DNA of 64,000 nt from Anaerohalosphaeraceae bacterium (GTDB lineage: Bacteria > Planctomycetota > Phycisphaerae > Sedimentisphaerales > Anaerohalosphaeraceae). Location of the stretch: the NCBI GenBank assembly GCA_037479115.1, contig JBBFLK010000015.1, positions 1-64,000 of the forward strand. Reading direction: 5' to 3'. The notes below the pieces were generated by a model, which saw only the letters and a program-made list of their open reading frames with translations, was not told where the DNA came from and made no database searches. How positions within the stretch are numbered: the first letter of the stretch is position 1; each line of letters starts with the position of its first letter. Of the stretch, positions 1 to 64,000 are shown one piece after another. Made by a program: the position numbers and the translations under genes.

Positions 1-55
1 TTACCACCGTTCCAGCCGCATCAAACAGCACCGCCGGACTGTACAGGTGGTCATG
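1..55. repeat. Direct repeat copy A (RHS core)
   Basis: These 55 bases are identical to 2558-2612, and similarity breaks down within a few bases after that. The left end lies outside the window, so the true repeat is longer. The two copies lie 2557 bp apart in the same orientation and bracket one RHS tip plus two genes. Confidence 0.9.
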
Positions 56-79
56 ACCTACACTTGCCAATCGGAACAT
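1..79 (-). CDS. RHS core fragment, runs off the window
   Basis: On the minus strand an open frame begins at an ATG at 79 and reads MFRLASVGHDHLYSPAVLFD and onward to the window edge. From GHDHLYSP on it is nearly identical to the RHS core of the gene at 1641-2819. It begins only about 10 bp after the stop of the 198-residue gene upstream. That suggests the core was cut and joined there, not that a complete RHS gene starts here. The ATG may be fortuitous. The family call rests on the shared core; nothing can be said about the tip, which lies outside the window. Confidence 0.6.
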   Translation of the reverse strand, partial: MFRLASVGHDHLYSPAVLFDAAGTVV

Positions 80-88
80 CCGGCAATT

Positions 89-685
89 TTATCCATCTCC
101 GCAAAAAGCGCTGTGTATCATCTTTTTCCTCTTTTTGTAAACGATGATCATCAGAATGGCTGCCAATATCAAAACGCTCAAAAACAAAAACAATAATATC
201 ACAAGGGTAACAAAAATAGTAACCACGGGAGATTGGCCGACTGCCAGAACAACCCTTGGTTTCTGATTATTCGTTGCATATTTCATCTCTATTGCATACT
301 TGCCCGGCTCCGTGACTTCAAAAGAACCGATGGCAAAAGCCTTTCTGGCATCGATGGTGTACGTAATTCTTTCGGGTTCTAACGGTTTCAATTCTATCGG
401 TTTTTCTTTATCTGAATGGTATATCTGAATATCAAAGTCATTTGATAGCTTTTCGGGCGTCGAATAATGCTGTCCATCGAGGGTGCTGACATATTCGTAA
501 AAAATATAATGCGTTCCGGTTTTCTCGAGAGGAAAAACTCTGCGGCCGGGAAATACGCCTTGTTTGAAATGGGTATCGAGTTTATTTGTAAAATGCAAAA
601 AGAAGACTATATATCCGCTTAAACCGGATACAAATATGATGATTGAGACCAAATACCACAGGCGAGAAGGGGGCTTCGCTTCCAC
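89..685 (-). CDS. Two-helix membrane protein of unknown function
   Basis: A 198-residue protein with a GTG start preceded by GGAG at 5 nt. It has one hydrophobic helix at about residues 9-30 and another at about 154-183. Between them lies a roughly 120-residue domain, presumably outside the cytoplasm, and a KKRKK basic tail follows the second helix. I do not recognise the domain; its alternating pattern suggests beta structure. It follows the 316-residue gene by 15 bp in the same direction and sits between two copies of RHS core sequence. It may therefore be cargo of an RHS tip cassette. An immunity or accessory role is possible from position alone, with no sequence proof. Confidence 0.6.
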   Translation of the reverse strand: MEAKPPSRLWYLVSIIIFVSGLSGYIVFFLHFTNKLDTHFKQGVFPGRRVFPLEKTGTHYIFYEYVSTLDGQHYSTPEKLSNDFDIQIYHSDKEKPIELKPLEPERITYTIDARKAFAIGSFEVTEPGKYAIEMKYATNNQKPRVVLAVGQSPVVTIFVTLVILLFLFLSVLILAAILMIIVYKKRKKMIHSAFCGDG

Positions 686-700
686 AGAATCTCCGTAGAA

Positions 701-1651
701 TTATTGTTGTGAAGATTGATTGTTTACAGGCAGAATACAGCCTGACTTCCCGTATATTCTGGGCAGATCGTATCGTTCCCCTGTTTCTGTATCCCAGACA
801 ACCGGCAAAAACTGCACGTCGGGGATAATAAGAAAACGAAGTCTCAAAATTTCCAGTACAGCAAAGACATATCTTCCTGAAGAATCCCAATTCATGCCTA
901 AAATGAAGTGTCTTGTCCTGAATACTTCTTTAAGGGTTTGCTTATCAAGATCATATCGGTATGCAGCTTTGTAATATTTGTCGCCTTGAGCCACGGTTCG
1001 GCAAAACGCTATTTCGTTGTCCGATAAACAGGAAACCCAATAGCCGTCCGTAACATAAGTAGAGACGGATGTTTGTACATCTACCATATAAATGCGGCCG
1101 CCGACGGAGTAAAAGATGGATTCGTCGGTGTGCGACCAGTCGAGGGAGTCAATGCTCTCAATGTTTAGGAGCCTCTTTTCTTGGTTTTCTTTCAAATAAA
1201 AGACACAGATGCATTGTGTACAGCCGTCATCAAGATATCTTTGATAAGCGATCTTTTCACAGTCATGAGATACTTTTTTCGTTCCGAGAACACGGATTGA
1301 AAATTCGACGGGCGTGTTTTTTGTTTTATCGGGGAGAGGTTCGGCGCACAGAATATGCTCTTTCCAAAAGTCACTGTAGAAGATGATTTGGTTGCAGATG
1401 TCAACATCCTGTGAATGCATGGCAACAATATTATCGGTCTGGGGGATGGATTCCCATTTTCTTGTCAAACAATTGAGTTTGTAAAGCTGGGGGCCCACCC
1501 AATATACAGAAAGATCGGCCTCTTGAAGCATACGTATGCTTTTCTGTTCTCTTTTTGCGATTGACATCTGTTTATAGAATTCCATTCCAATTACGGCTGA
1601 ACAGGCGACCGCCAAAAGGAATCCGAATGCCGATTTCATCTTATAAGCCAT
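701..1651 (-). CDS. Membrane-anchored beta-propeller-like protein, unknown
   Basis: A 316-residue protein with one N-terminal hydrophobic helix (about residues 6-23, uncleaved anchor or signal). The body is rich in short strand-like repeats ending in aromatic residues and turns, for example LDWSHTDESIFYSVGG and MNWDSSGRYVFAV. These resemble TolB/WD40-type propeller blades. Its start overlaps the end of the RHS frame by 11 bp, so translation is probably coupled to the RHS tip. In polymorphic-toxin loci the gene directly after the toxin tip is often its immunity protein. That role is inferred here from position only, and the protein is larger than most immunity proteins. Confidence 0.55.
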   Translation of the reverse strand: MAYKMKSAFGFLLAVACSAVIGMEFYKQMSIAKREQKSIRMLQEADLSVYWVGPQLYKLNCLTRKWESIPQTDNIVAMHSQDVDICNQIIFYSDFWKEHILCAEPLPDKTKNTPVEFSIRVLGTKKVSHDCEKIAYQRYLDDGCTQCICVFYLKENQEKRLLNIESIDSLDWSHTDESIFYSVGGRIYMVDVQTSVSTYVTDGYWVSCLSDNEIAFCRTVAQGDKYYKAAYRYDLDKQTLKEVFRTRHFILGMNWDSSGRYVFAVLEILRLRFLIIPDVQFLPVVWDTETGERYDLPRIYGKSGCILPVNNQSSQQ

Positions 1652-2819
1652 AATGAGGGGACCTTACCGTACATATGATTATAGGTCCTGCTGTTCCATA
1701 GACGACGGTATATTTTAAACACGTCGGATCACCGGCATGCCACGCAGGTTTCCATTTTGATTTTAGACAACAATAACTTAACGCCCGAGCAGCCCAAGTG
1801 TGGCAATTATTGCCAATTGCGGAGTAAGGATTATTTCGAGATGCATACTGAAGACGTGCTGCGCAATCCTTAATCTCATCGCATGATACACAAGAACATT
1901 TCTTTCCAGCCCCATTTCCGGCTAACATCCTTCTCTGGGAGGATTTATCGAGGAAGACGTCATATGCTGTTTCATTTGTGCGGTTAGCGTCAGGGGATGT
2001 CCACCTTAGATCACAGTGTTTGCTCCCTATAGCGTTAGCACCCTTCTCAATACTATCATCTGCAATAATATCTCCACAATAGACATAAAGATCACATTCA
2101 TTGGCAGGAGCTACACGTAAAGCAGGTTTAGGTTTAGCAGGAGGAAAAGGAGCCGGAAGCGGATACGGGACGGGCAGGGGTGGGTATGGGCTGATAGGGC
2201 TGGGCGGCGGGAGCAATCCAAGGGGATCCAGATATCTGCAAGAATTGTTTTTTGCATATTCATACCTGTTCATTCCGTCGGCGTACTGACTTGTCGGGGC
2301 GAAGGGGTTAATCCTTCCGCCGGCCGGGTCAAGACTCAGCGGGTCCGGCTGGAGGAATCGGCCGCTGTCCGGGTCATAATACCTGGCGCGGTAGTACATA
2401 ATTTCCAAAAATCCTGTTTGGGAAGTTCCCACCCGGTCCAGTTCCCGCCCCGTAAAGGCGTAATAATTGCCCAAAATCTGCCAGGCCGGCCACGGCACCG
2501 CCCCCCACGCCGCCGAATAGGGCCTCATTCGACCGTAAGCATCGTATTCATAGCGTCTTACCACCGTTCCAGCCGCATCAAACAGCACCGCCGGACTGTA
2601 CAGGTGGTCATGGCCGTAGAGATACTCCGTCCCCGTCGGCTGCCGCATCATCAAAACCTCATCGATGTAATTGCCGAATACAAACGTCCGCGAATCGCTT
2701 TCTACCCCGCTGCTGCTGACCGAGGTCCGCAGCAGCACCCGCTGGTCATCGTAATAATACCGCTCGGCCGTGTTGTTCGGATTGAGCTTCTCAATCCGCC
2801 GCCCGAGTGCATCATTTCT
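1641..2819 (-). CDS. RHS repeat-associated core and C-terminal tip, 5'-truncated
   Basis: The open frame runs from a stop at 2820-2822 to 1641. The first possible initiator is a GTG at 2738, but homology continues upstream of it (GRRIEKLNPNNTAERYYYDD), so the 5' part of the RHS gene is missing. The frame carries the typical core (GRELDRVGTSQTGFLEIMYY, YYDPDSGRFLQPDPLSLDP, NRYEYAKNNSCRYLDPLGL). A proline-rich linker and a roughly 160-residue unique Cys-rich tip follow. The tip contains GNNCHTWAARAL, which resembles the cysteine motif of permuted papain-like peptidases; this is a weak hint. Without the long upstream shell it is probably an orphan tip, expressed only after recombination or not at all. 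Confidence 0.8.
   Translation of the reverse strand, partial: RNDALGRRIEKLNPNNTAERYYYDDQRVLLRTSVSSSGVESDSRTFVFGNYIDEVLMMRQPTGTEYLYGHDHLYSPAVLFDAAGTVVRRYEYDAYGRMRPYSAAWGAVPWPAWQILGNYYAFTGRELDRVGTSQTGFLEIMYYRARYYDPDSGRFLQPDPLSLDPAGGRINPFAPTSQYADGMNRYEYAKNNSCRYLDPLGLLPPPSPISPYPPLPVPYPLPAPFPPAKPKPALRVAPANECDLYVYCGDIIADDSIEKGANAIGSKHCDLRWTSPDANRTNETAYDVFLDKSSQRRMLAGNGAGKKCSCVSCDEIKDCAARLQYASRNNPYSAIGNNCHTWAARALSYCCLKSKWKPAWHAGDPTCLKYTVVYGTAGPIIICTVRSPHYGL
2558..2612. repeat. Direct repeat copy B (RHS core)
   Basis: Second copy of the 55-base identity with the window start, lying within the RHS core coding sequence (residues GHDHLYSPAVLFDAAGTVV). RHS cores are known recombination substrates for exchanging C-terminal tips. 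Confidence 0.9.
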
Positions 2820-3263
2820 TTAACCGGCAAAAAGCGAAATAGCAGACAAATACCGTCCTTTATTGCCTCGCTTTTATAGCCGTCTCATCCGGCCCATTCT
2901 TCCCGCCGGAAAGCCGCTTCATTCATTCCACACCCCGCAGGACACACAGCCGGTGTGTCGGCAGGGCAGCCCAACCGCCGAAGACAGCACGATACCCTCC
3001 TTTCCTTTTGGATGGGGGAGAAACGCGGGTGCTGCAAAGGAAGGAAAGAAAAACTCTGCTGCCCGACAGCAGAAACCGCCTGCAACGGTTTTGGCCGCAA
3101 GTTGTGTTTGGTTCATTATTTGCCCTTATCTCTGCGAAATCTCATTTTACTATAACCAAAACCACGACAAAATCAAGAAAATTACGGCTTATCCTTGTAG
3201 AAAGAGTGCGGATGGGGTATGCTTGTTTACTGAAGGAACAAAAAAATCAGCAGGGATGTCCAG
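2820..3263. other. Gene-free stretch upstream of the radical SAM gene
   Basis: About 440 bp with no credible gene. It contains an 8-bp inverted repeat (AAAAGCGA at 2830-2837 and TCGCTTTT at 2868-2875) just beyond the RHS truncation point. A tight hairpin lies at 3055-3073 (7-bp stem TCTGCTG, 5-nt loop). No run of T follows either, so I do not call terminators. The abrupt end of RHS homology at about 2820 suggests an old recombination junction. Confidence 0.5.
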
Positions 3264-4403
3264 ATGCCGGCGGTCATTGCCAAGCCCGATACCGTTGAAA
3301 AACTGCGGATTTTGTCCAGTGATGCTCAATATGACCTGGCCTGTGCCTGCGGGACGACGCGCCCCGAAGAGCACCGCAAACGCGGCCTCGACGGACGCTG
3401 GATTTATCCGGTGACCCTGCCCAACGGAGGCACCAGCGTCTTATTTAAGACCCTCCTGTCCAATGTTTGTTCAAACGACTGCAAATATTGCCCGCTTCGG
3501 AACGACCGGGACCTTCGCCGCTGCACCCTGACTGTTGACGAAACCTGTCGGGTGTTTCTCGAGTATTATCACCAAAAGAAGGTCTTCGGTCTCTTTTTGA
3601 GCAGCGGGGTGATCGGCACGCCGGACCGGACGATGGACCTTTTGAACGGGATTGCCGAGACGCTTCGAAAAAAATATCAGTTCCGAGGCTACATCCATTT
3701 GAAAATCATCCCAGGTGCCAGTCCTGCCGCCATTGAAAAAGCCCTTTCTTTGGCGACCGCTGTGTCGTTGAATATTGAAACCCCCGGAGCGGAGTATCTT
3801 TCCAAACTCTCTTCCCGAAAAGATTTTGTGAAGGACATCGTCGAACCGCTCAAGCTCATCAGCCGACTGACGGCCAAGGGGGCCCGCTATGCCGGGGTCA
3901 AGCAGACGACCCAATTTATTGTAGGGGCGGCCGATGAGCCGGATGAAAAGATTGTCCGGTATATGTTCGGTCTGTATAAGCGGCTTCGGCTTCAGCGGGT
4001 TTATTTCAGTGCCTATCAGCAGGGGCTGGGGGCTTCGGATTTGCCTGCGGAGCGAACCCTGACAAATCCGGCGGATGTTCTCACTCGGGAGCATCGGCTT
4101 TATCAGGCGGATTTTCTGATTCGAAAATACGGATTTGAAGAGTCGGATTTCCACTTTGGGCCGGACGGCCGTCTGCCGCTCGATAAAGACCCAAAAGAAT
4201 TGTGGGCCACCCGTCATCCGGAATTCTTTCCGGTCAATATCAATCGAGCCTGCCGAGAAGAGCTGCTACGGGTACCCGGATTGGGGCCTATTACGGTAAA
4301 CCGGATAGTGGAACTCCGTAAATCGGGGAGGATTCAGCGGCTTGAAGACATTGGAAAGCCGACAAAGCTGCTCCAGAAGGCATCCGGCTATATTTGTTTC
4401 TAA
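3264..4403 (+). CDS. Putative DNA modification/repair radical SAM protein
   Basis: A 379-residue radical SAM enzyme. The cluster-binding cysteines are C69, C73 and C76 in CSNDCKYCPLRND. A TIM-barrel core follows, and a helix-hairpin-helix DNA-binding segment closes the protein at about residues 320-375 (VNINRACREELLRVPGLGPI and onward). This architecture matches the radical SAM family thought to act on DNA, which is usually encoded next to a uracil-DNA-glycosylase-like partner. No such partner is adjacent here. The substrate is unknown. The ATG at 3264 is preceded by a CAGGGA-like ribosome site. The gene stands alone, with the bS21 gene downstream under its own promoter. Confidence 0.8.
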   Translation: MPAVIAKPDTVEKLRILSSDAQYDLACACGTTRPEEHRKRGLDGRWIYPVTLPNGGTSVLFKTLLSNVCSNDCKYCPLRNDRDLRRCTLTVDETCRVFLEYYHQKKVFGLFLSSGVIGTPDRTMDLLNGIAETLRKKYQFRGYIHLKIIPGASPAAIEKALSLATAVSLNIETPGAEYLSKLSSRKDFVKDIVEPLKLISRLTAKGARYAGVKQTTQFIVGAADEPDEKIVRYMFGLYKRLRLQRVYFSAYQQGLGASDLPAERTLTNPADVLTREHRLYQADFLIRKYGFEESDFHFGPDGRLPLDKDPKELWATRHPEFFPVNINRACREELLRVPGLGPITVNRIVELRKSGRIQRLEDIGKPTKLLQKASGYICF

Positions 4404-4501
4404 GTTATTTCATTTCAAATGCTTATAAAACAATCACTGCCGACTTGTCTTTGTTTTTTGGTTTTGCAAAGGAAAAGTTTTTCAAAAATGAACAAAATCC
4501 C

Positions 4502-4529
4502 TTGCAAAAACAAAGGATAAAAATAGAAT
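4502..4529 (+). promoter_or_regulatory. Sigma-70-type promoter of rpsU
   Basis: TTGCAA at 4502-4507, a 16-bp spacer, then TAGAAT at 4524-4529. The predicted start of transcription is near 4536, leaving a leader of about 55 nt with AAAGGAAGG before the rpsU ATG. Confidence 0.5.
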
Positions 4530-4592
4530 GTCATTTTTATGAATTTGGGCTGAAGTGAGAACACTTAATTTGAAAGGAAGGTTCGACTTTCT

Positions 4593-4787
4593 ATGATTAA
4601 AGTGAAGGCCAGAGCAGGCGAGAGCGTTCAACAGATGGTCAAGCGGTTCAAAAAGATGTGCGAGAAAGAGGGACTGATTCGCGACATCAAGCGAAACAGT
4701 TATTATGAGAAGCCCTCGGAACGCAACCGCCGCAAACGCCGCAAATCACAGCGGATGGCTCGTCTGTTCAGCTCAATGAATCTTTAA
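4593..4787 (+). CDS. rpsU: Small ribosomal subunit protein bS21
   Basis: A 64-residue very basic protein with the bS21 pattern: VKARAGESVQQMVKRFKKMC at the start, then a helix ending in YYEKPSERNRRKRRK. bS21 binds near the anti-Shine-Dalgarno end of 16S rRNA in the 30S subunit and helps initiation. The length is typical. A strong GGAAGG site precedes the ATG. The gene has its own promoter and terminator, so it is monocistronic. Confidence 0.95.
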   Translation: MIKVKARAGESVQQMVKRFKKMCEKEGLIRDIKRNSYYEKPSERNRRKRRKSQRMARLFSSMNL

Positions 4788-4813
4788 TCGTTTTGACATA
4801 ATCCGAATTGCCG

Positions 4814-4852
4814 GCCGGACAAGCGTTCATGAGACTCTTGTCCGGCTTTTTT
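4814..4852 (+). terminator. Rho-independent terminator after rpsU
   Basis: A perfect 10-bp stem (GCCGGACAAG at 4814-4823 with CTTGTCCGGC at 4837-4846) is followed by six T. Confidence 0.9.
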
Positions 4853-4891
4853 GCGCCGTGAAACACCGAAAAAACGATATGTTTTGCTGAA

Positions 4892-6928
4892 ATGTCTGTT
4901 TTTACGCTGAAAAGTTCGTTTGAGCCCCGAGGGGATCAGCCGCAGGCCATCCAGAAGCTTACCGAAGGAATTCACAACGGTCGGCGGTATCAAACCCTTT
5001 TGGGGGTTACCGGCAGCGGCAAGACCTTTACGATGGCCAATGTGATTGAGCGGGTGGGACTGCCGACGCTGGTTATTTCTCACAACAAAACGCTGGCCGC
5101 TCAGCTGTATGAGGAATTTCGTGAGCTGTTTCCCGACAACGCTGTAGAATACTTCGTCAGTTATTATGACTATTACCAGCCCGAGGCCTACATTCCGCAG
5201 CGTGATATTTACATAGAAAAAGACGCCTCTCGCAATGATGAGTTAGACCGGCTGCGGCTGTCGGCTACCACCAGTCTGATGAGCCGCCGGGATGTTATTA
5301 TCGTAGCCAGTGTGTCCTGCATTTTCGGGCTGGGCAGTCCGGAGGATTATCAGGCAAGCGTCATCGGCGTGCGGGTGGGGGACACGCTGGACCGCAATGA
5401 ACTGCTCGGCCGGCTGGCGGATTTGCAGTACAACCGAAACGATTTGGATTTCGCCCGCGGAACGTTTCGGGTGCGCGGCGATGTCGTCGAACTGTGGCCG
5501 TCCTATGAATCATACGGCGTCCGCTTTGAGTTTTTCGGAGACGAAGTGGAGGCCATTCGCTACATCCATCCGGTCAGTGCGCAGGTGCTGGCGGATGAGC
5601 AGCAGGTCTTTATCTATCCGGCCAAGCATTATGTTCTGCCGGCGGAACGGATTGAAACGGCCTGCCGAAGCATCGAGGAGGAGCTTCAGCAGCGGCTCCT
5701 TGAACTTCGCCACGAAGGCAAACTGCTCGAAGCCCAGCGATTGGAGGCCCGGACCCGTTATGATTTGGAGATGATTCGCGAGGTCGGCTACTGCAGCGGC
5801 ATCGAGAACTATGCTCGGCATATGGCCGGTCTGAAACCCGGAGCCCGACCCTATACACTGCTGGATTATTTCCCGGAAGATTTTCTGCTGTTCATCGATG
5901 AATCGCACGTGACCATTCCGCAGCTGCGGGCGATGTATCACGGCGACAGGCACCGCAAGGAAGTGCTGGTGGAGCACGGTTTTCGCCTGCCCAGTGCGCT
6001 GGATAACCGTCCGCTGCGGTTTGAGGAGTTTCAGGAACGCTGGAAGTATGTGATTTTTGTCTCTGCCACACCGGCACCGTATGAGCTGCAGCTTTGCGGC
6101 GGTCAGGTTGTGGAACAGATTATTCGTCCGACCGGTCTGGTCGACCCGGAGATTTTCGTCCATCCGGCCTCCGACCAGATTCCGCATTTAATCGGCGAAA
6201 TAGAAAAGCGCATCAAAGCAGGCCAGCGTGTGCTTGTGACCACGCTTACCAAACGGCTGGCGGAGGATTTGTCTGCGTATCTGGCCTCCAAAGGGATTCG
6301 CTGCCGATACCTGCACAGTGAAATCCAGACCCTCGAACGGGTGGAGATTCTGCGGGATCTGCGGACGGGCGAATTCGACGTTCTGGTCGGCATCAATCTG
6401 CTTCGGGAGGGGCTGGACTTGCCGGAAGTGTCGATGGTGGCGATTCTCGATGCTGATAAAGAGGGGTTCCTGCGGAGCGAAACCTCTCTGATTCAGACCA
6501 TAGGGCGTACCGCCCGCAATGTCGATGCAACGGTCTGGCTGTATGCTGATACGATTACCCCTTCGATGCAGAAGGCGATTGACGAAACCCGCAGACGGCG
6601 TACAATGCAGCTGGAATACAATGCCCGTCACGGCATTACTCCGCAGACCATCCGCAAGGAGATTCAGCGAGGACTGGCTGAACAGCTTCGAGCCCGACAG
6701 GCGGCCCGCGAAGCGGTCGGTTTGGAGGACCGAGAGTACGACCGGGTGGAATTGATTGCCCAGCTGGAAAAGGAGATGCTCGAGGCGGCCGAGCAGCTGG
6801 AGTTTGAGCGGGCCGCCCGGCTGAGAGACCAGATTCGCCAGCTGAAGGAAATGCCTATTTTTGAGGCGGGAAAGAACCGTGCAGGCGGACGTCGCGGCAG
6901 CCCCGCAGGCCGGAAAAAACAAAATTGA
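4892..6928 (+). CDS. uvrB: Excinuclease ABC subunit B
   Basis: A 678-residue UvrB, the damage-verifying helicase of nucleotide excision repair that accepts DNA from UvrA and recruits UvrC. Visible motifs: Walker A GVTGSGKT at 38-45; the damage-gripping beta-hairpin region [26 protein letters not shown] at about 334; the helicase motifs [20 protein letters not shown] and QTIGRTARN; and the C-terminal UVR motif that contacts UvrC ([20 protein letters not shown]). The length equals that of other UvrB proteins. It is the first gene of a likely operon with nadC and birA, which is a chance housekeeping association. Confidence 0.98.
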
Positions 6929-6961
6929 AAAAAGACTGCCCGCAGAGAGGACCTGAGGCCT

Positions 6962-7864
6962 ATGCCCAGAAAAAAAGCAGAACAGCCGGCGCGACGAATC
7001 CGAAAACCGGACATGAGAAATGTACGGCCCCTGCTCGAGCTGGCGGTCAAAGAGGATTACGGCAAGGGCGATCCGACCAGCATGCTCACCGTCAGCGAAA
7101 AAAAGATGGGGCGGGAAAGTCTGGTGACCCGCGAAGAGATTATCGTTTGCGGGATGGATATTGTTCAGGAAGTCCTCCGAATGTATGATCCGCGGCTGAC
7201 TCTGAAGGTGCTGATACCGGATGGGCATCGGGCCAACGTCGCCGACCGGCTGGGTATTATTGAAGGGCCTCTGCGGGCCATGCACAGTGCCGAGCGTGTT
7301 GTCCTGAATTTTCTTCAGCGTCTCTGCGGCATCAGCACGATGACCTGGAAATTCGTATCGGCCATTCGCGGAACTCGCGCCAGGATTTACGATACACGCA
7401 AGACCATTCCCGGCTGGCGGGAACTGGAAAAATACGCCGTTCGCTGCGGCGGCGGATACAATCACCGGATGAATCTGGGCGAGATGGTGATGTTCAAGGA
7501 TAACCATCTGGCTGATTTGGGCGAGCGGTTCGAAGTCAAACTTCGCGAACTGGTCCGCAAGGCCCGCCAGATTCCCACCGTCAAATCCGTCATTGTGGAA
7601 GTAGACCATGTCGATGACCAGCTGGACCGCGTGCTGCCGATACCGGGGATTGATATTATTCTGCTGGATAATATGGGCCAGTGGCAGCTCAAACATGCCG
7701 TCGAAATGCGAAATAAAATGTGCGGTCGAAGACCGCTGCTGGAGGCCAGCGGCGGCATTACGCTCCACAATGTGCGCAGCATAGCCAGCTGCGGAGTTGA
7801 CCGAATTGCCGTCGGAGCCATTACGCATTCTGCGGTGGCGGTCGATATCGGCCTGGACCGATGA
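6962..7864 (+). CDS. nadC: Nicotinate-nucleotide pyrophosphorylase (carboxylating)
   Basis: A 300-residue quinolinate phosphoribosyltransferase. It converts quinolinate and PRPP to nicotinate mononucleotide with release of CO2, the third step of de novo NAD synthesis. Diagnostic stretches are DTRKTIPGWRELEKYAV (about 142-158), GGGYNHRMNLGEMVMFKDNH and the C-terminal EASGGI and GVDRIAVGAITHS. About 20 extra basic residues precede the usual start. The ATG at 6962 lies 33 bp after uvrB. The stop overlaps the birA start by 4 bp (ATGA), so the two are translationally coupled. Confidence 0.96.
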   Translation: MPRKKAEQPARRIRKPDMRNVRPLLELAVKEDYGKGDPTSMLTVSEKKMGRESLVTREEIIVCGMDIVQEVLRMYDPRLTLKVLIPDGHRANVADRLGIIEGPLRAMHSAERVVLNFLQRLCGISTMTWKFVSAIRGTRARIYDTRKTIPGWRELEKYAVRCGGGYNHRMNLGEMVMFKDNHLADLGERFEVKLRELVRKARQIPTVKSVIVEVDHVDDQLDRVLPIPGIDIILLDNMGQWQLKHAVEMRNKMCGRRPLLEASGGITLHNVRSIASCGVDRIAVGAITHSAVAVDIGLDR

Positions 7865-8658
7865 GTATGCACCAATATGAACTACTGAATGCAGACCGAA
7901 TCCGGCAGGGGCTCCAGACCGCTCATATCGGACGCCGTCTGCTTGTCTTCGAGGAGGTTTCCAGCACCAATGATATCGTCTGGGATTCTGTCGGAAGCCC
8001 CGATGCGGATGGATTGTGTGTTTTTGCTGAACGGCAGACGGCCGGTCGGGGCCGGCGGGGACGCATCTGGCACAGCACGGCAGGGCAGTCCCTCCTGTTT
8101 TCCATTTTGCTCAAAGGGGGGCATTTGAGTGCGGATTTGCTGGTTCTGGCCTCTGCCGCCGCCGTTGCTGAAACCCTGTCGGCTCTGTCCGTTCCCTCGG
8201 TCCAGATTAAATGGCCCAATGATATTTTGATTGCCGGCAAAAAAGTCTGCGGGATTTTGTGCGAATCCAAAACCGTTCACTCCCGGCTATGGTTTGCAGT
8301 CGGCATCGGCATCAATGTCTGTCAGGAGCGTCTTTTCTTTGAGCAGAACGATTTGGGAGATTCCGCCACCAGTCTGGCCCTCGAAACAGCCCGGCCTTTC
8401 GAACGGAACGGGTTGGCGGCTTCACTTCTGAATGCCCTGGACCACTGGTTCAGCATCAGCCGCTATGCCCCGCAGCAGGTTATCGAAGTCTGGAAACGCT
8501 ACAATCGGCAAATCGGCAGTCCGATTCGAATCCTCGAAAATCAGCAGGAATTCTGCGGGACTTGTCTGGACATCGACCCGGCTCAGGGGCTTCTCGTTCA
8601 GCTCAATCACGGTCCTGTCCGCTTTTTCCACGCCGCCAACTGTACCGTCATTCCTTGA
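7861..8658 (+). CDS. birA: Biotin-[acetyl-CoA carboxylase] ligase
   Basis: A 265-residue biotin protein ligase. It activates biotin to biotinyl-AMP and attaches it to the carrier protein of acetyl-CoA carboxylase or other biotin enzymes. The signature GRGRRGR lies at residues 62-68 and IKWPNDILIAGKKVCGIL at about 118-135; a C-terminal SH3-like domain follows. There is no N-terminal winged helix, so it is a monofunctional ligase that cannot act as a transcriptional repressor. It is coupled to nadC by a 4-bp overlap and is the last gene of the uvrB-nadC-birA run. Confidence 0.93.
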   Translation: MSMHQYELLNADRIRQGLQTAHIGRRLLVFEEVSSTNDIVWDSVGSPDADGLCVFAERQTAGRGRRGRIWHSTAGQSLLFSILLKGGHLSADLLVLASAAAVAETLSALSVPSVQIKWPNDILIAGKKVCGILCESKTVHSRLWFAVGIGINVCQERLFFEQNDLGDSATSLALETARPFERNGLAASLLNALDHWFSISRYAPQQVIEVWKRYNRQIGSPIRILENQQEFCGTCLDIDPAQGLLVQLNHGPVRFFHAANCTVIP

Positions 8659-8746
8659 AAGGGAAAATGGAATTTAAAGTGAATAGAAGACAAAAAAGAG
8701 GTGGTTCTGGGGGTATGGTACAATGATAAAAGCTTCAGTTTTTTTC

Positions 8747-8777
8747 TTGAACTATTATCGCAAATATGCGATATTAT
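8747..8777 (+). promoter_or_regulatory. Palindromic operator and promoter of the toxin-antitoxin pair
   Basis: A perfect inverted repeat, TATCGCA-AATA-TGCGATA, occupies 8756-8773. It lies between a TTGAAC box (8747-8752) and a TATTAT box (8772-8777). The 19-bp spacer is slightly long. An XRE antitoxin such as the one encoded two genes downstream would be expected to bind here and block RNA polymerase, as in known HigBA autoregulation. Binding is inferred. Confidence 0.6.
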
Positions 8778-8805
8778 AGAGGAAGGAATCCGGAAAGGGA
8801 ATAGG

Positions 8806-9186
8806 ATGCCCCGAACTGAAATAATTCTTTTCAAGGATGATGATGGCTCTGTTCCGTTGATTGAGTGGCTTGAAGAGCAAAGTGAAAAAGTCCGGATTAA
8901 ATGCCTGGCAAGAATCGAGGAACTTCAGGAACGAGGATATGAGTTGCGCAGACCGACGGCAGATTTTTTGGAGCGGGGCATCTATGAATTGCGGGTGAAG
9001 GTCGGAACCGTTCACTATCGCATTTTTTATGCTTTCTGCGGTCGAAATGTCGTGCTTTTATCCCACGGCTGTACAAAAGAGAAGTTTGTTCCTCAAAAAG
9101 AAATTGACCGGGCTATAGAAAACCTGAACAAATATCGGCGTAATCCGATTGCTCATTCGGCAAATAACAGGGATATTAAGATATGA
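8806..9186 (+). CDS. HigB-like toxin (phage Gp49-like, RelE fold)
   Basis: A 126-residue protein of the phage-derived Gp49/HigB family, ribosome-dependent mRNA interferases with a RelE fold. Typical stretches are VPLIEWLEEQ, LARIEELQERG, LERGIYELRVKVGTVHYRIF and VLLSHGCTKEKFVPQKEIDR. The ATG at 8806 was chosen over the longer frame from 8701 because it has a GGAAAGGG site and because the longer frame would place the palindromic operator inside the gene. The stop overlaps the antitoxin start by 4 bp. The toxin-first order is typical of higBA. Confidence 0.85.
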   Translation: MPRTEIILFKDDDGSVPLIEWLEEQSEKVRIKCLARIEELQERGYELRRPTADFLERGIYELRVKVGTVHYRIFYAFCGRNVVLLSHGCTKEKFVPQKEIDRAIENLNKYRRNPIAHSANNRDIKI

Positions 9187-9503
9187 AGAGAGAGAAATCT
9201 AAAAATGGTCTTGCCCTTTTGCATGAAAAGTTTATCAAGGGCGATAAAAGACGTCTCGCGGAGCTTGAAGCCGAACGAGAAAAGATAAAAATTGCTGAAC
9301 AAGTCTATGCACTGCGTCAACAAATGGGCTTGACCCAAAAGCAGCTGGCCGATTTGATTGGGACAACTCAGTCTGTCATCAGCCGGCTCGAAAGTGCGGA
9401 TTACGAAAATGAACGGCTCAAAACACTCCAAAAGCTTGCCGCCGCTCTGCAGTGCAAATTGGAGGTCAGATTCGTCCCCCAATCACAAAAAGTTTGCACA
9501 TGA
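9183..9503 (+). CDS. XRE-family antitoxin (HigA-like)
   Basis: A 106-residue protein with a basic N-terminal helix and an HTH_3/Cro-C1 domain at about residues 40-95 (LRQQMGLTQKQLADLIGTTQ then SVISRLESADYENERLKTL). It should neutralise the upstream toxin and repress the pair through the palindrome at 8756-8773. Translation is coupled to the toxin by an ATGA overlap. It ends 17 bp before the convergent SIR2-like gene. Confidence 0.85.
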   Translation: MKREKSKNGLALLHEKFIKGDKRRLAELEAEREKIKIAEQVYALRQQMGLTQKQLADLIGTTQSVISRLESADYENERLKTLQKLAAALQCKLEVRFVPQSQKVCT

Positions 9504-9520
9504 TTCATCTGTACGCTTTT

Positions 9521-10623
9521 TTATTTCATTAAGTTGTGGCTGTTATATAAAAAATCGTAAATTTTACAGTCTACAAAATCGTTTTTCGGAAAGAAGTCAC
9601 CCCCAAAAAGGCTGAAGACAGCTCCCCGATATTTGTAGGTGTATTTTGATCGCAGGTCAGCTATTCTTTGTTTTGGAAGCCCGAAGAATGTACCATATGC
9701 ACTTATCTCTATATCTATTTCTTTTATAGGCATAATTCGTTCTATATTTGTTGGATCAAATCCGAATCCCAGAAAGAGTAACGTATTATTTTGTTGATAG
9801 ATTATTTCCTGGGCTTTTTTAATATTTTCAGATATCTTATCATTGGGGGTATCCCATAACAGCTGAATTCCATCGGCTGCGTTTCTTAAGTTGATGCCCC
9901 AGCGGTTTTTCTCTTCACGAAATGAGTCGTATGGTACAGCTTTTTCTTTTCCGGCCTCATCATCTGTGGATACTAATTCAGGGAGCTCCCCCAGTTGGCC
10001 GTAAACATGCACAATCCTGAGGTTGCTGAATATTCTTGCCGCTTCCTGCGCTGGAACTTTGTATTTGGCTGCAAGTGCGCACAAAAAGTAATATTCAAAG
10101 GAGCGGTCGTAGTTAAAGGTAATCACGGTGATATTGTTTTTGGAGAAATCGTCAATTTTTTGCAGTCTCGGCACATCTGATTAAACAAGAACTGGTACCA
10201 GTGCCCATCCTCCGGTTTAATTCTCCATGTCCTGTTATCTCTGTGTTTTTGGCTTTTGATACCATGGTAGAACAGCCATTCTTCAAATAAACAGTTTTTA
10301 GACTCCTTTTCCAGTAATATCCATGCAATAGCCAGTCGCCCTATAGTTTGAAACTCTTTTGGACTTATCTCTAAAAAATAATCAATTGTTTCATCAGGAG
10401 AGATGCTCAAGCTGCTTCGAAAGTCCTGAACAATTTTTTCAAGCTCAGATTGAGAAGAACGGCCGAGGTAACGGCCGGCTGCTTCATAAAAAAAGGGGTG
10501 CTGTCGCAGGAAAGACGGTTGAAGCCGCCTCCAAATCAGAGCCTTTAAGGTAGCCCCGGATGGAAAGCCGTATGCCATGCTGGCACCGGCTCCCAGGATG
10601 AAAGTGATTTTATTTTGAATCAC
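9521..10623 (-). pseudogene. SIR2-like (NAD-binding) protein, frameshifted
   Basis: Two frames together make one SIR2-like protein of about 367 residues. The first half (10623 to 10123) starts at a GTG with AGGAGG at 7 nt and carries the NAD-binding motif ITFILGAGASMAYGFPSG. The second half (frame ending at 9521) carries ITVITFNYDRSFEYYF, the second hallmark of the family. Restoring one base in the A6 run at 10156-10161 (T6 on the plus strand) would join them as CRDCKKIDDFSKNNITV. Stand-alone SIR2-like proteins often act in phage defence by depleting NAD. The break may be a real inactivating deletion, a slippage site or a homopolymer sequencing error. It lies 16 bp downstream of the DUF697 gene in the same operon. 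Confidence 0.8.
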
Positions 10624-10639
10624 AAAGTTTCCTCCTGTT

Positions 10640-11740
10640 TCATTCCTTTCGAAACGGCTTTGTAATCCAATCCCCCAGGGATTTGCCCGCCCCGACGGCC
10701 AAATCCACCGGTGTGCGAATCCACTCGGCAATCTGCCGGCCGGCTTCATCCAAAGCACCGGCGACTGTGTCTTTTGCGGCGGCGAATGCACGGTCCGATT
10801 TGTGCACAAGCAGCCCCCAGACATCTTTGAAAAATACATCGCGGACATCGGCGTAGAAATCAGTCAGGCGTGAGAGCATCGATTCCCGGGCCTTTTGCGG
10901 ATTCCAGCCCGTAAACGCGCGGCACCGCTGCATCGCCGCATGGCCGGTTACCGTGGTCAGAAACCCTGCCCCGATGCCCTGAGCAATGTCGTCCAGAAAT
11001 CGCCCGATGCCCGGGATTTTGCTGCCGAGCGATTCAATCAGATTGCGTCCCAGATGAATATAATTGACGGTCGCCACGATGGTGAAGATATCGTAAAAGA
11101 TGGCTGCCTGCTCCCGCAGGGCCGGCCGGCTGTTGTACATCTTCACCACATCCAGCACCATCCGAATATTGCGATAAATCACCACCGCCAAATCAATCGA
11201 TTTATACGGGCTGAGGGTCACAAACACCATCACATCCCGCATGCTGTCGCGAACGTGTTTGTTGGCCTTTTCATCAATTTCCTTGAGCAGGGGTCGAATG
11301 ACGGATTCCTCAGTCTGCCCAATCAAGCACAGCAGTTCATCTCGGCTGCGGCTGTTGGATAGGACTTCCCGCAGCGAATCGGAGACTCTCTTCGCTTCTC
11401 GGCGCTGGTCTTCGGACAAGTTGGGATTGCCGCTTAACCGTTCCAGATAACGGCTCAGGTACCGAATATATTTTCGGAGGCAGCGGATGTCCGCCGACGA
11501 AAAATCCTCAATTGTCGGCGGGGTAAGCACACGAGGGCGGCTTGCGACTGTTTTCCAGTAATACATCCCCGCCCATATCAGACCGGCTGCGACGGCCAAA
11601 AGGAACAAATATCCTGCAATCGGATGCATCATCCGCAGGGCCTGATAGGCCTGCAGAAACTCCATCAGGGCAATAAACGACAGAAGCACTCCGAATAGAA
11701 TGATGAACAGTCGAATCAGCTTCCAGGCGGTTTTGAGCAT
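10640..11740 (-). CDS. DUF697 (YcjF-like) membrane protein
   Basis: A 366-residue inner-membrane protein. Two hydrophobic helices lie at about residues 8-27 and 43-62. A cytoplasmic helical region follows, then the DUF697/YcjF domain with hydrophobic stretches around VDLAVVIYRNIRMVLDVV and AIFYDIFTIVATVNYIHLGR. Glycine-rich helices (GIGAGFLTTVTGHAAMQRCR) complete the domain. YcjF-like proteins often accompany dynamin-like or Era-like GTPases, but none is adjacent here; its only operon partner is the SIR2-like gene. The function is unknown. A strong promoter lies just upstream. Confidence 0.75.
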   Translation of the reverse strand: MLKTAWKLIRLFIILFGVLLSFIALMEFLQAYQALRMMHPIAGYLFLLAVAAGLIWAGMYYWKTVASRPRVLTPPTIEDFSSADIRCLRKYIRYLSRYLERLSGNPNLSEDQRREAKRVSDSLREVLSNSRSRDELLCLIGQTEESVIRPLLKEIDEKANKHVRDSMRDVMVFVTLSPYKSIDLAVVIYRNIRMVLDVVKMYNSRPALREQAAIFYDIFTIVATVNYIHLGRNLIESLGSKIPGIGRFLDDIAQGIGAGFLTTVTGHAAMQRCRAFTGWNPQKARESMLSRLTDFYADVRDVFFKDVWGLLVHKSDRAFAAAKDTVAGALDEAGRQIAEWIRTPVDLAVGAGKSLGDWITKPFRKE

Positions 11741-11780
11741 TTTGGGCCCTTTCTGCCGAATAGAATTGTGTTCTAAAAGA

Positions 11781-11810
11781 ATTATACCGGAAAAAGACCT
11801 ACAATGTCAA
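11781..11810 (-). promoter_or_regulatory. Strong sigma-70 promoter of the DUF697-SIR2 operon
   Basis: On the minus strand a perfect TTGACA (11810-11805) and a perfect TATAAT (11786-11781) are separated by 18 bp. Transcription should start near 11774, about 34 nt before the DUF697 ATG. Confidence 0.8.
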
Positions 11811-11826
11811 AAGAAAGCGGTTTCGA

Positions 11827-11855
11827 TTGCCCATTTTCCTCCTTTTTGATAATAT
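11827..11855 (+). promoter_or_regulatory. Promoter of lipB, close to its start codon
   Basis: TTGCCC at 11827-11832, 17 bp, TAATAT at 11850-11855. The predicted transcription start (about 11862) is within two bases of the lipB GTG at 11864, so the mRNA may be leaderless. This promoter diverges from the DUF697 promoter. Confidence 0.5.
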
Positions 11856-11863
11856 AAGAACCT

Positions 11864-12523
11864 GTGCAAGATGGACTGATTATCCGGGATTTGGGCCTGA
11901 CGCGGTATGCGGATTGTCTGGCATATCAGGAGCAGCTTTGCGCTCAGCGGCAGACCGGTGCAATTGCGGATACGGTATTGCTGACCGAGCATGAACCGGT
12001 GATTACACTCGGGGTGCGAATGGCGGATAACAAGATTCTGGCAATGCCGGATGAACTGCGTCGGCAGGGGATAGAAATCTGCCGTGTCGGAAGGGGCGGG
12101 GCGGCAACCGCCCACAATCCGGGACAGATTGTTATGTATCCGATTCTTAAATTAAGTCGGCTTCGGATGGGCTTGAGTGATTATGTCCATATTCTCGGGC
12201 AGATCGGCCTCGAGATGCTCCGGTGCTTCAGCATTCAGGCCGAATGGCGAAAACAAACACCGGGATTATGGACGGCAGGACGGAAAATCGGTTCGGTGGG
12301 GGTCCAGGTCCGCAGGTGGGTTACTCTTCACGGAATCGCTATCAATATTTGCAATGATTTATCCATTTTTGATGCGATTGTTCCCTGCGGTTTGGAAGGT
12401 GTCCAGATGACTTCTGTACAGAAAGAACTCGGAACGGCCCCTTCGATGCAGGACGTCAAGGCCTGCCTGGCGGAGCTTTGCAGGCATTATTTAACAGGTG
12501 TGGAGGGCCGTACCGATGAGTGA
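11864..12523 (+). CDS. lipB: Lipoyl(octanoyl) transferase
   Basis: A 219-residue LipB, which moves octanoate from acyl carrier protein to lipoyl domains of 2-oxoacid dehydrogenases and the glycine cleavage H protein. Motifs: GRGGAATAHNPGQIVMYP (substrate pocket), a conserved Lys in RKIGSVGVQVRRWVTLHG, and the catalytic Cys in IVPCGLEGVQMTSV. The GTG at 11864 is the only start fitting the family length. No ribosome site precedes it and the promoter sits right on top of it. The end overlaps lipA by 8 bp. Confidence 0.95.
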   Translation: MQDGLIIRDLGLTRYADCLAYQEQLCAQRQTGAIADTVLLTEHEPVITLGVRMADNKILAMPDELRRQGIEICRVGRGGAATAHNPGQIVMYPILKLSRLRMGLSDYVHILGQIGLEMLRCFSIQAEWRKQTPGLWTAGRKIGSVGVQVRRWVTLHGIAINICNDLSIFDAIVPCGLEGVQMTSVQKELGTAPSMQDVKACLAELCRHYLTGVEGRTDE

Positions 12524-13379
12524 ATCGAGGGGGCGTTTTCCGGCCTGGCTGAGGCGGCGTGTCGGCGGGGGGGGCGTGTTCACCCATACACAAAAGACCC
12601 TTGAGCGGCTGGGCCTTGAGACAATATGTACCAATGCCAATTGTCCCAATCGGGGTGATTGCTGGAGCCGCGGTACGGCAACCGTCTTAATCTTGGGGAA
12701 CATTTGTACTCGGAATTGCGGTTTTTGTTCTGTTGGGCACGGAAAACCCTTGCCGCCGGACCCGACTGAACCTGTAAGGGTCTCAGATTTGGCACGCCAG
12801 CTTCACTTAAAGTACCTGGTTATTACAAGCGTTGATCGAGATGACCTGGCGGACGGCGGGGCGGCCCATTTTCGCGACGTGATTCTGTTTTGTCGGCAGG
12901 AGAATCCGGAGATACAATTTGAGCTGCTCGTGCCGGACTTTCGCGGTTGTCAGGATGAGGCCCTGGAAATTTTATCGGACGCAAGGCCCTTTGTTTTCGG
13001 GCACAATCTGGAGACGGTGCCTCGGCTTTATCCGACGGCTCGTCCCGGCGGGGATTACCTGCGTTCGCTGACTCTCCTGAAAAAGGCCAAAGACCGCTGG
13101 CCGGAAATCCCCACAAAATCTTCTATCATGCTTGGATTGGGCGAAACCGAACAGGAGGTCTTTCAGGTCTTGCACGATTTGCGCACCGTCGGCTGCAATC
13201 GACTGGCATTGGGACAGTATCTCAAGCCCGATAAAAACTGCCTGGATGTGGTCGAATTCATCCCTCCCGAAAAGTTTGACTGGTGGGCCGACCAGGCCCG
13301 CCGGATGGGCTTCGACTGGGTTCAGTCGTCTCCTTTTACCCGCAGTTCCTACCACGCGGAATCCTCTTTTCCTTTCTGA
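12516..13379 (+). CDS. lipA: Lipoyl synthase
   Basis: A 287-residue radical SAM enzyme that inserts two sulfurs into protein-bound octanoyl groups. The auxiliary cluster cysteines are C38, C43 and C49 (CTNANCPNRGDC), and the radical SAM cysteines C64, C68 and C71 (CTRNCGFC). The C-terminal RSS motif that ligates the auxiliary cluster is present (SPFTRSSYHA). The ATG at 12516 was chosen over an upstream GTG because GGAGGG precedes it by 8 nt. It overlaps the lipB stop, giving a coupled two-gene lipoate pathway. Confidence 0.97.
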   Translation: MSESRGRFPAWLRRRVGGGGVFTHTQKTLERLGLETICTNANCPNRGDCWSRGTATVLILGNICTRNCGFCSVGHGKPLPPDPTEPVRVSDLARQLHLKYLVITSVDRDDLADGGAAHFRDVILFCRQENPEIQFELLVPDFRGCQDEALEILSDARPFVFGHNLETVPRLYPTARPGGDYLRSLTLLKKAKDRWPEIPTKSSIMLGLGETEQEVFQVLHDLRTVGCNRLALGQYLKPDKNCLDVVEFIPPEKFDWWADQARRMGFDWVQSSPFTRSSYHAESSFPF

Positions 13380-13393
13380 CTTTTTTGCATTGA

Positions 13394-13510
13394 CTTGGCA
13401 GATTTCATCGGAATGTTCGATGTGATTTTTCCACCGCATTCGTCATGGATAAGGTATATATTTAATAGAGGGGCGACAGAGCATCTTCTTTGTTGTTGAG
13501 ATCTGCCAAG
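13394..13510. repeat. Long-range inverted repeat in the leader of the PilX-like gene
   Basis: CTTGGCAGATTTC at 13394-13406 can pair with GAGATCTGCCAAG at 13498-13510, giving 13 bp with one G-U and an adjacent A-T pair, and about 91 nt between. The stretch between is AT-rich with a TATATA segment. It could be a folded mRNA leader or the ends of a small degraded element; no T run follows it. Confidence 0.45.
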
Positions 13511-13551
13511 CGAGGGTTAAACGGAACCTTCATTTGTCTGGGAGATCGGCC

Positions 13552-14952
13552 GTGAACGCCAAAGTAAGCCGTCTTGAGCGCCGGGGGATTGCTCTTCTGG
13601 CTGCATTGATTTTTATTGTTCTATTCTCTGCTTTTTCCATCGGAGTCTTGTCGCTTTCGACGGCCAATGTTCAGGCAGCGTCCAATCACCATAAGTCCAA
13701 TCTGGCACGTTCTTCTGCGGAATCCGGACTGGAATATGTTCGGTATTGGATTAGCGGAGTGCGTCTGCCCGGAACCATCGCTGCGGAGCAGCGGTTTGCT
13801 TATTTCGTTGATGAACTCGAATCGATTCTGCAGGATTACGACATTCCCTACGAAAATCTGGTGGAAGACGGGTTGTTTCGAATTGGTACGGCGGAAAGCC
13901 CCATTCTCCTTCAAGCCGGCCCTGAGCGTTCTTTTTATGCAGAGATAAGCCCCTTTGGAACAGAACGGATTCGAGTCTGGATAACCGGGCGGGCGGGAGA
14001 GTTCGAGCGAACCATTCGGGCGGATTTTGCGTACGGTACCCGACGTCATTCCGTTTTTGATTTTGGTGTGGCTACAAAAGGACCTCTCGGCCTTTGGGGC
14101 AATATTCAGATTGAAGGGGTGAACATTTCTGTTGAATCGGATGTGTATATTGAAAGTGAAAGCCAGAATAACGCCTTGACCGTCGTCGGCAATTCTCAAA
14201 TTGCCGGGGATGTCAAAATCGTAAACCCCAATGCGGTTGTGACGCTTCAGGGAGGAAAAGCCGGCATCGGCGGTAAAACGGGACAGGCTGCTATCGAGCA
14301 TCATGTGCAGATCGGCGTACCTGCAACGGAGTTTCCTTACCCCAATACCGACTATTTTGAACAGTATGTGGACGGAATTACAATTACCAGTGCCAACAAA
14401 AGCAGCTACAGCAGCAATACGACGCTCGAAAACGTCCGAATTGCTGCCAATACCAATCCCACCTTTTCAGGGAATGTGACATTAAAAGGAGTGGTTTTTA
14501 TCGAGTATCCTAATCAGGTGGTTTTCACAGGAAATACGGAGGTGATTGGGATTATCATCGGCGACGGCGACCTGAATGATCACTCCGGAACCAGCAAAAT
14601 TGAATTTCGAGGCAATGTCAGCAGCCGTTCCGTTTCTGAGCTTCCTGCGGAACAATTTGGAAATTTAACCCGGGAAACCGGGACTTTCCTGATGGCCCCC
14701 GGCTTTGCGGTTTCGTTTGGAGGTTCTTTTGATACACTGAACGGCTGCATTGCCGCCAACGGCGTTACTTTTTACGGCAATGCCGGGGGGGTTATCGGCG
14801 GTTCTGTTATTAACTATTCTCCCACCCTGATGACCCTGACAGGGAACGCAGACCTCTATTTTAACCGGACGGGAATTACTTCTCTGCCTGCCGGTTTCTT
14901 CCCTGAAATCGTCATTCATTACGTACCTTCTTCTTATTGGGAAATCCCCTGA
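13552..14952 (+). CDS. PilX-like minor pilin with beta-solenoid-like body (1)
   Basis: A 466-residue protein. A short basic leader ends in RRG, followed by the hydrophobic helix IALLAALIFIVLFSAFSIGV of type IV pilin and pseudopilin subunits of the PilX/GspK kind; position 5 after the cleavage site is not the usual Glu. The C-terminal 300 residues have short G-N/T-x-x-I repeats (GNSQIAGDVKIV, GNVTLKGVVFIEY, GNTEVIGIIIGDG) that look like a beta-helix. The GTG at 13552 is preferred over a TTG at 13534 because GGGAGA precedes it. It is paralogous at the N-terminus to the next gene. It probably belongs to a type IV pilus or type II secretion pseudopilus whose other genes lie elsewhere. Confidence 0.75.
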   Translation: MNAKVSRLERRGIALLAALIFIVLFSAFSIGVLSLSTANVQAASNHHKSNLARSSAESGLEYVRYWISGVRLPGTIAAEQRFAYFVDELESILQDYDIPYENLVEDGLFRIGTAESPILLQAGPERSFYAEISPFGTERIRVWITGRAGEFERTIRADFAYGTRRHSVFDFGVATKGPLGLWGNIQIEGVNISVESDVYIESESQNNALTVVGNSQIAGDVKIVNPNAVVTLQGGKAGIGGKTGQAAIEHHVQIGVPATEFPYPNTDYFEQYVDGITITSANKSSYSSNTTLENVRIAANTNPTFSGNVTLKGVVFIEYPNQVVFTGNTEVIGIIIGDGDLNDHSGTSKIEFRGNVSSRSVSELPAEQFGNLTRETGTFLMAPGFAVSFGGSFDTLNGCIAANGVTFYGNAGGVIGGSVINYSPTLMTLTGNADLYFNRTGITSLPAGFFPEIVIHYVPSSYWEIP

Positions 14953-15085
14953 ACCATTCGGGATTCCTTTCCGGCCGATTGGATTATCGGTCTTTCCTGC
15001 CTCTGAGCGAAAAGCAGCGAATCCGGCTTTCTCCCCGTCTGTACAGATTTATTATTTATATTTTATAAGGGTTAGAAAACTTTCA

Positions 15086-15121
15086 AAGAACGATTCCCCC
15101 GTCCAATGAAGGGGTGTTCTT
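15086..15121 (+). promoter_or_regulatory. Hairpin covering the ribosome site of PilX-like gene 2
   Basis: AAGAAC (15086-15091) pairs with GTTCTT (15116-15121), and CCCC (within 15096-15100) with GGGG (15111-15114). This buries the AAGGGG ribosome site, and the stem ends exactly at the ATG at 15122. It could lower translation or make it dependent on temperature or a ligand. The structure was predicted by eye only. Confidence 0.4.
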
Positions 15122-17014
15122 ATGTACCAAAACAGGAAAATCCGAGCATCAAAGCATCGCGGGATTGCCGTCCTGGCGGCGCTGATTTTTATCGTCCTCT
15201 TTACGACGTTCTCGGTGGGAGTTTTGTCAATGGCTTCGGCCAACCTGCAGGTGTCCGGCAACCATCAAAAAGCCAATATGGCTCTCAATGCGGCTCTGTC
15301 CGGATTGGAATACGCCAAATGGATTGCGGCCAATACACCTACCGGTTCTCCTACTCATATTAATACGGTCACGGATGAGCAGGCCGATACCGTCTGGGCG
15401 AATTTGTGCAGCCGCGTCGGCGGAGCGGTGGTGGATGTGGAGGGAAACGGAAAACAGGTCGCTACCGGCTGGATTCAGTATCTGGACGGCTCCTCGTTTC
15501 AGGTCCTGTTCACCCGCTACCCTGACAATCCTGCCACCTCAGATGTTCGGGAGAACATGTATGTGCATGTCGAATGTCGGGGACAGCACAAAGGGCTGAA
15601 CCGGAAGGTGAAAATGCAGATGAACATCACCAAAGATGCCCAGGTTCTCAATTATGCCATTGCCGGACGCGGCCGAATGTGGCTGGCGGGCAATACCACG
15701 GTGTACGGCGATATCTACAGCTCCTGGAACAATGCCAACATCTCTCCTTTTAACATGACGGATGATTCCATCGTAACAGGCTCGCTGAATACGGTTCTGT
15801 CCTGGCAGTCCATGCTGAATAAAAGTTATCAGATGCAGACTTTCTTATATGACGCCAACGGACGCCTGATGCTCAGTGACGGCAAAACTCTTCAGCGAAG
15901 CAGCGGATATCTGTATGACAGCAGCGGCCGGGTGATTACCAACAGCAGCGGAGCCCCTCTGAATATTCTGTCGCTGAAATTCAAGATTGAAAACGGTCTG
16001 AATGTTGCCACGGACAACAGCGGCAATCCCATTGTCGGCTATGTGAACGGACAGCCCATCGGTCCTGTTGTGTACGGCAATCCTATGGAAGCCTTTGACG
16101 CGGAGGGCAATCGAATCTACAGCAGTATTGATGAGCTTAAGGGAACCTACGAGACCGTCAATTACAGCCGGCCCGACCAGACCAACATTCCCGGTCTAAA
16201 AATCGGCGATTACAACACAAGCGCCTATCGAAACGCCATTCCTTCCACAGTCGTTTCCGCCGCCGGCTCCGTTATTCAGAACGGGGTTTTATCCACCAGC
16301 GGGGTGTCTACGCGTACCGAGTTTTTCCCCCATGCAGCCGGCAGCTATACAACGCGGGCCAGCAGCAGCAGTCTGCAGCTGACCCGGTATGTCTATGAGA
16401 ACAAAATCATTCGAAATGTGCGCGTCAACGGCGGGACGAACGCCCTGTTCCGAAACTGCACGTTCGAAGGGGTTCTTTACATCGACTGCAGCACCAGCGG
16501 GCCCACCTCCACGGTCAGCACCTACAACAATATCCGCTTTGAAAACTGCATTTTCAAAGGGACCATTGTAACCAATGTTCCTGTCAGCTTAAACAGCGGC
16601 TGGTGGCAGAGAAACTGCCTGTATTTTACAGGCACCGCTACGTTTAACAACACTACAGGACCTAAAGAAGCCACCATTTTGGCACCTCACTTTAACGTCA
16701 ACCTCGGAAACACCAATCCCAACCGCAATGAAAACAATGTTCTGACCGGTGCTATCGTAGGCGGGATTGTGGACGTTCGAGGCAATGCACAGATTTACGG
16801 GACGATTATTTCGATGGCCGACACCAGCGCCTATACCTCCGGATATGTAACCAATATCGGTGCAACCCTTGAAGACGGCGGCTCCGAGACCGTGGAGCTC
16901 GGCGATATCGGTGTGATTGAAATTACGCCTCAGGAAGACCAGATGCTGCCCAGCGGCATTACAACCCCCATTATCCTGAAGCCTCTGAAAAATACGTATG
17001 AGGAAGCTGTTTAA
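15122..17014 (+). CDS. PilX-like minor pilin with beta-solenoid-like body (2)
   Basis: A 630-residue protein. The leader MYQNRKIRASKHRG is followed by IAVLAALIFIVLFTTFSVGV, almost the same membrane helix as the previous gene, and by a shared helix (NHQKANMALNAALSGLEYAK). The body contains a long insert rich in Gly, Asn, Ser and Tyr (about residues 230-430). C-terminal repeats (FRNCTFEGVLYI, FENCIFKGTIV, GAIVGGIVDVRGNAQIYGTI) suggest a right-handed beta-helix. The size is well above classical PilX. It is probably exported and anchored or assembled by a type IV pilus-like machine. It shares an operon orientation with the first copy and the small secreted protein. Confidence 0.75.
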   Translation: MYQNRKIRASKHRGIAVLAALIFIVLFTTFSVGVLSMASANLQVSGNHQKANMALNAALSGLEYAKWIAANTPTGSPTHINTVTDEQADTVWANLCSRVGGAVVDVEGNGKQVATGWIQYLDGSSFQVLFTRYPDNPATSDVRENMYVHVECRGQHKGLNRKVKMQMNITKDAQVLNYAIAGRGRMWLAGNTTVYGDIYSSWNNANISPFNMTDDSIVTGSLNTVLSWQSMLNKSYQMQTFLYDANGRLMLSDGKTLQRSSGYLYDSSGRVITNSSGAPLNILSLKFKIENGLNVATDNSGNPIVGYVNGQPIGPVVYGNPMEAFDAEGNRIYSSIDELKGTYETVNYSRPDQTNIPGLKIGDYNTSAYRNAIPSTVVSAAGSVIQNGVLSTSGVSTRTEFFPHAAGSYTTRASSSSLQLTRYVYENKIIRNVRVNGGTNALFRNCTFEGVLYIDCSTSGPTSTVSTYNNIRFENCIFKGTIVTNVPVSLNSGWWQRNCLYFTGTATFNNTTGPKEATILAPHFNVNLGNTNPNRNENNVLTGAIVGGIVDVRGNAQIYGTIISMADTSAYTSGYVTNIGATLEDGGSETVELGDIGVIEITPQEDQMLPSGITTPIILKPLKNTYEEAV

Positions 17015-17048
17015 CGAAGAGCAAAAACCTTTTCGAAAGGGGATCTCT

Positions 17049-17240
17049 ATGAAAACGTTTGCTTATCTGATGCTGATTCTGACGGCCCTGACGTTTGTCC
17101 TGACGCTCAGCCCTCAGGCGGCGGCGGATGACGATGACGGCGGGACCGTCGGCGGAAGTGAATTGTTCCGTTCCGCTCCTTTTGTGCTTTTTACAGCCGA
17201 AGAGGATGACGGCGGAACCGTCGGTGACAGCTGCGAGTAA
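17049..17240 (+). CDS. Small secreted acidic protein with DDGGTVG repeats
   Basis: A 63-residue protein. A signal peptide (MKTFAYLMLILTALTFVLTL, then a cleavage region near QAAA) is followed by two copies of a D/E-D-D-G-G-T-V-G motif, about residues 24-31 and 51-58, and a C-terminal Cys. The ATG at 17049 has AAAGGGG at 7 nt. I do not recognise the family. It lies 34 bp after the second PilX-like gene and before a terminator, so it is co-transcribed and may be a partner or structural component of that system. Confidence 0.6.
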   Translation: MKTFAYLMLILTALTFVLTLSPQAAADDDDGGTVGGSELFRSAPFVLFTAEEDDGGTVGDSCE

Positions 17241-17270
17241 AGAAACCGCTGACGTGTCTTTTTCAGCAAG

Positions 17271-17303
17271 AAAGCCGCTCGGGCTTCTCCGGCGGCTTTT
17301 TTT
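17271..17303 (+). terminator. Terminator of the PilX-like operon
   Basis: AAAGCCGC (17271-17278) pairs with GCGGCTTT (17292-17299), and the run of T continues to 17303. It ends inside the 3' end of the convergent dehydrogenase gene. Confidence 0.85.
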
Positions 17304-18186
17304 ATTGTCCCATCTGTTCAATCACTTCAAACAGGGCTTGCGTACCGTCTCCCCCGCGTCCGCGAGCCGACAGGATGCTCAGCAGCTCCCGGGCCAGGGC
17401 CGTCGCCGGCAGGGGCTGGCCGATGCGCTGGGCATAGTCCAGAATCAGATTTAAATCCTTGATTTGCAAATCGACCTTAAAAGCAGGTTTCCAGTCGCCT
17501 GCCAGAATCTTCGGTCCCAGATGCTTGAGGGAGTGGCTGTAGGCCGCTCCGGCCAGGAGGGCCGACAGAGTTGTTTGCAGGTTCAGACCGGCCTTTTTGG
17601 CAAACGCCAGCCCCTCTGCAATGCTTACGACGGTGTGGATGACCATAATCTGATTGGCCAGTTTGGTCATCTGGCCGCATCCGGCCGGGCCGCAGTATGT
17701 GATGGTGCGGCCGAGCATTTCGAGGACCGGACGCACCGTTTCGATGTGTTCCTGCGGTCCTCCGAGCATAATTGACAGTTTGCCTTCGACAGCGCCGATT
17801 TGCCCTCCGCTGACGGGTGCATCAAAGAAAATCACGCCTCTTTGCTCCAGTTGTGCGGCGATTTTCCGAGTTGCATCCGGACAAATCGTCGAGGTGTCGA
17901 TGCAGACAAGTCCGGCACGAGCGGTCTGACAGACCCCGTCCGGCCCCAGCAGGACCTGTCGGACATCCGGCGTATTCGGCAGGCATGTTATAACAAAGTC
18001 CGCCTTTTCCGCCGCCTCGGCGGGCGTGTCGGCCCAGAGAGCCCCTTGTTCCAGAAGCGGCTGGGCGCGCGATTTTGTCCGGTTATGGACGACCACGCGG
18101 CAGCCGCCTTTGAGCAGATTTGCCGCCATCGGGGCTCCCATAATCCCCGTGCCGATAAAGCCGATGGTTTTCGGCTGTTCAGGCAA
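17302..18186 (-). CDS. NAD(P)-dependent beta-hydroxyacid dehydrogenase (3-hydroxyisobutyrate/tartronate semialdehyde type)
   Basis: A 294-residue member of the 3-hydroxyisobutyrate dehydrogenase family. The Rossmann motif GFIGTGIMGAPMAANLLKGG is at the N-terminus; NRT in VVHNRTKS suggests NADP preference. The substrate motif DAPVSGGQIGAVEGKLSIML and the catalytic Lys in GCGQMTKLANQIMV are intact. Such enzymes reduce tartronate semialdehyde, succinate semialdehyde or glyoxylate, or oxidise 3-hydroxyisobutyrate; the exact substrate cannot be read from the sequence. It precedes no obvious pathway partner, with the unknown membrane protein gene 15 bp upstream in the same direction. Confidence 0.85.
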   Translation of the reverse strand: MPEQPKTIGFIGTGIMGAPMAANLLKGGCRVVVHNRTKSRAQPLLEQGALWADTPAEAAEKADFVITCLPNTPDVRQVLLGPDGVCQTARAGLVCIDTSTICPDATRKIAAQLEQRGVIFFDAPVSGGQIGAVEGKLSIMLGGPQEHIETVRPVLEMLGRTITYCGPAGCGQMTKLANQIMVIHTVVSIAEGLAFAKKAGLNLQTTLSALLAGAAYSHSLKHLGPKILAGDWKPAFKVDLQIKDLNLILDYAQRIGQPLPATALARELLSILSARGRGGDGTQALFEVIEQMGQ

Positions 18187-18201
18187 GGCGATGTCCTCCC
18201 G

Positions 18202-19029
18202 TCAAGCCACAATGCCAAGCCGGCGCTGCGTTGTCTGATACCATTTGCCGGACCGAATCGCCGACCACAGAAGCAGCCAGAAGGCCGGTATCCATAATCC
18301 CACAAAGCGGATATAGCTCAGGACCTGCTGCAAAGTTGTCTCCTCCGCCCCGGGCGGGCAGGAATCCAGCAGTTCTTCCGGAAGATAAATCGTCCCCAGC
18401 AGTACACCGGGTACGACACACTGCCAGGGAAACAGGAGCACCAGAAGGAAAAGAGAAACAAAAAAGGCCCGGCTGATGTGGCTGATGCCGCCCAGGCGGC
18501 TGACCAGAGAGACCTTCAAAATAAACACCAGAACAAGACAGTACAGCACGGCGGCAAACAAAAGGGCCGCATTCAATCCCCCAATCAGAATGGAAGCATG
18601 GCGTCTGCTCAAATGAAAGGGAGGCCATTGGATGTTCGGGAGTTTGTATTTTTTTGTTTCGGCTGCAGGAGAGGCCTGAATCTCCTGAACCACTTCTTGG
18701 GCGGCCTGAACAATCGGTTCGATTGGTTTTTCACGGTTGACAATGATGGTTCCAGGCTCTGACGCATCCGAGGCGGGAGGGTCTGAAGAAGCCGGCGGAA
18801 CGGCTGTTTCCGGTTCGCTTTTCTCAGACAAAATCGCAGCGGCGGATTCCTGGAGTTCTCCTTTCTCTATAATTCCTCCGCTCCGCTGAAGCCAGAACAG
18901 CCCCTGCAGCAGCAGCAGACAAATCAGCATTACCCAGAAGCAGAAGTTTTTCATTCCCCGGAAGGCATCGCGCGCCTCCAGGCAGTCCGTTACATCAATC
19001 ATATCATGAGCCGTCTGATGGTCTTCCAT
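18202..19029 (-). CDS. Multi-pass membrane protein of unknown function
   Basis: A 275-residue protein. A cytoplasmic N-terminus of about 25 residues precedes the first helix (FCFWVMLICLLLLQGLFWL). An acidic, Pro/Ser-rich linker of about 80 residues follows, then three or four helices (LIGGLNAALLFAAVLYCLVL, AFFVSLFLLVLLFPWQCVVP, FVGLWIPAFWLLLW). The ATG at 19029 was chosen for its AAGGAG site at 8 nt; the longer TTG start would lie in hemL. It overlaps nothing important, but its start sits 18 bp before the hemL stop, so hemL, this gene and the dehydrogenase probably form one transcript. No family recognised. Confidence 0.65.
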   Translation of the reverse strand: MEDHQTAHDMIDVTDCLEARDAFRGMKNFCFWVMLICLLLLQGLFWLQRSGGIIEKGELQESAAAILSEKSEPETAVPPASSDPPASDASEPGTIIVNREKPIEPIVQAAQEVVQEIQASPAAETKKYKLPNIQWPPFHLSRRHASILIGGLNAALLFAAVLYCLVLVFILKVSLVSRLGGISHISRAFFVSLFLLVLLFPWQCVVPGVLLGTIYLPEELLDSCPPGAEETTLQQVLSYIRFVGLWIPAFWLLLWSAIRSGKWYQTTQRRLGIVA

Positions 19030-19046
19030 GTCCTTGACTCCTTGGT

Positions 19047-20345
19047 TCAAAATGTGTCGGTTTTCAGGACAGCCAAAGCATTATAGGCCGCCTGGACAGT
19101 CCTATCAATATCCCTTTCTGTATGAGCCAGTGAAACAAACCATGCCTCAAATGCACTGGGAGCCAAATAGATTCCCTGTTCGAGCATGGAGGCGAAGAAT
19201 CGCGCAAACAGCCGGCTGCTGCATTGCTGAACATCCTGAAAATTGTTCACCGGTCTGTCTGTGAAAAAAACACTCAGCAGCGAGCCGACTCGATTGATTT
19301 GAATAGGTACTTGGGCTGCCTGGGCGGCCTCCCGAAGCCCTTTTTCCAGCCGTGCAGACAAAACTTCCAGCCGTTCGTAAACTCCCGGTTGGCGAAGGAG
19401 TTCCAGCACCGCCAGCGAAGCCGCTGCTGCCAGAGGATTCCCGCTGAGCGTTCCGGCCTGATAGACCGGTCCCAGCGGAGCCAGAAGGTCCAGTATTTCT
19501 TTGCGGCCTCCTACTGCTCCGCACGGCAGCCCACCTCCCACAATCTTGCCCAGACAGGTCAGGTCTGCCTGGAGGTGGAGAAGACTCTGGACCCCGCCGT
19601 ACGTCAAACGAAAGCCGGTGATGACCTCGTCAAAAATCAGGACGCTTCGGTGTTCCGTGCACATTCGCCGGAGGGATTCCAGATAGCCCTCTTTGGGCGG
19701 CACGACCCCCATATTGGCGGCAATCGGCTCCACAATGACGCCGGCAATCTGATTCGGATATTTTTCGAAGACAGCTTCAAGGGCCTGCGCATCATTATAA
19801 GGAATTGTGATGGTTTTTTGTGCCAGGTCCGATGGAATGCCCGCACTGGCCGGCACCCCCATCTCCGCCGCGCCGGAGCCGGCCCGAACCAGCATCGAAT
19901 CGCTGTGTCCGTGATAGCAGCCGTCCATTTTGACCAGGAGGTCTCTTCCGGTAAAGGCCCGGGCCAGCCGAGCCGCTGTCATGACCGCTTCCGTGCCGCT
20001 GCTGACCAGACGCACTTTTTCTATGCTTTCAAAAGCGGAAACAATCGCCTCTGCCAGTCGGACCTCGTTTTCCGTAGCCGCCCCGAAGGAGGTGCTGTTG
20101 GCTGCGGCACGGCTGACGGCTTCCACGACAGCCGGATGAGCATGCCCGACAATCATCGGGCCCCAGGAGCCGACGTAATCTATATATTCATTCCCGTCAA
20201 TATCCCAAATATGGGCTCCGAACGCCCGCTCGATAAAAACCGGTGCAAGCCCCACCCCGCGGAATGACCGGACAGGGGAGTTTACCCCGCCCGGTATCAC
20301 ACGACAGGCCCGCTCATACATCTCTTTGGAACGTTTCGTATTCAT
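19047..20345 (-). CDS. hemL: Glutamate-1-semialdehyde 2,1-aminomutase
   Basis: A 432-residue class III PLP enzyme. It isomerises glutamate-1-semialdehyde to 5-aminolevulinate in the C5 route to haem and corrinoids. Motifs: ERACRVIPGGVNSPVRSF at the start, VSSGTEAVMTAARLARAFTG, DEVITGFRLTYGG, and the PLP lysine in CLGKIVGGGLPCGAVGG. An open frame extends 36 residues further upstream, but MNTKRSKEMYERA matches the usual family start; the ribosome site is weak for either choice. It is the first gene of a likely three-gene minus-strand operon. Confidence 0.95.
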   Translation of the reverse strand: MNTKRSKEMYERACRVIPGGVNSPVRSFRGVGLAPVFIERAFGAHIWDIDGNEYIDYVGSWGPMIVGHAHPAVVEAVSRAAANSTSFGAATENEVRLAEAIVSAFESIEKVRLVSSGTEAVMTAARLARAFTGRDLLVKMDGCYHGHSDSMLVRAGSGAAEMGVPASAGIPSDLAQKTITIPYNDAQALEAVFEKYPNQIAGVIVEPIAANMGVVPPKEGYLESLRRMCTEHRSVLIFDEVITGFRLTYGGVQSLLHLQADLTCLGKIVGGGLPCGAVGGRKEILDLLAPLGPVYQAGTLSGNPLAAAASLAVLELLRQPGVYERLEVLSARLEKGLREAAQAAQVPIQINRVGSLLSVFFTDRPVNNFQDVQQCSSRLFARFFASMLEQGIYLAPSAFEAWFVSLAHTERDIDRTVQAAYNALAVLKTDTF

Positions 20346-20464
20346 AAGGATAGGATTGTACATTTCTGAAAGAGAAAGTCCAAAAGAAAGGGTGGGTTTC
20401 TTGGTTTCGCGCCGGTGAAAACCCGCCTGATTCTGCTCTGTTTTTTCTTGCAATCAGGAGGGAT

Positions 20465-20492
20465 TTGACTATACTTGTCGATTTCGTAAATA
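20465..20492 (+). promoter_or_regulatory. Promoter of the SurA/PpiD-like gene
   Basis: TTGACT (20465-20470), 16 bp, TAAATA (20487-20492). A minus-strand TATAGT (20473-20468) overlaps it and may serve hemL, so the two divergent genes may share this short region. Confidence 0.45.
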
Positions 20493-20528
20493 ACGGAGTT
20501 TGAATTACCTGAATTGTTTGAGGAGCCC

Positions 20529-22742
20529 ATGCATATCATTAAATGGATTCGCAAGAATGAACGCAAACTGATGGCCTGGCTGGTCATTTTGATTATGATT
20601 TCTTTTGTCGGGGGTTACGGCCTCCAGCAGTATTTGATGTATATAGGACAGGGGGGAGCCAAACACGTCGTGGCGGTGTATGGGGACGGCAGGAAAATCC
20701 GGGCTATCGATGTGCAGGAGGCCCAGCAAGAGCTGGAAATCCTCAAAATGCTTATGGTGGACCGAATGCTGTCCGCCTTTTCTCAAGTGTACAGCGATTT
20801 GACGCCTCAGCTGCTCGAGTTGATTCTGTTTCCCGATACCCGTGCCTCCGGCGAGCTGAGGCTTCAGCTGCTTCAGATGGCGGAGCGCGGACAGGCGGAT
20901 TTCAACCCGGAACAAATTGAAGCCTTCTTTGCATCGCATCGGCATCGTCCGGAGTTTTTGTGGATCCTGCTCAAAAAGGAGGTTGAAAAGGTCGGGTTTG
21001 CTGTTTCTGATGCGGAGGCGGAGGGCTTTTTGCGTCAAATTGTTTCCGGTCTTACACAGAATCAGCTGGACCCGGCTGTTCTGATGAACCGGATTATGCA
21101 GCAGACCAAGAAATCCAAACAGGAAATTGTCCGGGTTTTCGGTTCGCTGGTCAGCGTCATGAATTATGCGGATATGGTGCTGGGCAATTATCTGGTGACG
21201 ACGGATGAAATTCGCAGCCACATTGCCCGAACGATGGAAAAACTCTCCGCGCAGGTGCTTCTGCTGGATGCGGATGAATGGGTTGACGAGCAGCCTGAAC
21301 CGGCGGAGGAACAAATTCAAAAGCAGTTTCAGACGTACCGTGCGGTTTATCCGATGACCTTTTCCGCCGACAACCCTTATGGATTCGGCTACGCCGTCGG
21401 CCGGCGAATTCAGCTGGAATATCTCCTGATTCGCCTGGATGAAATTCAGAACAAAATTCAAAAGCCGTCTTCTGAGGAACTTGAATCCTATTATATGGCG
21501 AATCTGACCCGGTATCAGACTACAGAGCCCCTTGACCCCAACAAACCGGAGCTCGGCACCCGAACCATCACAAGGCCGTTTGCCCAGGTTGTTCAGCAGA
21601 TTCGTCAGGAAATCGAACGACGTCGAACCGAGGATTTGGCCAACAGCATTCTCAATGAAGCCCGCCAGATAATTGATGCCGGATGGGATCGGCTTGATTT
21701 TGATAAAGCTACCGTCACTCAGCTTCAGCAGGCCGCCGGGGATTATACGGCAGCGGCCAAAGAACTGGAGCGGAAATATCAGATTAGGGTCCGAACCGGT
21801 AAAACCGGATGGCTTCGTCCCGAAGATTTGTCAGCGGACACCTTTTTAAGGAGAGTAGCCCTGCCGACCTCGTCAGAGACATCCGTGCGTCTGATCGATG
21901 TTCTCACGGCGGTTCCTGAGGACGGCAAACCCTCTTCGCTGCCCGGACTGCCCTCGATTCGGATGTGGGAAAGCGTCAGCCCTCTCAGCGGGGGGCTTCT
22001 CTCCGAAGGGCAGTATGTCTCCCTGCGGGGGATGGTTCGAGTCATCGGCATTCAGCCGCCGGTTGTGCCGGAGGATTTGACGTTCTCGTTTGACAATCAC
22101 GGAGTGCTTCTGTCGGACGTCTCGGAGCCGACGGTCTTTTCCGTGCGCGGCCAGGTGGTCAAGGACCTGAAAATCCTTCAGGCAATGGAAAAAGCCCGTG
22201 CCCAGGCCGCGGAACTGATTCGCTTGGTTGAGGCCGAAGGATGGGAAAAAGGACTTCAGCAGTTTTATGACCGGTATTATCCGCAGACGGACCCGAATAC
22301 CCCCGTTCTGAATCGCCCGCAGGTGCGCACGATTGTCAATCAGACGATTCCGTCGCAAAATCAGGTAGAGACCCTGCGTCAGCGTCTGGCGGTGCCCTCT
22401 ATCTCGAGAGATTTGCTGGCCGGACGTTATCAGAATGCTGTCTTTGTCCGCAGGATGGCCGAACTGCTTGAGCCGTCTGTACAGACTACAGGGCCGATTG
22501 CGCGGATGATTCTGGTTGAATGTGCCCGGAACGTGGGTATTGTCAAGGAATTAACTCGGCAGCCGGCCACGGAAAAAGATTATGCAGACAACAAGAGCCG
22601 AATGGCGGTCCAGCGGGCGGTACTGGCCAAAATGGGGCTGGGACTGACGCATTTCAATCCGGAAAACATCGTCAGCCGAATGGGGCTGGTTTACAAAGAC
22701 CCTCAGGAACTGCCGATGCCCGTCGAGTCGCATATGGATTGA
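20529..22742 (+). CDS. SurA/PpiD-like membrane-anchored protein
   Basis: A 737-residue protein with a PpiD-like layout: a short basic N-terminus (MHIIKWIRKNERKLMA), one membrane helix (WLVILIMISFVGGYGLQQYL), and a long periplasmic part that starts like a SurA N-terminal chaperone domain (residues 60-200, helical). A coiled, Glu/Gln-rich middle and further alpha/beta regions follow. I do not see a convincing rotamase core with its usual motifs, so it may be a chaperone without isomerase activity. The ATG at 20529 lies only 3 nt after GAGGAG; a TTG at 20514 is the alternative. It overlaps the next gene by one base (TGATG). Confidence 0.65.
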   Translation: MHIIKWIRKNERKLMAWLVILIMISFVGGYGLQQYLMYIGQGGAKHVVAVYGDGRKIRAIDVQEAQQELEILKMLMVDRMLSAFSQVYSDLTPQLLELILFPDTRASGELRLQLLQMAERGQADFNPEQIEAFFASHRHRPEFLWILLKKEVEKVGFAVSDAEAEGFLRQIVSGLTQNQLDPAVLMNRIMQQTKKSKQEIVRVFGSLVSVMNYADMVLGNYLVTTDEIRSHIARTMEKLSAQVLLLDADEWVDEQPEPAEEQIQKQFQTYRAVYPMTFSADNPYGFGYAVGRRIQLEYLLIRLDEIQNKIQKPSSEELESYYMANLTRYQTTEPLDPNKPELGTRTITRPFAQVVQQIRQEIERRRTEDLANSILNEARQIIDAGWDRLDFDKATVTQLQQAAGDYTAAAKELERKYQIRVRTGKTGWLRPEDLSADTFLRRVALPTSSETSVRLIDVLTAVPEDGKPSSLPGLPSIRMWESVSPLSGGLLSEGQYVSLRGMVRVIGIQPPVVPEDLTFSFDNHGVLLSDVSEPTVFSVRGQVVKDLKILQAMEKARAQAAELIRLVEAEGWEKGLQQFYDRYYPQTDPNTPVLNRPQVRTIVNQTIPSQNQVETLRQRLAVPSISRDLLAGRYQNAVFVRRMAELLEPSVQTTGPIARMILVECARNVGIVKELTRQPATEKDYADNKSRMAVQRAVLAKMGLGLTHFNPENIVSRMGLVYKDPQELPMPVESHMD

Positions 22743-23170
22743 TGCGGATGAAACCGAAACCGAATAAACCGGCGGAACATACCCTGTGGCTGTTTCTGGT
22801 GGCGTTTACGGGCTGGGCGGTCCCGGGCGGCGGCCATTTTCTGATTGGGCAGCGCCGCCATGCTGTTGTGTTTTTCGTGACGATCGTGCTGACGTTTCTG
22901 GTTGGGCTGTATATCGGTTCGATCGGCATTATAGACCCGGTCGGATCCAAGCCCTGGTATCTGGCGCAGATTTTAACCAGTCCGATTGTCGGCTGGCTCG
23001 GTCAGGTGGCTCAAAAAGGGGACTACCCGGTGTACGGACGCCCCCAGGATTACGGCCAGATTTATACCGCCCTGGCCGGCCTGCTGAATCTGCTGTGCAT
23101 CCTGAATGCCGTCTATCGGGCCTATTCCGGCATCGGGGAGACGATCGGGCAGGAGGAGGAACATGGCTGA
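22742..23170 (+). CDS. Membrane protein (DUF6677-like)
   Basis: A 142-residue protein with two or three hydrophobic helices. A Gly-rich N-terminal helix pair (LFLVAFTGWAVPGGGHFLIG then FFVTIVLTFLVGLYIGSIGI) resembles the small planctomycete DUF6677 family; a third helix is LAGLLNLLCILNAVYRAY. The start codon overlaps the stop of the SurA-like gene. It is probably an inner-membrane protein with a role tied to its operon neighbours. The function is unknown. Confidence 0.65.
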   Translation: MRMKPKPNKPAEHTLWLFLVAFTGWAVPGGGHFLIGQRRHAVVFFVTIVLTFLVGLYIGSIGIIDPVGSKPWYLAQILTSPIVGWLGQVAQKGDYPVYGRPQDYGQIYTALAGLLNLLCILNAVYRAYSGIGETIGQEEEHG

Positions 23171-23414
23171 CGGATTTCCGCTGATTTTGGCCGGATTCTT
23201 TGCCCCGGTGGATATCGGCACCACGCCGGTTTCTCTGCTGTGGATGTTTCCGCTGCTTTTGTCGATTGCCGTCGTCTATAAAGCCACACGGCTTCGGGTT
23301 CTTTTCTGGAAATCGTTTTCTTTGGAAGTACTCATTTTATTCCTGACCCTGAGCGGTTTTATGATTTTGGCCGGTGTGGTTTTGAACCTGATTGTCTGGC
23401 TGATAACCAGTTAG
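23163..23414 (+). CDS. Small two-helix membrane protein
   Basis: An 83-residue protein starting at an ATG at 23163 with GGAGGAGG at about 4 nt. It overlaps the previous gene by 8 bp. Two helices are visible (PVSLLWMFPLLLSIAVVY and LEVLILFLTLSGFMILAGVV). It is the last gene of the SurA-like operon. Its TAG stop overlaps the stop of the convergent rnc gene (TTAG at 23411-23414). No family recognised. Confidence 0.7.
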   Translation: MADGFPLILAGFFAPVDIGTTPVSLLWMFPLLLSIAVVYKATRLRVLFWKSFSLEVLILFLTLSGFMILAGVVLNLIVWLITS

Positions 23415-24133
23415 GTTGCCGGCGGTTCTGCAGGCCGGTTTCCCTCGTCCTGCAGAACCCCCAATTCAATCAGGGCTTTCAGGGCCGCTCGTTGTTCGGC
23501 CTCCTTTTTGGTAGCTCCCCAGGCACTCGAAAACATCCGCTGTCCGACGACGGCGCAGACTTCAAAGCATTTGTTATGGTCAGGTCCCTTTTCGTCCAGA
23601 AGCCGGTAAGAAGGGGTGGCGTTTAGATGCCGCTGACTGTATTGCTGGAGAATGGATTTAAAATTCTCCAGATGGCCCTGGGCGTCGGCGGTTTCCAGAT
23701 AAGGGCCGAAGTGTTTGCGGACGAAGTGCTCCGCCGCGGAAAAGCCCCCGTCCAGATAAATCGCCGCCAGAACCGCCTCCAGCGTGCCGGCTGCAATCGA
23801 CCCGTTTAGGGCCCGGGAGCCGTTGGTCCCTTTGCCCACCTGAATAAAATCCAGCAGACCCAGCGTACGGGCAATCTGGGCGCAGATTTTTCGCGAAACC
23901 AGCACGCTTTTGAGCTTGGTCAAATCGCCCTCCAGATAATCCGGAAAACGCTCATAGAGGCACTGGCAAATCAGAAGCCCCAGTACGGCATCGCCCAAAA
24001 ACTCCAGCCGTTCATTGCTGGCCAGGCGGGAATTGGCCCAGGACGAATGAATCAGGGCCTCTTCGAGGAGGGCCGGATTGCGGAACTGATACCCCAAACG
24101 TTCTTCTGCCTGCTGGAGAAGCTCTTTGTTCAT
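23411..24133 (-). CDS. rnc: Ribonuclease III
   Basis: A 240-residue RNase III that cuts double-stranded RNA in rRNA precursors and mRNA leaders. The catalytic signature [14 protein letters not shown] lies at about residues 39-52 and a second acidic cluster near [22 protein letters not shown]-terminal double-strand RNA-binding domain (about 155-225) ends with [19 protein letters not shown]. The ribosome site before the ATG at 24133 is weak. The mRNA leader contains a 23-position hairpin 24 nt upstream, a likely target of the enzyme itself. Confidence 0.96.
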
Positions 24134-24157
24134 TTGTTCGGTACGGTCTCGTTGTCC

Positions 24158-24215
24158 GCAAGCAGATTACGAAAGCCGCTTTATCCGGAGGCAGCGGCTT
24201 TCGCAATGTGCTTGC
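24158..24215 (-). promoter_or_regulatory. Long hairpin in the rnc mRNA leader
   Basis: In the minus-strand RNA, the arms encoded at 24193-24215 and 24158-24180 pair over 23 positions: 21 Watson-Crick pairs, one G-U and one C-C mismatch, with a 12-nt loop. The single difference that is a mismatch in the plus-strand RNA is a G-U in the rnc transcript. No U run follows, so it is not a terminator. About two helical turns of double-stranded RNA is the size RNase III cuts. Confidence 0.7.
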
Positions 24216-24238
24216 CTCGATTTTGTCTTAAATACGCC

Positions 24239-24267
24239 TCTTTACAATCTTTGCAAGAGGTTGTCAA
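24239..24267 (-). promoter_or_regulatory. Promoter of rnc
   Basis: A perfect TTGACA (minus strand, 24267-24262), a 17-bp spacer and TAAAGA (24244-24239). Transcription from about 24232 gives a 100-nt leader containing the hairpin at 24215-24158. Confidence 0.55.
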
Positions 24268-24284
24268 TCTGAAAATTCTTCTTT

Positions 24285-24629
24285 TCAGGATTGCACCTGA
24301 GCCATTTGCAGACCCGCCAGCGCAAGAAATTGGTCCTCCACAAACGTAAAAACGGTGTCCAGACCGGTAACCAGAAAGATGTTTTTGGTCTGCGGCTGCA
24401 CACAGCAGAAAACCAGTTTGCGGTGGTTGTCATGCAGAATCTTGCGAAGCTTCAGCAGCTTGGCAAGACTCGAGGAGGTCACAATCTCCACGTCTGAAAA
24501 GTCAATCACAACATCCTGTTCCTTTTCGTATGAAACCATCTGGCAGACGGTGAGAATCTCTTCCCCCAGGTCCGGCTCCGGGGCTAAGTTGACCAGTATG
24601 ACATTTTCAGACCATCGCTGGATTCCCAT
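24285..24629 (-). CDS. STAS-domain protein (anti-anti-sigma-like)
   Basis: A 114-residue single STAS domain. The core is VIDFSDVEIVTSSSLAKLLK, in which the phosphorylatable serine region of SpoIIAA-type antagonists is occupied by TSSSLAKL. It then continues KILHDNHRKLVFCCVQPQTK. Such proteins release sigma factors or regulate PP2C/HPK-type partner switches; no kinase partner is adjacent. The ATG at 24629 has GAGGAG at 7 nt and is preferred over a longer start at 24701. It is encoded upstream of rnc on the same strand but separated by an rnc promoter. Confidence 0.8.
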   Translation of the reverse strand: MGIQRWSENVILVNLAPEPDLGEEILTVCQMVSYEKEQDVVIDFSDVEIVTSSSLAKLLKLRKILHDNHRKLVFCCVQPQTKNIFLVTGLDTVFTFVEDQFLALAGLQMAQVQS

Positions 24630-24840
24630 AGTTTGGCTCCTCTTATGCGAATTTTCTGAAATAGTTTTCTGCCTTTCATATCGTCTGAATAGCCCTTCCA
24701 ATTCACAAAAAGCCCCTATTTTTCCATATTTGCCTGTTTTGGCAGGCTTATCGGACGTTCTGGTTCTTTAATTGGTCTTTTTTGCCCTTTATGGGCTCCG
24801 GCCCGATTTCCTTAAAAACGGGAAAAAGGCAACCTGAAAA

Positions 24841-24869
24841 TTGACAGAATTCCCTTTTTTTGTTCTATT
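24841..24869 (+). promoter_or_regulatory. Promoter of the first cold-shock gene
   Basis: A perfect TTGACA (24841-24846), 17 bp, TCTATT (24864-24869). The predicted leader is about 100 nt, in keeping with the long 5' leaders of cold-shock mRNAs. Confidence 0.6.
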
Positions 24870-24977
24870 TTCAGAATGGTTTTGGTGGGATTCAGGGTTT
24901 TCCCTCCGGCTGAGTCCCTGAATAACCGCAGGAGGGCGAATGTTTGGCGGGCTTGTTGAGCCCTAAGGGAGAAAGAC

Positions 24978-25181
24978 GTGAGCACCGGGACAGTCAAGTG
25001 GTTCAATGAGAAAAAAGGGTTTGGGTTTATTACACCGGATGAGGGCGGAGCGGACTTGTTTGTGCATCACTCCAAGATTGATATGCAGGGGTTTCGAACG
25101 CTCAAGGAGGGTCAGCGTGTCGAATTTGACGTGACGGCCGGCGAAAAGGGCAAAGTGGCCGTGAACGTCAAACCGGTTTAA
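24978..25181 (+). CDS. Cold-shock domain protein (1)
   Basis: A 67-residue CspA-family RNA chaperone. RNP1 is KGFGFIT and RNP2 is DLFVHHS, with the usual [14 protein letters not shown] start. It binds single-stranded RNA and DNA and melts mRNA structure. The start is GTG with GGGAGA upstream. It is a paralogue of the protein at 46672-46875 and is transcribed alone. Confidence 0.95.
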
Positions 25182-25230
25182 CGGTTTTCTCCTGCAAAGA
25201 GCCGGTTTCCGATAGAACGGATAAACAAGA

Positions 25231-26061
25231 GTGGCTGCGTCTTCATCAAAGCTCTCGGACAAGAAACGCCGGATTATTGACATCCATACGCATGCTTTCC
25301 CCGACTCCCTTGCCCAGAGGGCTATGGCGCAGCTCCACTCCGAGTGCGATGTCAAATCGTATCTGGACGGAACTGTGGGGGCTTTGCTGCGTTCCATGGA
25401 TGAAGCGGGCATCGAGAAATCCGTCCTGTGCTGCATTGCGACCAAGCCGACTCAATTCGAGCCTATCCTGAACTGGTGCATCCAGATTCGCTCGGAGCGG
25501 ATTATACCGTTTCCTTCGGTGCATCCCGGCGACCCCCAGCTGCCGGATAAAATTCAGCAAATTGCGGACAACGGGTTTATCGGGGTGAAGATTCATCCCT
25601 ATTACCAAAACATGGTTATCGATGAACCCCGGTATGACTTGCTGTATAAATCCATTATAGAAAATAACTTAATTCTTGTTCTGCATACCGGATACGACAT
25701 TGCGTTTCCCCGGGAGGAAAAAGCAGGTCCTCGTCAAATCCTTCGGGTGCTCGAGCGATTCGATGAACTGAAGCTGATTACGACGCACATGGGCGGCTGG
25801 TTTCAATGGGAACAAGTCGAAGAACACCTGCTCGGAAAGCCCATTTATATCGAAACATCTGTATCGTTTGATTATTTGGGTGCAGAGCGAATGGCGAAAA
25901 TGCTGGAAAAACACCACCCAGATTATCTTCTTTTTGGAACCGACAGCCCGTGGGATGACCAGAAAAAGGCCGTTTTCAATATAGAAAAGCTGATTTCAAA
26001 TGAATCGTTAAAGCAGAAAATCTTTTATGAGAATTCAGCCCGGTTATTGGGCGTAAGGTAG
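25231..26061 (+). CDS. Amidohydrolase-family (TIM-barrel) metal-dependent hydrolase
   Basis: A 276-residue amidohydrolase. Metal-binding and barrel motifs are IDIHTHAFPD at about 18-27, GVKIHPYYQ, VLHTGYD, ITTHMGGW and LFGTDSPW near residue 235. This is the amidohydrolase-2 / uronate-isomerase-like class that includes decarboxylases and lactonases such as ACMSD-type enzymes. The substrate cannot be assigned. The start is GTG, about 50 bp after the cold-shock gene. No pathway partner is adjacent, although the downstream symporter and aromatic cluster could be related. Confidence 0.75.
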   Translation: MAASSSKLSDKKRRIIDIHTHAFPDSLAQRAMAQLHSECDVKSYLDGTVGALLRSMDEAGIEKSVLCCIATKPTQFEPILNWCIQIRSERIIPFPSVHPGDPQLPDKIQQIADNGFIGVKIHPYYQNMVIDEPRYDLLYKSIIENNLILVLHTGYDIAFPREEKAGPRQILRVLERFDELKLITTHMGGWFQWEQVEEHLLGKPIYIETSVSFDYLGAERMAKMLEKHHPDYLLFGTDSPWDDQKKAVFNIEKLISNESLKQKIFYENSARLLGVR

Positions 26062-26132
26062 TTTATAAGTCTCCAGAGGTACAAAAACTGTGAAAAATTC
26101 ACAAAAAAGCTTTCGGAAACCGAATAAAACTT

Positions 26133-26160
26133 TTGATTTTGATATGAATAGACCTAAAAT
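26133..26160 (+). promoter_or_regulatory. Promoter of the symporter operon
   Basis: TTGATT (26133-26138), 16 bp, TAAAAT (26155-26160), with transcription expected from about 26167. Confidence 0.5.
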
Positions 26161-26216
26161 ATGCGCTCAAACACCAGGAAAGAGGAGGATTTTGGTCTTA
26201 AAACAGGAGATGAATT

Positions 26217-26387
26217 ATGTTAGGGATTGAAGACAAAGGGGTGCTCCTGGCATACCTTTTGTGCATCGGCTCTTCCGCTTTGTGTGTGATTTACGGTCTT
26301 TTGGCACGAAACAAAGGAGATGAACCCGTCAAACCTGAAGATTTGAAGTGGGTTTCTGAGGAAAAAAAGGTGGAGGAAACTTTGTAA
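26217..26387 (+). CDS. Small membrane accessory protein of the symporter
   Basis: A 56-residue protein starting MLGIEDKGVLLAYLLCIGSS. It has one membrane helix (about residues 8-30) and a charged C-terminal tail (KPEDLKWVSEEKKVEE). An ACAGGAG site lies 7 nt before the ATG. Short single-helix proteins of this kind are commonly encoded directly before sodium:solute symporters and are named symporter small accessory proteins. It lies 68 bp upstream of the symporter and was identified by reading the gap. Confidence 0.7.
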   Translation: MLGIEDKGVLLAYLLCIGSSALCVIYGLLARNKGDEPVKPEDLKWVSEEKKVEETL

Positions 26388-26455
26388 ATCATATCAGGAG
26401 TCCTCAATCAGCGGAGGATTCAGCTTCCCGTTGAGAGAGACACAGGAGGTCTTGT

Positions 26456-28264
26456 ATGCTGTCAGACATTTCCCTGGAACAAATTATCGTTGTATTGGCG
26501 TATCTGCTGCTGGTGGTTTACCTCGGCCTGTTGGGGTATTGGCGTACGAAAAATGCTACGGATTATTTGATTGCCGGCCGACAGATTCATCCCTTTGTGA
26601 TGGCGATGAGTTACGGAGCCACATTTATCTCCACCAGTGCTATAGTCGGATTCGGCGGGGTGGCGGGGGTTTACGGGATGTCTGTGCTGTGGCTGACCTT
26701 TTTAAACATCTTTGTCGGAATTTTCATTGCGTTTGTGATATTTGCTCCGCGTGCAAGACGGATGGGCCATATTCTCGATGCCCATACCTTCCCCGAACTG
26801 CTGGGCCGCCGCTATGAAAGCCGATTTATCCAGGTTGCCTCCGGCCTTATCATTTTTCTTTTCATTCCGCTGTATGCGGCGGCAGTTTTGATCGGCGGCA
26901 GCGTGTTTGTGGCAAACCAGTTTGAAATCACCTACACAACGGCGCTGCTGGTATTCAGTGTGATTGTTGCCGCCTATGTGATTGTCGGCGGACTCAAAGG
27001 GGTTATGTATTCCGACGCCCTTCAGGGCACCATTATGTTTGTCGGAATGTTCCTGCTTTTGGTTTTCACCTATGCCAAAGTAGGGGGGCTCACCGAAGGG
27101 CATCGGAAACTGACGGCTCTGACTCCCCTGGTTCCTCCCAATCTGCAGGCCATCGGCCACCGCGGCTGGACGGCGATGCCGCAGTTCGGCTGGGGCGATG
27201 CCCAATACAACTTGTGGTGGACGGTCATTGGAACCATTACTTTGGGGGTTGGCATCGGTGTACTCGCTCAGCCCCAGCTGGTGGTTCGGTTTATGACCGT
27301 CAAGAGCCGCCGCGAATTGAATCGGGCTGTTGTGGTCGGCGGAATCTTTATTTTGGTGATGACCGGCGTGGCATTCACCGTCGGAGCTTTGTCCAATGCT
27401 TACTTTGCCGAACACGGTTCCCTGATGCCCGGACGTGTGGTCAAGGTGCTGGATGAAAACAATCAGTTGGCGGTGCTGCAGCTGGTGAAAAAGAATGATG
27501 CCGGAATGTGGGAGGATATCCCCGGCAAGACCGCCCCTGTTAAGCTGTACGGAGAGAGCATCGGGCAGATGGAAGCGGATGGAAAGCCGGCGGATATCCG
27601 TCAGGGACGCAGCATTTCGATTGTGTATGCCAAAGGCACGGCGGATGAGATTATTCCCACCTTTATTAAGAGCGCAATGCCTTCCTGGTTTGGTCTGCTG
27701 TTTCTGCTGACGCTTTTGTCGGCGGCCATGAGCACTCTGTCCAGCCAGTTCCATACCGTCGGGACCAGCATCGGACGGGATGTTTATGAGCAAATTACCG
27801 GTCAGCACGGCAAAAGCACCAATATCAACCGAATCGGAATCGTTATCGGAATCATTTATGCCGTTGTCATCAGTTATTATGCCCGGGAAAGCACATTTAT
27901 TGCCCGGGCTACATCCATTTTCTTCGGCCTGTGTGCCTCGTCTTTTCTGCCGATGTTTATCGGAGCCCTGTATTTCCCCCGAATGACCAAGGCGGCGGCT
28001 GTTGCTTCGATGGTGGTTGGTTTTGTTGTTACGACATTCTGGCTGATGTTCATCAAGGCGCAGGAAGCCCAGACCATCGGTCTGGTGCAGAAGCTCACCG
28101 GCGGGAAGACCTCGCTGCTGGCGGATGTGCCCAACTGGCCCGTCGTTGACCCGATTCTGGTGGCGCTGCCGATCTCTATCTTGACGGCGATTGTTGTCAG
28201 TTTCTTTACTCAGCCTCCTTCGAAAGAACATCTGGACCGATGTTTCCGGGGAGTTTCGTCATAA
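26456..28264 (+). CDS. Sodium:solute symporter family protein
   Basis: A 602-residue SSF transporter with about 13 membrane helices, starting LEQIIVVLAYLLLVVYLGLL and containing the family's conserved region ATDYLIAGRQIHPFVMAMSY. Between helices around residues 320-405 there is an unusual hydrophilic insert of roughly 85 residues (MPGRVVKVLDENNQ to KGTADEIIPTF) with a beta-rich look. The solute is unknown. Neighbours (a porin downstream, then iorAB/paaK genes) make an aromatic or small carboxylate plausible. It is driven by the promoter at 26133. Confidence 0.88.
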   Translation: MLSDISLEQIIVVLAYLLLVVYLGLLGYWRTKNATDYLIAGRQIHPFVMAMSYGATFISTSAIVGFGGVAGVYGMSVLWLTFLNIFVGIFIAFVIFAPRARRMGHILDAHTFPELLGRRYESRFIQVASGLIIFLFIPLYAAAVLIGGSVFVANQFEITYTTALLVFSVIVAAYVIVGGLKGVMYSDALQGTIMFVGMFLLLVFTYAKVGGLTEGHRKLTALTPLVPPNLQAIGHRGWTAMPQFGWGDAQYNLWWTVIGTITLGVGIGVLAQPQLVVRFMTVKSRRELNRAVVVGGIFILVMTGVAFTVGALSNAYFAEHGSLMPGRVVKVLDENNQLAVLQLVKKNDAGMWEDIPGKTAPVKLYGESIGQMEADGKPADIRQGRSISIVYAKGTADEIIPTFIKSAMPSWFGLLFLLTLLSAAMSTLSSQFHTVGTSIGRDVYEQITGQHGKSTNINRIGIVIGIIYAVVISYYARESTFIARATSIFFGLCASSFLPMFIGALYFPRMTKAAAVASMVVGFVVTTFWLMFIKAQEAQTIGLVQKLTGGKTSLLADVPNWPVVDPILVALPISILTAIVVSFFTQPPSKEHLDRCFRGVSS

Positions 28265-28330
28265 AAAGCGGAGAGGGATTTTGTTCTCTCTAACAAGGAT
28301 TGTTTAGCATTAGAACGTAAGGAGAATGGA

Positions 28331-29773
28331 ATGAAAGCAATGAAAGGACTGGGAGCCGTACTTACGGCGGCACTGCTGAACGGCATTGTATCGTTTGCAT
28401 TGGCGGAAGAGGCCGCCAAGCACTGGCACGATGTGGACAGCGATTTATTGAAGGCCTTCAAAAATCCGATGGAAAACGTCACGATGGGGCTGGATTTGCG
28501 CCTGCGTGAGGTGTACGGCAGAAACATTCTGTCTATGAACAATGACTGGGGCGGCAGCGACAATTACAACGATCATCATTGGCAGCGCATTCGGACACGA
28601 TGGTCTCTCAAGTGGGCGATGGCGGAAGATATGGATTTGAACACCCGGCTTACCTGGGAGTTCTGGAATCACTGCAAGCCGGAACGGCATCCCATTCCGT
28701 TCTTTGCAAATCAGAATGTGGACTTCGACGAAGCCATCTTCGACATCTTCAATATTCAGTGGCGCAATGCCTTTGATCTGCCGCTGACCCTGACCGTCGG
28801 CCGTCAGGAAATCATTCTCGGCACCGGCTGGCTGGTGCTGGACGGCACACCCGCCGACGGTTCGCGAACCATCTTCTTTGATGCGATTCGCGCTCAGTAC
28901 GGGCTGACAGACACCTTAAAAGCCGATGTGATTTACATCCAGCAGTATGATGATGAAGAAGAATACATCAAACCCTTTAATCATCATGCGGTTCAGGACC
29001 GCCGGCATCTGACGCAGAAGACCGATGAACGCGGCTTTATTTTCTACCTGACCAACAAAACCGACGGCGGTCAGCAGCAGGAGCTGTACTATATTTACAA
29101 AAATGAAGAAAATTCCAAGTGGGCCAAGGCCTATGCCTCCACACCGGGCCAGGCGGCGGACATTCATACCATCGGCGGGCGTCTTTCGGGGCCGCTGGAT
29201 GACCGCTGGTCCTACAGTGCCGAACTGGCCAAGCAGTGGGGCGATCGGAACGGCAATACCCTGCAGGGACTGGGGGCCAACACCCGGCTGGCTTATGCGT
29301 TCAATGATGCCAGGAAGAATGAGCTGCATATCGGCTATGAATACCTGTCCGGCGATGATCCGGATTCGAGTGCGGATGAGAAGTTTGATTCGCTCTGGGG
29401 GGACTGGCCGCAGTATCAGCGAGGCGGCGACCTCCAGTCGTATATCTGGACCTATGAAGGCGCGCTGGGGGAGGTGAACAACCTGCATCGGCTGGGCTTC
29501 GGTCACACCTTCAAACCTCATGCTGAATGGAAGGTCGAGTCTATTTATAACCTTTTGTGGGCCGACCAGACCAATCCGAGAGCCTTGGGGCCGACAGGAA
29601 ACAGTCTGACCAACAGCAACTTCCGCGGTCATATGCTTACCGGACAGGCCACCTACAGCTGCTGCAAAAACTTTAAGACCATTTTCCTGCTCGATTACTT
29701 TATCCCCGGAAATTATTATGCCGTTTCGGATGATGCCTATTTTGCCCGCATCAATCTGGAATGGACCTTCTAA
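28331..29773 (+). CDS. Outer-membrane beta-barrel, alginate-export-like porin
   Basis: A 480-residue protein with a signal peptide (MKAMKGLGAVLTAALLNGIV, cleavage near ALA at about 25). Alternating amphipathic strands follow, with the final LEWTF ending in Phe as in BAM-recognised barrels. Stretches such as QRIRTRWSLKWAMAEDMDLN, LTVGRQEIILGTGWLVLDGT and GRLSGPLDDRWSYSAELAKQ fit the alginate-export porin family. It would let the symporter's solute cross the outer membrane. It shares the symporter transcript and is followed by a strong terminator. Confidence 0.8.
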   Translation: MKAMKGLGAVLTAALLNGIVSFALAEEAAKHWHDVDSDLLKAFKNPMENVTMGLDLRLREVYGRNILSMNNDWGGSDNYNDHHWQRIRTRWSLKWAMAEDMDLNTRLTWEFWNHCKPERHPIPFFANQNVDFDEAIFDIFNIQWRNAFDLPLTLTVGRQEIILGTGWLVLDGTPADGSRTIFFDAIRAQYGLTDTLKADVIYIQQYDDEEEYIKPFNHHAVQDRRHLTQKTDERGFIFYLTNKTDGGQQQELYYIYKNEENSKWAKAYASTPGQAADIHTIGGRLSGPLDDRWSYSAELAKQWGDRNGNTLQGLGANTRLAYAFNDARKNELHIGYEYLSGDDPDSSADEKFDSLWGDWPQYQRGGDLQSYIWTYEGALGEVNNLHRLGFGHTFKPHAEWKVESIYNLLWADQTNPRALGPTGNSLTNSNFRGHMLTGQATYSCCKNFKTIFLLDYFIPGNYYAVSDDAYFARINLEWTF

Positions 29774-29815
29774 AACAATTGCTCTCTTATCAAGCACCTT
29801 GGACAATTCAGCATG

Positions 29816-29844
29816 CGGCCCGGTTTTCAGACCGGGCCGTTTTT
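29816..29844 (+). terminator. Terminator of the symporter-porin operon
   Basis: A perfect 9-bp stem, CGGCCCGGT (29816-29824) with ACCGGGCCG (29831-29839), 6-nt loop, then five T. Confidence 0.9.
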
Positions 29845-29885
29845 GTTGGGAAGGCGGGAAAAACGGCTTTTCGGGTCGGATTTTC

Positions 29886-29914
29886 TTGACCTGCTGAAGA
29901 GAATTCGCTATCCT
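29886..29914 (+). promoter_or_regulatory. Promoter of the ior-paaK-ACT operon
   Basis: TTGACC (29886-29891), 17 bp, TATCCT (29909-29914). Transcription should begin near 29921, about 54 nt before the iorA ATG. Confidence 0.6.
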
Positions 29915-29974
29915 GAAGGGTCCAGTTTCGGTCATAGAGATTACGGTACCTCCTGCGAAAAGGAAATTTGTTGT

Positions 29975-31528
29975 ATGGCCCGAAAACCCTCTTCGGAAAA
30001 GGCCTTTCTGTCGGGCAACGAGGCGCTGGCCCGCGGCGCCTGGCAGGCCGGCCTGAAAGTCGCCTGTGCGTATCCCGGTACTCCTTCTACCCAAATTCTC
30101 GAATCGCTGGCCGAATATCCGGAAGTAGATGTCCAGTGGTCGGTAAATGAAAAGACGGCTTTTGAGGTGGCTTATGCCGCCGCTGTCGGGGGGGTGCGGG
30201 CCCTGTTTGCCTGCAAGCACGTTGGACTCAATGTGGCGATGGACCCGCTGATGACCTCCGCTTATACCGGTGTCAATGCCGGGTTTGTAGCGGTTGTCTG
30301 CGATGACCCCCAGATGCACTCTTCCCAGAATGAGCAGGATACCCGCTGGGCGGGCGTGTATGCCAAACTGCCTATCCTCGAGCCCTCCAGTCCTTCCGAG
30401 GCCCTTGACTTTATTCAGCAGGCCTTTGACATCAGCGAGCAGTATGATACGCCGGTGATTGTCCGGATGACCACACGGGTCTGTCACAGCAAGGAAGATG
30501 TTCCCTGCGGCGGCCCGCGAAAAGAAATGCCGGTTCGTCCGCTGGAAAGAAATATGCGAAAGTATGTGATGGTGCCCGCCAACGCCCGGGCCCGTCATGA
30601 AGAACTTGAAAAGCGGCTCCTGAAGCTCAAGGCCCTCTCGGAACGCTCCCGACTCAATCGGGTGGAGATGAACAGCCCGTCGCTGGGGTTTATCGCCGAC
30701 AGTGTCAGTTATCTGTATCTGAAAGAAGTTTTTCCCGATGCATCTTATCTGAAGCTCGGTTTTCTGTATCCTTTCTGCGATGAGAAAATCAGAAAATTCG
30801 CCAAAAGCGTCAAGCGGCTGATGGTCGTGGAGGAACTGGACCCGTTTATCGAAGAGCACGTCAGGGCCCTGGGCATCCGCAAGGTTCAGGGCAAGCATCC
30901 TTCCTATCGGCTGGGCGAACTCGACCAGGACCTCGTCCGCTCTCTCGTCGCCGGCAAGCCCAAAAAAGTCAAGCCTCGCCCCGGACGGGCGCCTCGCCTG
31001 TGTGCGGGCTGTCCGCATTGGTCGATTTTTTCTGTCCTGAAAAAACTGGATGTTTTTGTCGCCGGGGACATCGGCTGCTATACCCTCGGCTCTCTGCCGC
31101 CGACCTCCGCCCTGCATACCTGCCTGTGTATGGGGGCCGGAGTGACGTTTAACGAGGGGCTCCGGCGGGCTCATCCGGAGGAAAAGATTGTCGGTCTGGT
31201 GGGGGATTCCACCTTTGTTCACATGGGAATTCCCGGGCTGATTAACGCCGCCTACAACAAGGCCAAGGGAATCATTTTCATCCTCGACAATTCCACAACC
31301 GCGATGACCGGCGGTCAGCAGCATCCGGCCACCGGAAAAACCATTCGAAATGAACCGACCAAACGGCTGGATTTGAAAGCCGTCTGTCAGGCCTGCGGAG
31401 CGGATTATGTGGATGTGATTGACCCGCAGGGCAGGGTCAAGGAGCTGGAGGAGCTGGTCAAACAGCGTCTGGCGGCGGATGCCCTCAGTGTGATTATTGT
31501 CCAGCACCCCTGTGTTTTGTTAAAGTGA
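29975..31528 (+). CDS. iorA: Indolepyruvate ferredoxin oxidoreductase, alpha subunit, no ferredoxin domain
   Basis: A 517-residue thiamine-diphosphate enzyme. With IorB it interconverts aryl-pyruvates and aryl-acetyl-CoAs plus reduced ferredoxin. The N-terminal pyrimidine-binding domain begins LSGNEALARGAWQAGLKVAC. The C-terminal TPP domain has LCAGCPHWSIF, GDIGCYTLG and GDSTFVHMGIPGLINAAYNK through DNSTTAMTGGQQHP. The protein stops at VQHPCVLLK, where the family normally continues into a two-[4Fe-4S] ferredoxin domain; no such sequence follows in any frame before iorB. The ATG at 29975 is preferred because the longer frame would include the upstream terminator. Confidence 0.9.
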   Translation: MARKPSSEKAFLSGNEALARGAWQAGLKVACAYPGTPSTQILESLAEYPEVDVQWSVNEKTAFEVAYAAAVGGVRALFACKHVGLNVAMDPLMTSAYTGVNAGFVAVVCDDPQMHSSQNEQDTRWAGVYAKLPILEPSSPSEALDFIQQAFDISEQYDTPVIVRMTTRVCHSKEDVPCGGPRKEMPVRPLERNMRKYVMVPANARARHEELEKRLLKLKALSERSRLNRVEMNSPSLGFIADSVSYLYLKEVFPDASYLKLGFLYPFCDEKIRKFAKSVKRLMVVEELDPFIEEHVRALGIRKVQGKHPSYRLGELDQDLVRSLVAGKPKKVKPRPGRAPRLCAGCPHWSIFSVLKKLDVFVAGDIGCYTLGSLPPTSALHTCLCMGAGVTFNEGLRRAHPEEKIVGLVGDSTFVHMGIPGLINAAYNKAKGIIFILDNSTTAMTGGQQHPATGKTIRNEPTKRLDLKAVCQACGADYVDVIDPQGRVKELEELVKQRLAADALSVIIVQHPCVLLK

Positions 31529-31537
31529 GAGAAAACC

Positions 31538-32026
31538 ATGACTCGAAAACAGGATGTTTACAACGTCACTTTCGGCGGAATCGGCGGACAGGGCATCATC
31601 ACCGCCTCGGAACTGCTCGGATGGGCGGCTCTCTATGACGGCTGCTGTGTCAAAAAATCTGAAGTCCACGGAATGAGCCAGCGGGGCGGCTCGGTGGAAT
31701 CCCATGTTCGATTCGGCAAACAGGTGTATTCACCGCTGGTCGGGATCGGGCAGGCCGATTTTCTCCTGTGTTTTCATCCCGATGAGCACACTCGTCTGAA
31801 GCCGTTTCTGCGGAAGGGGGGAATCGACCTGATGCCGTATCTGGAAAAAGTCCAGCAGATTGCCGACAATCCCCGCGCTGTCAATACCGGTCTGATGGGC
31901 GTGTTGGCCACGTTTCTGCCCATTCGGCTCGACAGCTGGGAGCGGGCGATGCAGAAGGTCTTCAAGCCGTCGATTCTTGAGGTAAATCGGCAGATGTTCA
32001 CCAAGGCGATGGCCCTGGCCGAATAA
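31538..32026 (+). CDS. iorB: Indolepyruvate ferredoxin oxidoreductase, beta subunit
   Basis: A 162-residue gamma-type subunit of 2-oxoacid oxidoreductases. The CoA/interface signature is FGGIGGQGIITASELLGWAA, and SEVHGMSQRGGSVESHVRFG is highly typical of IorB. It is somewhat shorter than the usual 190-200 residues, ending soon after VNRQMFTKAM. It lies 9 bp after iorA, so the two are co-translated, and the paaK gene follows. Confidence 0.92.
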   Translation: MTRKQDVYNVTFGGIGGQGIITASELLGWAALYDGCCVKKSEVHGMSQRGGSVESHVRFGKQVYSPLVGIGQADFLLCFHPDEHTRLKPFLRKGGIDLMPYLEKVQQIADNPRAVNTGLMGVLATFLPIRLDSWERAMQKVFKPSILEVNRQMFTKAMALAE

Positions 32027-32092
32027 CGTTCTCCCCGGATGGTCCGACGGACGCCGGAGGCATTGAGGGAACCGGAAAACAGGAGGTTGTGT

Positions 32093-33394
32093 ATGATTTG
32101 GAATGAGAAAATCGAAACGATGCCGCTGGAGGACCTGAAAAATCTTCAGTCCGAACGCTTGGTCAAGCTGGTCCGATATGTCTATGACCGTTGTCCGGTC
32201 TATCGGAAGAAATTTGAAGAGGCTGGCGTAAGCCCTTCCGATATCCGCAGCATTGATGATATTACCAAACTGCCCTTTACCACCAAGATTGATATGCGGG
32301 ACAATTACCCGTATGGACTTTTTTCTGTCCCCCGCGAAGAGGTGGTGGAAATTCATGTTTCCAGCGGCACCACCGGCAACCCGACGCTGGTCGGCTACAC
32401 CCGTGAGGACATCAAACTCTGGTCGGAGGTGATGGCCCGTGCCCTGTGCTGCGCCGGAGCCAAACCGGATGACATCATCCAGATTGCTTACGGCTACGGT
32501 CTGTTTACCGGCGGTCTCGGTTTTCACTACGGCGCCCTTGAAATGGGGCTGACCATTATTCCCACCTCCTCCGGCCAGACCAAACGGCAGCTGAAGATTA
32601 TGCAGGATTTCCAGCCCCGCATCCTGGCCTGTACGCCCAGTTATTGTCTTTATATGGCCGAAGAAGCCAAAGAAATGGGGCTGGACCCGCGGAAGGGCAG
32701 CTGGCGGATTGGGATATTCGGCGCAGAGCCCTGGAGCGAGGCCATGCGCAAGGAAATTGAGGAAACCTGGAATATGACCGCCACCGATATTTACGGCCTT
32801 TCGGAAATCATCGGTCCGGGCGTTTCGCAGGAGTGCACCTATAAAGAGGGGCTGCATTTGTTCTCGGATGTGTTTTATCCGGAGATTATTGACCCCGAAA
32901 CCGGAAAGCACGTTCCGGAAGGGCAGGACGGCGAGCTGGTCATCACCACCCTGACCAAGCAGGCCATTCCGCTGATTCGCTATCGAACCCGCGATATTGT
33001 GAGCATGACGACGGCTCCGTGCCGCTGCGGACGCACCAGCCCCCGCACCAGCAAAATCAAAGGCCGCACGGACGATATGATTGTCGTGCGGGGCATTAAC
33101 GTCTTTCCGTCTCAGATAGAGCATGTCCTGCTGGGCATTGAAGGCACCCACCCGCATTATCAGCTGGTTATTGACCGCCAGGCCCACAAGCTCGACGAGG
33201 TGGAGATTATGGTGGAGGTGGATGAGAAGATTTTCAGCGATGAAATCAAGCAGATGCGGGCTCTCGAGCAGAAAATCAAAAAGGAGATTGAGGCGGTTTT
33301 GTCCATCGGCGTCAAGGTCAAGCTGGTTGAACCCAAAACGATTCAGCGAAGCGAAGGCAAGGCCAAACGCGTGGTGGATAAACGCGTTCTGTAA
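32093..33394 (+). CDS. paaK: Phenylacetate-CoA ligase (1)
   Basis: A 433-residue AMP-forming ligase that activates phenylacetate or related aryl acetates to the CoA thioester. The phosphate-binding loop is [18 protein letters not shown] (about 96-113), followed by [33 protein letters not shown] and [20 protein letters not shown], then the [20 protein letters not shown] hinge. AGGAGG precedes the ATG at 32093. It follows iorB by 66 bp and is about as similar to the second paaK as paralogues usually are. A two-ligase set suggests different aryl acids. Confidence 0.95.
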
Positions 33395-33432
33395 GGACAA
33401 AGCGTCGACGTTTGCAGGAAAGGAACGGGACT

Positions 33433-33864
33433 ATGAAAATCAGGCAAATCAGTGTGTTTTTAGAAAATCGAAAAGGGCGGCTCTATGAGGTCTGCTCGCT
33501 GCTGGGGCAGGCGGGGATTAATATCCGGGCCCTGACGATTGCTGAAACCGAGTCCTTCGGCGTGCTGCGAATGGTCGTCAACAAACCCGATGAGGCGGTC
33601 AGTCTCTTTCGAAAACACAATATCACCGCCAACCTGACCGATGTCGTCGCGGTGGAGGTGCCCGACCGGCCCGGCGGTCTGGCCGAAGTCCTCAAGGTTC
33701 TCTCCGATGGGAATGTCAATGTCGAGTATATGTACGCTTTTGTGGAAAAATTTTCTGAAAAAGCACTTCTGGTATTTCGTTTTGATGACCCGGCCGGAGC
33801 CCATCGGGTCCTTACGTCTGCGGGCATTACCGTCCTGACGGAAAAAGACCTCCCGAATCTGTAA
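33433..33864 (+). CDS. Tandem ACT-domain protein (1)
   Basis: A 143-residue protein made of two ACT domains (about residues 3-65 and 70-140). The first is IRQISVFLENRKGRLYEVCS, the second VEVPDRPGGLAEVLKVLSDG then NVNVEYMYAFVEK. ACT domains bind small ligands, usually amino acids, and proteins of this kind are commonly linked with iorAB-paaK loci. It probably senses an aromatic amino acid or aryl acid. The ATG at 33433 has AGGAACGGG upstream. It lies between the two ligase genes. Confidence 0.85.
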   Translation: MKIRQISVFLENRKGRLYEVCSLLGQAGINIRALTIAETESFGVLRMVVNKPDEAVSLFRKHNITANLTDVVAVEVPDRPGGLAEVLKVLSDGNVNVEYMYAFVEKFSEKALLVFRFDDPAGAHRVLTSAGITVLTEKDLPNL

Positions 33865-33897
33865 CAATTGCGGCGGAAAGAGAAAGGCACAGTCGGA

Positions 33898-35208
33898 ATG
33901 GACATTCGATACTGGAATCAGCGGCTGGAGACCCTGCCACAGCCCGAACTGCGTCAGCTTCAGCTGGAGCGTCTGCGGGAAGTTGTCGGGTACGCCCTTC
34001 AGACCCCGTTCTACAAAAAGCGTCTTCCGAAAGTCGGGATTTCCTCCCCGGAGGACATCCGCTCTCTGGACGACCTGAAACGAATTCCCTTTACCGTCAA
34101 AGATGACCTGCGTCAGGCCTTTCCCAAAGGGCTGCTGGCCGTCGATATGGAAAAAGTGGTTCGGATTCATTCCTCCAGCGGCACGACGGGGATTCCGACG
34201 GTGATTTACTATACGGCGGATGATTTGGACCGCTGGACGGATTTGCTGGCCCGCAGCATTGTGGCCACCGGCGCCGGTCCCGGAGATGTCTTCCAGAATA
34301 TGATGAGCTACGGTCTTTTTACCGGCGGACTGGGGATGCATTACGGGGCCGAGCGGGTCGGAATGGCGGTAATTCCGGTCGGCGGCGGCAACACCCAGCG
34401 GCAGCTTCAGATTATGCGGGATTTCCGCACGACGGTGCTGCATATTACGCCCAGTTATCTGCTGCACATTCACCAGCGGATGCCGGAGTTCGGTCTGACA
34501 CCGGCGGATTTGAATCTCAAAAAGGCCTGGATGGGGGCCGAGCCCCATTCGGAAAATACACGGCTCAAACTTCAGGAGTTATTCGGAATTGATATTTACA
34601 ATTCCTACGGTCTCAGTGAGATGAATGGTCCGGGTGTGGCATTTGAATGCGTCTATAAAAACGACCTGCACGTCTGGGAGGACGGATACATCATTGAAAT
34701 CATCGACCCCCGAACGGGCGAGCCGGTAGAGGACGGCCGGGAGGGCGAAGTTGTTTTCACGAATCTGATTCGCCATGCCCTGCCTCTTTTGCGGTATCGA
34801 ACCCGGGATTTGGCCTTTCTGCATCCGGAGCCCTGTCCATGCGGGCGAACCGCCCGGCGGATGTCGCGCATTACGGGACGCACGGATGATATGCTCATTA
34901 TCAACGGCGTGAATGTCTTCCCCTCTCAGATTGAAGAAGTGCTGATGAGCATCCCGGAGGTCGGGACGAATTATCAGATTCATCTGAGCCGTCATGAGGG
35001 GCTCGACCGCCTCACAGTCAAAGTGGAAATCTACTCCAAACTGTTTACCGGCGATTTGGCCGCCCTCGAGGCCCTCAAAAACAAAATCAACGAAAAGCTG
35101 CGGGCTTCCATTACCATCAATTCCCGAATTGAACTGCATGAGCCCGGTTCACTGCCTGCGTTTGAGGGCAAGGCAAAACGTGTTGTGGATGAACGGGAAA
35201 AACTGTAA
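33898..35208 (+). CDS. paaK: Phenylacetate-CoA ligase (2)
   Basis: A 436-residue second PaaK-family ligase. It has [71 protein letters not shown] and TGRTDDMLIINGVNVFPSQI, all intact. The ATG at 33898 has GAAAGG upstream; a start 10 residues earlier is possible. Keeping two full ligases with separate ACT proteins points to two substrates, for example phenylacetate and indole- or hydroxyphenyl-acetate. Confidence 0.94.
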   Translation: MDIRYWNQRLETLPQPELRQLQLERLREVVGYALQTPFYKKRLPKVGISSPEDIRSLDDLKRIPFTVKDDLRQAFPKGLLAVDMEKVVRIHSSSGTTGIPTVIYYTADDLDRWTDLLARSIVATGAGPGDVFQNMMSYGLFTGGLGMHYGAERVGMAVIPVGGGNTQRQLQIMRDFRTTVLHITPSYLLHIHQRMPEFGLTPADLNLKKAWMGAEPHSENTRLKLQELFGIDIYNSYGLSEMNGPGVAFECVYKNDLHVWEDGYIIEIIDPRTGEPVEDGREGEVVFTNLIRHALPLLRYRTRDLAFLHPEPCPCGRTARRMSRITGRTDDMLIINGVNVFPSQIEEVLMSIPEVGTNYQIHLSRHEGLDRLTVKVEIYSKLFTGDLAALEALKNKINEKLRASITINSRIELHEPGSLPAFEGKAKRVVDEREKL

Positions 35209-35251
35209 CGGTTCATCGCGACGGTCAAAGATTTGAGCAAGGAGCAGCAGT

Positions 35252-35686
35252 ATGGCCAAGCAGATTACGGTTTTTTTGGAAAACAGACCGGGACGAATTC
35301 AGACCATTTCCCGCATTCTCAAGGAAAAAGGCCTGAACATCCTGGCCTTTTCCATTCAGGACCGCGGGGAGTTCGGGCTGATGAAGATGATTGTGGACAA
35401 ACCGGATGAGGCCCAGTTGGCGCTGGCCGACCGCGGGATGGCCTGTGCCCTTAAAGAAGTCTTTGCCGTTACGGCAGCGGATCAGCCCGGCAATCTGGAA
35501 ATGCTCACCACGGCCCTGGCGGAAAACAATATCAATATCAAGGATGCCTACGGGTTTGTCTCCACGGCTGATAAACGGGGCATCTGCTATTTGGAGGTGG
35601 AAAATCCTCAGAATGTAGATGTCGGCCGACTGATTGCCGAACACGGTTTTACGCTGATTGCCGATAAAGACCTTTACGATTTATAA
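35252..35686 (+). CDS. Tandem ACT-domain protein (2)
   Basis: A 144-residue paralogue of the protein at 33433-33864, again with two ACT domains (ITVFLENRPGRIQTISRILK in the first; VTAADQPGNLEMLTTALAEN in the second). AAGGAGCAGCAG precedes the ATG. It follows paaK 2 by 43 bp, so the operon repeats a ligase-ACT module twice. It is expected to be a ligand-binding regulator of the pathway. Confidence 0.85.
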   Translation: MAKQITVFLENRPGRIQTISRILKEKGLNILAFSIQDRGEFGLMKMIVDKPDEAQLALADRGMACALKEVFAVTAADQPGNLEMLTTALAENNINIKDAYGFVSTADKRGICYLEVENPQNVDVGRLIAEHGFTLIADKDLYDL

Positions 35687-35695
35687 CAGGACGAT

Positions 35696-36409
35696 ATGGA
35701 CCTTTTGCCTGCAATTGACCTCCGCGGCGGGAAATGTGTTCGCCTGATTCAGGGCCGGTACGATAATCAGATTACCTATCGGGAAAATCCGCTCGAGCAG
35801 GCCGAAGAGTTTTTCGCGCAGGGGGCTCGCTGGCTGCACATTGTGGACCTGGACGGTGCCAAAGAAGGAAGACCGCTTCATACGGATGTGGTTCGCCAGA
35901 TTCTTCGTCATCTGCCGATGAAAGTCGAATTGGGCGGGGGACTCCGCGAGGAAGAATCTATCCGTCAGATGCTCGATTTGGGGCTGGAACGGGTGATTAT
36001 CGGCACCAGTGCCGTGAGCAATTTTGAATGGTTTTCTGAAATGGCCTGCAAGTTTCCTAATCGTTTAGCGCTTGGGCTGGATGCACGCGGTTTTCGTCTG
36101 GCAGCTGAAGGGTGGCTCAAAGAAACCGGGGGAGATTTGCTGGAATTTGCCCGACGGGCCTCTCAACTGCCGATTGCCGCTGTCATTTATACGGATATTG
36201 AAAAAGACGGAATGCTCTGCGGTCCTAACTTGGCCAGGACGGAGGAGTTAATCAAGGCTGTTTCGGTTCCGATTGTGGCGGCCGGCGGGGTTACGACAAT
36301 ACAAGATATTAAAAATCTGAAAAAAATCGGCGCGGCCGGGGCTGTTATCGGACGTGCCCTTTACGAAGGGACCCTTGATTTATCAGAAGCGATTCAGGTA
36401 TCAAGATAA
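35696..36409 (+). CDS. hisA: Phosphoribosylformimino-5-aminoimidazole carboxamide ribotide isomerase
   Basis: A 237-residue TIM barrel for the fourth step of histidine synthesis. The catalytic acid region DLLPAIDLRGGKCVRLIQG is at the start, GLDARG near residue 130, and the phosphate-binding ends VAAGGVTTIQD and GAAGAVIGRALYEG are present. It lies 9 bp after the ACT gene, so it is read as the last gene of the aromatic operon, away from other his genes. Confidence 0.95.
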   Translation: MDLLPAIDLRGGKCVRLIQGRYDNQITYRENPLEQAEEFFAQGARWLHIVDLDGAKEGRPLHTDVVRQILRHLPMKVELGGGLREEESIRQMLDLGLERVIIGTSAVSNFEWFSEMACKFPNRLALGLDARGFRLAAEGWLKETGGDLLEFARRASQLPIAAVIYTDIEKDGMLCGPNLARTEELIKAVSVPIVAAGGVTTIQDIKNLKKIGAAGAVIGRALYEGTLDLSEAIQVSR

Positions 36410-36459
36410 TTCAGATTCATAATATCTTGCAACAAGGAAATAAGGCGACTAAATTTTTT

Positions 36460-36481
36460 CAGAATTTTTCGGAAAATTCTG
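36460..36481 (+). terminator. AT-rich hairpin after hisA
   Basis: A 9-bp perfect stem (CAGAATTTT with AAAATTCTG) and a TCGG loop, followed by ATAGTTCTT and not by a clean T run. It may be a weak terminator of the ior operon just before the rpsB promoter. Confidence 0.4.
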
Positions 36482-36488
36482 ATAGTTC

Positions 36489-36518
36489 TTGACAGAACAA
36501 GGGCCTTTCCTTTACCTT
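36489..36518 (+). promoter_or_regulatory. Promoter of the rpsB operon
   Basis: A perfect TTGACA (36489-36494) with a weak TACCTT (36513-36518) 18 bp on. The leader to the rpsB GTG is about 80 nt. Confidence 0.45.
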
Positions 36519-36605
36519 ACAGTGCTTCTGGTCAGCGGAGACCGGACAGAGAGAGTCTTTGTGTAATTTCAATCAACGTTTTATAGAATCTGGAGGTTAG
36601 TTTCT

Positions 36606-37448
36606 GTGAATAAGGAACTGGCTCGCGAATTAATCAGCGCGGGCGTACATTTCGGACACGGGGTCAGCCGCTGGAACCCCAAGATGGAACCCTACATCTA
36701 CGGGAAGCGCGGAATGATCCACATTATCAATGTCAAGGAAACCTTAAAGGGGCTGCTGATAGCCAAGAAGCTCCTTGCCCAACTGGTTTCCGAAGGAAAA
36801 GATGTGGTTTTTGTCGGCACGAAGCGCCAAGCCCAGAAGGCCGTTCAGCAGGCGGCCGAACGCTGCGGGATGCATTATGTGACCGAACGCTGGCTGGGCG
36901 GAACGCTCACCAATTTCCGTACCATTCGCTCACGGCTTCAGCGGCTGGAGGAACTGGAGGAAATGGAGGCCTCCGGACGGCTGGAAGAAGAGAGCAAAAA
37001 GCAGGGGGCACGCCTGAAAAGAGAATTGCGGAAAATCCGAAGCAATTTGTCCGGTATTCGCAAGATGAATCGTCTGCCGGGTGCTGTTGTTGTGGTGGAT
37101 GCCCGGAAGGAATATATCGCCTTGCGTGAAGCCCGCAAGCTGGGGATTGCCACCATCGGCATTATCGATACCGATTCGGACCCGGATACGGTGGATGTGG
37201 TGATTCCGGCCAATGATGATTCGATTAAGGCGATTGAAATTATTCTCAATGAGCTGGCGGATGCCGTGGCGGAAGGCAAAACCATTGTCCGTACATCGGA
37301 ACCGGCGGATGCCGCTCAGGCCGCCCGCCGACGTTCACGCCGGCGCGTTCTGGCCAGTGCCTCTGATGCCTCCGAAGAGGCCCCGGAAACCGTCGCCTCC
37401 GAGAATCCGGCTTCACTTTCCGAGTCGGCGGCTCCGGACAATGCCTGA
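36606..37448 (+). CDS. rpsB: Small ribosomal subunit protein uS2
   Basis: A 280-residue uS2, required for a complete 30S subunit. Typical parts are LISAGVHFGHGVSRWNPKM, FVGTKRQAQKAVQQAAERCG, RWLGGTLTNFRTIRSRL, LPGAVVVVDARKEYIALREA and TIGIIDTDSDPDTVDVVIPA with NDDSIKAIEIIL. A C-terminal extension of about 50 Ala/Ser/Glu-rich residues (from RRRSRRRVLASASDASEEAP) goes beyond the E. coli length. The start is GTG with GGAGG at about 9 nt. It is the first gene of the rpsB-tsf-pyrH-frr cluster. Confidence 0.97.
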   Translation: MNKELARELISAGVHFGHGVSRWNPKMEPYIYGKRGMIHIINVKETLKGLLIAKKLLAQLVSEGKDVVFVGTKRQAQKAVQQAAERCGMHYVTERWLGGTLTNFRTIRSRLQRLEELEEMEASGRLEEESKKQGARLKRELRKIRSNLSGIRKMNRLPGAVVVVDARKEYIALREARKLGIATIGIIDTDSDPDTVDVVIPANDDSIKAIEIILNELADAVAEGKTIVRTSEPADAAQAARRRSRRRVLASASDASEEAPETVASENPASLSESAAPDNA

Positions 37449-37467
37449 CACTTGGCAGGGAATTTGC

Positions 37468-37492
37468 CCGGTGCCGGCTGGATGGGCACCGG
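37468..37492 (+). other. Hairpin between rpsB and tsf
   Basis: An 8-bp perfect stem (CCGGTGCC with GGCACCGG), 9-nt loop, no T run. Its position matches the rpsB-tsf spacer, where mRNA ends or attenuation occur in other bacteria. Confidence 0.55.
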
Positions 37493-37530
37493 ATTGAACC
37501 AGACAATCAGCAAACGGGAGTTTGAATCAA

Positions 37531-38391
37531 ATGGCGGATATTTCAGCAGCAGCGGTTATGAAACTTCGCAAGGCCAGCGGTCAGGGAATGATGGACTGCA
37601 AAAAGGCCCTCGAAGAAACCAATGGAGATTTTGATGCAGCGATGGAACTGCTTCGCAAGAAGGGTCTGGCGACTCTTCAGAAGCGGGCCGGACGGGAAAC
37701 CACACAGGGACGTCTGATTTGCCGGAAAAGTGCGGATGGGCGTTCGATGGCGATGGTGACCCTGTGCTGCGAAACGGATTTTGTGGCGAAAAACGATGAC
37801 TTCCTGGCTGCCTGCGAGAAACTGGGCGAATGTGCCCTGAAGGCCGATGTCCAGGCCGGTCCTCAGGACCTGATGGACATCGAAGTGGCCGGCAGGAAAT
37901 TCTCCGATATTCTCACGGAAGCGGTCAGCAAAATCGGCGAGAAAATCGAAATTGGAGACTTTGCCCGGTACACTCTTTCCGGCTGCGGCCTGTTCGGTTC
38001 CTACGTCCATTTCAATGAAAAAACCGGTGCGATGGTGGAAATCGAGACCGACAGCGAGAAAACCGCGGAGGCTCTCCGGCATTTGGCCAACGAAATCGCT
38101 ATGCATATCACGGCTATCAAGCCGATTGCGGTGGATCGGGAAACGGTGGCTCCGTCCGTGCTGGAGCAGGAACGCCGGATTGCGGCCGAACAGGTCAAAG
38201 ACAAACCCGCCAATATGGTGGAAAAAATTGTCGAAGGGAAAATTGCCAAATTCCTGAAGGAAAACTGCCTCCTTGAGCAGCCGTTTGTCAAAGACGACAG
38301 CAAGACCGTCAGCGAGGTGCTCAACGAGGCGGCCCGGGCCGCCGGCGGGCGGGCTAAAATCAAACGCTTTGTCCGATTCGAAATCGGATAA
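37531..38391 (+). CDS. tsf: Elongation factor Ts
   Basis: A 286-residue nucleotide exchange factor for EF-Tu. The UBA-like N-terminus and signature are VMKLRKASGQGMMDCKKALE. The EF-Tu contact TLCCETDFVAKNDDF is present; note CC in place of the commoner V/N-C before ETDFVA. The C-terminal dimerisation module ends ARAAGGRAKIKRFVRFEIG. The ATG at 37531 has GGGAG at 9 nt. A terminator follows the gene. Confidence 0.97.
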   Translation: MADISAAAVMKLRKASGQGMMDCKKALEETNGDFDAAMELLRKKGLATLQKRAGRETTQGRLICRKSADGRSMAMVTLCCETDFVAKNDDFLAACEKLGECALKADVQAGPQDLMDIEVAGRKFSDILTEAVSKIGEKIEIGDFARYTLSGCGLFGSYVHFNEKTGAMVEIETDSEKTAEALRHLANEIAMHITAIKPIAVDRETVAPSVLEQERRIAAEQVKDKPANMVEKIVEGKIAKFLKENCLLEQPFVKDDSKTVSEVLNEAARAAGGRAKIKRFVRFEIG

Positions 38392-38408
38392 GCGGCCGAA
38401 AAGGTTCA

Positions 38409-38443
38409 GGCATCGTAAACGCAGGTTTTCGATGCCTTTTTTT
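38409..38443 (+). terminator. Terminator after tsf
   Basis: GGCATCG (38409-38415) pairs with CGATGCC (38430-38436), 14-nt loop, followed by seven T. It should limit read-through from rpsB-tsf into pyrH-frr. Confidence 0.8.
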
Positions 38444-38471
38444 CACCCTGTCCGCACGGACGGGAACAAAG

Positions 38472-39197
38472 ATGGATATGAGCGACATACGGTATAAACG
38501 CATTCTGCTGAAATTGTCGGGAGAAAGTTTCTGCAAGCCCGACGGCTTCGGCATCGACGGAGAGGCCCTCGAGTCGATTGCGCAGCGCATTATTCGGATT
38601 TGCCGATTGGGACCGCAGGTGGCGATTGTCGTCGGCGGGGGAAACTTTCTGCGTGGGCATTCGTTTTCGCGCAAAAGCCATATCCCCCGAACAACCGCCG
38701 ACTATATGGGGATGCTGGCGACGGTCATCAACGCCTGTGCCCTGCAGGAGATTCTCGAGAAAGAAGGCCAGCCGACCCGTGTTCTCAGTGCCATCGAGGT
38801 TTCTGCCATCTGCGAGCCGTTTATCCGCCGGCGGGCCATTCGGCATCTGGAGCGCGGCCGGGTGACGATTCTGGCCGGCGGAACCGGAAATCCCTTTTTC
38901 TCCACGGATACCTGTGCGGCCCTGCGGGCGGCTGAGCTGGGGGCTGACCTGATGATTAAGGCCACCAAAGTCGATGGGGTTTATACGGATGACCCCAAGA
39001 CCAATCCGCAGGCCCGTTTAATCGAGCGGATAACTTATGCACAGGTCCTTCAGCAGAATCTGAAGGTAATGGACCCGGCGGCGGTCAGTTTATGCTGGGA
39101 AAACCATATTCCGATTATTGTTCTGAATTTTTTCCGAGACGGTTCTATCACCCGGGCCCTTTGCGGGGAACAGGTAGGAACCTGGATCAGTGATTGA
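38472..39197 (+). CDS. pyrH: UMP kinase
   Basis: A 241-residue hexameric UMP kinase of the amino-acid-kinase fold, making UDP. It shows YKRILLKLSGESF, VGGGNFLRGHSF, DYMGMLATVINACALQEILE and LMIKATKVDGVYTDDPKTNP. A second ATG (38478) two codons on is also possible. It lies in its conserved place between tsf and frr. Confidence 0.96.
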   Translation: MDMSDIRYKRILLKLSGESFCKPDGFGIDGEALESIAQRIIRICRLGPQVAIVVGGGNFLRGHSFSRKSHIPRTTADYMGMLATVINACALQEILEKEGQPTRVLSAIEVSAICEPFIRRRAIRHLERGRVTILAGGTGNPFFSTDTCAALRAAELGADLMIKATKVDGVYTDDPKTNPQARLIERITYAQVLQQNLKVMDPAAVSLCWENHIPIIVLNFFRDGSITRALCGEQVGTWISD

Positions 39198-39198
39198 A

Positions 39199-39223
39199 CG
39201 GCCGGACCGAAACAAACCGGCCG
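39199..39223 (+). other. GC-rich hairpin between pyrH and frr
   Basis: A 7-bp perfect stem (CGGCCGG with CCGGCCG) and 11-nt loop, starting at the pyrH stop. There is no T run, so it is more likely a stability or processing element than a terminator. Confidence 0.45.
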
Positions 39224-39250
39224 AAGCAAGCAGGAAAGGGGAAAGCGTCT

Positions 39251-39811
39251 ATGACAACCAAACAGATTGTTGCCGAACATGAGCGGAATATGCACAAGTC
39301 GATTGACTTTCTGAAGACGGAGCTGCGTTCTGTGCGGACCGGACGCGCCTCACCGGGGCTGGTGGAGCATCTGACGGTGGAATATTACGGAACGCCTACT
39401 CCGCTCAAGCAGCTGGCGACCATTGCCGTGCCCGATCCGTCGTCGATTGTCATCAAACCCTTTGATGTGTCCTGCCTGAAGGAAATTGAAAAAGCCATTA
39501 AGGCCAGCGAGCTGAGCCTGGCCCCGGTGGCGGACGGCAAAACCATTCGTCTGAATCTGCCCCCACTCAGCGAAGAGCGGCGGAAGCAAATTGTCCAGCA
39601 GGTCAAGCAGATGGGCGAAAAAGTCAAAGTCACCATTCGGAACATCCGCCGCGATGCCATCAAGGCCCTCGAGGATGAAGAAAAGAAAAAGACCATCACG
39701 GAGGATGACCGGGACCGGGGCAAGAAAGAAATCGAAGACCTGACCAAAAAGCATATCGAACAAATTGACGAAATCATTGAGGCAAAATCGCGGGAAATTC
39801 TGTCCGAGTAG
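39251..39811 (+). CDS. frr: Ribosome recycling factor
   Basis: A 186-residue RRF, which with EF-G splits post-termination ribosomes. Typical stretches: LKTELRSVRTGRASPGLVEH, YYGTPTPLKQLATIAVPDPS, RLNLPPLSEERRKQIVQQVK and VTIRNIRRDAIKALEDEEK. The ATG at 39251 has GGAAAGGGG upstream and gives the standard length; a frame start 19 residues earlier would overlap pyrH. Confidence 0.97.
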   Translation: MTTKQIVAEHERNMHKSIDFLKTELRSVRTGRASPGLVEHLTVEYYGTPTPLKQLATIAVPDPSSIVIKPFDVSCLKEIEKAIKASELSLAPVADGKTIRLNLPPLSEERRKQIVQQVKQMGEKVKVTIRNIRRDAIKALEDEEKKKTITEDDRDRGKKEIEDLTKKHIEQIDEIIEAKSREILSE

Positions 39812-39874
39812 TCTTAAAGCCTCCTTTCTGTTTCGCTGTTTTCAGAAAACGTTTCTTGTTTGGGGAGCTTTCTC

Positions 39875-42490
39875 ATGACCGACCCAAAAATGCGGAAAAA
39901 GTCCGTCAAACGAATTGGGATTTGGGCGGGGATTGTTCTGGCGGCTGTTTGTGTGCTCCTGAGTCTTGTTCCGACCCTTCTGTCCAGCCGAATCGGTACG
40001 TCCTTTCTTCTGGCGCAGCTGAACCGTTCGCTCGACGGCACCCTGACGCTGGATGATTTATCGCTCGGCTGGTTCAGCGGTGTTCGGGTGCAGAATCTCC
40101 GCTGGAAGGATGCCGCCGGACAGACCCAGGTTCAGATTGTTTCTCTGAAGGCCCGCCCGAAGTGGCTGGCCTTGCTGGGAGGCCGAATCGCCCTGACCGA
40201 TGCCGTGGTGGATGGGCCGTTTATCGAGGTGAAGATGCCTGCTTCAGTTTTGTCGGCCGCCCCGCAGAAATCGGAGCAGCCCCCGCAGGGTTCCCCGCCG
40301 TCTGTGTATCGAATCGGCCCCGTTGAATTGGAGATACGGCAGGGGCAGGCCGTTCTGGAGCAGGCCCGTCCGAATGGGCTGCCGCCGGTGCAGCTGCATG
40401 TTCGAAATCTGGCTTCGACAGTGATTCTGAACCAATCGGGCAAAGACTCTTCGGTTTCCATCTCGATGGATGTCGGAGACGGAAGCCAGCAGGGGTTCGT
40501 TCAGGCCAAAGGGCAGGGGATTGAGGTTCCCTCTCCGGCGGGGCTGGCGGGACTGAGCGGACAGTTTGATGTGGAAATCCGCTCCCTGTCGCTGGCGAGT
40601 CTGGCCCCGCTGCTGGCCCTGGCCGGCAAGGATGTCCAGATGGCCGGCACCCTCAACGGCACGGCCAATGCCAAGATTGCCAACGGGCAAATTCAGACGC
40701 TTCAGGCCTCCGCCGACCTGACCGGTTTTCAGCAGGTTTTCGAAGGCCAGACCCTGCGTCTCGAACAGCCGGTCAAGCTCCGCACGCGGCTGTCCGCCCG
40801 GGCGGATGAATGGCTTATTGAACAGATGGAGCTGGAGTCTTCGTTTTGTCGGCTGTCCGGAAAGGGCGGTCTGAATGCCCTGGAATATACCCTGTCTGCG
40901 GATTTGGCCCAGACACAGGCCGTTACGGCTCCTCTGGTGGACTGGAAGGGCTATAAAGTCGCCGGGCTTTTGACGGCAGACGGAAAGGTTCTGCGGAATC
41001 AGCAGGCTATAGAGGCCTCCGGAAAACTTGCCATTCGGGATTGTGTTCTCAGGCAGGACAGCAAATCCGTCGTTTTGTCTGAACTGAGCCAGAATTATGA
41101 TTTAACCCTTTCTCCGGACTTTCAGTCGGTTCAGATTCGCCGGTTTGAATTGGCTGCCAAGCCGATTGGGACGGTCAGTCTGTCGGATGCGAAGGCGAAC
41201 TGGAGCCGGCCCGACGTGGAAGCAGTGCTCGCCTTGACGGGAACGGTGGATTTGAAGAATGCGGTACCGCTGGTCAATTTCTTTTATCCGCTGCCTGCAG
41301 ACCTTTCGCTGGCGGGGGTCCTGCGGCCGAATGTCCGAGTGGAAATGAAAGAAGGGCTTCTTCGTGTCCTGACGGCTTCGACGGAACTGGACAATCTGAC
41401 GGTCAGCAAGGCAAACATGGAACCGTTTGTCAGCCGCAAGAATACCCTGAAAGCGGATATTGCCTGGGATTTGAAGAAGAATGAGCTGCGGCATCTGAAA
41501 GATTTTGAACTGAACAGTGACGCCGTTCGCGTTCGCGGCAATCTCCAGCAGACGGCTGCTCCGGACAAATCCCAGATTGCCGGGCAGGCCCAGGCGGAAT
41601 ATGACTGGAAGGAGGTCTCGTCGCTGGTCCGCCCTTTTCTTTTGGACGGATTGACGCTGGAGGGGAAGCGGAATGACCAATTCAGTTTTTCCGTCAGCAA
41701 AACTTCTTCGGGAATCGACTGGCAGACACTGGCGGCCAATGGCTCGTTCGGTTTTCAAAGGGCTTCTTATAAAGGATTATCGATTGGAACGGTGGATCTG
41801 AAACTGAAGGCCGACAAGGGAACAGCGGCGATTGACCTGGCGGATACGCCGGTCAATAACGGCGTCCTCCGGCTGGCGGGGGATATCGACTTTAAAAATC
41901 AGCCGCCTGTGTTTCGTCTGCGGAAACCGATGGCTGTGCTGGAGAAAGTCCAGATTAATGATGAGCTGACCCGAAATCTTCTGGAGTATGTCAATCCGCT
42001 GTTTGCCAATGCCAGCCGTGTCTCCGGTGTGGCGGACTTTTCCTGTGAGGAATTGGTGCTGCCGCTTCAGGCCGAACGAAAGGACCTGCTGAAGCTTAAA
42101 GCGGTGCTGGCGCTCAGCCAGGTCACCATGCGTTCAGACGGTTTTCTGAAAGAACTGCTGAATGTCATCGGCGGCGACCCATCCGTTGTTTTGACGCTTC
42201 ATCCGACTCCTCTGTCCCTCGACAAAGAGGTACTGTCTTACCAGAATATGCAGGTGGATGTCGGGAAGAATCCGATTGTTTTTTCCGGTCAGGTCGGGCT
42301 TGACCGGCGGCTCCGAATGGAGATGAAAATGCCCTGGACGCTCAGCGGACAGACCGTTCGTTCCGGCGAGAGTCCGTCGGACCAGATTGTTCTGCCCGTC
42401 CGCGGCACTATAGACAGGCCTCAGGTGGACTGGAACAGACTTCTCCAGCTCAATCTGGGCCGAATCCTTTTAAGGGAACTTCTCAAGTGA
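39875..42490 (+). CDS. AsmA-like / DUF748-type envelope protein
   Basis: An 871-residue protein. One N-terminal membrane helix (IGIWAGIVLAAVCVLLSLVP) is followed by an AsmA-type start (LNRSLDGTLTLDDLSLGWFS then GVRVQNLRWKD). A very long periplasmic part rich in amphipathic beta strands follows. AsmA/TamB relatives form hydrophobic grooves that carry lipids between the membranes. The ATG at 39875 has GGGGAG at 7 nt. The C-terminus (VRGTIDRPQVDWNRLLQLNL) is also typical of the group. It overlaps the next gene by 4 bp, suggesting a shared envelope role. Confidence 0.75.
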   Translation: MTDPKMRKKSVKRIGIWAGIVLAAVCVLLSLVPTLLSSRIGTSFLLAQLNRSLDGTLTLDDLSLGWFSGVRVQNLRWKDAAGQTQVQIVSLKARPKWLALLGGRIALTDAVVDGPFIEVKMPASVLSAAPQKSEQPPQGSPPSVYRIGPVELEIRQGQAVLEQARPNGLPPVQLHVRNLASTVILNQSGKDSSVSISMDVGDGSQQGFVQAKGQGIEVPSPAGLAGLSGQFDVEIRSLSLASLAPLLALAGKDVQMAGTLNGTANAKIANGQIQTLQASADLTGFQQVFEGQTLRLEQPVKLRTRLSARADEWLIEQMELESSFCRLSGKGGLNALEYTLSADLAQTQAVTAPLVDWKGYKVAGLLTADGKVLRNQQAIEASGKLAIRDCVLRQDSKSVVLSELSQNYDLTLSPDFQSVQIRRFELAAKPIGTVSLSDAKANWSRPDVEAVLALTGTVDLKNAVPLVNFFYPLPADLSLAGVLRPNVRVEMKEGLLRVLTASTELDNLTVSKANMEPFVSRKNTLKADIAWDLKKNELRHLKDFELNSDAVRVRGNLQQTAAPDKSQIAGQAQAEYDWKEVSSLVRPFLLDGLTLEGKRNDQFSFSVSKTSSGIDWQTLAANGSFGFQRASYKGLSIGTVDLKLKADKGTAAIDLADTPVNNGVLRLAGDIDFKNQPPVFRLRKPMAVLEKVQINDELTRNLLEYVNPLFANASRVSGVADFSCEELVLPLQAERKDLLKLKAVLALSQVTMRSDGFLKELLNVIGGDPSVVLTLHPTPLSLDKEVLSYQNMQVDVGKNPIVFSGQVGLDRRLRMEMKMPWTLSGQTVRSGESPSDQIVLPVRGTIDRPQVDWNRLLQLNLGRILLRELLK

Positions 42491-43905
42491 AAACCATAAT
42501 TCAGGGACTCAGGCAGCGGTTTACGTCGCCGGCGGAAGAGTTGAGCCGATGGGCAAGGTTTCTGGTCTTTCAGTTTCGCATCTGGCGGCACTGCATCCGT
42601 CTGCTCCGTGTAAACCGATTCGGCACGCAGGCGGCAGCCCTGTCTTACTATACCATCTTCGGCCTGGTGCCTGCGGCCATCGTGATGCTGATGATTTTTC
42701 AGATGTTTCCGGCCTATCGCGACGTCGGTGCCAAGGTGAGGGCCTTTGTTTATGAGCAGATGAACCTGACACGCCTGGAGTATCCGACGGACAGGGTGGT
42801 CGGGCCGCGTCCGGACGGACAGGTTCCTCCAAAAATCAGTGTCGCCGAGAAACTGGATGAACTGACAGACCATTATCTGGGCCGACTCAATGCCGGCGCC
42901 GTCGGTCTGGTTAACGGGCTGGTGGTGATTTATGCAGCCATAGGGCTGCTGTCCACGATTGAAAAGGCCTTTAATGTCATCTATCGGGTTCCCACCGGCC
43001 GTTCCTTTCTGAAACGAATGGTCAATTACTGGTCCCTGCTGACCCTCGGGCCGCTGCTGCTGGGCGTCGGAATTCATCTGAGCACGCAGGTGATGATGAT
43101 GAAGGGCGTGCATCAGGGACTGCTTCCGTACATTCAGCCCATTTTGCCTTTTTTGATTAGTGTTGTGCTGTTTTTCTTCCTGTATTACATGCTTCCGAAT
43201 ACGACCGTTCGTCCCGCGGCCGCTTTATGGGGGGCTTTTGTGGCGGCGGTGCTGTGGACGTCAGCCAAATTTCTTTTCGGTTTGTATGTAACCAAATTTG
43301 TCCCCTTTAATGTCGTCTGGGGGATTTTGGGAATCATTCCGCTGACGGTTTTTTGGATTTACTGGACATGGATTTTCATTTTATTCGGTCTTCAGTTGAC
43401 GTATGCGGTTCAGAACCTGCGTACGCTGGATGCCGCGGAACTGGCTCGAGCCCAGCGGATTTCGGATGTCTGTCTGCTGGCTAATGATCAGACGATTGCC
43501 CGTATGGTTGAGTTTGTTCTTCGGGTTTTTGAACAGAAAGAGGAACGGCCGGTCAGTGTGGAGCAGGTGGCTGCTAATCTTCAAATGCCCGTTGAGGTGG
43601 CCCGCCGCCTGCTGGACCAGCTGGTCAAGGGCAGGATTTTATGCCATACCAACGAGCCGGTGCAGGGGTACGTTCCTTCCACAGACGGGGCTCATCTGAC
43701 GCTGGCCGACATCAGCCGCGTCGTCGAATCACTCAGCTATGGACAGGCCGACCCGATTCATAACCCCAAAATTGCAGCGGTTTTCGATAAAATCCGCCGG
43801 GAACTGGCCCAGTACACCCTCAAGGATGTTCTGGAGCCATTTCGGAAAGAGGAGATGAAAACGCCGCTTTCGGCGGTCGAACCGCAGGACAGAGAGGGTA
43901 CTTAA
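42487..43905 (+). CDS. YihY/BrkB-family membrane protein with C-terminal winged-helix-like domain
   Basis: A 472-residue protein. The YihY core of six helices spans about residues 45-310, with the marker sequence AAALSYYTIFGLVPAAIVML. A cytoplasmic C-terminal part (about 325-470) looks like an Rrf2-type winged helix (VSVEQVAANLQMPVEVARRL then LDQLVKGRILCHTN). Such fusions occur in the family; the ligand or target is not known. An enlarged loop (residues 85-125) lies between the first helices. The start is GTG and overlaps the AsmA-like stop. The stop overlaps the convergent lysE-like gene by 4 bp. Confidence 0.85.
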   Translation: MKTIIQGLRQRFTSPAEELSRWARFLVFQFRIWRHCIRLLRVNRFGTQAAALSYYTIFGLVPAAIVMLMIFQMFPAYRDVGAKVRAFVYEQMNLTRLEYPTDRVVGPRPDGQVPPKISVAEKLDELTDHYLGRLNAGAVGLVNGLVVIYAAIGLLSTIEKAFNVIYRVPTGRSFLKRMVNYWSLLTLGPLLLGVGIHLSTQVMMMKGVHQGLLPYIQPILPFLISVVLFFFLYYMLPNTTVRPAAALWGAFVAAVLWTSAKFLFGLYVTKFVPFNVVWGILGIIPLTVFWIYWTWIFILFGLQLTYAVQNLRTLDAAELARAQRISDVCLLANDQTIARMVEFVLRVFEQKEERPVSVEQVAANLQMPVEVARRLLDQLVKGRILCHTNEPVQGYVPSTDGAHLTLADISRVVESLSYGQADPIHNPKIAAVFDKIRRELAQYTLKDVLEPFRKEEMKTPLSAVEPQDREGT

Positions 43906-44531
43906 ACCCAAACGGCGTCCAGCAGAAAGCGAAGGCCGAACCATCCGAGGGCCAGGGCACAGAAGCCCAAAATCCATTTTTGATTTCTTTGGTTCAGCAG
44001 GCCGGCCCCATAGAAGACGCTGAACGATAAGATTGTCAGCCAGACCCAATCACAGAGCCAGTGAACCGCGGCAAAAAGGACCAGGGCCGTTCCCCCCAGT
44101 TCTTTGGCTCGCATCGCCAGATTCAATCCGACCGTCGCCCACCAGAAGAGGAAATAAGGATTTGTGGCTGACAGAACAAAACCGGTCATCAGGGGGCCTT
44201 GGGGCGAACCGGACTTCGGAGTCAAATCCGGTTTTCGAATTTCCCGAAGCATTCCGACACTCATCCACAGCAGAAAAAGGCCCCCGACAGCGCCGATCAG
44301 AGTCCGAGTCAGGGGCCGTTCAAAAAACACAGACAGCCCGAGCATCAGCAGGAAAATCAGCGGAATCTCCAGGATTCCGTGTCCAAATGCAATCAGGGTT
44401 CCGGCCCAGCGGTTCCGGCTGCCCTGAGCCAGGGTAGCCGTTGTCACCGGCCCCGGTGCCATCACACCCGACAGAGAAATCACAACAGTCTGAATGAGAA
44501 AAGAAAGGAGCACTGCAAACGCCTCATTCAC
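43902..44531 (-). CDS. LysE/RhtB-family exporter
   Basis: A 209-residue inner-membrane exporter with six helices. The N-terminal signature is [20 protein letters not shown], and [20 protein letters not shown] is the second family hallmark. Such proteins export amino acids or related small molecules; the substrate is unknown. It starts 8 bp inside the yjbQ end, so both are one transcript. Confidence 0.88.
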
Positions 44532-44940
44532 CGATGATTTTCACGAGAACGCGTTTTCGGCGTTTCCCGTCAAATTCGCCGTAGAAAATCTGCTCCCACG
44601 GCCCGAAATCCAGTTTTCCGTCGGTTACGGCCACGACCACTTCCCGCCCCATAATGGTTCGCTTCAGGTGGGCGTCCGCATTGTCTTCGTACCCGTTATG
44701 TCGGTACTGCTCATAGGGTTTTTCCGGAGCCAGTTTTTCCAGCCAAACCTCAAAATCATGATGCAGCCCCGGTTCGTCGTCATTGATGAAAACAGAAGAG
44801 GTAATGTGCATCGCATTTACAAGACAAAGCCCCTCTGTAATGCCTGATTCCGCTAGGCACTGCTCTACCTGCGGCGTGATATTAATTAATTCTCTTCGCC
44901 GTGAAGTCTGAAACCAAAGTTCTTTCCGATACGTTTTCAT
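44524..44940 (-). CDS. YjbQ family protein (UPF0047)
   Basis: A 138-residue YjbQ, a small trimeric protein with a conserved metal site. Its members have low thiamine-phosphate-synthase activity in vitro, and the cellular role is unclear. Characteristic residues: [40 protein letters not shown] and [20 protein letters not shown]. The length is normal. A promoter with a perfect TTGACA lies upstream. Confidence 0.93.
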
Positions 44941-44982
44941 AATGGACCTCTCTTTGCGTATTTTGCACAGCTTTGCCTAAAC

Positions 44983-45011
44983 ATCTTTCCGGCAGAAGTC
45001 TTTTTTGTCAA
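44983..45011 (-). promoter_or_regulatory. Promoter of the yjbQ-lysE operon
   Basis: On the minus strand, TTGACA (45011-45006), 17 bp, AAAGAT (44988-44983). It diverges from the promoter at 45029, with only 17 bp between the two -35 boxes, so one regulator could control both. Confidence 0.5.
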
Positions 45012-45028
45012 AGGACAAACCAAAAATC

Positions 45029-45057
45029 TTGACAAGAAACTGCTCAGAGGATACAAT
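45029..45057 (+). promoter_or_regulatory. Strong promoter of the PEP-CTERM gene
   Basis: A perfect TTGACA (45029-45034), 17 bp, TACAAT (45052-45057). The transcript should start near 45064 and has AGGAGAGG before the ATG. Confidence 0.8.
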
Positions 45058-45130
45058 AAAGTGGATACAGCAGAGAGAAAATATGCATGGGGGTTTCAAA
45101 ACACGAACATTTTAGGCAGGAGAGGTCGAG

Positions 45131-45751
45131 ATGAAAACAATCACATTTCTTTTCATTGGGTTGGTTTGCTGTGCTTATGCTCCGGCGACGATGCGCATTA
45201 CCGAATGGATGTACGGCGGAGCCAACGGGGAATTTGTCGAATTTACCAACGTAGGTTCAACCCCGATTGATTTGACCGGCTGGAGTTATGATGATGACAA
45301 TCGAAGACCCGGTCAATTCAGTTTAAGCCCTTTCGGCATTGTGGCCCCCGGAGAGTCCGTCATTATTACCGAATCAGCGGCGGCATCATTTCGGACGGCG
45401 TGGGGACTTTCTTCTTCCGTGAAAATCCTGGGAGGTTATACCAACAATCTTGGACGAAACGATGAAATTAACCTGTATGATGCGCTGGGCAATCTGGTTG
45501 ATCGGCTGACGTTCGGAGACCAGAATTTCCCCGGCAGCATTCGCACGCTGAACAAAAGCGGAAATATTCCGCCTGCCAAGCTGGGACAAAATGATGTGTA
45601 CAGTGCGGTTTTATCGGCTGTAAATGACGAATATGGTTCGTTTGCTTCGACCGGCGGGGATATTGGAAATCCCGGCTACTACATTCCCGAACCGACTACG
45701 TTCGCTTTGCTGGCCGCCGCAGGGGCTCTTGCCTTGCGCAAAAAAAGATAA
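45131..45751 (+). CDS. Lamin-tail-domain PEP-CTERM protein
   Basis: A 206-residue secreted protein. A signal peptide (MKTITFLFIGLVCCAYAPAT) is followed by a lamin-tail (LTD) beta-sandwich (MRITEWMYGGANGEFVEFTN, PIDLTGWSYDDDNR, VAPGESVIITESAAASF, DEINLYDALGNLVDRLTFGD). The C-terminal sorting signal is IPEPTTFALLAAAGALALRK followed by basic residues. PEP-CTERM proteins are cut and attached to the cell surface by exosortase, so the host should encode EpsH/XrtA elsewhere. It is monocistronic from a strong promoter. Confidence 0.9.
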   Translation: MKTITFLFIGLVCCAYAPATMRITEWMYGGANGEFVEFTNVGSTPIDLTGWSYDDDNRRPGQFSLSPFGIVAPGESVIITESAAASFRTAWGLSSSVKILGGYTNNLGRNDEINLYDALGNLVDRLTFGDQNFPGSIRTLNKSGNIPPAKLGQNDVYSAVLSAVNDEYGSFASTGGDIGNPGYYIPEPTTFALLAAAGALALRKKR

Positions 45752-46245
45752 GAACCGCCGAAGCGAAACTGAGCGGCTTCTCGGCATAGAATATCGTTTC
45801 ATCAAAAGCTTGCCGCAGAGGAAGAAGATGCTTTTTAAAGAGATGCTCTTTAAGAAGAGGAGTGTATAAGGCCTTAAGAGGCATAATCTGTCTGTTTTGT
45901 CCTGATAAAAAAATATTTTTTTCTTGATTTTTTGCCGATAACAGAGATAATAGCGAGTGAAATGACTGGACACGGAATATGTGTACCTCAATGAAAGAGA
46001 GAACGCTCCCTTCCATTGCTCGTCATTTCGCAGAACGTGCAATTTGAGTCAGGAAGGTTGGATTATTACCGGTCAGTTTTGGACATTCAGGACCCTTCAG
46101 AGAAGTCGGTTTTCAAGAATTCCTTGCCCCGCGAGTCATTTCCGAGTCAGGATTCATCCGAAAACATCCTTCTTGTGCGGTTATCTCCTCTGCGCATCGG
46201 CGCCGGACGGAGTCAAACGGAATAACTTTTGAACAAGGAAAAGCC
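45752..46245 (+). other. Gene-free region with a candidate promoter and long leader
   Basis: About 490 bp without a gene. TTGATT (45924-45929) and GATAAT (45946-45951), 16 bp apart, could drive the RRM gene with a leader near 290 nt. Two near-identical segments (AGATGCTTTTTAAAG and AGATGCTCTTTAAGA, about 45825-45855) lie upstream. Long leaders are common in cold-induced RNA-chaperone mRNAs. Confidence 0.4.
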
Positions 46246-46554
46246 ATGAACATTTATGTAGGGAATCTGTCGTTTGACGTAGTTGAAAGTGATTTGCTCC
46301 GTCTGTTTGAAACATTCGGCCGCGTCACCTCCGCCAGCATTATCAAGGATAAATTCAAGGGCCGTTCCCGCGGGTTCGGTTTTGTGGAGATGCCCGATGA
46401 TTCCGAGGCTCAGGCGGCAATCGATGCGCTCAACGGCCGGGAATTGATGAACCGCCCGCTGACCGTCAATGAGGCCCGGCAGCGTCCGGAACGGGCTCCG
46501 CGAAGCGGAGGCGACCGGCGGCCCAACCGCGGCGGCGGACGAAGACGGTTTTAG
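46246..46554 (+). CDS. RRM-domain RNA-binding protein
   Basis: A 102-residue protein with a single RNA-recognition motif. RNP2 is IYVGNL (residues 3-8) and RNP1 is RGFGFVEM (about 44-51). An Arg/Gly-rich tail (PRSGGDRRPNRGGGRRRF) follows. This is the bacterial or cyanobacterial-type Rbp, which binds RNA and is often cold-induced. A cold-shock gene follows 117 bp downstream on the same strand. Confidence 0.94.
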   Translation: MNIYVGNLSFDVVESDLLRLFETFGRVTSASIIKDKFKGRSRGFGFVEMPDDSEAQAAIDALNGRELMNRPLTVNEARQRPERAPRSGGDRRPNRGGGRRRF

Positions 46555-46671
46555 CCGTTCTCTCTCAACAGGTACGGGCCGGTGTTCTTGTTTGCTCTCC
46601 GGAAGACAGGCCCTTTTACAAAAGCAGGAGAGCGAATTCAGTAGGGGCATTCAGCCCCGGGAGTACAAGCA

Positions 46672-46875
46672 ATGGCAAAAGGTACAGTCAAGTGGTTCAA
46701 TGACAGCAAGGGATTCGGCTTTATTTGTCCCGAAGAGGGTGGCAGCGATTTGTTCGTCCATCATTCGGAAATCCAGGCCAGCGGATTCAAGTCCCTCAAG
46801 GAGGGCCAGAAGGTCGAATACGAAGTCGGCCAGGGCAAAAAAGGCCCCTGCGCGACCAAAGTCAAGCCCTGCTAA
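46672..46875 (+). CDS. Cold-shock domain protein (2)
   Basis: A 67-residue CspA-family protein with [20 protein letters not shown] and [10 protein letters not shown]. It is more basic at the C-terminus ([15 protein letters not shown]) than the first copy and contains two Cys there. It probably shares a transcript with the RRM gene, ending at the terminator at 46902. Confidence 0.95.
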
Positions 46876-46901
46876 CCGGGCCGAGCTGCGAATGAACTTC
46901 A

Positions 46902-46935
46902 AAGCCCCGTCTTTCCGGCGGGGCTTTTCTTTTTT
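46902..46935 (+). terminator. Terminator after the RRM/cold-shock pair
   Basis: AAGCCCCG (46902-46909) pairs with CGGGGCTT (46919-46926), followed by a T-rich tail. It abuts the 3' end of the convergent ABC gene. Confidence 0.85.
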
Positions 46936-47698
46936 ATCCGGCGGGCGGTTTTTTCCCGCAGACAGGACAGTCCTGAAGCCGAAGCGGTTTGCCCAGCCGG
47001 GCCTTCCGGAGTACTTCTTCATTTTGAAACACCTCTTCCGTCGGGCCGTCCAGCAGCACTTTTCCTCCTTCCAGAACAATCGTCCGCTCACACAAATCCA
47101 TGGCCAAGTCCAGGTCATGGGTGGCGATGATTTTCGTATGTTCAAAGGACCGCAGCAGATCAATCAGCTCCCGTCTGGCCTGAGGGTCCAGATTGGCACT
47201 CGGTTCATCCAGCAGGAGGATATCCGGGCTCATCGCCAGAACGGAGGCGATTGCCGCCCGCCGTTTTTCTCCGGCGGAGAGCCGAAACGGCGGACGATTC
47301 TGCAGATGCAGCACACCTGTACGGCGGAGGGCTTCCTCCACTACCGGACGGACCTGCTGGGCATCCAGCCCGAGATTGCGCGGTCCAAAGGCGGCATCCT
47401 CATACACCGTCGGCATAAACAGCTGGTCGTCCGGGTCCTGAAAAACCATTCCAACAGTTTTGCGGATGGCCGGCAGGGTTTGACGGCTGACCGGAAGACT
47501 GCCGATTCGAAGCGTTCCTTTGCTCGGCAGCAGGCATCCGCACAGATGCAGCAGCAGGGTCGATTTGCCCGCGCCGTTGCCTCCGACGAGGGCCACAGAC
47601 TGACCGTGGGTGATGCGGAATGATATTCCCTGCAGGGCCGCCGTCCCGTCCGGATAGGTATAGTAAAGATTGTCTGCCTCAACCAGATGATGACTCAT
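46934..47698 (-). CDS. cbiO: Energy-coupling factor / cobalt-type ABC ATPase
   Basis: A 254-residue ATP-binding subunit. Walker A GGNGAGKSTLLL (about 37-48), Q-loop FQDPDDQLFM, signature LSAGEKRRAAIASVLAMSPD, Walker B ILLLDEPSANLDPQ and the H-loop IIATHDLDLAM are intact. The FQDPDDQLF form is typical of ECF/CbiO ATPases. A C-terminal CPVCGKKPP tail looks like a lone zinc-knuckle half. It overlaps the CbiQ gene by 4 bp. The substrate (Co, Ni or a vitamin) cannot be told without the S or M component. Confidence 0.88.
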   Translation of the reverse strand: MSHHLVEADNLYYTYPDGTAALQGISFRITHGQSVALVGGNGAGKSTLLLHLCGCLLPSKGTLRIGSLPVSRQTLPAIRKTVGMVFQDPDDQLFMPTVYEDAAFGPRNLGLDAQQVRPVVEEALRRTGVLHLQNRPPFRLSAGEKRRAAIASVLAMSPDILLLDEPSANLDPQARRELIDLLRSFEHTKIIATHDLDLAMDLCERTIVLEGGKVLLDGPTEEVFQNEEVLRKARLGKPLRLQDCPVCGKKPPAG

Positions 47699-48513
47699 CC
47701 TGATATTCCTTTAAGAAACCGCTCCCACATTGCAGCGGGGCTAACCCAGCGGAAAACTACGAAAAAAGCCGTCCAGAAAAAGAAAAAGACAATGTCTTGT
47801 CGGTTTATATGGAAAGTCTGTGTTGTGGGGATCCGGCCTTCAAACGCCCGGCAGTACATGGCCTGACTGATGCGCTCCGCCCGTTCGAGGGTTCGGAGTA
47901 GCAGACTGCCGGCCATCCCCCGAAATGAAAGCAGACCGGTTCCCCGCCCGTCGAAGCTGCGCAGGGAACGGGCCCGAAGCATACGGGCGGCTTCCTCCGT
48001 CAGCACAAACAGGTAGCGATACAGAAAGAGAATCTGCAAAACGAACAGTCGCGGGACCTTCATTTTTTCCAAAGCCGCGCAAACGCCTTCAAGGCCGGTC
48101 GTTGCAATCAAAATCAGCACACCGCCGACAGTCAGTCCAAACCGCAGCAGAATGGAGCAGAACGACAGCCAGCCGCCGGTAACCGAAAGAGCTCCGATTG
48201 ACAGGACAGTCTGACGGTCCAGCAGGGGGTTCCAGATTCCCAGCATCACGGCCAAAGGGCTGACGGCTGCGAGCCGGCGAAGGAGGAAACCCGCCGGCAC
48301 ATGAGCCGCCGTCATCAGATAGAAGGGGTAAAGAAAGAACGGGAACAAGGCCGAAACGGCATATTTGGGAAAGGAAACCACGCATACCAGAAAAAAGACG
48401 GTTGTCAGAACCTTGATGCGGGCGTCCAGCTGATGAATCGGGCTTTCCTGCCGTGCCAGCTCATCCATTCGGCCTAAATTCAGCAAAATGTCCTGTCCGG
48501 CTGTTCCCGTCAT
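47695..48513 (-). CDS. cbiQ: ECF/cobalt transporter transmembrane component CbiQ
   Basis: A 272-residue membrane protein with five or six helices. It carries the two Ala-Arg-Ser-type coupling motifs on the C-terminal side (MLRARSLRSFDGRGTGLLSF and ERISQAMYCRAFEGRIPTTQ) that dock to the ATPase. The N-terminus (SPIHQLDARIKVLTTVFFLV) matches CbiQ/EcfT. The ATG at 48513 has AGGGGAA upstream. No CbiM/CbiN or other substrate-binding component is next to it; the gene upstream is a histidine kinase. Confidence 0.88.
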   Translation of the reverse strand: MTGTAGQDILLNLGRMDELARQESPIHQLDARIKVLTTVFFLVCVVSFPKYAVSALFPFFLYPFYLMTAAHVPAGFLLRRLAAVSPLAVMLGIWNPLLDRQTVLSIGALSVTGGWLSFCSILLRFGLTVGGVLILIATTGLEGVCAALEKMKVPRLFVLQILFLYRYLFVLTEEAARMLRARSLRSFDGRGTGLLSFRGMAGSLLLRTLERAERISQAMYCRAFEGRIPTTQTFHINRQDIVFFFFWTAFFVVFRWVSPAAMWERFLKGISG

Positions 48514-48609
48514 CTGATGTTCCCCTGGTTCAAGGTTATTTTGACAAATTGTATCGAAGAGAAAAGAGCGGGTCAATGAGGCGGATAAGGAATCAGGAAA
48601 CGGCTGGGG

Positions 48610-50619
48610 TCAGTTTTTTGCGGCAGTGTTTTTGGACAGATACTTCTGCAGGACATGCCGGAGGGCTTTTCGATCAATCGGTTTGCTTAAATAGCCGTCA
48701 CAGCCGGCTTTCAGGCACTTTTCATCATCCCCTTTCATCGCCAGGGCTGTCAGAGCGATAATAGGCAGGGTCAGTCCCTTGGCTCGGATGCTCTGGACGG
48801 CTTCCAGTCCGCTCATTACCGGCATCTGCATATCCATCAGAACCAGGTCGAAGGGTTCACGCAGGACCGCCTCGAGGGCTTCCTGGCCGTTTTCGACGAT
48901 AACCGCCTGCAGCCCTTCTTTTTCGAGGAGCAGGCGAATCAGCATCTGATTGGCTTTGGCATCCTCCGCCACCAGGATTCGCCCCGAAAGATGAATCTGC
49001 TTCGTGTCCTCCTCAGAGGGCTGCTGAACGGCCTTCTCTGCGGTTTCGTATCGGTTGTGGGATGTCTGTTCCGAAGGGTCGATGCCGGTCGGAAGCTGAA
49101 TGGAAAAAACCGAGCCCCGTCCGACCGTACTGTGAACCGTGATTTTTCCGCCGAGCAGCTGAATCAGACGCCGCGTAATCGAAAGGCCCAGCCCCGTTCC
49201 GCCGTAGCGACGGGTCATACTGCTGTCGGCCTGTGTGAAGGCCTCAAAAATCACAGCCAGTTTATCTTCCGGAATCCCAATACCCGTATCTTCCACATCA
49301 AAGCGGATAAAGTCGGTATTGTCCTGCTGTTCTTTCATAACGTTGATAAACACATGCCCTTTTTCCGTAAACTTGATGGCGTTGCCTGCCAGATTAATTA
49401 AACACTGACGCAGGCGTACAGGGTCCGAACGCAGCATCCCGGGCAGGTCGCTGCATTGGAGAATTTCAAATTGAAGACCTTTGGCGGCCGCCAGCGGGTG
49501 CAGCGTGGAGAACAGGTCCTCCAGGAATTCCGACAGCGAAAAATCAATCATCTCCACTTTCAGTTTGCCGGCCTCAATCTTCGAAAAGTCTAAAATGTCG
49601 TTAATCAGCTGCAGCAGCATCCGTCCGTTGTTCAGAATCATCTGAATATATTCTTTTTGGCGCGGAGAAAGCTGCTCCTCCTCTTTCAGCAGTTCACCGA
49701 AACCGAGAATGGCGCTCATCGGGGTGCGGATTTCGTGGCTCATATTGGCCAGAAATTCGCTCTTCATTACATCGGCTTTGCGCACCTCCTCCAGCAGTTC
49801 CAGCAGATGGTCATTGCTTTTGCGAAGTTCCTCCTCCGTCTGCTGGACCCGTTCAGCCATTTGATTGAGCCGCAGGGCAGCCTGACCAATCAGGTCGGAA
49901 TGGGGCTGTTCAATCCGATGCGATAAGTCTCCCTGGCGAATGGCATCCGCAGCTTCAATCATCTGTTTTAAATAGTACTTCAGCAGCAGATATAGGGTGC
50001 TCACCACGCCGAGAATTGCCGCTTCCGCCGCCAGCAGGAACAAGCTGATAAGAACCTGAGTGTGTTTCAAATCAGCCGTCAGCTGCCCCAGGGTTTGCTG
50101 AATATCTTCCTGGACAAGCCGACAGCAGGAAATGGCTTTTTCTTTGGAATCCTCCAGGATTGTGCTGATGGCCTCCAGGGATTCCCGAGCCAAATCTCGA
50201 CTCGGATCTTTAAAGTATGTGGATTGATAGGCGTACAGAAGCGTCTTGCATTTTTTTACATTATTCCGGAGCTGCTGATGAAGGAGCGTGGGACTGTCTG
50301 TTCCGGTTTTCAGTTCTTTCAGAAGCTCTTCAATCCGGCGAAGATGGTTCAGCGAAGGTTCAATATCGCTGGATTGATTCAGCCAGCTGGTTCGAAAGGT
50401 GTAGGCAGTTTTCGAAAACTCAAAGACAATTTCAGACAACAGCCCCAATTCTCTGATTTCACCCTGAACGTGGTGCTCAATCTGCTCGTTGGTTTGGTGG
50501 TGAAAATAAATGGACAAGAGGGCTATCAGCAGGAGCGCAGCAAAGATAATCGCTGCCCCTGCCTGAGCGACCGTGGAAAAGGAGCACGTTCTGGGAAGTT
50601 TTCGAATCCAATTGAACAT
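48610..50619 (-). CDS. Hybrid sensor histidine kinase / response regulator
   Basis: A 669-residue membrane kinase. A helix at about 18-40, a roughly 150-residue helical periplasmic sensor region and a second helix at about 190-215 come first. A HAMP-like linker and coiled coil follow. The dimerisation/phosphoacceptor domain has MSHEIRTPMSAILGFGELL, the ATPase domain GNAIKFTEKG, DTGIGIPEDKLAVIFEAFTQ and GTGLGLSITRRLIQLLGG. A C-terminal receiver carries VLMDMQMPVMSG (phospho-Asp) and ALTALAMKGD with YLSKPID. There is no output domain, so it must pass phosphate to another protein. It lies 6 bp after the DOMON-like gene in one operon. Confidence 0.93.
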   Translation of the reverse strand: MFNWIRKLPRTCSFSTVAQAGAAIIFAALLLIALLSIYFHHQTNEQIEHHVQGEIRELGLLSEIVFEFSKTAYTFRTSWLNQSSDIEPSLNHLRRIEELLKELKTGTDSPTLLHQQLRNNVKKCKTLLYAYQSTYFKDPSRDLARESLEAISTILEDSKEKAISCCRLVQEDIQQTLGQLTADLKHTQVLISLFLLAAEAAILGVVSTLYLLLKYYLKQMIEAADAIRQGDLSHRIEQPHSDLIGQAALRLNQMAERVQQTEEELRKSNDHLLELLEEVRKADVMKSEFLANMSHEIRTPMSAILGFGELLKEEEQLSPRQKEYIQMILNNGRMLLQLINDILDFSKIEAGKLKVEMIDFSLSEFLEDLFSTLHPLAAAKGLQFEILQCSDLPGMLRSDPVRLRQCLINLAGNAIKFTEKGHVFINVMKEQQDNTDFIRFDVEDTGIGIPEDKLAVIFEAFTQADSSMTRRYGGTGLGLSITRRLIQLLGGKITVHSTVGRGSVFSIQLPTGIDPSEQTSHNRYETAEKAVQQPSEEDTKQIHLSGRILVAEDAKANQMLIRLLLEKEGLQAVIVENGQEALEAVLREPFDLVLMDMQMPVMSGLEAVQSIRAKGLTLPIIALTALAMKGDDEKCLKAGCDGYLSKPIDRKALRHVLQKYLSKNTAAKN

Positions 50620-50625
50620 TGTTTC

Positions 50626-51681
50626 TTAAGGATGGGGCGGTTCAATAACCAGGTACAGTTTGTCAAAAGCATTTCCGGTTCGGTACAGGGGCTGCTGCCA
50701 CTGGGGTTCGATGCCCGTGCCGGCCATTTCATAGAGAGTAGCGGCAAAGAGATAGGTTTGTCCAATCTCGAATTGGACATCATCCTCATGACCGGTTTGG
50801 AGGGCCCGCTGAATCTCAAGGGTCCAGGTTCCGTCCGCCCATTGACCTTTGCCGCGAATGTCCGCTCGGCTGCCGGACGGCTCCTGCGGATAATAGCGAA
50901 GAAGAACATCTCCCTGATAGTCGAAGAAAAATTTTTCCGTATAAGCGGCTTGTCCTTCATCCCCCGTTCGACGCAGGTAAAGTGTGCCGTATTGGTTCGA
51001 AGGCAGGGCCAGCGATTCGGCCTGCGGTTCCAGAGTCACCTCCTGCTGCTTGTCATCCAGATATCCGCTCGGATTGGTTCGACAGGCCTTCCAGAACCAG
51101 ATGTCGGCTTTGTGAGGCTCCAGCTGCTCCGGCGACAAAGACAGATTCTCCCCGGTCAGCCGCCATTTGAGCACCAGCATATCCTCCTGGTCATTGCCCG
51201 GCTTGTAAATCTGCTCTGCAGCATCCCAGAACCAGCTCTTGTGCGATTCGGACGGGGCACTGTCCGGATAGACCACCAGAAAGAAGATACTTTGTCCGTT
51301 GTGAAAGGCCTTCAGCCGAATCGGCCTCTGAGAAGATGCATCCAAGGTTGTAATCTCCGGCAGTTCCGCCCAAACCGGTTCGTTGGCTGCTCCGTCAGTC
51401 AGAATGGCGGTTTGGACATAACGGCAATGCAGTGTCAAATCCATTGGTTCGCGTTTCGGCGGTACAAAATCTGTAAACTCGTCTTTCTGTTGAATCGGCC
51501 GTGGAATACAAATCCCTTTTTCAGATGATTCGGATTTGACCGATGATTCGGGTTGGATTTGAGCGGCGGGGGACTGTGGTTTTGGAGTCGCTGCCTGCGC
51601 CTGTCTTTTTCGACAGGCCCACGTTCCTGAAAGGATGATTGCTCCCGCTATGCTCAGAAGAAAAAGTGTCTGCCTTTTCAC
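50626..51681 (-). CDS. Ethylbenzene-dehydrogenase-related (DOMON-like) exported protein
   Basis: A 351-residue protein. A signal sequence (VKRQTLFLLSIAGAIILSGT then WAC; possibly a weak lipobox) is followed by a Pro/Ser/Glu-rich linker. A domain like the haem-binding subunit of ethylbenzene dehydrogenase covers the rest (DGAANEPVWAELPEITTLDA, KAFHNGQSIFFLVVYPDS, KADIWFWKACRTNPSGYLDD, WTLEIQRALQTG). As I recall, relatives usually have H where DIWFWKA has F. The start is GTG, chosen because the longer frame adds a lysine-rich tail with no signal. It may be a redox or ligand sensor for the kinase encoded next. Confidence 0.7.
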   Translation of the reverse strand: MKRQTLFLLSIAGAIILSGTWACRKRQAQAATPKPQSPAAQIQPESSVKSESSEKGICIPRPIQQKDEFTDFVPPKREPMDLTLHCRYVQTAILTDGAANEPVWAELPEITTLDASSQRPIRLKAFHNGQSIFFLVVYPDSAPSESHKSWFWDAAEQIYKPGNDQEDMLVLKWRLTGENLSLSPEQLEPHKADIWFWKACRTNPSGYLDDKQQEVTLEPQAESLALPSNQYGTLYLRRTGDEGQAAYTEKFFFDYQGDVLLRYYPQEPSGSRADIRGKGQWADGTWTLEIQRALQTGHEDDVQFEIGQTYLFAATLYEMAGTGIEPQWQQPLYRTGNAFDKLYLVIEPPHP

Positions 51682-51900
51682 AAGCTCTTTTTCCTTAAGA
51701 AGAATGTGCCAAACGGTAACCTGCCTGTTTTTTCCTTCGTCGTCTTTTTTGTCGGACTTAATAGAAAAACAAGGCGTTCGAAAACTGTTTTTTCGATTTG
51801 TTATGGTTTTATTTAATAAAGAGTTATGCTTTTTGAGCCTCCTCCGGTGAAAATCGGATGGCTGGAAAGAAAAATTATCGGACTTCTTGGAGAAAAACAC

Positions 51901-51929
51901 TTCGCCTGAGTTTTGGGAAGGGTTATAAT
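51901..51929 (+). promoter_or_regulatory. Promoter of the GH5 gene
   Basis: TTCGCC (51901-51906), 17 bp, a perfect TATAAT (51924-51929). The rest of the 297-bp gap between the two divergent starts shows nothing firm. Confidence 0.5.
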
Positions 51930-51978
51930 ACCCAGAGAATATTTGCGGTTCACTGCAATGATTCGAAAGAGGGAACCA

Positions 51979-53079
51979 ATGATTACCAGACGTGATTTCG
52001 TCAAAGCCGGGTTCGCTTCAGCCGCTGCCTTTTTTTCCCGGAAAACTCTCGCTATGGAAAAGATTTCTCCAGAAAAAGTATCGTTTCCCCTTTATCGCGG
52101 GTTCAATCTGCTGGAGAAGTTCAGCGGACAGGGACCTCGTCGGGCGTTTGTCGAGAAAGATTTCGAAATTATGGCCGACTGGGGCTTTAATTTCGCCCGT
52201 CTTCCAATGTCCTACTGGCACTGGGCGGACAAACACGACTGGTTTTCGATTCGCGAGGATGTTTTGGAGGATATTGACCAGGCCGTTGAATGGGGCCGGC
52301 AATATGGGATCCACGTGAACCTCAATCTGCATCGAATCCCCGGGTACTGCATCAATAACCGCAAGGCCGAACCTGTGGATTTGTATGAGGATACGCCGGA
52401 AAACAGGCAAAAGGCCCTGGAAGGAGCCGTATTCCATTGGAAAATGTTCGCCCGCCGTTATAAAGGAATCCCCACTACGCAGCTGAGTTTTGATTTGATT
52501 AACGAACCGCCGTATCTGCCGGATGAGACCCGCCACGTAGAAGTTGTTCGGGCTCTGGTCGAGGCCATTCGTCAGGAGGACCCGGAACGACTCATCATTG
52601 CCGACGGAAAGGATGTCGGCCGCTCGCCTATTTGGGGAATTACTGATTTGGGGGTTGTCCAAAGCACACGCGGCTATGACCCCGTCAGTGTGAGCCATTA
52701 CCAGGCCCCCTGGATGCCGCCGAATGCCTTTCAGACCCGGCAGATTCCGACCTGGCCGCTCAAGGCCGATGACGGTACGATTTGGGATAAGGAGTATCTG
52801 AAGGAAAAATTGGTCAAGCCCTGGAAAGAGCTCGAAAAGCAGGGGGTGCCCGTTCATGTCGGCGAATGGGGATGCTTTAACAAGACCCCTCACGACACAG
52901 CACTTCGGTGGATGGAAGATTGGCTGCAGTTATGGAAAGAGGCCGGCTGGGGACATGCGTTATGGAATCTAAGGGGCGATTTTGGTGTGCTCGACAGCCG
53001 CAGAGCGGACGTTCATTATGAGCCGTTCAGAGGGCATCAGCTGGACCGGAAAATGCTGGAACTCATTCAGAAGTACTGA
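51979..53079 (+). CDS. Tat-exported glycoside hydrolase family 5 protein
   Basis: A 366-residue protein with a twin-arginine signal (ITRRDFVKAGFASAAAFF) and a GH5-type TIM barrel. YRGFNLLEKF starts the barrel; FNFARLPMSYWHWADKHDW, IHVNLNLHRIPGYCINN and LSFDLINEPPYLPDE follow. In this last motif E of NEP is the acid/base; the nucleophile is E in VHVGEWGCFN. GH5 enzymes cut cellulose, mannan and related beta-glycans, but the subfamily and substrate cannot be fixed. The ATG at 51979 has GAGGGA at 5 nt and places the RR motif at the start; a frame start 22 residues earlier is less likely. Confidence 0.85.
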   Translation: MITRRDFVKAGFASAAAFFSRKTLAMEKISPEKVSFPLYRGFNLLEKFSGQGPRRAFVEKDFEIMADWGFNFARLPMSYWHWADKHDWFSIREDVLEDIDQAVEWGRQYGIHVNLNLHRIPGYCINNRKAEPVDLYEDTPENRQKALEGAVFHWKMFARRYKGIPTTQLSFDLINEPPYLPDETRHVEVVRALVEAIRQEDPERLIIADGKDVGRSPIWGITDLGVVQSTRGYDPVSVSHYQAPWMPPNAFQTRQIPTWPLKADDGTIWDKEYLKEKLVKPWKELEKQGVPVHVGEWGCFNKTPHDTALRWMEDWLQLWKEAGWGHALWNLRGDFGVLDSRRADVHYEPFRGHQLDRKMLELIQKY

Positions 53080-53091
53080 CAGAATGCTTTT

Positions 53092-53361
53092 TTATTTTGC
53101 CCGCATCCATTCTTCCAAATGTTTCGCCAGAAGTTCGGCACTCTTTTTCTGAAGAATGTGCTGGCGAATAGGGTCCGGGATTTTCATCTGGAGCAAGGCC
53201 TTTTCGACCCGTTTCCAGAGCGATTGACGCTGCCGTTCGGTTTGGGCCAGATAAATCTGACTGACCAGTTCCTGAATTCGTCCCAGAACAATCGTATCCA
53301 AATGCTGATAATAGTTGGCGATGATGTTTTGCTGATAGGGTGTGTAATCTTTTTGGGCCAT
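53092..53361 (-). CDS. Small helical protein of unknown function
   Basis: An 89-residue all-helical, charged protein (MAQKDYTPYQQNIIANYYQH then LDTIVLGRIQELVSQIYLAQ). The ATG at 53361 has CAGGGA upstream. It has no signal or membrane helix. It resembles small conserved planctomycete proteins that I cannot name. It converges on the GH5 gene with a 12-bp gap. Confidence 0.6.
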   Translation of the reverse strand: MAQKDYTPYQQNIIANYYQHLDTIVLGRIQELVSQIYLAQTERQRQSLWKRVEKALLQMKIPDPIRQHILQKKSAELLAKHLEEWMRAK

Positions 53362-53464
53362 TGACAAAATCCCTGTCTTGGGTATTGTACCATCCTGTTT
53401 GGCCTATCCTAAGTCTTCCCGTCGTTTCCGGCAAGGGAGTTTCTAAACGAAAAACACAGAAACT

Positions 53465-53494
53465 TTGTATAATTTGGCGAAAAAATCATATAAT
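53465..53494 (+). promoter_or_regulatory. AT-rich promoter region of the DUF1015 operon
   Basis: TTGTAT (53465-53470) and TATAAT (53489-53494) are 18 bp apart; another TATAAT lies at 53468-53473. The stretch 53440-53618 is strikingly AT-rich compared with its surroundings and has no gene. Confidence 0.4.
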
Positions 53495-53618
53495 TTTCTT
53501 TGCGTTCTTTATTTTTTTTGTTATATTCACCAACAGTTGTGAGGGCCACTTCTTTTATTGTTCTATTTGGTGCAATAAAGGACTCAAAAGGAACATAAGT
53601 TTTAATAATAATTCAAAT

Positions 53619-54983
53619 ATGGACATAAAACCTTTTCGTGCTCTTCGTTTTAATCCCGAAGTCGTTGGGGACCCGGGGACCTGTATTGCGCCGCCCTATG
53701 ATGTGATTGATGAACAGGCCCAGCGGGAATTGTATCACGCCAATCCTTATAACATTGTACGGGCGACAAAAGGTCTGAAATATCCGGAAGATGATGAACG
53801 GTGCAACGTTTATACGCGGGCTGCAGACTATCTCCGGGAGGCCATTCAGCAAAAGGCTCTTGTCTATGATGAACAGGAGGCCCTTTACGGATATGTTCAG
53901 GATTTCACGATTGCGGGCAAACGCTATCAGCGGAGCGGAATTGTCGCCCTGGGACGTCTGGAACCCTTCGGGAAGGGAATTCGTCCTCATGAAAAGACCC
54001 TCGACGGGCCCAAGGCGGATCGGCTGAATCTGATGCGGGCGACCGCCGCTCAGTTCGGTCAGATTTTTATGCTTTATGACGACCCGTCCCGGACGGCCGA
54101 ACAAATGATTCAGGAAGCGATGCAGAAATCGCCTGTTCTTGACTTTACGGATAAGGAAAATGTTCGGCATCGGCTGTATATCATTCGGCAGGAACAGGCC
54201 GTCCTCCAGTTTGCTCAAATGATGAAATCCAAATCCGGCATTATTGCAGACGGCCATCATCGCTATGAAACGGCCCTCAATTACTGGCTGGAGACCCAGA
54301 ATCCAAATGCTCAATGGCAGATGATGACCTTTGTCAACACCTACAACGAAGGGCTTGTCATTCAGCCGACGCATCGCCTTCTGTGGGGCTTGTCCGATTT
54401 CTCTGCTGCGGCTCTGCTGGATGCGATGAAGGCCGACTTTCAAATCGAACGCCTTGGGTGGACGGATGAGCCGCAGAAGAAGCAGGCCTGCTCCAACATG
54501 TTTGAACGAATGAAAACACTTCAGATGCAGGAAAAGTCTGCTTTTGGGTTTTATGCGGGCTCCGGTGCCTTTTATGTCCTGACGCTGACAAATCCGCAGG
54601 CGATGGAACGTATTGCACCGCAGATGAGCGAAGCTTCTCGGCGGCTGGATGTGAATATCCTCCATCGGCTTATTCTGGAGCAGCATCTTCATATCAACGA
54701 TGAAAAGCTGGCCCGACAGGCCCATATTGACTACATCAAGGATTTGGGGGATGCAATTGAGCAGTCTGTTGGCCGCATCGACCGCGGACAGGCCCAGGCC
54801 GTTTTCTTCCTGAATCCGACCCCGATGAGTCATGTTCGGGCCGTGGCCGAGGCCGGCGAAAAAATGCCCCAAAAGTCCACGTTCTTTTATCCCAAAGTGT
54901 TCAGCGGGCTGACGATCTATACAGTCGGCGCCGTTCCGCAAAAAACGGTTCAACGGTCTTTAAAACAGGAGTGTTCACGATGA
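53619..54983 (+). CDS. DUF1015 family protein
   Basis: A 454-residue DUF1015 protein. Conserved stretches: IKPFRALRFNPEV, CIAPPYDVIDEQAQRELY, NPYNIVRATKGLKYPED, GRLEPFGKGIRPHEKTLDGP, IIADGHHRYETALNYW and VFFLNPTPMSHV. The biochemical function is not established, but the family is often encoded next to serine or C3 amino-acid genes. Here it overlaps a class V aminotransferase by 4 bp. The ATG at 53619 was chosen because homology starts there; the longer frame is AT-rich leader. Confidence 0.88.
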   Translation: MDIKPFRALRFNPEVVGDPGTCIAPPYDVIDEQAQRELYHANPYNIVRATKGLKYPEDDERCNVYTRAADYLREAIQQKALVYDEQEALYGYVQDFTIAGKRYQRSGIVALGRLEPFGKGIRPHEKTLDGPKADRLNLMRATAAQFGQIFMLYDDPSRTAEQMIQEAMQKSPVLDFTDKENVRHRLYIIRQEQAVLQFAQMMKSKSGIIADGHHRYETALNYWLETQNPNAQWQMMTFVNTYNEGLVIQPTHRLLWGLSDFSAAALLDAMKADFQIERLGWTDEPQKKQACSNMFERMKTLQMQEKSAFGFYAGSGAFYVLTLTNPQAMERIAPQMSEASRRLDVNILHRLILEQHLHINDEKLARQAHIDYIKDLGDAIEQSVGRIDRGQAQAVFFLNPTPMSHVRAVAEAGEKMPQKSTFFYPKVFSGLTIYTVGAVPQKTVQRSLKQECSR

Positions 54984-56068
54984 CAGACTGGAAAAATCCC
55001 CCCAAACTCTTCATCCCGGGCCCGGTTCATGTTCTGCCGGAGGTCCTCCAGCAGCTGGCCCGTCCGACGCTGGGACACCGCAACAAGGAATACTCCCAGC
55101 TCCACAAAGAAACCGTGGACATGCTCAAGAAAATCCTCTTTACGGAGCAGCATGTCTTTCTGTGCACCTCCTCGGCGTCGGGCATCTGGGAGGCCAGTAT
55201 CCGCAACTGTGTCAAGAAGGACGAACCCATCCTGTGCACCATGTGCGGGGCGTTCAGTGATAAATGGGCTGATGTTGCTCGTTCCTGCGGACGGATTGTG
55301 GATGAGCTGAAGGTCGAATGGGGACAGGCCACAACGCCTGAGCTGATTGACAAGGCCCTCTCAGCCAAGAAATATGCCGCCATTACCCTGGTCTATAACG
55401 AAACCAGCACCGGCTTGACCAATCCGGTCTATGAAATCAGCGAGATGATGAAAAAGAAATATCCGGATGTGCTGGTTTTTGTCGATGCCGTCAGCGGCAT
55501 GGTCGGTCTGCCGATTCATTTTGACCAGCTCGGCTGGGATGTGGTCTTCGCCTCCGTCCAGAAGGCCTTTGCGATTCCGCCGGGATTTACGGTAACGGCC
55601 GTCAGCAAACGGGCCCTCGAAAAGAGCAAATCCGTTCCCGAGCGGGGCTATTACTTCGATTTCCAGGCCTTTGCCAAATCCGCGGAAAAAGACCAGACGC
55701 CGACTACCCCCTCGATTCCGCATATTATGGCTCTGCATTATCAGTGTACGCGTCTGCTGGCCGAAGGCATGGAAAATGTCTGGAAACGGCACAAGGCAAT
55801 GGGGGAATATGCCCGGGCCTGGGCCAAAGAACACTTTGCGCTCTTCTGTGAGGAAAAATATGCCTCCAACACCCTTACCACGGTCAAAAATACACGCGGC
55901 ATTGATATTCCGACCGTGATTAAGAACGTTCAGGCCAAGCACAACGTCCTTTTCGGCAACGGCTACGGCAAGCTTAAGAATGAGACCTTCCGGGTGGCCC
56001 ATATGGGCGACATCACCCTCGAGGACCTCAAGCAGGTGCTGGCCTGGATTGAGGACGAAATCAAATAA
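54980..56068 (+). CDS. Class V aminotransferase (alanine-glyoxylate / serine type)
   Basis: A 362-residue PLP enzyme. FIPGPVHVLPEVLQQLARPT starts the fold. LCTSSASGIWEASIRNCVKK, LVYNETSTGLTNPVYEISEM and VDAVSGMVGLPIHFDQLGWD follow. The PLP lysine is in VFASVQKAFAIPPGF. Family members are alanine-glyoxylate, serine-glyoxylate or phosphoserine aminotransferases; the sequence alone does not decide. The tight coupling with DUF1015 favours serine metabolism, which is inference. AGGAG lies 8 nt before the ATG. A terminator follows. Confidence 0.88.
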   Translation: MTDWKNPPKLFIPGPVHVLPEVLQQLARPTLGHRNKEYSQLHKETVDMLKKILFTEQHVFLCTSSASGIWEASIRNCVKKDEPILCTMCGAFSDKWADVARSCGRIVDELKVEWGQATTPELIDKALSAKKYAAITLVYNETSTGLTNPVYEISEMMKKKYPDVLVFVDAVSGMVGLPIHFDQLGWDVVFASVQKAFAIPPGFTVTAVSKRALEKSKSVPERGYYFDFQAFAKSAEKDQTPTTPSIPHIMALHYQCTRLLAEGMENVWKRHKAMGEYARAWAKEHFALFCEEKYASNTLTTVKNTRGIDIPTVIKNVQAKHNVLFGNGYGKLKNETFRVAHMGDITLEDLKQVLAWIEDEIK

Positions 56069-56089
56069 CCGGATTTCGCCGCAATTTTC

Positions 56090-56124
56090 AAGGCCTGTCG
56101 AACCCTTCGGCAGGCCTTTTTTTT
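56090..56124 (+). terminator. Terminator after the aminotransferase gene
   Basis: A 13-bp stem with one G-U (arms 56090-56102 and 56106-56118), 3-nt loop, then a T8 run within 56117-56124. Confidence 0.9.
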
Positions 56125-56132
56125 GCCGTCTA

Positions 56133-56161
56133 TTGCAATATCCTTTCAAACAGGATATATT
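56133..56161 (+). promoter_or_regulatory. Promoter of asd
   Basis: TTGCAA (56133-56138), 17 bp, TATATT (56156-56161). The ATG is 41 bp further on, preceded by CAGGAG. Confidence 0.65.
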
Positions 56162-56201
56162 GGTTCGGTTAAACAAACGGAAAGAATCAGGAGTCAAAAC
56201 A

Positions 56202-57203
56202 ATGGCCAAAAACATTGCAATTGCCGGGGTTACCGGTGCGGTCGGGCAGGAGTTCCTGAGAATTCTCGAGGAACGAAATTTCCCCTTTAACCAGTGCCGA
56301 ATGCTGGCTTCCAGCCGGTCTGTGGGCAAAAAAGTCACCCTGAAGGGCAAAGAATATACCGTCGAGGAACTGACTCATGACAGTTTCGAGGGGGTGGATA
56401 TTGCCCTGTTTTCCGCCGGCGGGGCGCGCAGCAAGGAATTTGCCCCCTCCGCCGTCAAGGCCGGGGCCGTCGTGGTGGACAACTCTTCGGCCTTCCGGAT
56501 GGACCCCGATGTGCCGCTGGTTGTGCCGGAAATCAATCCGCAGGATATTTACAAGCACAAAGGGATTATTGCCAACCCAAACTGCACAACCATTATTGCG
56601 ATTGTCGTCGTCTGGCCGCTGCACAAGGCCAACCCAGTCAAGCGCATGGTGGTCAGCAGTTATCAGGCCGCCAGCGGGGCGGGCCAGTCTGCCATGCTCG
56701 AACTGCTCCAGCAGGCCCGCGAGGTCCTCGACGGCAAGCCCGTCACTGTCAAGAATCTCAAGTACCAGCTGGCCTTCAATGTGTATTGCCACGACTCGAA
56801 AATCGGTCCAAACGGCTACAACGAAGAAGAAATGAAACTGGTCAACGAGACCCGCAAAATCTTCCATTGTCCGGATATTGCGATTACAGGAACCTGTGTG
56901 CGGGTTCCGGTCCTGCGGGCCCACAGCGAGAGCATTAACCTGGAGTTTACTCATCCGATTACGCCCGAGGAAGTCCGCCAGCTCCTGAGCGCGGCCCCGG
57001 GTGTAAAAATTATCGATGACCGGGCCAACAATCGGTTCCCGATGCCGCTGGATGCGACGGGCAAGGACGATGTATTTGTCGGACGCATTCGCCAGGATGA
57101 ATCCATCCCGGACAACCGCGGCATCAATCTGTGGGTTTCGGGCGACCAAATCCGCAAGGGGGCGGCCCTGAACGCCGTTCAAATCGCCGAGAAACTGCTT
57201 TAA
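56202..57203 (+). CDS. asd: Aspartate-semialdehyde dehydrogenase
   Basis: A 333-residue enzyme that makes aspartate semialdehyde for lysine/diaminopimelate, threonine and methionine. It has the Rossmann motif GVTGAVGQEFLRIL and ASSRSVGKKV. The catalytic Cys lies in NPNCTTIIAIV. SYQAASGAGQSAMLELLQQ, GTCVRVPVLRAHSESINLEF and FVGRIRQDESIPDNRGINLW complete the picture. CAGGAG precedes the ATG. It has its own promoter and terminator. Confidence 0.97.
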   Translation: MAKNIAIAGVTGAVGQEFLRILEERNFPFNQCRMLASSRSVGKKVTLKGKEYTVEELTHDSFEGVDIALFSAGGARSKEFAPSAVKAGAVVVDNSSAFRMDPDVPLVVPEINPQDIYKHKGIIANPNCTTIIAIVVVWPLHKANPVKRMVVSSYQAASGAGQSAMLELLQQAREVLDGKPVTVKNLKYQLAFNVYCHDSKIGPNGYNEEEMKLVNETRKIFHCPDIAITGTCVRVPVLRAHSESINLEFTHPITPEEVRQLLSAAPGVKIIDDRANNRFPMPLDATGKDDVFVGRIRQDESIPDNRGINLWVSGDQIRKGAALNAVQIAEKLL

Positions 57204-57229
57204 CAGCAGGAGCTTTTCAGGTACTCTAT

Positions 57230-57256
57230 AGGCCGGTTTTTATCCGGCCTTTTTTT
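57230..57256 (+). terminator. Terminator after asd, abutting truA
   Basis: AGGCCGG (57230-57236) pairs with CCGGCCT (57244-57250), followed by six T that end 5 bp before the truA ATG. Confidence 0.85.
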
Positions 57257-57261
57257 ATGTG

Positions 57262-58005
57262 ATGGACAGAAGAAAGATTAAACTGACCATTCAGTACAAT
57301 GGAAGCCGCTTTCACGGCTGGGCGGCCCAGCCGGGGCTGCCTACTATTCAGGGGACAATCGAAGAGGCCTTTGAAAAACTGTGCGGTCAAAAGGTTGAAG
57401 TGGTTGGCTCTTCGCGTACGGATGCCGGTGTTCATGCACTCGGTCAGGTTGCTCATGCGGTTCTGGCGGATTGCCCCGTCCCGACCGCCAATCTTCAAAA
57501 GGCCCTGAATCGGCTTTTGCCCGAAGACATCGCCGTGGCGGCTGTGGAAGAGGTGCCCGACTCTTTTGATGCCGTCTCCGATACGCGAAGCAAACTGTAC
57601 CGCTATACCATCCACAACGGCTCCGTCCGTCCGGTGCTCGAGATTCACCGCTGCTGGCATTATCCCTATCCGCTGGATATTGGGGCCATGCAGCAGGCCG
57701 CCGAACGGCTTTTGGGCACCCGTGATTTTAAATCCTTTGCCTCTGCAGGCGACCAGCGGCTGTCCTCTGTCCGAACCGTAACGCTCTGCCGGGTTCAGAG
57801 CGACCCGCCCTGGATTACGGTGGATATCGCCGCTGACGGCTTTCTGTATAATATGGTTCGCAACATTGTCGGCACCCTCGTCGAAATCGGGCGCGGACGC
57901 TGGCGGCCGGAGGAGATAGACCGGATTCTGGAGGCCAAAGACCGTGCGGCTGCCGGTCCAATCGCTCCGCCCGGCGGGCTTTGTCTGATGGAGATTTTTT
58001 ACTGA
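57262..58005 (+). CDS. truA: tRNA pseudouridine synthase A
   Basis: A 247-residue TruA, which makes pseudouridine at positions 38-40 of tRNA anticodon stems. It shows IKLTIQYNGSRFHGWAAQPG, the catalytic Asp in SSRTDAGVHALGQVAH, LYRYTIHNG and DGFLYNMVRNIVGTLVEIGR. The ATG at 57262 (or the adjacent GTG) is directly after the T run of the asd terminator, with no ribosome site. It is followed at once by the glycosyltransferase start, so the two are coupled. Confidence 0.95.
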   Translation: MDRRKIKLTIQYNGSRFHGWAAQPGLPTIQGTIEEAFEKLCGQKVEVVGSSRTDAGVHALGQVAHAVLADCPVPTANLQKALNRLLPEDIAVAAVEEVPDSFDAVSDTRSKLYRYTIHNGSVRPVLEIHRCWHYPYPLDIGAMQQAAERLLGTRDFKSFASAGDQRLSSVRTVTLCRVQSDPPWITVDIAADGFLYNMVRNIVGTLVEIGRGRWRPEEIDRILEAKDRAAAGPIAPPGGLCLMEIFY

Positions 58006-59205
58006 ATGAAGATTGTGCACATTATCACGCGTCTGATTGTCGGCGGGGCACAGGAAAACACCCTGATTACTTGCCGTCTTCTGGCCCGTCGCGGTCATGA
58101 GGTCGTGCTGGTTACAGGGCCGGCCGTCGGTCCGGAAGGGGCTCTCTTTGAGGAGGTCCGCAAAGACGGATACGAAGTCATTCTCCTGGATGAACTTTGT
58201 CGGGAAATCTCTCCGATGAACGATGTATCCGCCTATTGGAAGCTCAAGCGGCTTCTGAGTCGGCTGAATCCGGATATTGTCCATACCCACTCGGCCAAGG
58301 CGGGGATTCTGGGCCGCTGGGCCGGCTGGGCCTTAAAGGGCAGGCTTGCCGGTGGAAATCCTGTTCGCCCCTTCGTGGTTCATACCGTTCACGGGCTTGC
58401 GTTTCATCCGTATCAAAGCCGTCTCCTGAATCGCTTTTATATTGCCATGGAGAAGGCCGCCGCCCGCCGAACTGATGCCTTTCTGACTGTGGCGGATGCG
58501 ATGACGGCACAGGCCAAAGCCGCCGGCATCGGTCTGGACAAACCCTGGACGACCGCCTATTCGGCCATAGAAGAAGAGCCGTTTGTCAATCCGCCTTCCG
58601 AGGAAGCCAAAGCGGCCTTTCGCCGGCAGTACAATCTGCCCGCTGAGGCGGTCGTTATTGTCAAAATCGCCCGGCTCTTCCACCTCAAGGGGCACGAGTA
58701 TGTCATTCGTTCCGCCCAGACCCTGGCTCGGACCTGTCCGAATGTGTATTGGCTTTTCGTCGGCGACGGCATCCTGACTGAACAGCGAAAAGAGGAAATC
58801 CGACGGGCCGGCCTGGAAGAACGGTTTCGTTTTACCGGTCTTCTGCCTCCTTCCCGGATTCCGCTGGCCATCCATGCCTCTGATTTCCTTGTGCACTGTT
58901 CGCTGCGGGAAGGTCTTGCTCGCGTCCTGCCTCAGGCAATGCTCTGCGGCAAACCCGTCGTCAGTTTCGACATTGACGGCGCCCGCGAGGTGGTTAATCC
59001 CTCCACCGGATTTCTGATTGAACCCGAAAATGTCCAGCAGCTCATTTATGCCTGCCGGCAGCTGATTGACAATCCCGCTCTGCGGATGCAGCTGGGACAA
59101 AATGCCCGCCGCTCCGTTCTGGGCAAATTCGCTCCCGAAACGATGGTCAATACCATTGAGTCCGTCTATCAGAGACTGTTCAGCGAAATATCGCAGAAGT
59201 GCTGA
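58006..59205 (+). CDS. Glycosyltransferase family 4 protein
   Basis: A 399-residue GT-B glycosyltransferase. The N-domain has MKIVHIITRLIVGGAQENTL and DIVHTHSAKAGILGRWAG. The C-domain has VKIARLFHLKGHEYVI, WLFVGDGILTEQRKEEIRRA and HCSLREGLARVLPQAMLCGK. The last stretch carries the donor-phosphate E-x7-E-type motif. It probably builds a surface glycan or modifies a lipid; donor and acceptor are unknown. It starts directly after the truA stop. Confidence 0.88.
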   Translation: MKIVHIITRLIVGGAQENTLITCRLLARRGHEVVLVTGPAVGPEGALFEEVRKDGYEVILLDELCREISPMNDVSAYWKLKRLLSRLNPDIVHTHSAKAGILGRWAGWALKGRLAGGNPVRPFVVHTVHGLAFHPYQSRLLNRFYIAMEKAAARRTDAFLTVADAMTAQAKAAGIGLDKPWTTAYSAIEEEPFVNPPSEEAKAAFRRQYNLPAEAVVIVKIARLFHLKGHEYVIRSAQTLARTCPNVYWLFVGDGILTEQRKEEIRRAGLEERFRFTGLLPPSRIPLAIHASDFLVHCSLREGLARVLPQAMLCGKPVVSFDIDGAREVVNPSTGFLIEPENVQQLIYACRQLIDNPALRMQLGQNARRSVLGKFAPETMVNTIESVYQRLFSEISQKC

Positions 59206-59226
59206 ACAGTCCTGACGGGCTTTTTT
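59174..59226 (+). terminator. Hairpin and T run after the glycosyltransferase
   Basis: An 11-bp perfect inverted repeat (59174-59184 with 59201-59211) spans the stop codon; six T follow at 59221-59226. The 9-nt gap between stem and T run is longer than usual, so this is a tentative terminator. Confidence 0.4.
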
Positions 59227-60631
59227 ATTCCCGGAACCGTGCCTTCTCGAGCTGGTGCAGTTTTTTCCACACACCCGTTCGGAAAAAGAAGAAGAGGGCG
59301 GCCGCCCGGAAGGCCCAGTCGGCGGCGGTTGCCGTCCAGACACCCGCCAGTCCCCAGCCGAGGAAGAAGGCCAAAAGCCAGGTTCCTCCCAGCCGGAAAA
59401 TCACGGTGCTGACCAACCCGACATACAAGGCCGACTTGGTATCCCCGGCCCCGCGAAGGGCGCCGATAAAAATAAAGGTAAACGCCATAAACGGCAGTTC
59501 CAGCCCGGCTATCCGCAGAGCCGTTCCCGCACCGGCCAGCACGTCCGGTGTTGCCCCGAATATCCGGACCAGCTGCGGTCCCCACAAGGCAAAGACGATG
59601 CTTAATATCCCCATAAAGACCGCCGAGACCGCCAGCATCCGCCGAACGGCGAATTCGGCAATGTGCTCCAGCTGCGCCCCAACGGCCTGCCCCACGAGGG
59701 TTGTCGCCGCCACAGCCAGCCCCCAAACCGGCATATACGCGAACGATTCCATCTGGACAGCCAGTTGATGCGAAGCCAAAGCGGTTGTCCCCAGCATCGC
59801 CACCAGCCGCATAAACAGCACATAGATAAAGGTATTGGACAGGCGTTCCGCCAGGGCCGGAGCCGCCAGATACCACAGCCGATGCAGCATGACTTGGGTT
59901 GGTTTGAGGAAATGGTTCCAGCCCAGACCGATGCTGCGGCGGGAAAACAGGGTTCCCAAAGAGACCGCCGCCCCGGCTGTTCGTGCCAGCACCGTTCCCC
60001 AGGCCACCCCGTAAAAGCCCATTTTCGGCACTCCCAGGCCGAACGCCAAAACCACACTGGAAACCAGGTTTACGACATTCATCAGGACCGAAATCCACAT
60101 CGCCCGCATTACATCCCCTTTGCTGCGGTGGATGCTGTTGCTCGTAAACAGCGGCAGCCCGAATACGCAGGAGAGCATCAGAATCTTCAGATAGCGGCTT
60201 CCGGCGGGCAGGACCGCCTCCGAAGCCCCCAGCAGATGAATGATTGGTTCTGAAAGCCAATAGCCGACGGCGGCAATCCCCGCCGCCGTGGCAAACGAAA
60301 GGGTCAGGGACAGGGCGGCATAACGGCAGGCCGTCTGCCGATCTCCCTCCCCCCAGGAACGCGAGACAATGGATGCCGTTGCAATCGCCAGGGCGATATA
60401 GGGGGCATTGATAAAAAACATGGCCAGCCCGGCCAGTGCGGATGCCGCCAGGAAGTTTTCGTTCCGAAGCCAGCCGACAATCAGGGTGTCCACGAAAAAC
60501 ACCAGCGAAAAGAGCAGATTTTCAAAGACAGCCGGAGCCGCCAGCGCCGCCAGCGTCCGGTTCAAATTCCGCAGACGCAGATTCAGCCGTTTAACGGGCT
60601 GTTCGATGGAGTAGGATTCACTGTCCGCCAT
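59225..60631 (-). CDS. MATE-family efflux protein
   Basis: A 468-residue membrane transporter with 12 helices in two bundles of six. The family markers are AAPAVFENLLFSLVFFVDTL, VSRSWGEGDRQTACRYAALS, ASHQLAVQMESFAYMPVWGL and LVGQAVGAQLEHIAEF. MATE proteins expel organic cations and drugs with H+ or Na+; the substrate here is unknown. The ATG at 60631 lacks a clear ribosome site; the frame extends 23 residues upstream. Confidence 0.92.
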   Translation of the reverse strand: MADSESYSIEQPVKRLNLRLRNLNRTLAALAAPAVFENLLFSLVFFVDTLIVGWLRNENFLAASALAGLAMFFINAPYIALAIATASIVSRSWGEGDRQTACRYAALSLTLSFATAAGIAAVGYWLSEPIIHLLGASEAVLPAGSRYLKILMLSCVFGLPLFTSNSIHRSKGDVMRAMWISVLMNVVNLVSSVVLAFGLGVPKMGFYGVAWGTVLARTAGAAVSLGTLFSRRSIGLGWNHFLKPTQVMLHRLWYLAAPALAERLSNTFIYVLFMRLVAMLGTTALASHQLAVQMESFAYMPVWGLAVAATTLVGQAVGAQLEHIAEFAVRRMLAVSAVFMGILSIVFALWGPQLVRIFGATPDVLAGAGTALRIAGLELPFMAFTFIFIGALRGAGDTKSALYVGLVSTVIFRLGGTWLLAFFLGWGLAGVWTATAADWAFRAAALFFFFRTGVWKKLHQLEKARFRE

Positions 60632-60816
60632 TTGTTGATACCATTCGTTTTTGCCGAGTCCAAAACAGAACAGGATAAACAGGCCCGGGCCGAATCGCAA
60701 TCAAAAACAGCGGGGGCCCGACGTCCCGTTGGGATGCTGAATTTGTCCTTGCCCTCGGCTGTCCGGCCTTTTACACTGATGTTTTTGGAAAACGACGGTT
60801 CAGCAGAGCGACAGAA

Positions 60817-61797
60817 ATGGAACCCAAAGACCCCATTTATCATTCTGTGATGACGATTGCCGGTCGGGACATTACCGAACTGCAGGAGGAATGGACCGTT
60901 CAGCAGGCGCTGGAGGACATCCGAAGCCGCCAGCTGGGTGACCGCATCATGTATTTTTATGTGGTGGATGCAAACCGACGTCTGGTCGGTGTGATTCCGA
61001 CCCGGCGGCTCCTGACGGCGCCTTTGCAGGAGCGGCTGTCTGAAATTATGATTCGCGATGTCATAACGATTCCGCATACGGCGACCGTCTTTGATGCCTG
61101 TGAGCTGTTTGCGATTCATCGGTTTCTGGCCCTTCCGGTCGTCAACGACAAACAGCAGATTGTCGGGGTCGTGGATGTGGGGATGTTTACGGATGAAATT
61201 TTGAGCGTTGCGGAACGCGAGCGGATCGCCGAAGTCTTCGAAATTATCGGCTTTCGGGTCTCGCAGCTGCGAAACGCCTCGCCGATTCAGGCCTTTCGGG
61301 TTCGGTTTCCCTGGCTGACGGCCACCATCGCCAGCGGTACGATTTGTGCTCTGCTGGTCGGTGTGTATGAGCTGACGTTGGCCAAGACCCTTGTGCTGGC
61401 CTTCTTTTTGACCCTTGTGCTGGGGCTGGGCGAGAGTGTGAGCATGCAGTCAATGACGGTTACCATCCAGGCCCTGCGTTCGATGCGGCCGACGCTTCGC
61501 TGGTATCTGTCTTCTCTGGTTCGTGAGGCGGGCACATCTCTCCTGCTCGGGGCGGCCTGCGGGCTGGCCGTGGGAATGATTGTCTGGCTTTGGCGCGGCG
61601 CCGGCCTGCCGGCTTTGGTCATTGGCGGCAGCATCCTTCTGTCGCTTTCTACGGCTTGTTTTCTCGGTTTGAGCATTCCGGCCCTTCTGCACGCCCTGAA
61701 ACTGGACCCCAAAGTCGCCGCCGGCCCGATTACGCTGGCACTGGCGGATATCTTTACGGTTCTGATTTATTTTACGCTGGCGTCTTTTCTTTTGTGA
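60817..61797 (+). CDS. MgtE-like magnesium transporter without N domain
   Basis: A 326-residue protein with a CBS-domain pair at about residues 20-140 (SVMTIAGRDITELQEEWTVQ; IMIRDVITIPHTATVFDACE). An MgtE transmembrane domain of five helices follows, with FFLTLVLGLGESVSMQSMTV and IGGSILLSLSTACFLGLSIP. The N-terminal superhelical Mg2+-sensing domain of about 130 residues found in full MgtE is missing. It may be a smaller divalent-cation channel or transporter. An ATG at 60817 opens the gene. It is co-directional with pdxB. Confidence 0.85.
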   Translation: MEPKDPIYHSVMTIAGRDITELQEEWTVQQALEDIRSRQLGDRIMYFYVVDANRRLVGVIPTRRLLTAPLQERLSEIMIRDVITIPHTATVFDACELFAIHRFLALPVVNDKQQIVGVVDVGMFTDEILSVAERERIAEVFEIIGFRVSQLRNASPIQAFRVRFPWLTATIASGTICALLVGVYELTLAKTLVLAFFLTLVLGLGESVSMQSMTVTIQALRSMRPTLRWYLSSLVREAGTSLLLGAACGLAVGMIVWLWRGAGLPALVIGGSILLSLSTACFLGLSIPALLHALKLDPKVAAGPITLALADIFTVLIYFTLASFLL

Positions 61798-61804
61798 GGT
61801 TCCT

Positions 61805-62992
61805 GTGAAGATTGTTGCAGACCAGAATATTCCGTTTGTTCAGGAATGCTTTTCCTCCCTCGGGGAAGTTCATGTCTGTTCCGGCCGGCAGATTACGCCC
61901 CAGACTGTTCGGGACGCCGACCTGCTGCTTGTGCGGAGCATCACGCCTGTCAATGAAGCGCTTCTGGCCGGCAGCCGCGTGCGGTTTGTCGCCACGGCCA
62001 CCATCGGCACGGACCACGTGGATACCGAGTACCTCGAGCGGGCTAAAGTCGCCTTCGCTTCCGCTCCCGGCTCCAACGCCAACAGTGTTGCCGAGTATGT
62101 TGTCGCCGCGCTGCTTCTGGTTGCCAAACGCCGTCGGTTTACGCTCGAAGGGAAAAGCATCGGCATCATCGGGGTCGGCAATGTCGGCTCCCGGGTGGAT
62201 GCCAAATGCCGGGCCCTCGGAATGAAAACCGTTCTGAACGACCCGCCGCTGGCCCGCATGACCGGCGACAGCAAATACCGGCCCCTTGAAGAAGCCCTGG
62301 CCTGCGATATCCTCACACTGCATACCCCGCTGACAGAAGACGGGCCCGATGCTACGTACCACCTGGCTGACGAAATCTTCTTTTCCGCCCTCAAAAAAGA
62401 TGCTGTCTTTCTCAATACTGCACGAGGAGCGGTGATGGAAACCGCCGCCCTCAAAAAAGCAATCGAATCCGGCAAAACCTCGGCGGTCATTCTCGATGTC
62501 TGGGAGAATGAACCGACACCCGACCCCTGGCTGGTTCGTCATGTGGACATTTCGACCCCTCATATTGCCGGCTACTCCTTTGACGGAAAGGTGAACGGCC
62601 TTTTGATGATTTACCGCGCCGCCTGCAAATTCCTGAACGTGGAACCGCAGCATACGGAAAAGGATTTTCTGCCGCCGCCGGCTGTGCCGCAAATCGAAAT
62701 TACCCCGGAGCAGATTCAGTCATCATCTGAAGAGGTCCTCCTGCACGAAATCGTCCAGCAGGTCTATCCCATTGGGCGGGATGATTTCAATATGCGGGAA
62801 ATCCTGCAGGTGCCCGCCGAGCAGCAGGGGGCTTTCTTTGACCGTCTCCGCAAGGAATATCCCGTTCGCAGGGAGTTTCAGAACACCCTTGTCAAATTGC
62901 CCCGGGGGGCGGATGCGCTGGCTGCCAAACTGGCAGGGATTGGGTTTCAGGTGGAGATGGAAAAGTCGCGATGGAACCCCTTCCGCAGGTAA
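61805..62992 (+). CDS. pdxB: 4-phosphoerythronate dehydrogenase
   Basis: A 395-residue D-2-hydroxyacid dehydrogenase of the PdxB type, used in the DXP-independent-start branch of pyridoxal-5'-phosphate synthesis. It begins MKIVADQNIPFVQECFSSLG and has the NAD motif GIIGVGNVGSRVDAKCRALG. The catalytic Arg/Glu/His triad lies in LLLVRSITPVNEALL, ILDVWENEPTPD and STPHIAGYSFDGKVNG. A C-terminal dimerisation domain is present, which separates PdxB from SerA. The start is GTG, 7 bp after the MgtE-like gene. The last 22 bp overlap folP. Confidence 0.9.
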   Translation: MKIVADQNIPFVQECFSSLGEVHVCSGRQITPQTVRDADLLLVRSITPVNEALLAGSRVRFVATATIGTDHVDTEYLERAKVAFASAPGSNANSVAEYVVAALLLVAKRRRFTLEGKSIGIIGVGNVGSRVDAKCRALGMKTVLNDPPLARMTGDSKYRPLEEALACDILTLHTPLTEDGPDATYHLADEIFFSALKKDAVFLNTARGAVMETAALKKAIESGKTSAVILDVWENEPTPDPWLVRHVDISTPHIAGYSFDGKVNGLLMIYRAACKFLNVEPQHTEKDFLPPPAVPQIEITPEQIQSSSEEVLLHEIVQQVYPIGRDDFNMREILQVPAEQQGAFFDRLRKEYPVRREFQNTLVKLPRGADALAAKLAGIGFQVEMEKSRWNPFRR

Positions 62993-63831
62993 TCGTCTGG
63001 CCCGCCGGCAGGCTGGATTTTTCCGCCGGCCCGCTGGTGATGGGCATTTTGAACGTCACGCCGGACTCTTTCAGTGACGGCGGAGATTTTTTCGAAACGG
63101 ACAAGGCCGTCGCCGCCGGAGTTCTAATGGCTCAGCAGGGAGCGGCCATCCTTGATGTCGGGGCGGAATCCACGCGTCCGGGCTCGCGGCCTGTTCCTGC
63201 CGACGAACAGATTCGCCGGGCTGTCCCCGTCATTGAGGCATTGGCCCGCCGGGTGAGCATTCCCATCAGCATTGACACCAAAGACCCCGAGGTTGCCGAG
63301 GCGGCTGTCCGGGCGGGGGCCTCTATTCTCAATGACATTACCGCTCTGGCAGATGAGCGAATGGCCTGTCTGGCCGCCGAGAAACAACTGCCGGTTGTGC
63401 TGATGCATATGCAGGGCACTCCGGAAACGATGCAGCAGAAGCCCCGGTATGATGATGTGGTTGCAGAGGTGAAGGAGTACCTGCAGAGCCGGGCGGCCTA
63501 TGCCCAATCCGTCGGCATTCCCCGCGAGCGGATTTTTATCGACCCGGGCTTCGGCTTCGGCAAGACGACCGAACACAATCTTCTTCTGCTGGGGCATCTG
63601 GAGGAGTTCGTCGGTCTGGGGTATCGGGTACTGGTCGGCGTCAGCCGCAAGCGTTTTATCGGTCAGCTTACCGGCCGGGAGAACCCCAAGGAGCGGCTGT
63701 TCGGGACCGCCGCCGCCGTCGCCCTTGCGGCAGCCAAAGGGGCCTCCATTCTCCGTGTCCACGATGTGGGGCCGATGGCCGACGTCGTCAGGGTCGCCTG
63801 TGCAATCGCCGCCGCGGATTCCTCTGTTTAA
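62971..63831 (+). CDS. folP: Dihydropteroate synthase
   Basis: A 286-residue enzyme that joins p-aminobenzoate and dihydropterin pyrophosphate in folate synthesis. It has MGILNVTPDSFSDGGDFF, DVGAESTRPGS, ILNDITALADERM, LMHMQGTPETMQQ and FIDPGFGFGKTTEHNLLLL, ending with RVHDVGPMADVVRVACAI. The ATG at 62971 lies within the pdxB end (22-bp overlap), so the two share a transcript. Confidence 0.96.
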   Translation: MEPLPQVIVWPAGRLDFSAGPLVMGILNVTPDSFSDGGDFFETDKAVAAGVLMAQQGAAILDVGAESTRPGSRPVPADEQIRRAVPVIEALARRVSIPISIDTKDPEVAEAAVRAGASILNDITALADERMACLAAEKQLPVVLMHMQGTPETMQQKPRYDDVVAEVKEYLQSRAAYAQSVGIPRERIFIDPGFGFGKTTEHNLLLLGHLEEFVGLGYRVLVGVSRKRFIGQLTGRENPKERLFGTAAAVALAAAKGASILRVHDVGPMADVVRVACAIAAADSSV

Positions 63832-63836
63832 GGGCT

Positions 63837-63870
63837 CGGCGGCTTATTCGGCCGTTTTGTGCAGCCGCCG
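63837..63870. other. Hairpin between folP and the convergent partial gene
   Basis: An 8-bp perfect inverted repeat, CGGCGGCT (63837-63844) and AGCCGCCG (63863-63870), 18-nt loop and no T run. Confidence 0.4.
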
Positions 63871-63882
63871 CGGAAAGGCATC

Positions 63883-63999
63883 TCAGGGCTGTTTCGTTTG
63901 GCCGGTCAAACAGGATTTCGGAGCAAAATACAGAACAAGTGTTGAGCCGGAATCAATTCCGTATAGTTTCAATGTTTCCGGATCGGCGTTGGATACGTC
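63883..63999 (-). CDS. C-terminal end of a minus-strand gene (partial)
   Basis: An open minus-strand frame enters from the right edge and ends at a TGA at 63883. It encodes DVSNADPETLKLYGIDSGST followed by LVLYFAPKSCLTGQTKQP. The composition is protein-like and the position is convergent to folP, but 38 residues are too few to name a family. The alternative is chance coding. Confidence 0.4.
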   Translation of the reverse strand, partial: DVSNADPETLKLYGIDSGSTLVLYFAPKSCLTGQTKQP

Positions 64000-64000
64000 A

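Follow-up and report, generated by a model that had tools for sequence, protein, structure and literature searches.

A conserved hairpin in the leader of the RNase III gene of Phycisphaerae and its likely role in rnc autoregulation

In the planctomycete DNA analysed here, the RNase III gene (rnc) is preceded by a hairpin, a structured element that acts in cis within the rnc message and has been selected as RNA. This is concluded from the covariation of its stem, its steady place, the predicted promoter before the stem and its tie to rnc. The element belongs to the class Phycisphaerae, in which it is widespread, not universal and linked to rnc. By analogy with other bacteria, autoregulation of rnc by RNase III cleavage is likely. 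The leader element had been proposed in a preliminary description from one genome; this claim is now strongly supported and extended to the class. The features in the window, i.e. the whole stretch of DNA that was analysed (64 kb), are as follows.

23411..24133, minus strand: rnc, RNase III of 240 aa with an RNase III domain and a dsRNA-binding domain (Pfam, NCBIfam and PDB alignments)
24134..24157, minus strand: spacer of 24 nt from the hairpin to the start codon (sequence, fold)
24158..24215, minus strand: rnc leader hairpin (inverted repeat, fold, covariation in relatives, covariance-model matches)
24239..24244, minus strand: putative weak -10, TAAAGA, 17 nt from the -35 (sequence, inference, relatives)
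24262..24267, minus strand: putative -35 hexamer TTGACA, perfect (sequence, promoter-like pairs in relatives)
24285..24701, minus strand: upstream STAS-domain gene in its longest ORF reading (PF01740, E 2.4e-9)

The observed hairpin upstream of rnc was confirmed. It lies between the 3' end of the STAS-domain gene and the ATG of rnc on the same strand, the identity of rnc being given by PF14622 and by TIGR02191 at 225 bits. On the minus strand, two arms of 23 nt each (GCAAGCACATTGCGAAAGCCGCT at 24215-24193 and AGCGGCTTTCGTAATCTGCTTGC at 24180-24158) flank a loop of 12 nt (24192-24181). In the rnc RNA the 23 stem positions consist of 21 Watson-Crick pairs, one G-U and one C.C. A nearly perfect stem of 23 positions placed 24 nt before the rnc start had been claimed and was measured as such; the plus-strand A.C mismatch considered to be rescuable is indeed the G-U of the rnc RNA, while the other mismatch (C.C) remains. 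A listing of inverted repeats in the window, limited to arms no more than 60 nt apart, gave 19 entries with the hairpin in first place. Folding of the rnc transcript strand gave -48.8 kcal/mol (z -4.37) with none of 200 shuffles as good, against -44.9 kcal/mol (z -3.00) and one of 200 shuffles for the opposite strand. No second full copy of the hairpin was detected in the same genome, where matches elsewhere were restricted to 14-20 bases.

The -35 hexamer is combined with a poor -10 element, and the pair TTGACA/TAAAGA was not listed by a consensus promoter scan. From the usual distance between a -10 element and the start of transcription, the 5' end of the message is predicted near 24232, which leaves 17 nt ahead of the hairpin. 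The leaders of relatives were analysed with a promoter rule that demanded a T at the last -10 position, hence the window's own pair was not picked. Sigma-70-like promoters with at least 9 of 12 matches within 75 nt before the stem were predicted in 52 of 71 distinct leaders, compared to 8% of mononucleotide shuffles, and all 12 positions matched in 15 of the 71. The end of the -10 is separated from the stem by a median of 18.5 nt (60 leaders scoring at least 8). As judged from these predicted promoters, which also make the weak promoter of the window credible, transcription of rnc probably starts 10-20 nt upstream of the stem. In the claim of a TTGACA promoter, the perfect -35 stands and is backed by the relatives, while the poor -10 and the absence of the pair from the consensus scan weaken it; a transcription start downstream of the stem, envisaged in the preliminary description as an objection, is not what the predicted promoters indicate. 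On the other side of the stem, 60 of the 68 distinct spacers to the start codon are 17-32 nt long. A Shine-Dalgarno-like core was found in 34 of the 68 (21% in shuffles), and the stem precedes this ribosome site. A separate inverted repeat, CCTCTT...AAGAGG (24237-24260 of the window), is located within the predicted rnc promoter, in its spacer. It was seen in the related locus L019 and by eye is absent from L020 and L021, so that it extends no further than the closest relatives.

The distribution of the element was investigated in Sedimentisphaerales, an order of Phycisphaerae (Planctomycetota). A protein search for RNase III in 59 genomes, the own genome included, identified rnc in 58, and all 58 leaders were read. 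In 40 of them rnc is preceded by a stem that shares core and register with the stem of the window, namely in all 34 leaders of the own family (f1, with the own genome), in the single leader of f3 and in all five of f7. The stem is therefore present in related rnc leaders, as the preliminary description had called for, and it extends to other orders of Phycisphaerae. The element is absent from the rnc leaders of three families of the same order, f2 (6/6), f4 (5/5) and f6 (1/1), which correspond to loci L046, L048, L052, L055, L056, L062, L063, L065, L066, L071, L074 and L075; the f2 leaders appear short, with the promoter near the start codon. The six leaders of family f5 (L067-L070, L072 and L073) display a diverged element at the same place before rnc, with a loop of 16-35 nt and no STAS match upstream. 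In four of them the stem is diverged and its core differs, as in CGAAAATGGCTT...AAGCCCTTTTCG of L068, with scores of 18.8 to 36.8, above every shuffle. Leader L070 scored 13.1, against 13.7 for the top shuffle of all loci, and L072 failed the stem score and is alike by eye. With a stem called at a score above 10, 98 of 129 loci were retained, L070 being not above chance by shuffles and the rest taken having at least 18.8. The stem-bearing loci comprise 69 distinct arm pairs, and the loop varies from 4 to 35 nt over the 98 loci.

A STAS match (anti-sigma antagonist-like) was detected upstream of rnc in 81 of the 129 loci, some of which come from one genome, with at most 1500 nt of upstream sequence examined per locus. 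Within that stretch, 26 of the 98 stem-bearing loci showed no STAS match. As the stem is seen with and without STAS upstream, the element goes with rnc and not with STAS.

Compensatory changes in the rnc leaders of relatives, the check suggested at the outset, were detected. In a first alignment of 40 sequences (39 distinct), 84.4% of the cells pair, and the covariation of 0.245 was reached by none of 500 shuffles (0.161 on shuffling). With 65 distinct class-wide stems, 83.5% of the cells pair, compared to 76.1 in shuffles and 33-43% in slid registers, and the covariation rose to 0.308 against 0.180 (0/500). Two-sided changes were found in 15 of the 23 pairs (11.9 in shuffles, with 9 of 500 shuffles reaching 15) and in 152 cells, against 70.9 +- 9.5 (0/500). 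Because related sequences inflate such counts, the pairs were placed on the RNase III tree, on which 33 branches with two-sided events keep the pair, against 3, 6, 6 and 9 in slid registers. The pair counts used the named structure from the window and are biased that way, which is answered in part by the shuffle, slide and tree controls. RNAalifold kept 9 of the 23 pairs on alignment A1, a shortfall perhaps caused by mismatches splitting the helix. Compensatory base changes beyond chance, as expected of a structured RNA, are thus present.

The anatomy of the stem is uneven. Pairs at positions 5-6, 13-16 (CGAA/UUCG) and 20-22 are near-invariant, while positions 7-8, 12 and 17-18 are weakly paired or unpaired. 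The two-fold symmetry of the stem is weak in pairing (r 0.66, permutation p 0.058) and nil in sequence, which counts against a dimeric reader. The proposal that the fold favours the rnc strand holds in its direction, since G-U exceeds A.C both in changes from Watson-Crick pairs on the tree (53 versus 34) and in cells (150 versus 66), but the preference is modest by events.

Two covariance models were used to follow the element further. R1 was built within the own order, while R2 is class-wide and was partly trained on genomes that it matches. In its own order R1 matched 117 of 161 genomes at E <=1, and 101 at E <=0.01 by count of the listing. Genomes without an R1 match included G030 (no rnc match either) and G145 (57% complete) in f1, and several rather complete genomes of f7, e.g. 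G079, G098, G108 and G122. In the own genome, the two R1 matches are both strands of the single palindrome at 24158-24215. Class-wide, 85 of 397 genomes were matched by R1 at E <=0.01, of which 20 lie outside the own order, and 15 of these 20 matches are upstream of rnc. Since these genomes all lie outside the order from which R1 was built, the test is independent. The remaining five matches (L118, L119, L121, L128 and L130) are away from rnc and were taken as chance.

R2 matched 43 of 198 genomes of the class at E <=0.01, with an rnc match in 187 of the same 198. The coordinates, together with fetched sequences for doubtful cases, located 42 of the 43 matches upstream of rnc, a proportion with some circularity, as training sequences had come from 26 of these 43 genomes. 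Among the genomes outside the training set, 16 of 17 had the match beside rnc; G004, one of these, has arms equal to those of the window. In G178, also beside rnc, the palindrome was matched on its opposite strand. The lone exception is G297, which has an R2 match and no rnc match in the genome. In a sample of 392 genomes of the phylum, R2 gave seven matches at E <=0.001, all in the own order, and R1 nine at E <=0.01; two of the latter (L109 and L110), outside the class and not beside rnc, were taken as chance.

Leaders from other families were scored in 29 of 40 cases, 11 being left out as no start codon was found by the rule. Five of the 29 scored above 20 and above their own five shuffles: L224 (f16), L228 (f18), L229 (f19), L231 (f21) and L239 (f26); L234 (f23) reached 15.9. 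R2 matched L229 well (34.1 bits), L239, L228 and L234 weakly, and left L224 and L231 unmatched; in the f5 leader L070 it gave 25.5 bits. The element adjoins rnc in families f1, f3, f5, f7, f9, f16 and f18, is found in a single leader of f19 (L229), and is tentatively assigned to f21 and f26. The second feature expected of a structured RNA, a constant association with one gene in different lineages, is thus observed.

A stem of 23 bp suits RNase III. Where a stem of two turns accompanies the gene of a stem-binding enzyme, the simplest reading is an operator for that enzyme. It is considered probable, from the analogy with known systems, that the rnc hairpin is such an operator, read and most likely cut by RNase III, with decay of the message following and lowering the level of the enzyme. 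The rnc mRNA would start about 10-20 nt before the stem, which would then form its 5' end, and RNase III would recognise the stem, with its roughly two helical turns. Whenever unoccupied RNase III is abundant, it would engage, and most likely cut, the stem; the protective 5' structure would be removed and the message exposed to decay. With the enzyme occupied by rRNA and further substrates, the rnc message would be spared. RNase III as the reader, its cutting and the sign of the control are what we infer in this scheme.

The rRNA genes were also considered. For 13 rRNA loci, taken from 8 genomes, long duplexes between the flanking sequences were computed. Mimicry of pre-rRNA stems by the leader hairpin was rejected, as R2 gave a single match on these loci, with E 0.96; with this near-blank result, a common RNase III motif is not indicated at the rRNA loci. 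Two of the 13 loci, L263 and L268, contain the 3'-arm word AATCTGCTT in their 23S trailers, which was taken as chance. In G010, assembled as one contig, the 16S and 23S rRNA genes (L253 and L262) are unlinked, about 86 kb apart.

The metal site of RNase III bears on cutting. In E. coli, residues E41, D45, D114 and E117 hold two metals, D114 being one of the four ligands (PMC6121014). At the position of this usual metal-binding Asp, the window RNase III has a Gly (residue 116). Across 107 loci of the class, some from the same genome, position 116 is occupied by G (65), A (40), C (1) or S (1), and Asp is found in none of the 107. Residues E41, E44, D48, E68 and E119 are conserved throughout (107 of 107 loci), as are the equivalents of E. 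coli E41, D45 and E117. In the named set of comparison loci (L153-L212 minus the planctomycete L155 and L203, 58 in total), the D114 position carries D in 44, N in 8, G in 3 and a gap in 3; in the other 22 loci, nearly all from planctomycetes, it carries A in 8, G in 5, D in 5, N in 3 and C in 1. Since the catalytic Asp is missing in RNase III of the class, the E. coli mechanism is not to be assumed, and binding without efficient cutting is possible. The RNase III of some other bacteria also lacks the Asp, hence its loss need not mean inactivity.

It is conceivable, though unlikely, that RNase III with one metal ligand missing binds the stem uncut, or cuts it very poorly, and represses or protects its own message. 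The replacements at position 116, with the other counted acids kept, would agree with this, and the weakly paired stem positions could mark a bound, uncut site. Against it speak the retained equivalent of E117, the other bacterial enzymes without Asp, and the rRNA flanks, whose long computed duplexes would still need processing. A low probability is likewise given to the broader proposal of an undescribed RNA family of Phycisphaerae with a sequence-specific core, in which an RNase III deprived of one of its four metal ligands would control rnc by binding or very slow cutting, unlike the cleavage of E. coli. The near-invariance of CGAA/UUCG exceeds what an enzyme reading shape would need, and so counts against RNase III as the reader. 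The families f2, f4 and f6 and the f7 genomes without the element, and the near-blank R2 result at the rRNA loci, weigh against the operator reading as well. Another RNA-binding regulator could read the hairpin and make rnc respond to some signal, and the strong conservation within the paired arms, with C13-A16 and their partners and G5-C6 nearly invariant, would favour it. This is doubtful, as the matches outside the training sequences stand at rnc in 16 of 17 cases (R2) and 15 of 20 (R1), which is simplest if the product of the gene is the reader.

That the stem is a passive 5' structure, which simply shields the message from end-dependent decay, appears quite improbable: its place shortly after the -10 and upstream of the ribosome site would be suitable, but such a stem would not need a conserved sequence, nor would its tie to rnc be expected. 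Very improbable is a feature acting at the DNA level, either a terminator of the upstream gene, a site for a dimeric transcription factor or a mobile palindrome. The hairpin is a near-palindrome and its antisense strand also scores; however, a predicted promoter lies between the upstream gene and the stem, the loop length varies, compensatory changes extend over the whole stem with the excess of G-U over A.C cells mentioned above, and the own genome holds a single copy. An intrinsic terminator was rejected since no U-tract follows the stem in the window and just 13 of 68 distinct spacers have at least 5 T in the 10 nt after it, and a repetitive palindrome or MITE since the sequence occupies a single place in its genome. 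The reading of the hairpin as an operator for RNase III is thus retained as the preferred one. A leader hairpin found in many families of one class suggests an old and steady circuit. Dozens of co-varying candidate RNase III sites form a natural library for the rules of recognition, and in a lineage of RNase III with an altered catalytic site the question of cutting versus binding can be tested directly.

In E. coli, the 5' UTR operator of rnc, named rncO, was reportedly described by Matsunaga and colleagues in 1996, and we take rncO to be an Rfam family. For the rnc leader element, no Rfam match at gathering score was obtained; among the 11 matches up to E 10 (24100-24330) rncO did not appear, and the best one, to a microRNA family with E 0.034, was far below its cut-off. 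Titles and beginnings of abstracts in the open-access literature contained no report of such an rnc element, and no open-access paper covering both Phycisphaerae and RNase III was found. The RNase III of E. coli binds its own mRNA at a 5' UTR structure, which it cleaves, and rapid decay of the message is the consequence (PMC5371410). The planctomycete element shares with rncO its position, as a 5' UTR structure of rnc ahead of the start codon (24 nt of spacer, with a predicted transcription start), and the proposed control of the message by its own product. It differs in being one hairpin of 23 positions with a conserved core.

Autoregulation of absB/rnc in Streptomyces coelicolor is said to have been reported by Xu and colleagues in 2008. 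RNase III of S. coelicolor cuts its own polycistronic transcript at two sites, one of them upstream of rnc, with cuts reported in loops; that account names no conserved leader hairpin, unlike what is seen for the planctomycete rnc (PMC10126417). In Staphylococcus aureus, RNase III cuts within the coding region of the rnc mRNA (PMC3386247). The control of the own mRNA through a stem is the proposed likeness, whereas the planctomycete stem is a leader hairpin. A further parallel is the rne-II motif, which presumably lies before rne. It is tabled as a candidate structured RNA of Pseudomonadales (PMC2864571). Both are candidate structured RNAs linked to an RNase gene in one bacterial group, but rne-II goes with the RNase E gene, so that enzyme and RNA are unrelated. 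Autoregulation of RNase III has thus been described in three distant models, each with a different site, and the leader hairpin of Phycisphaerae is likely to serve the same end.
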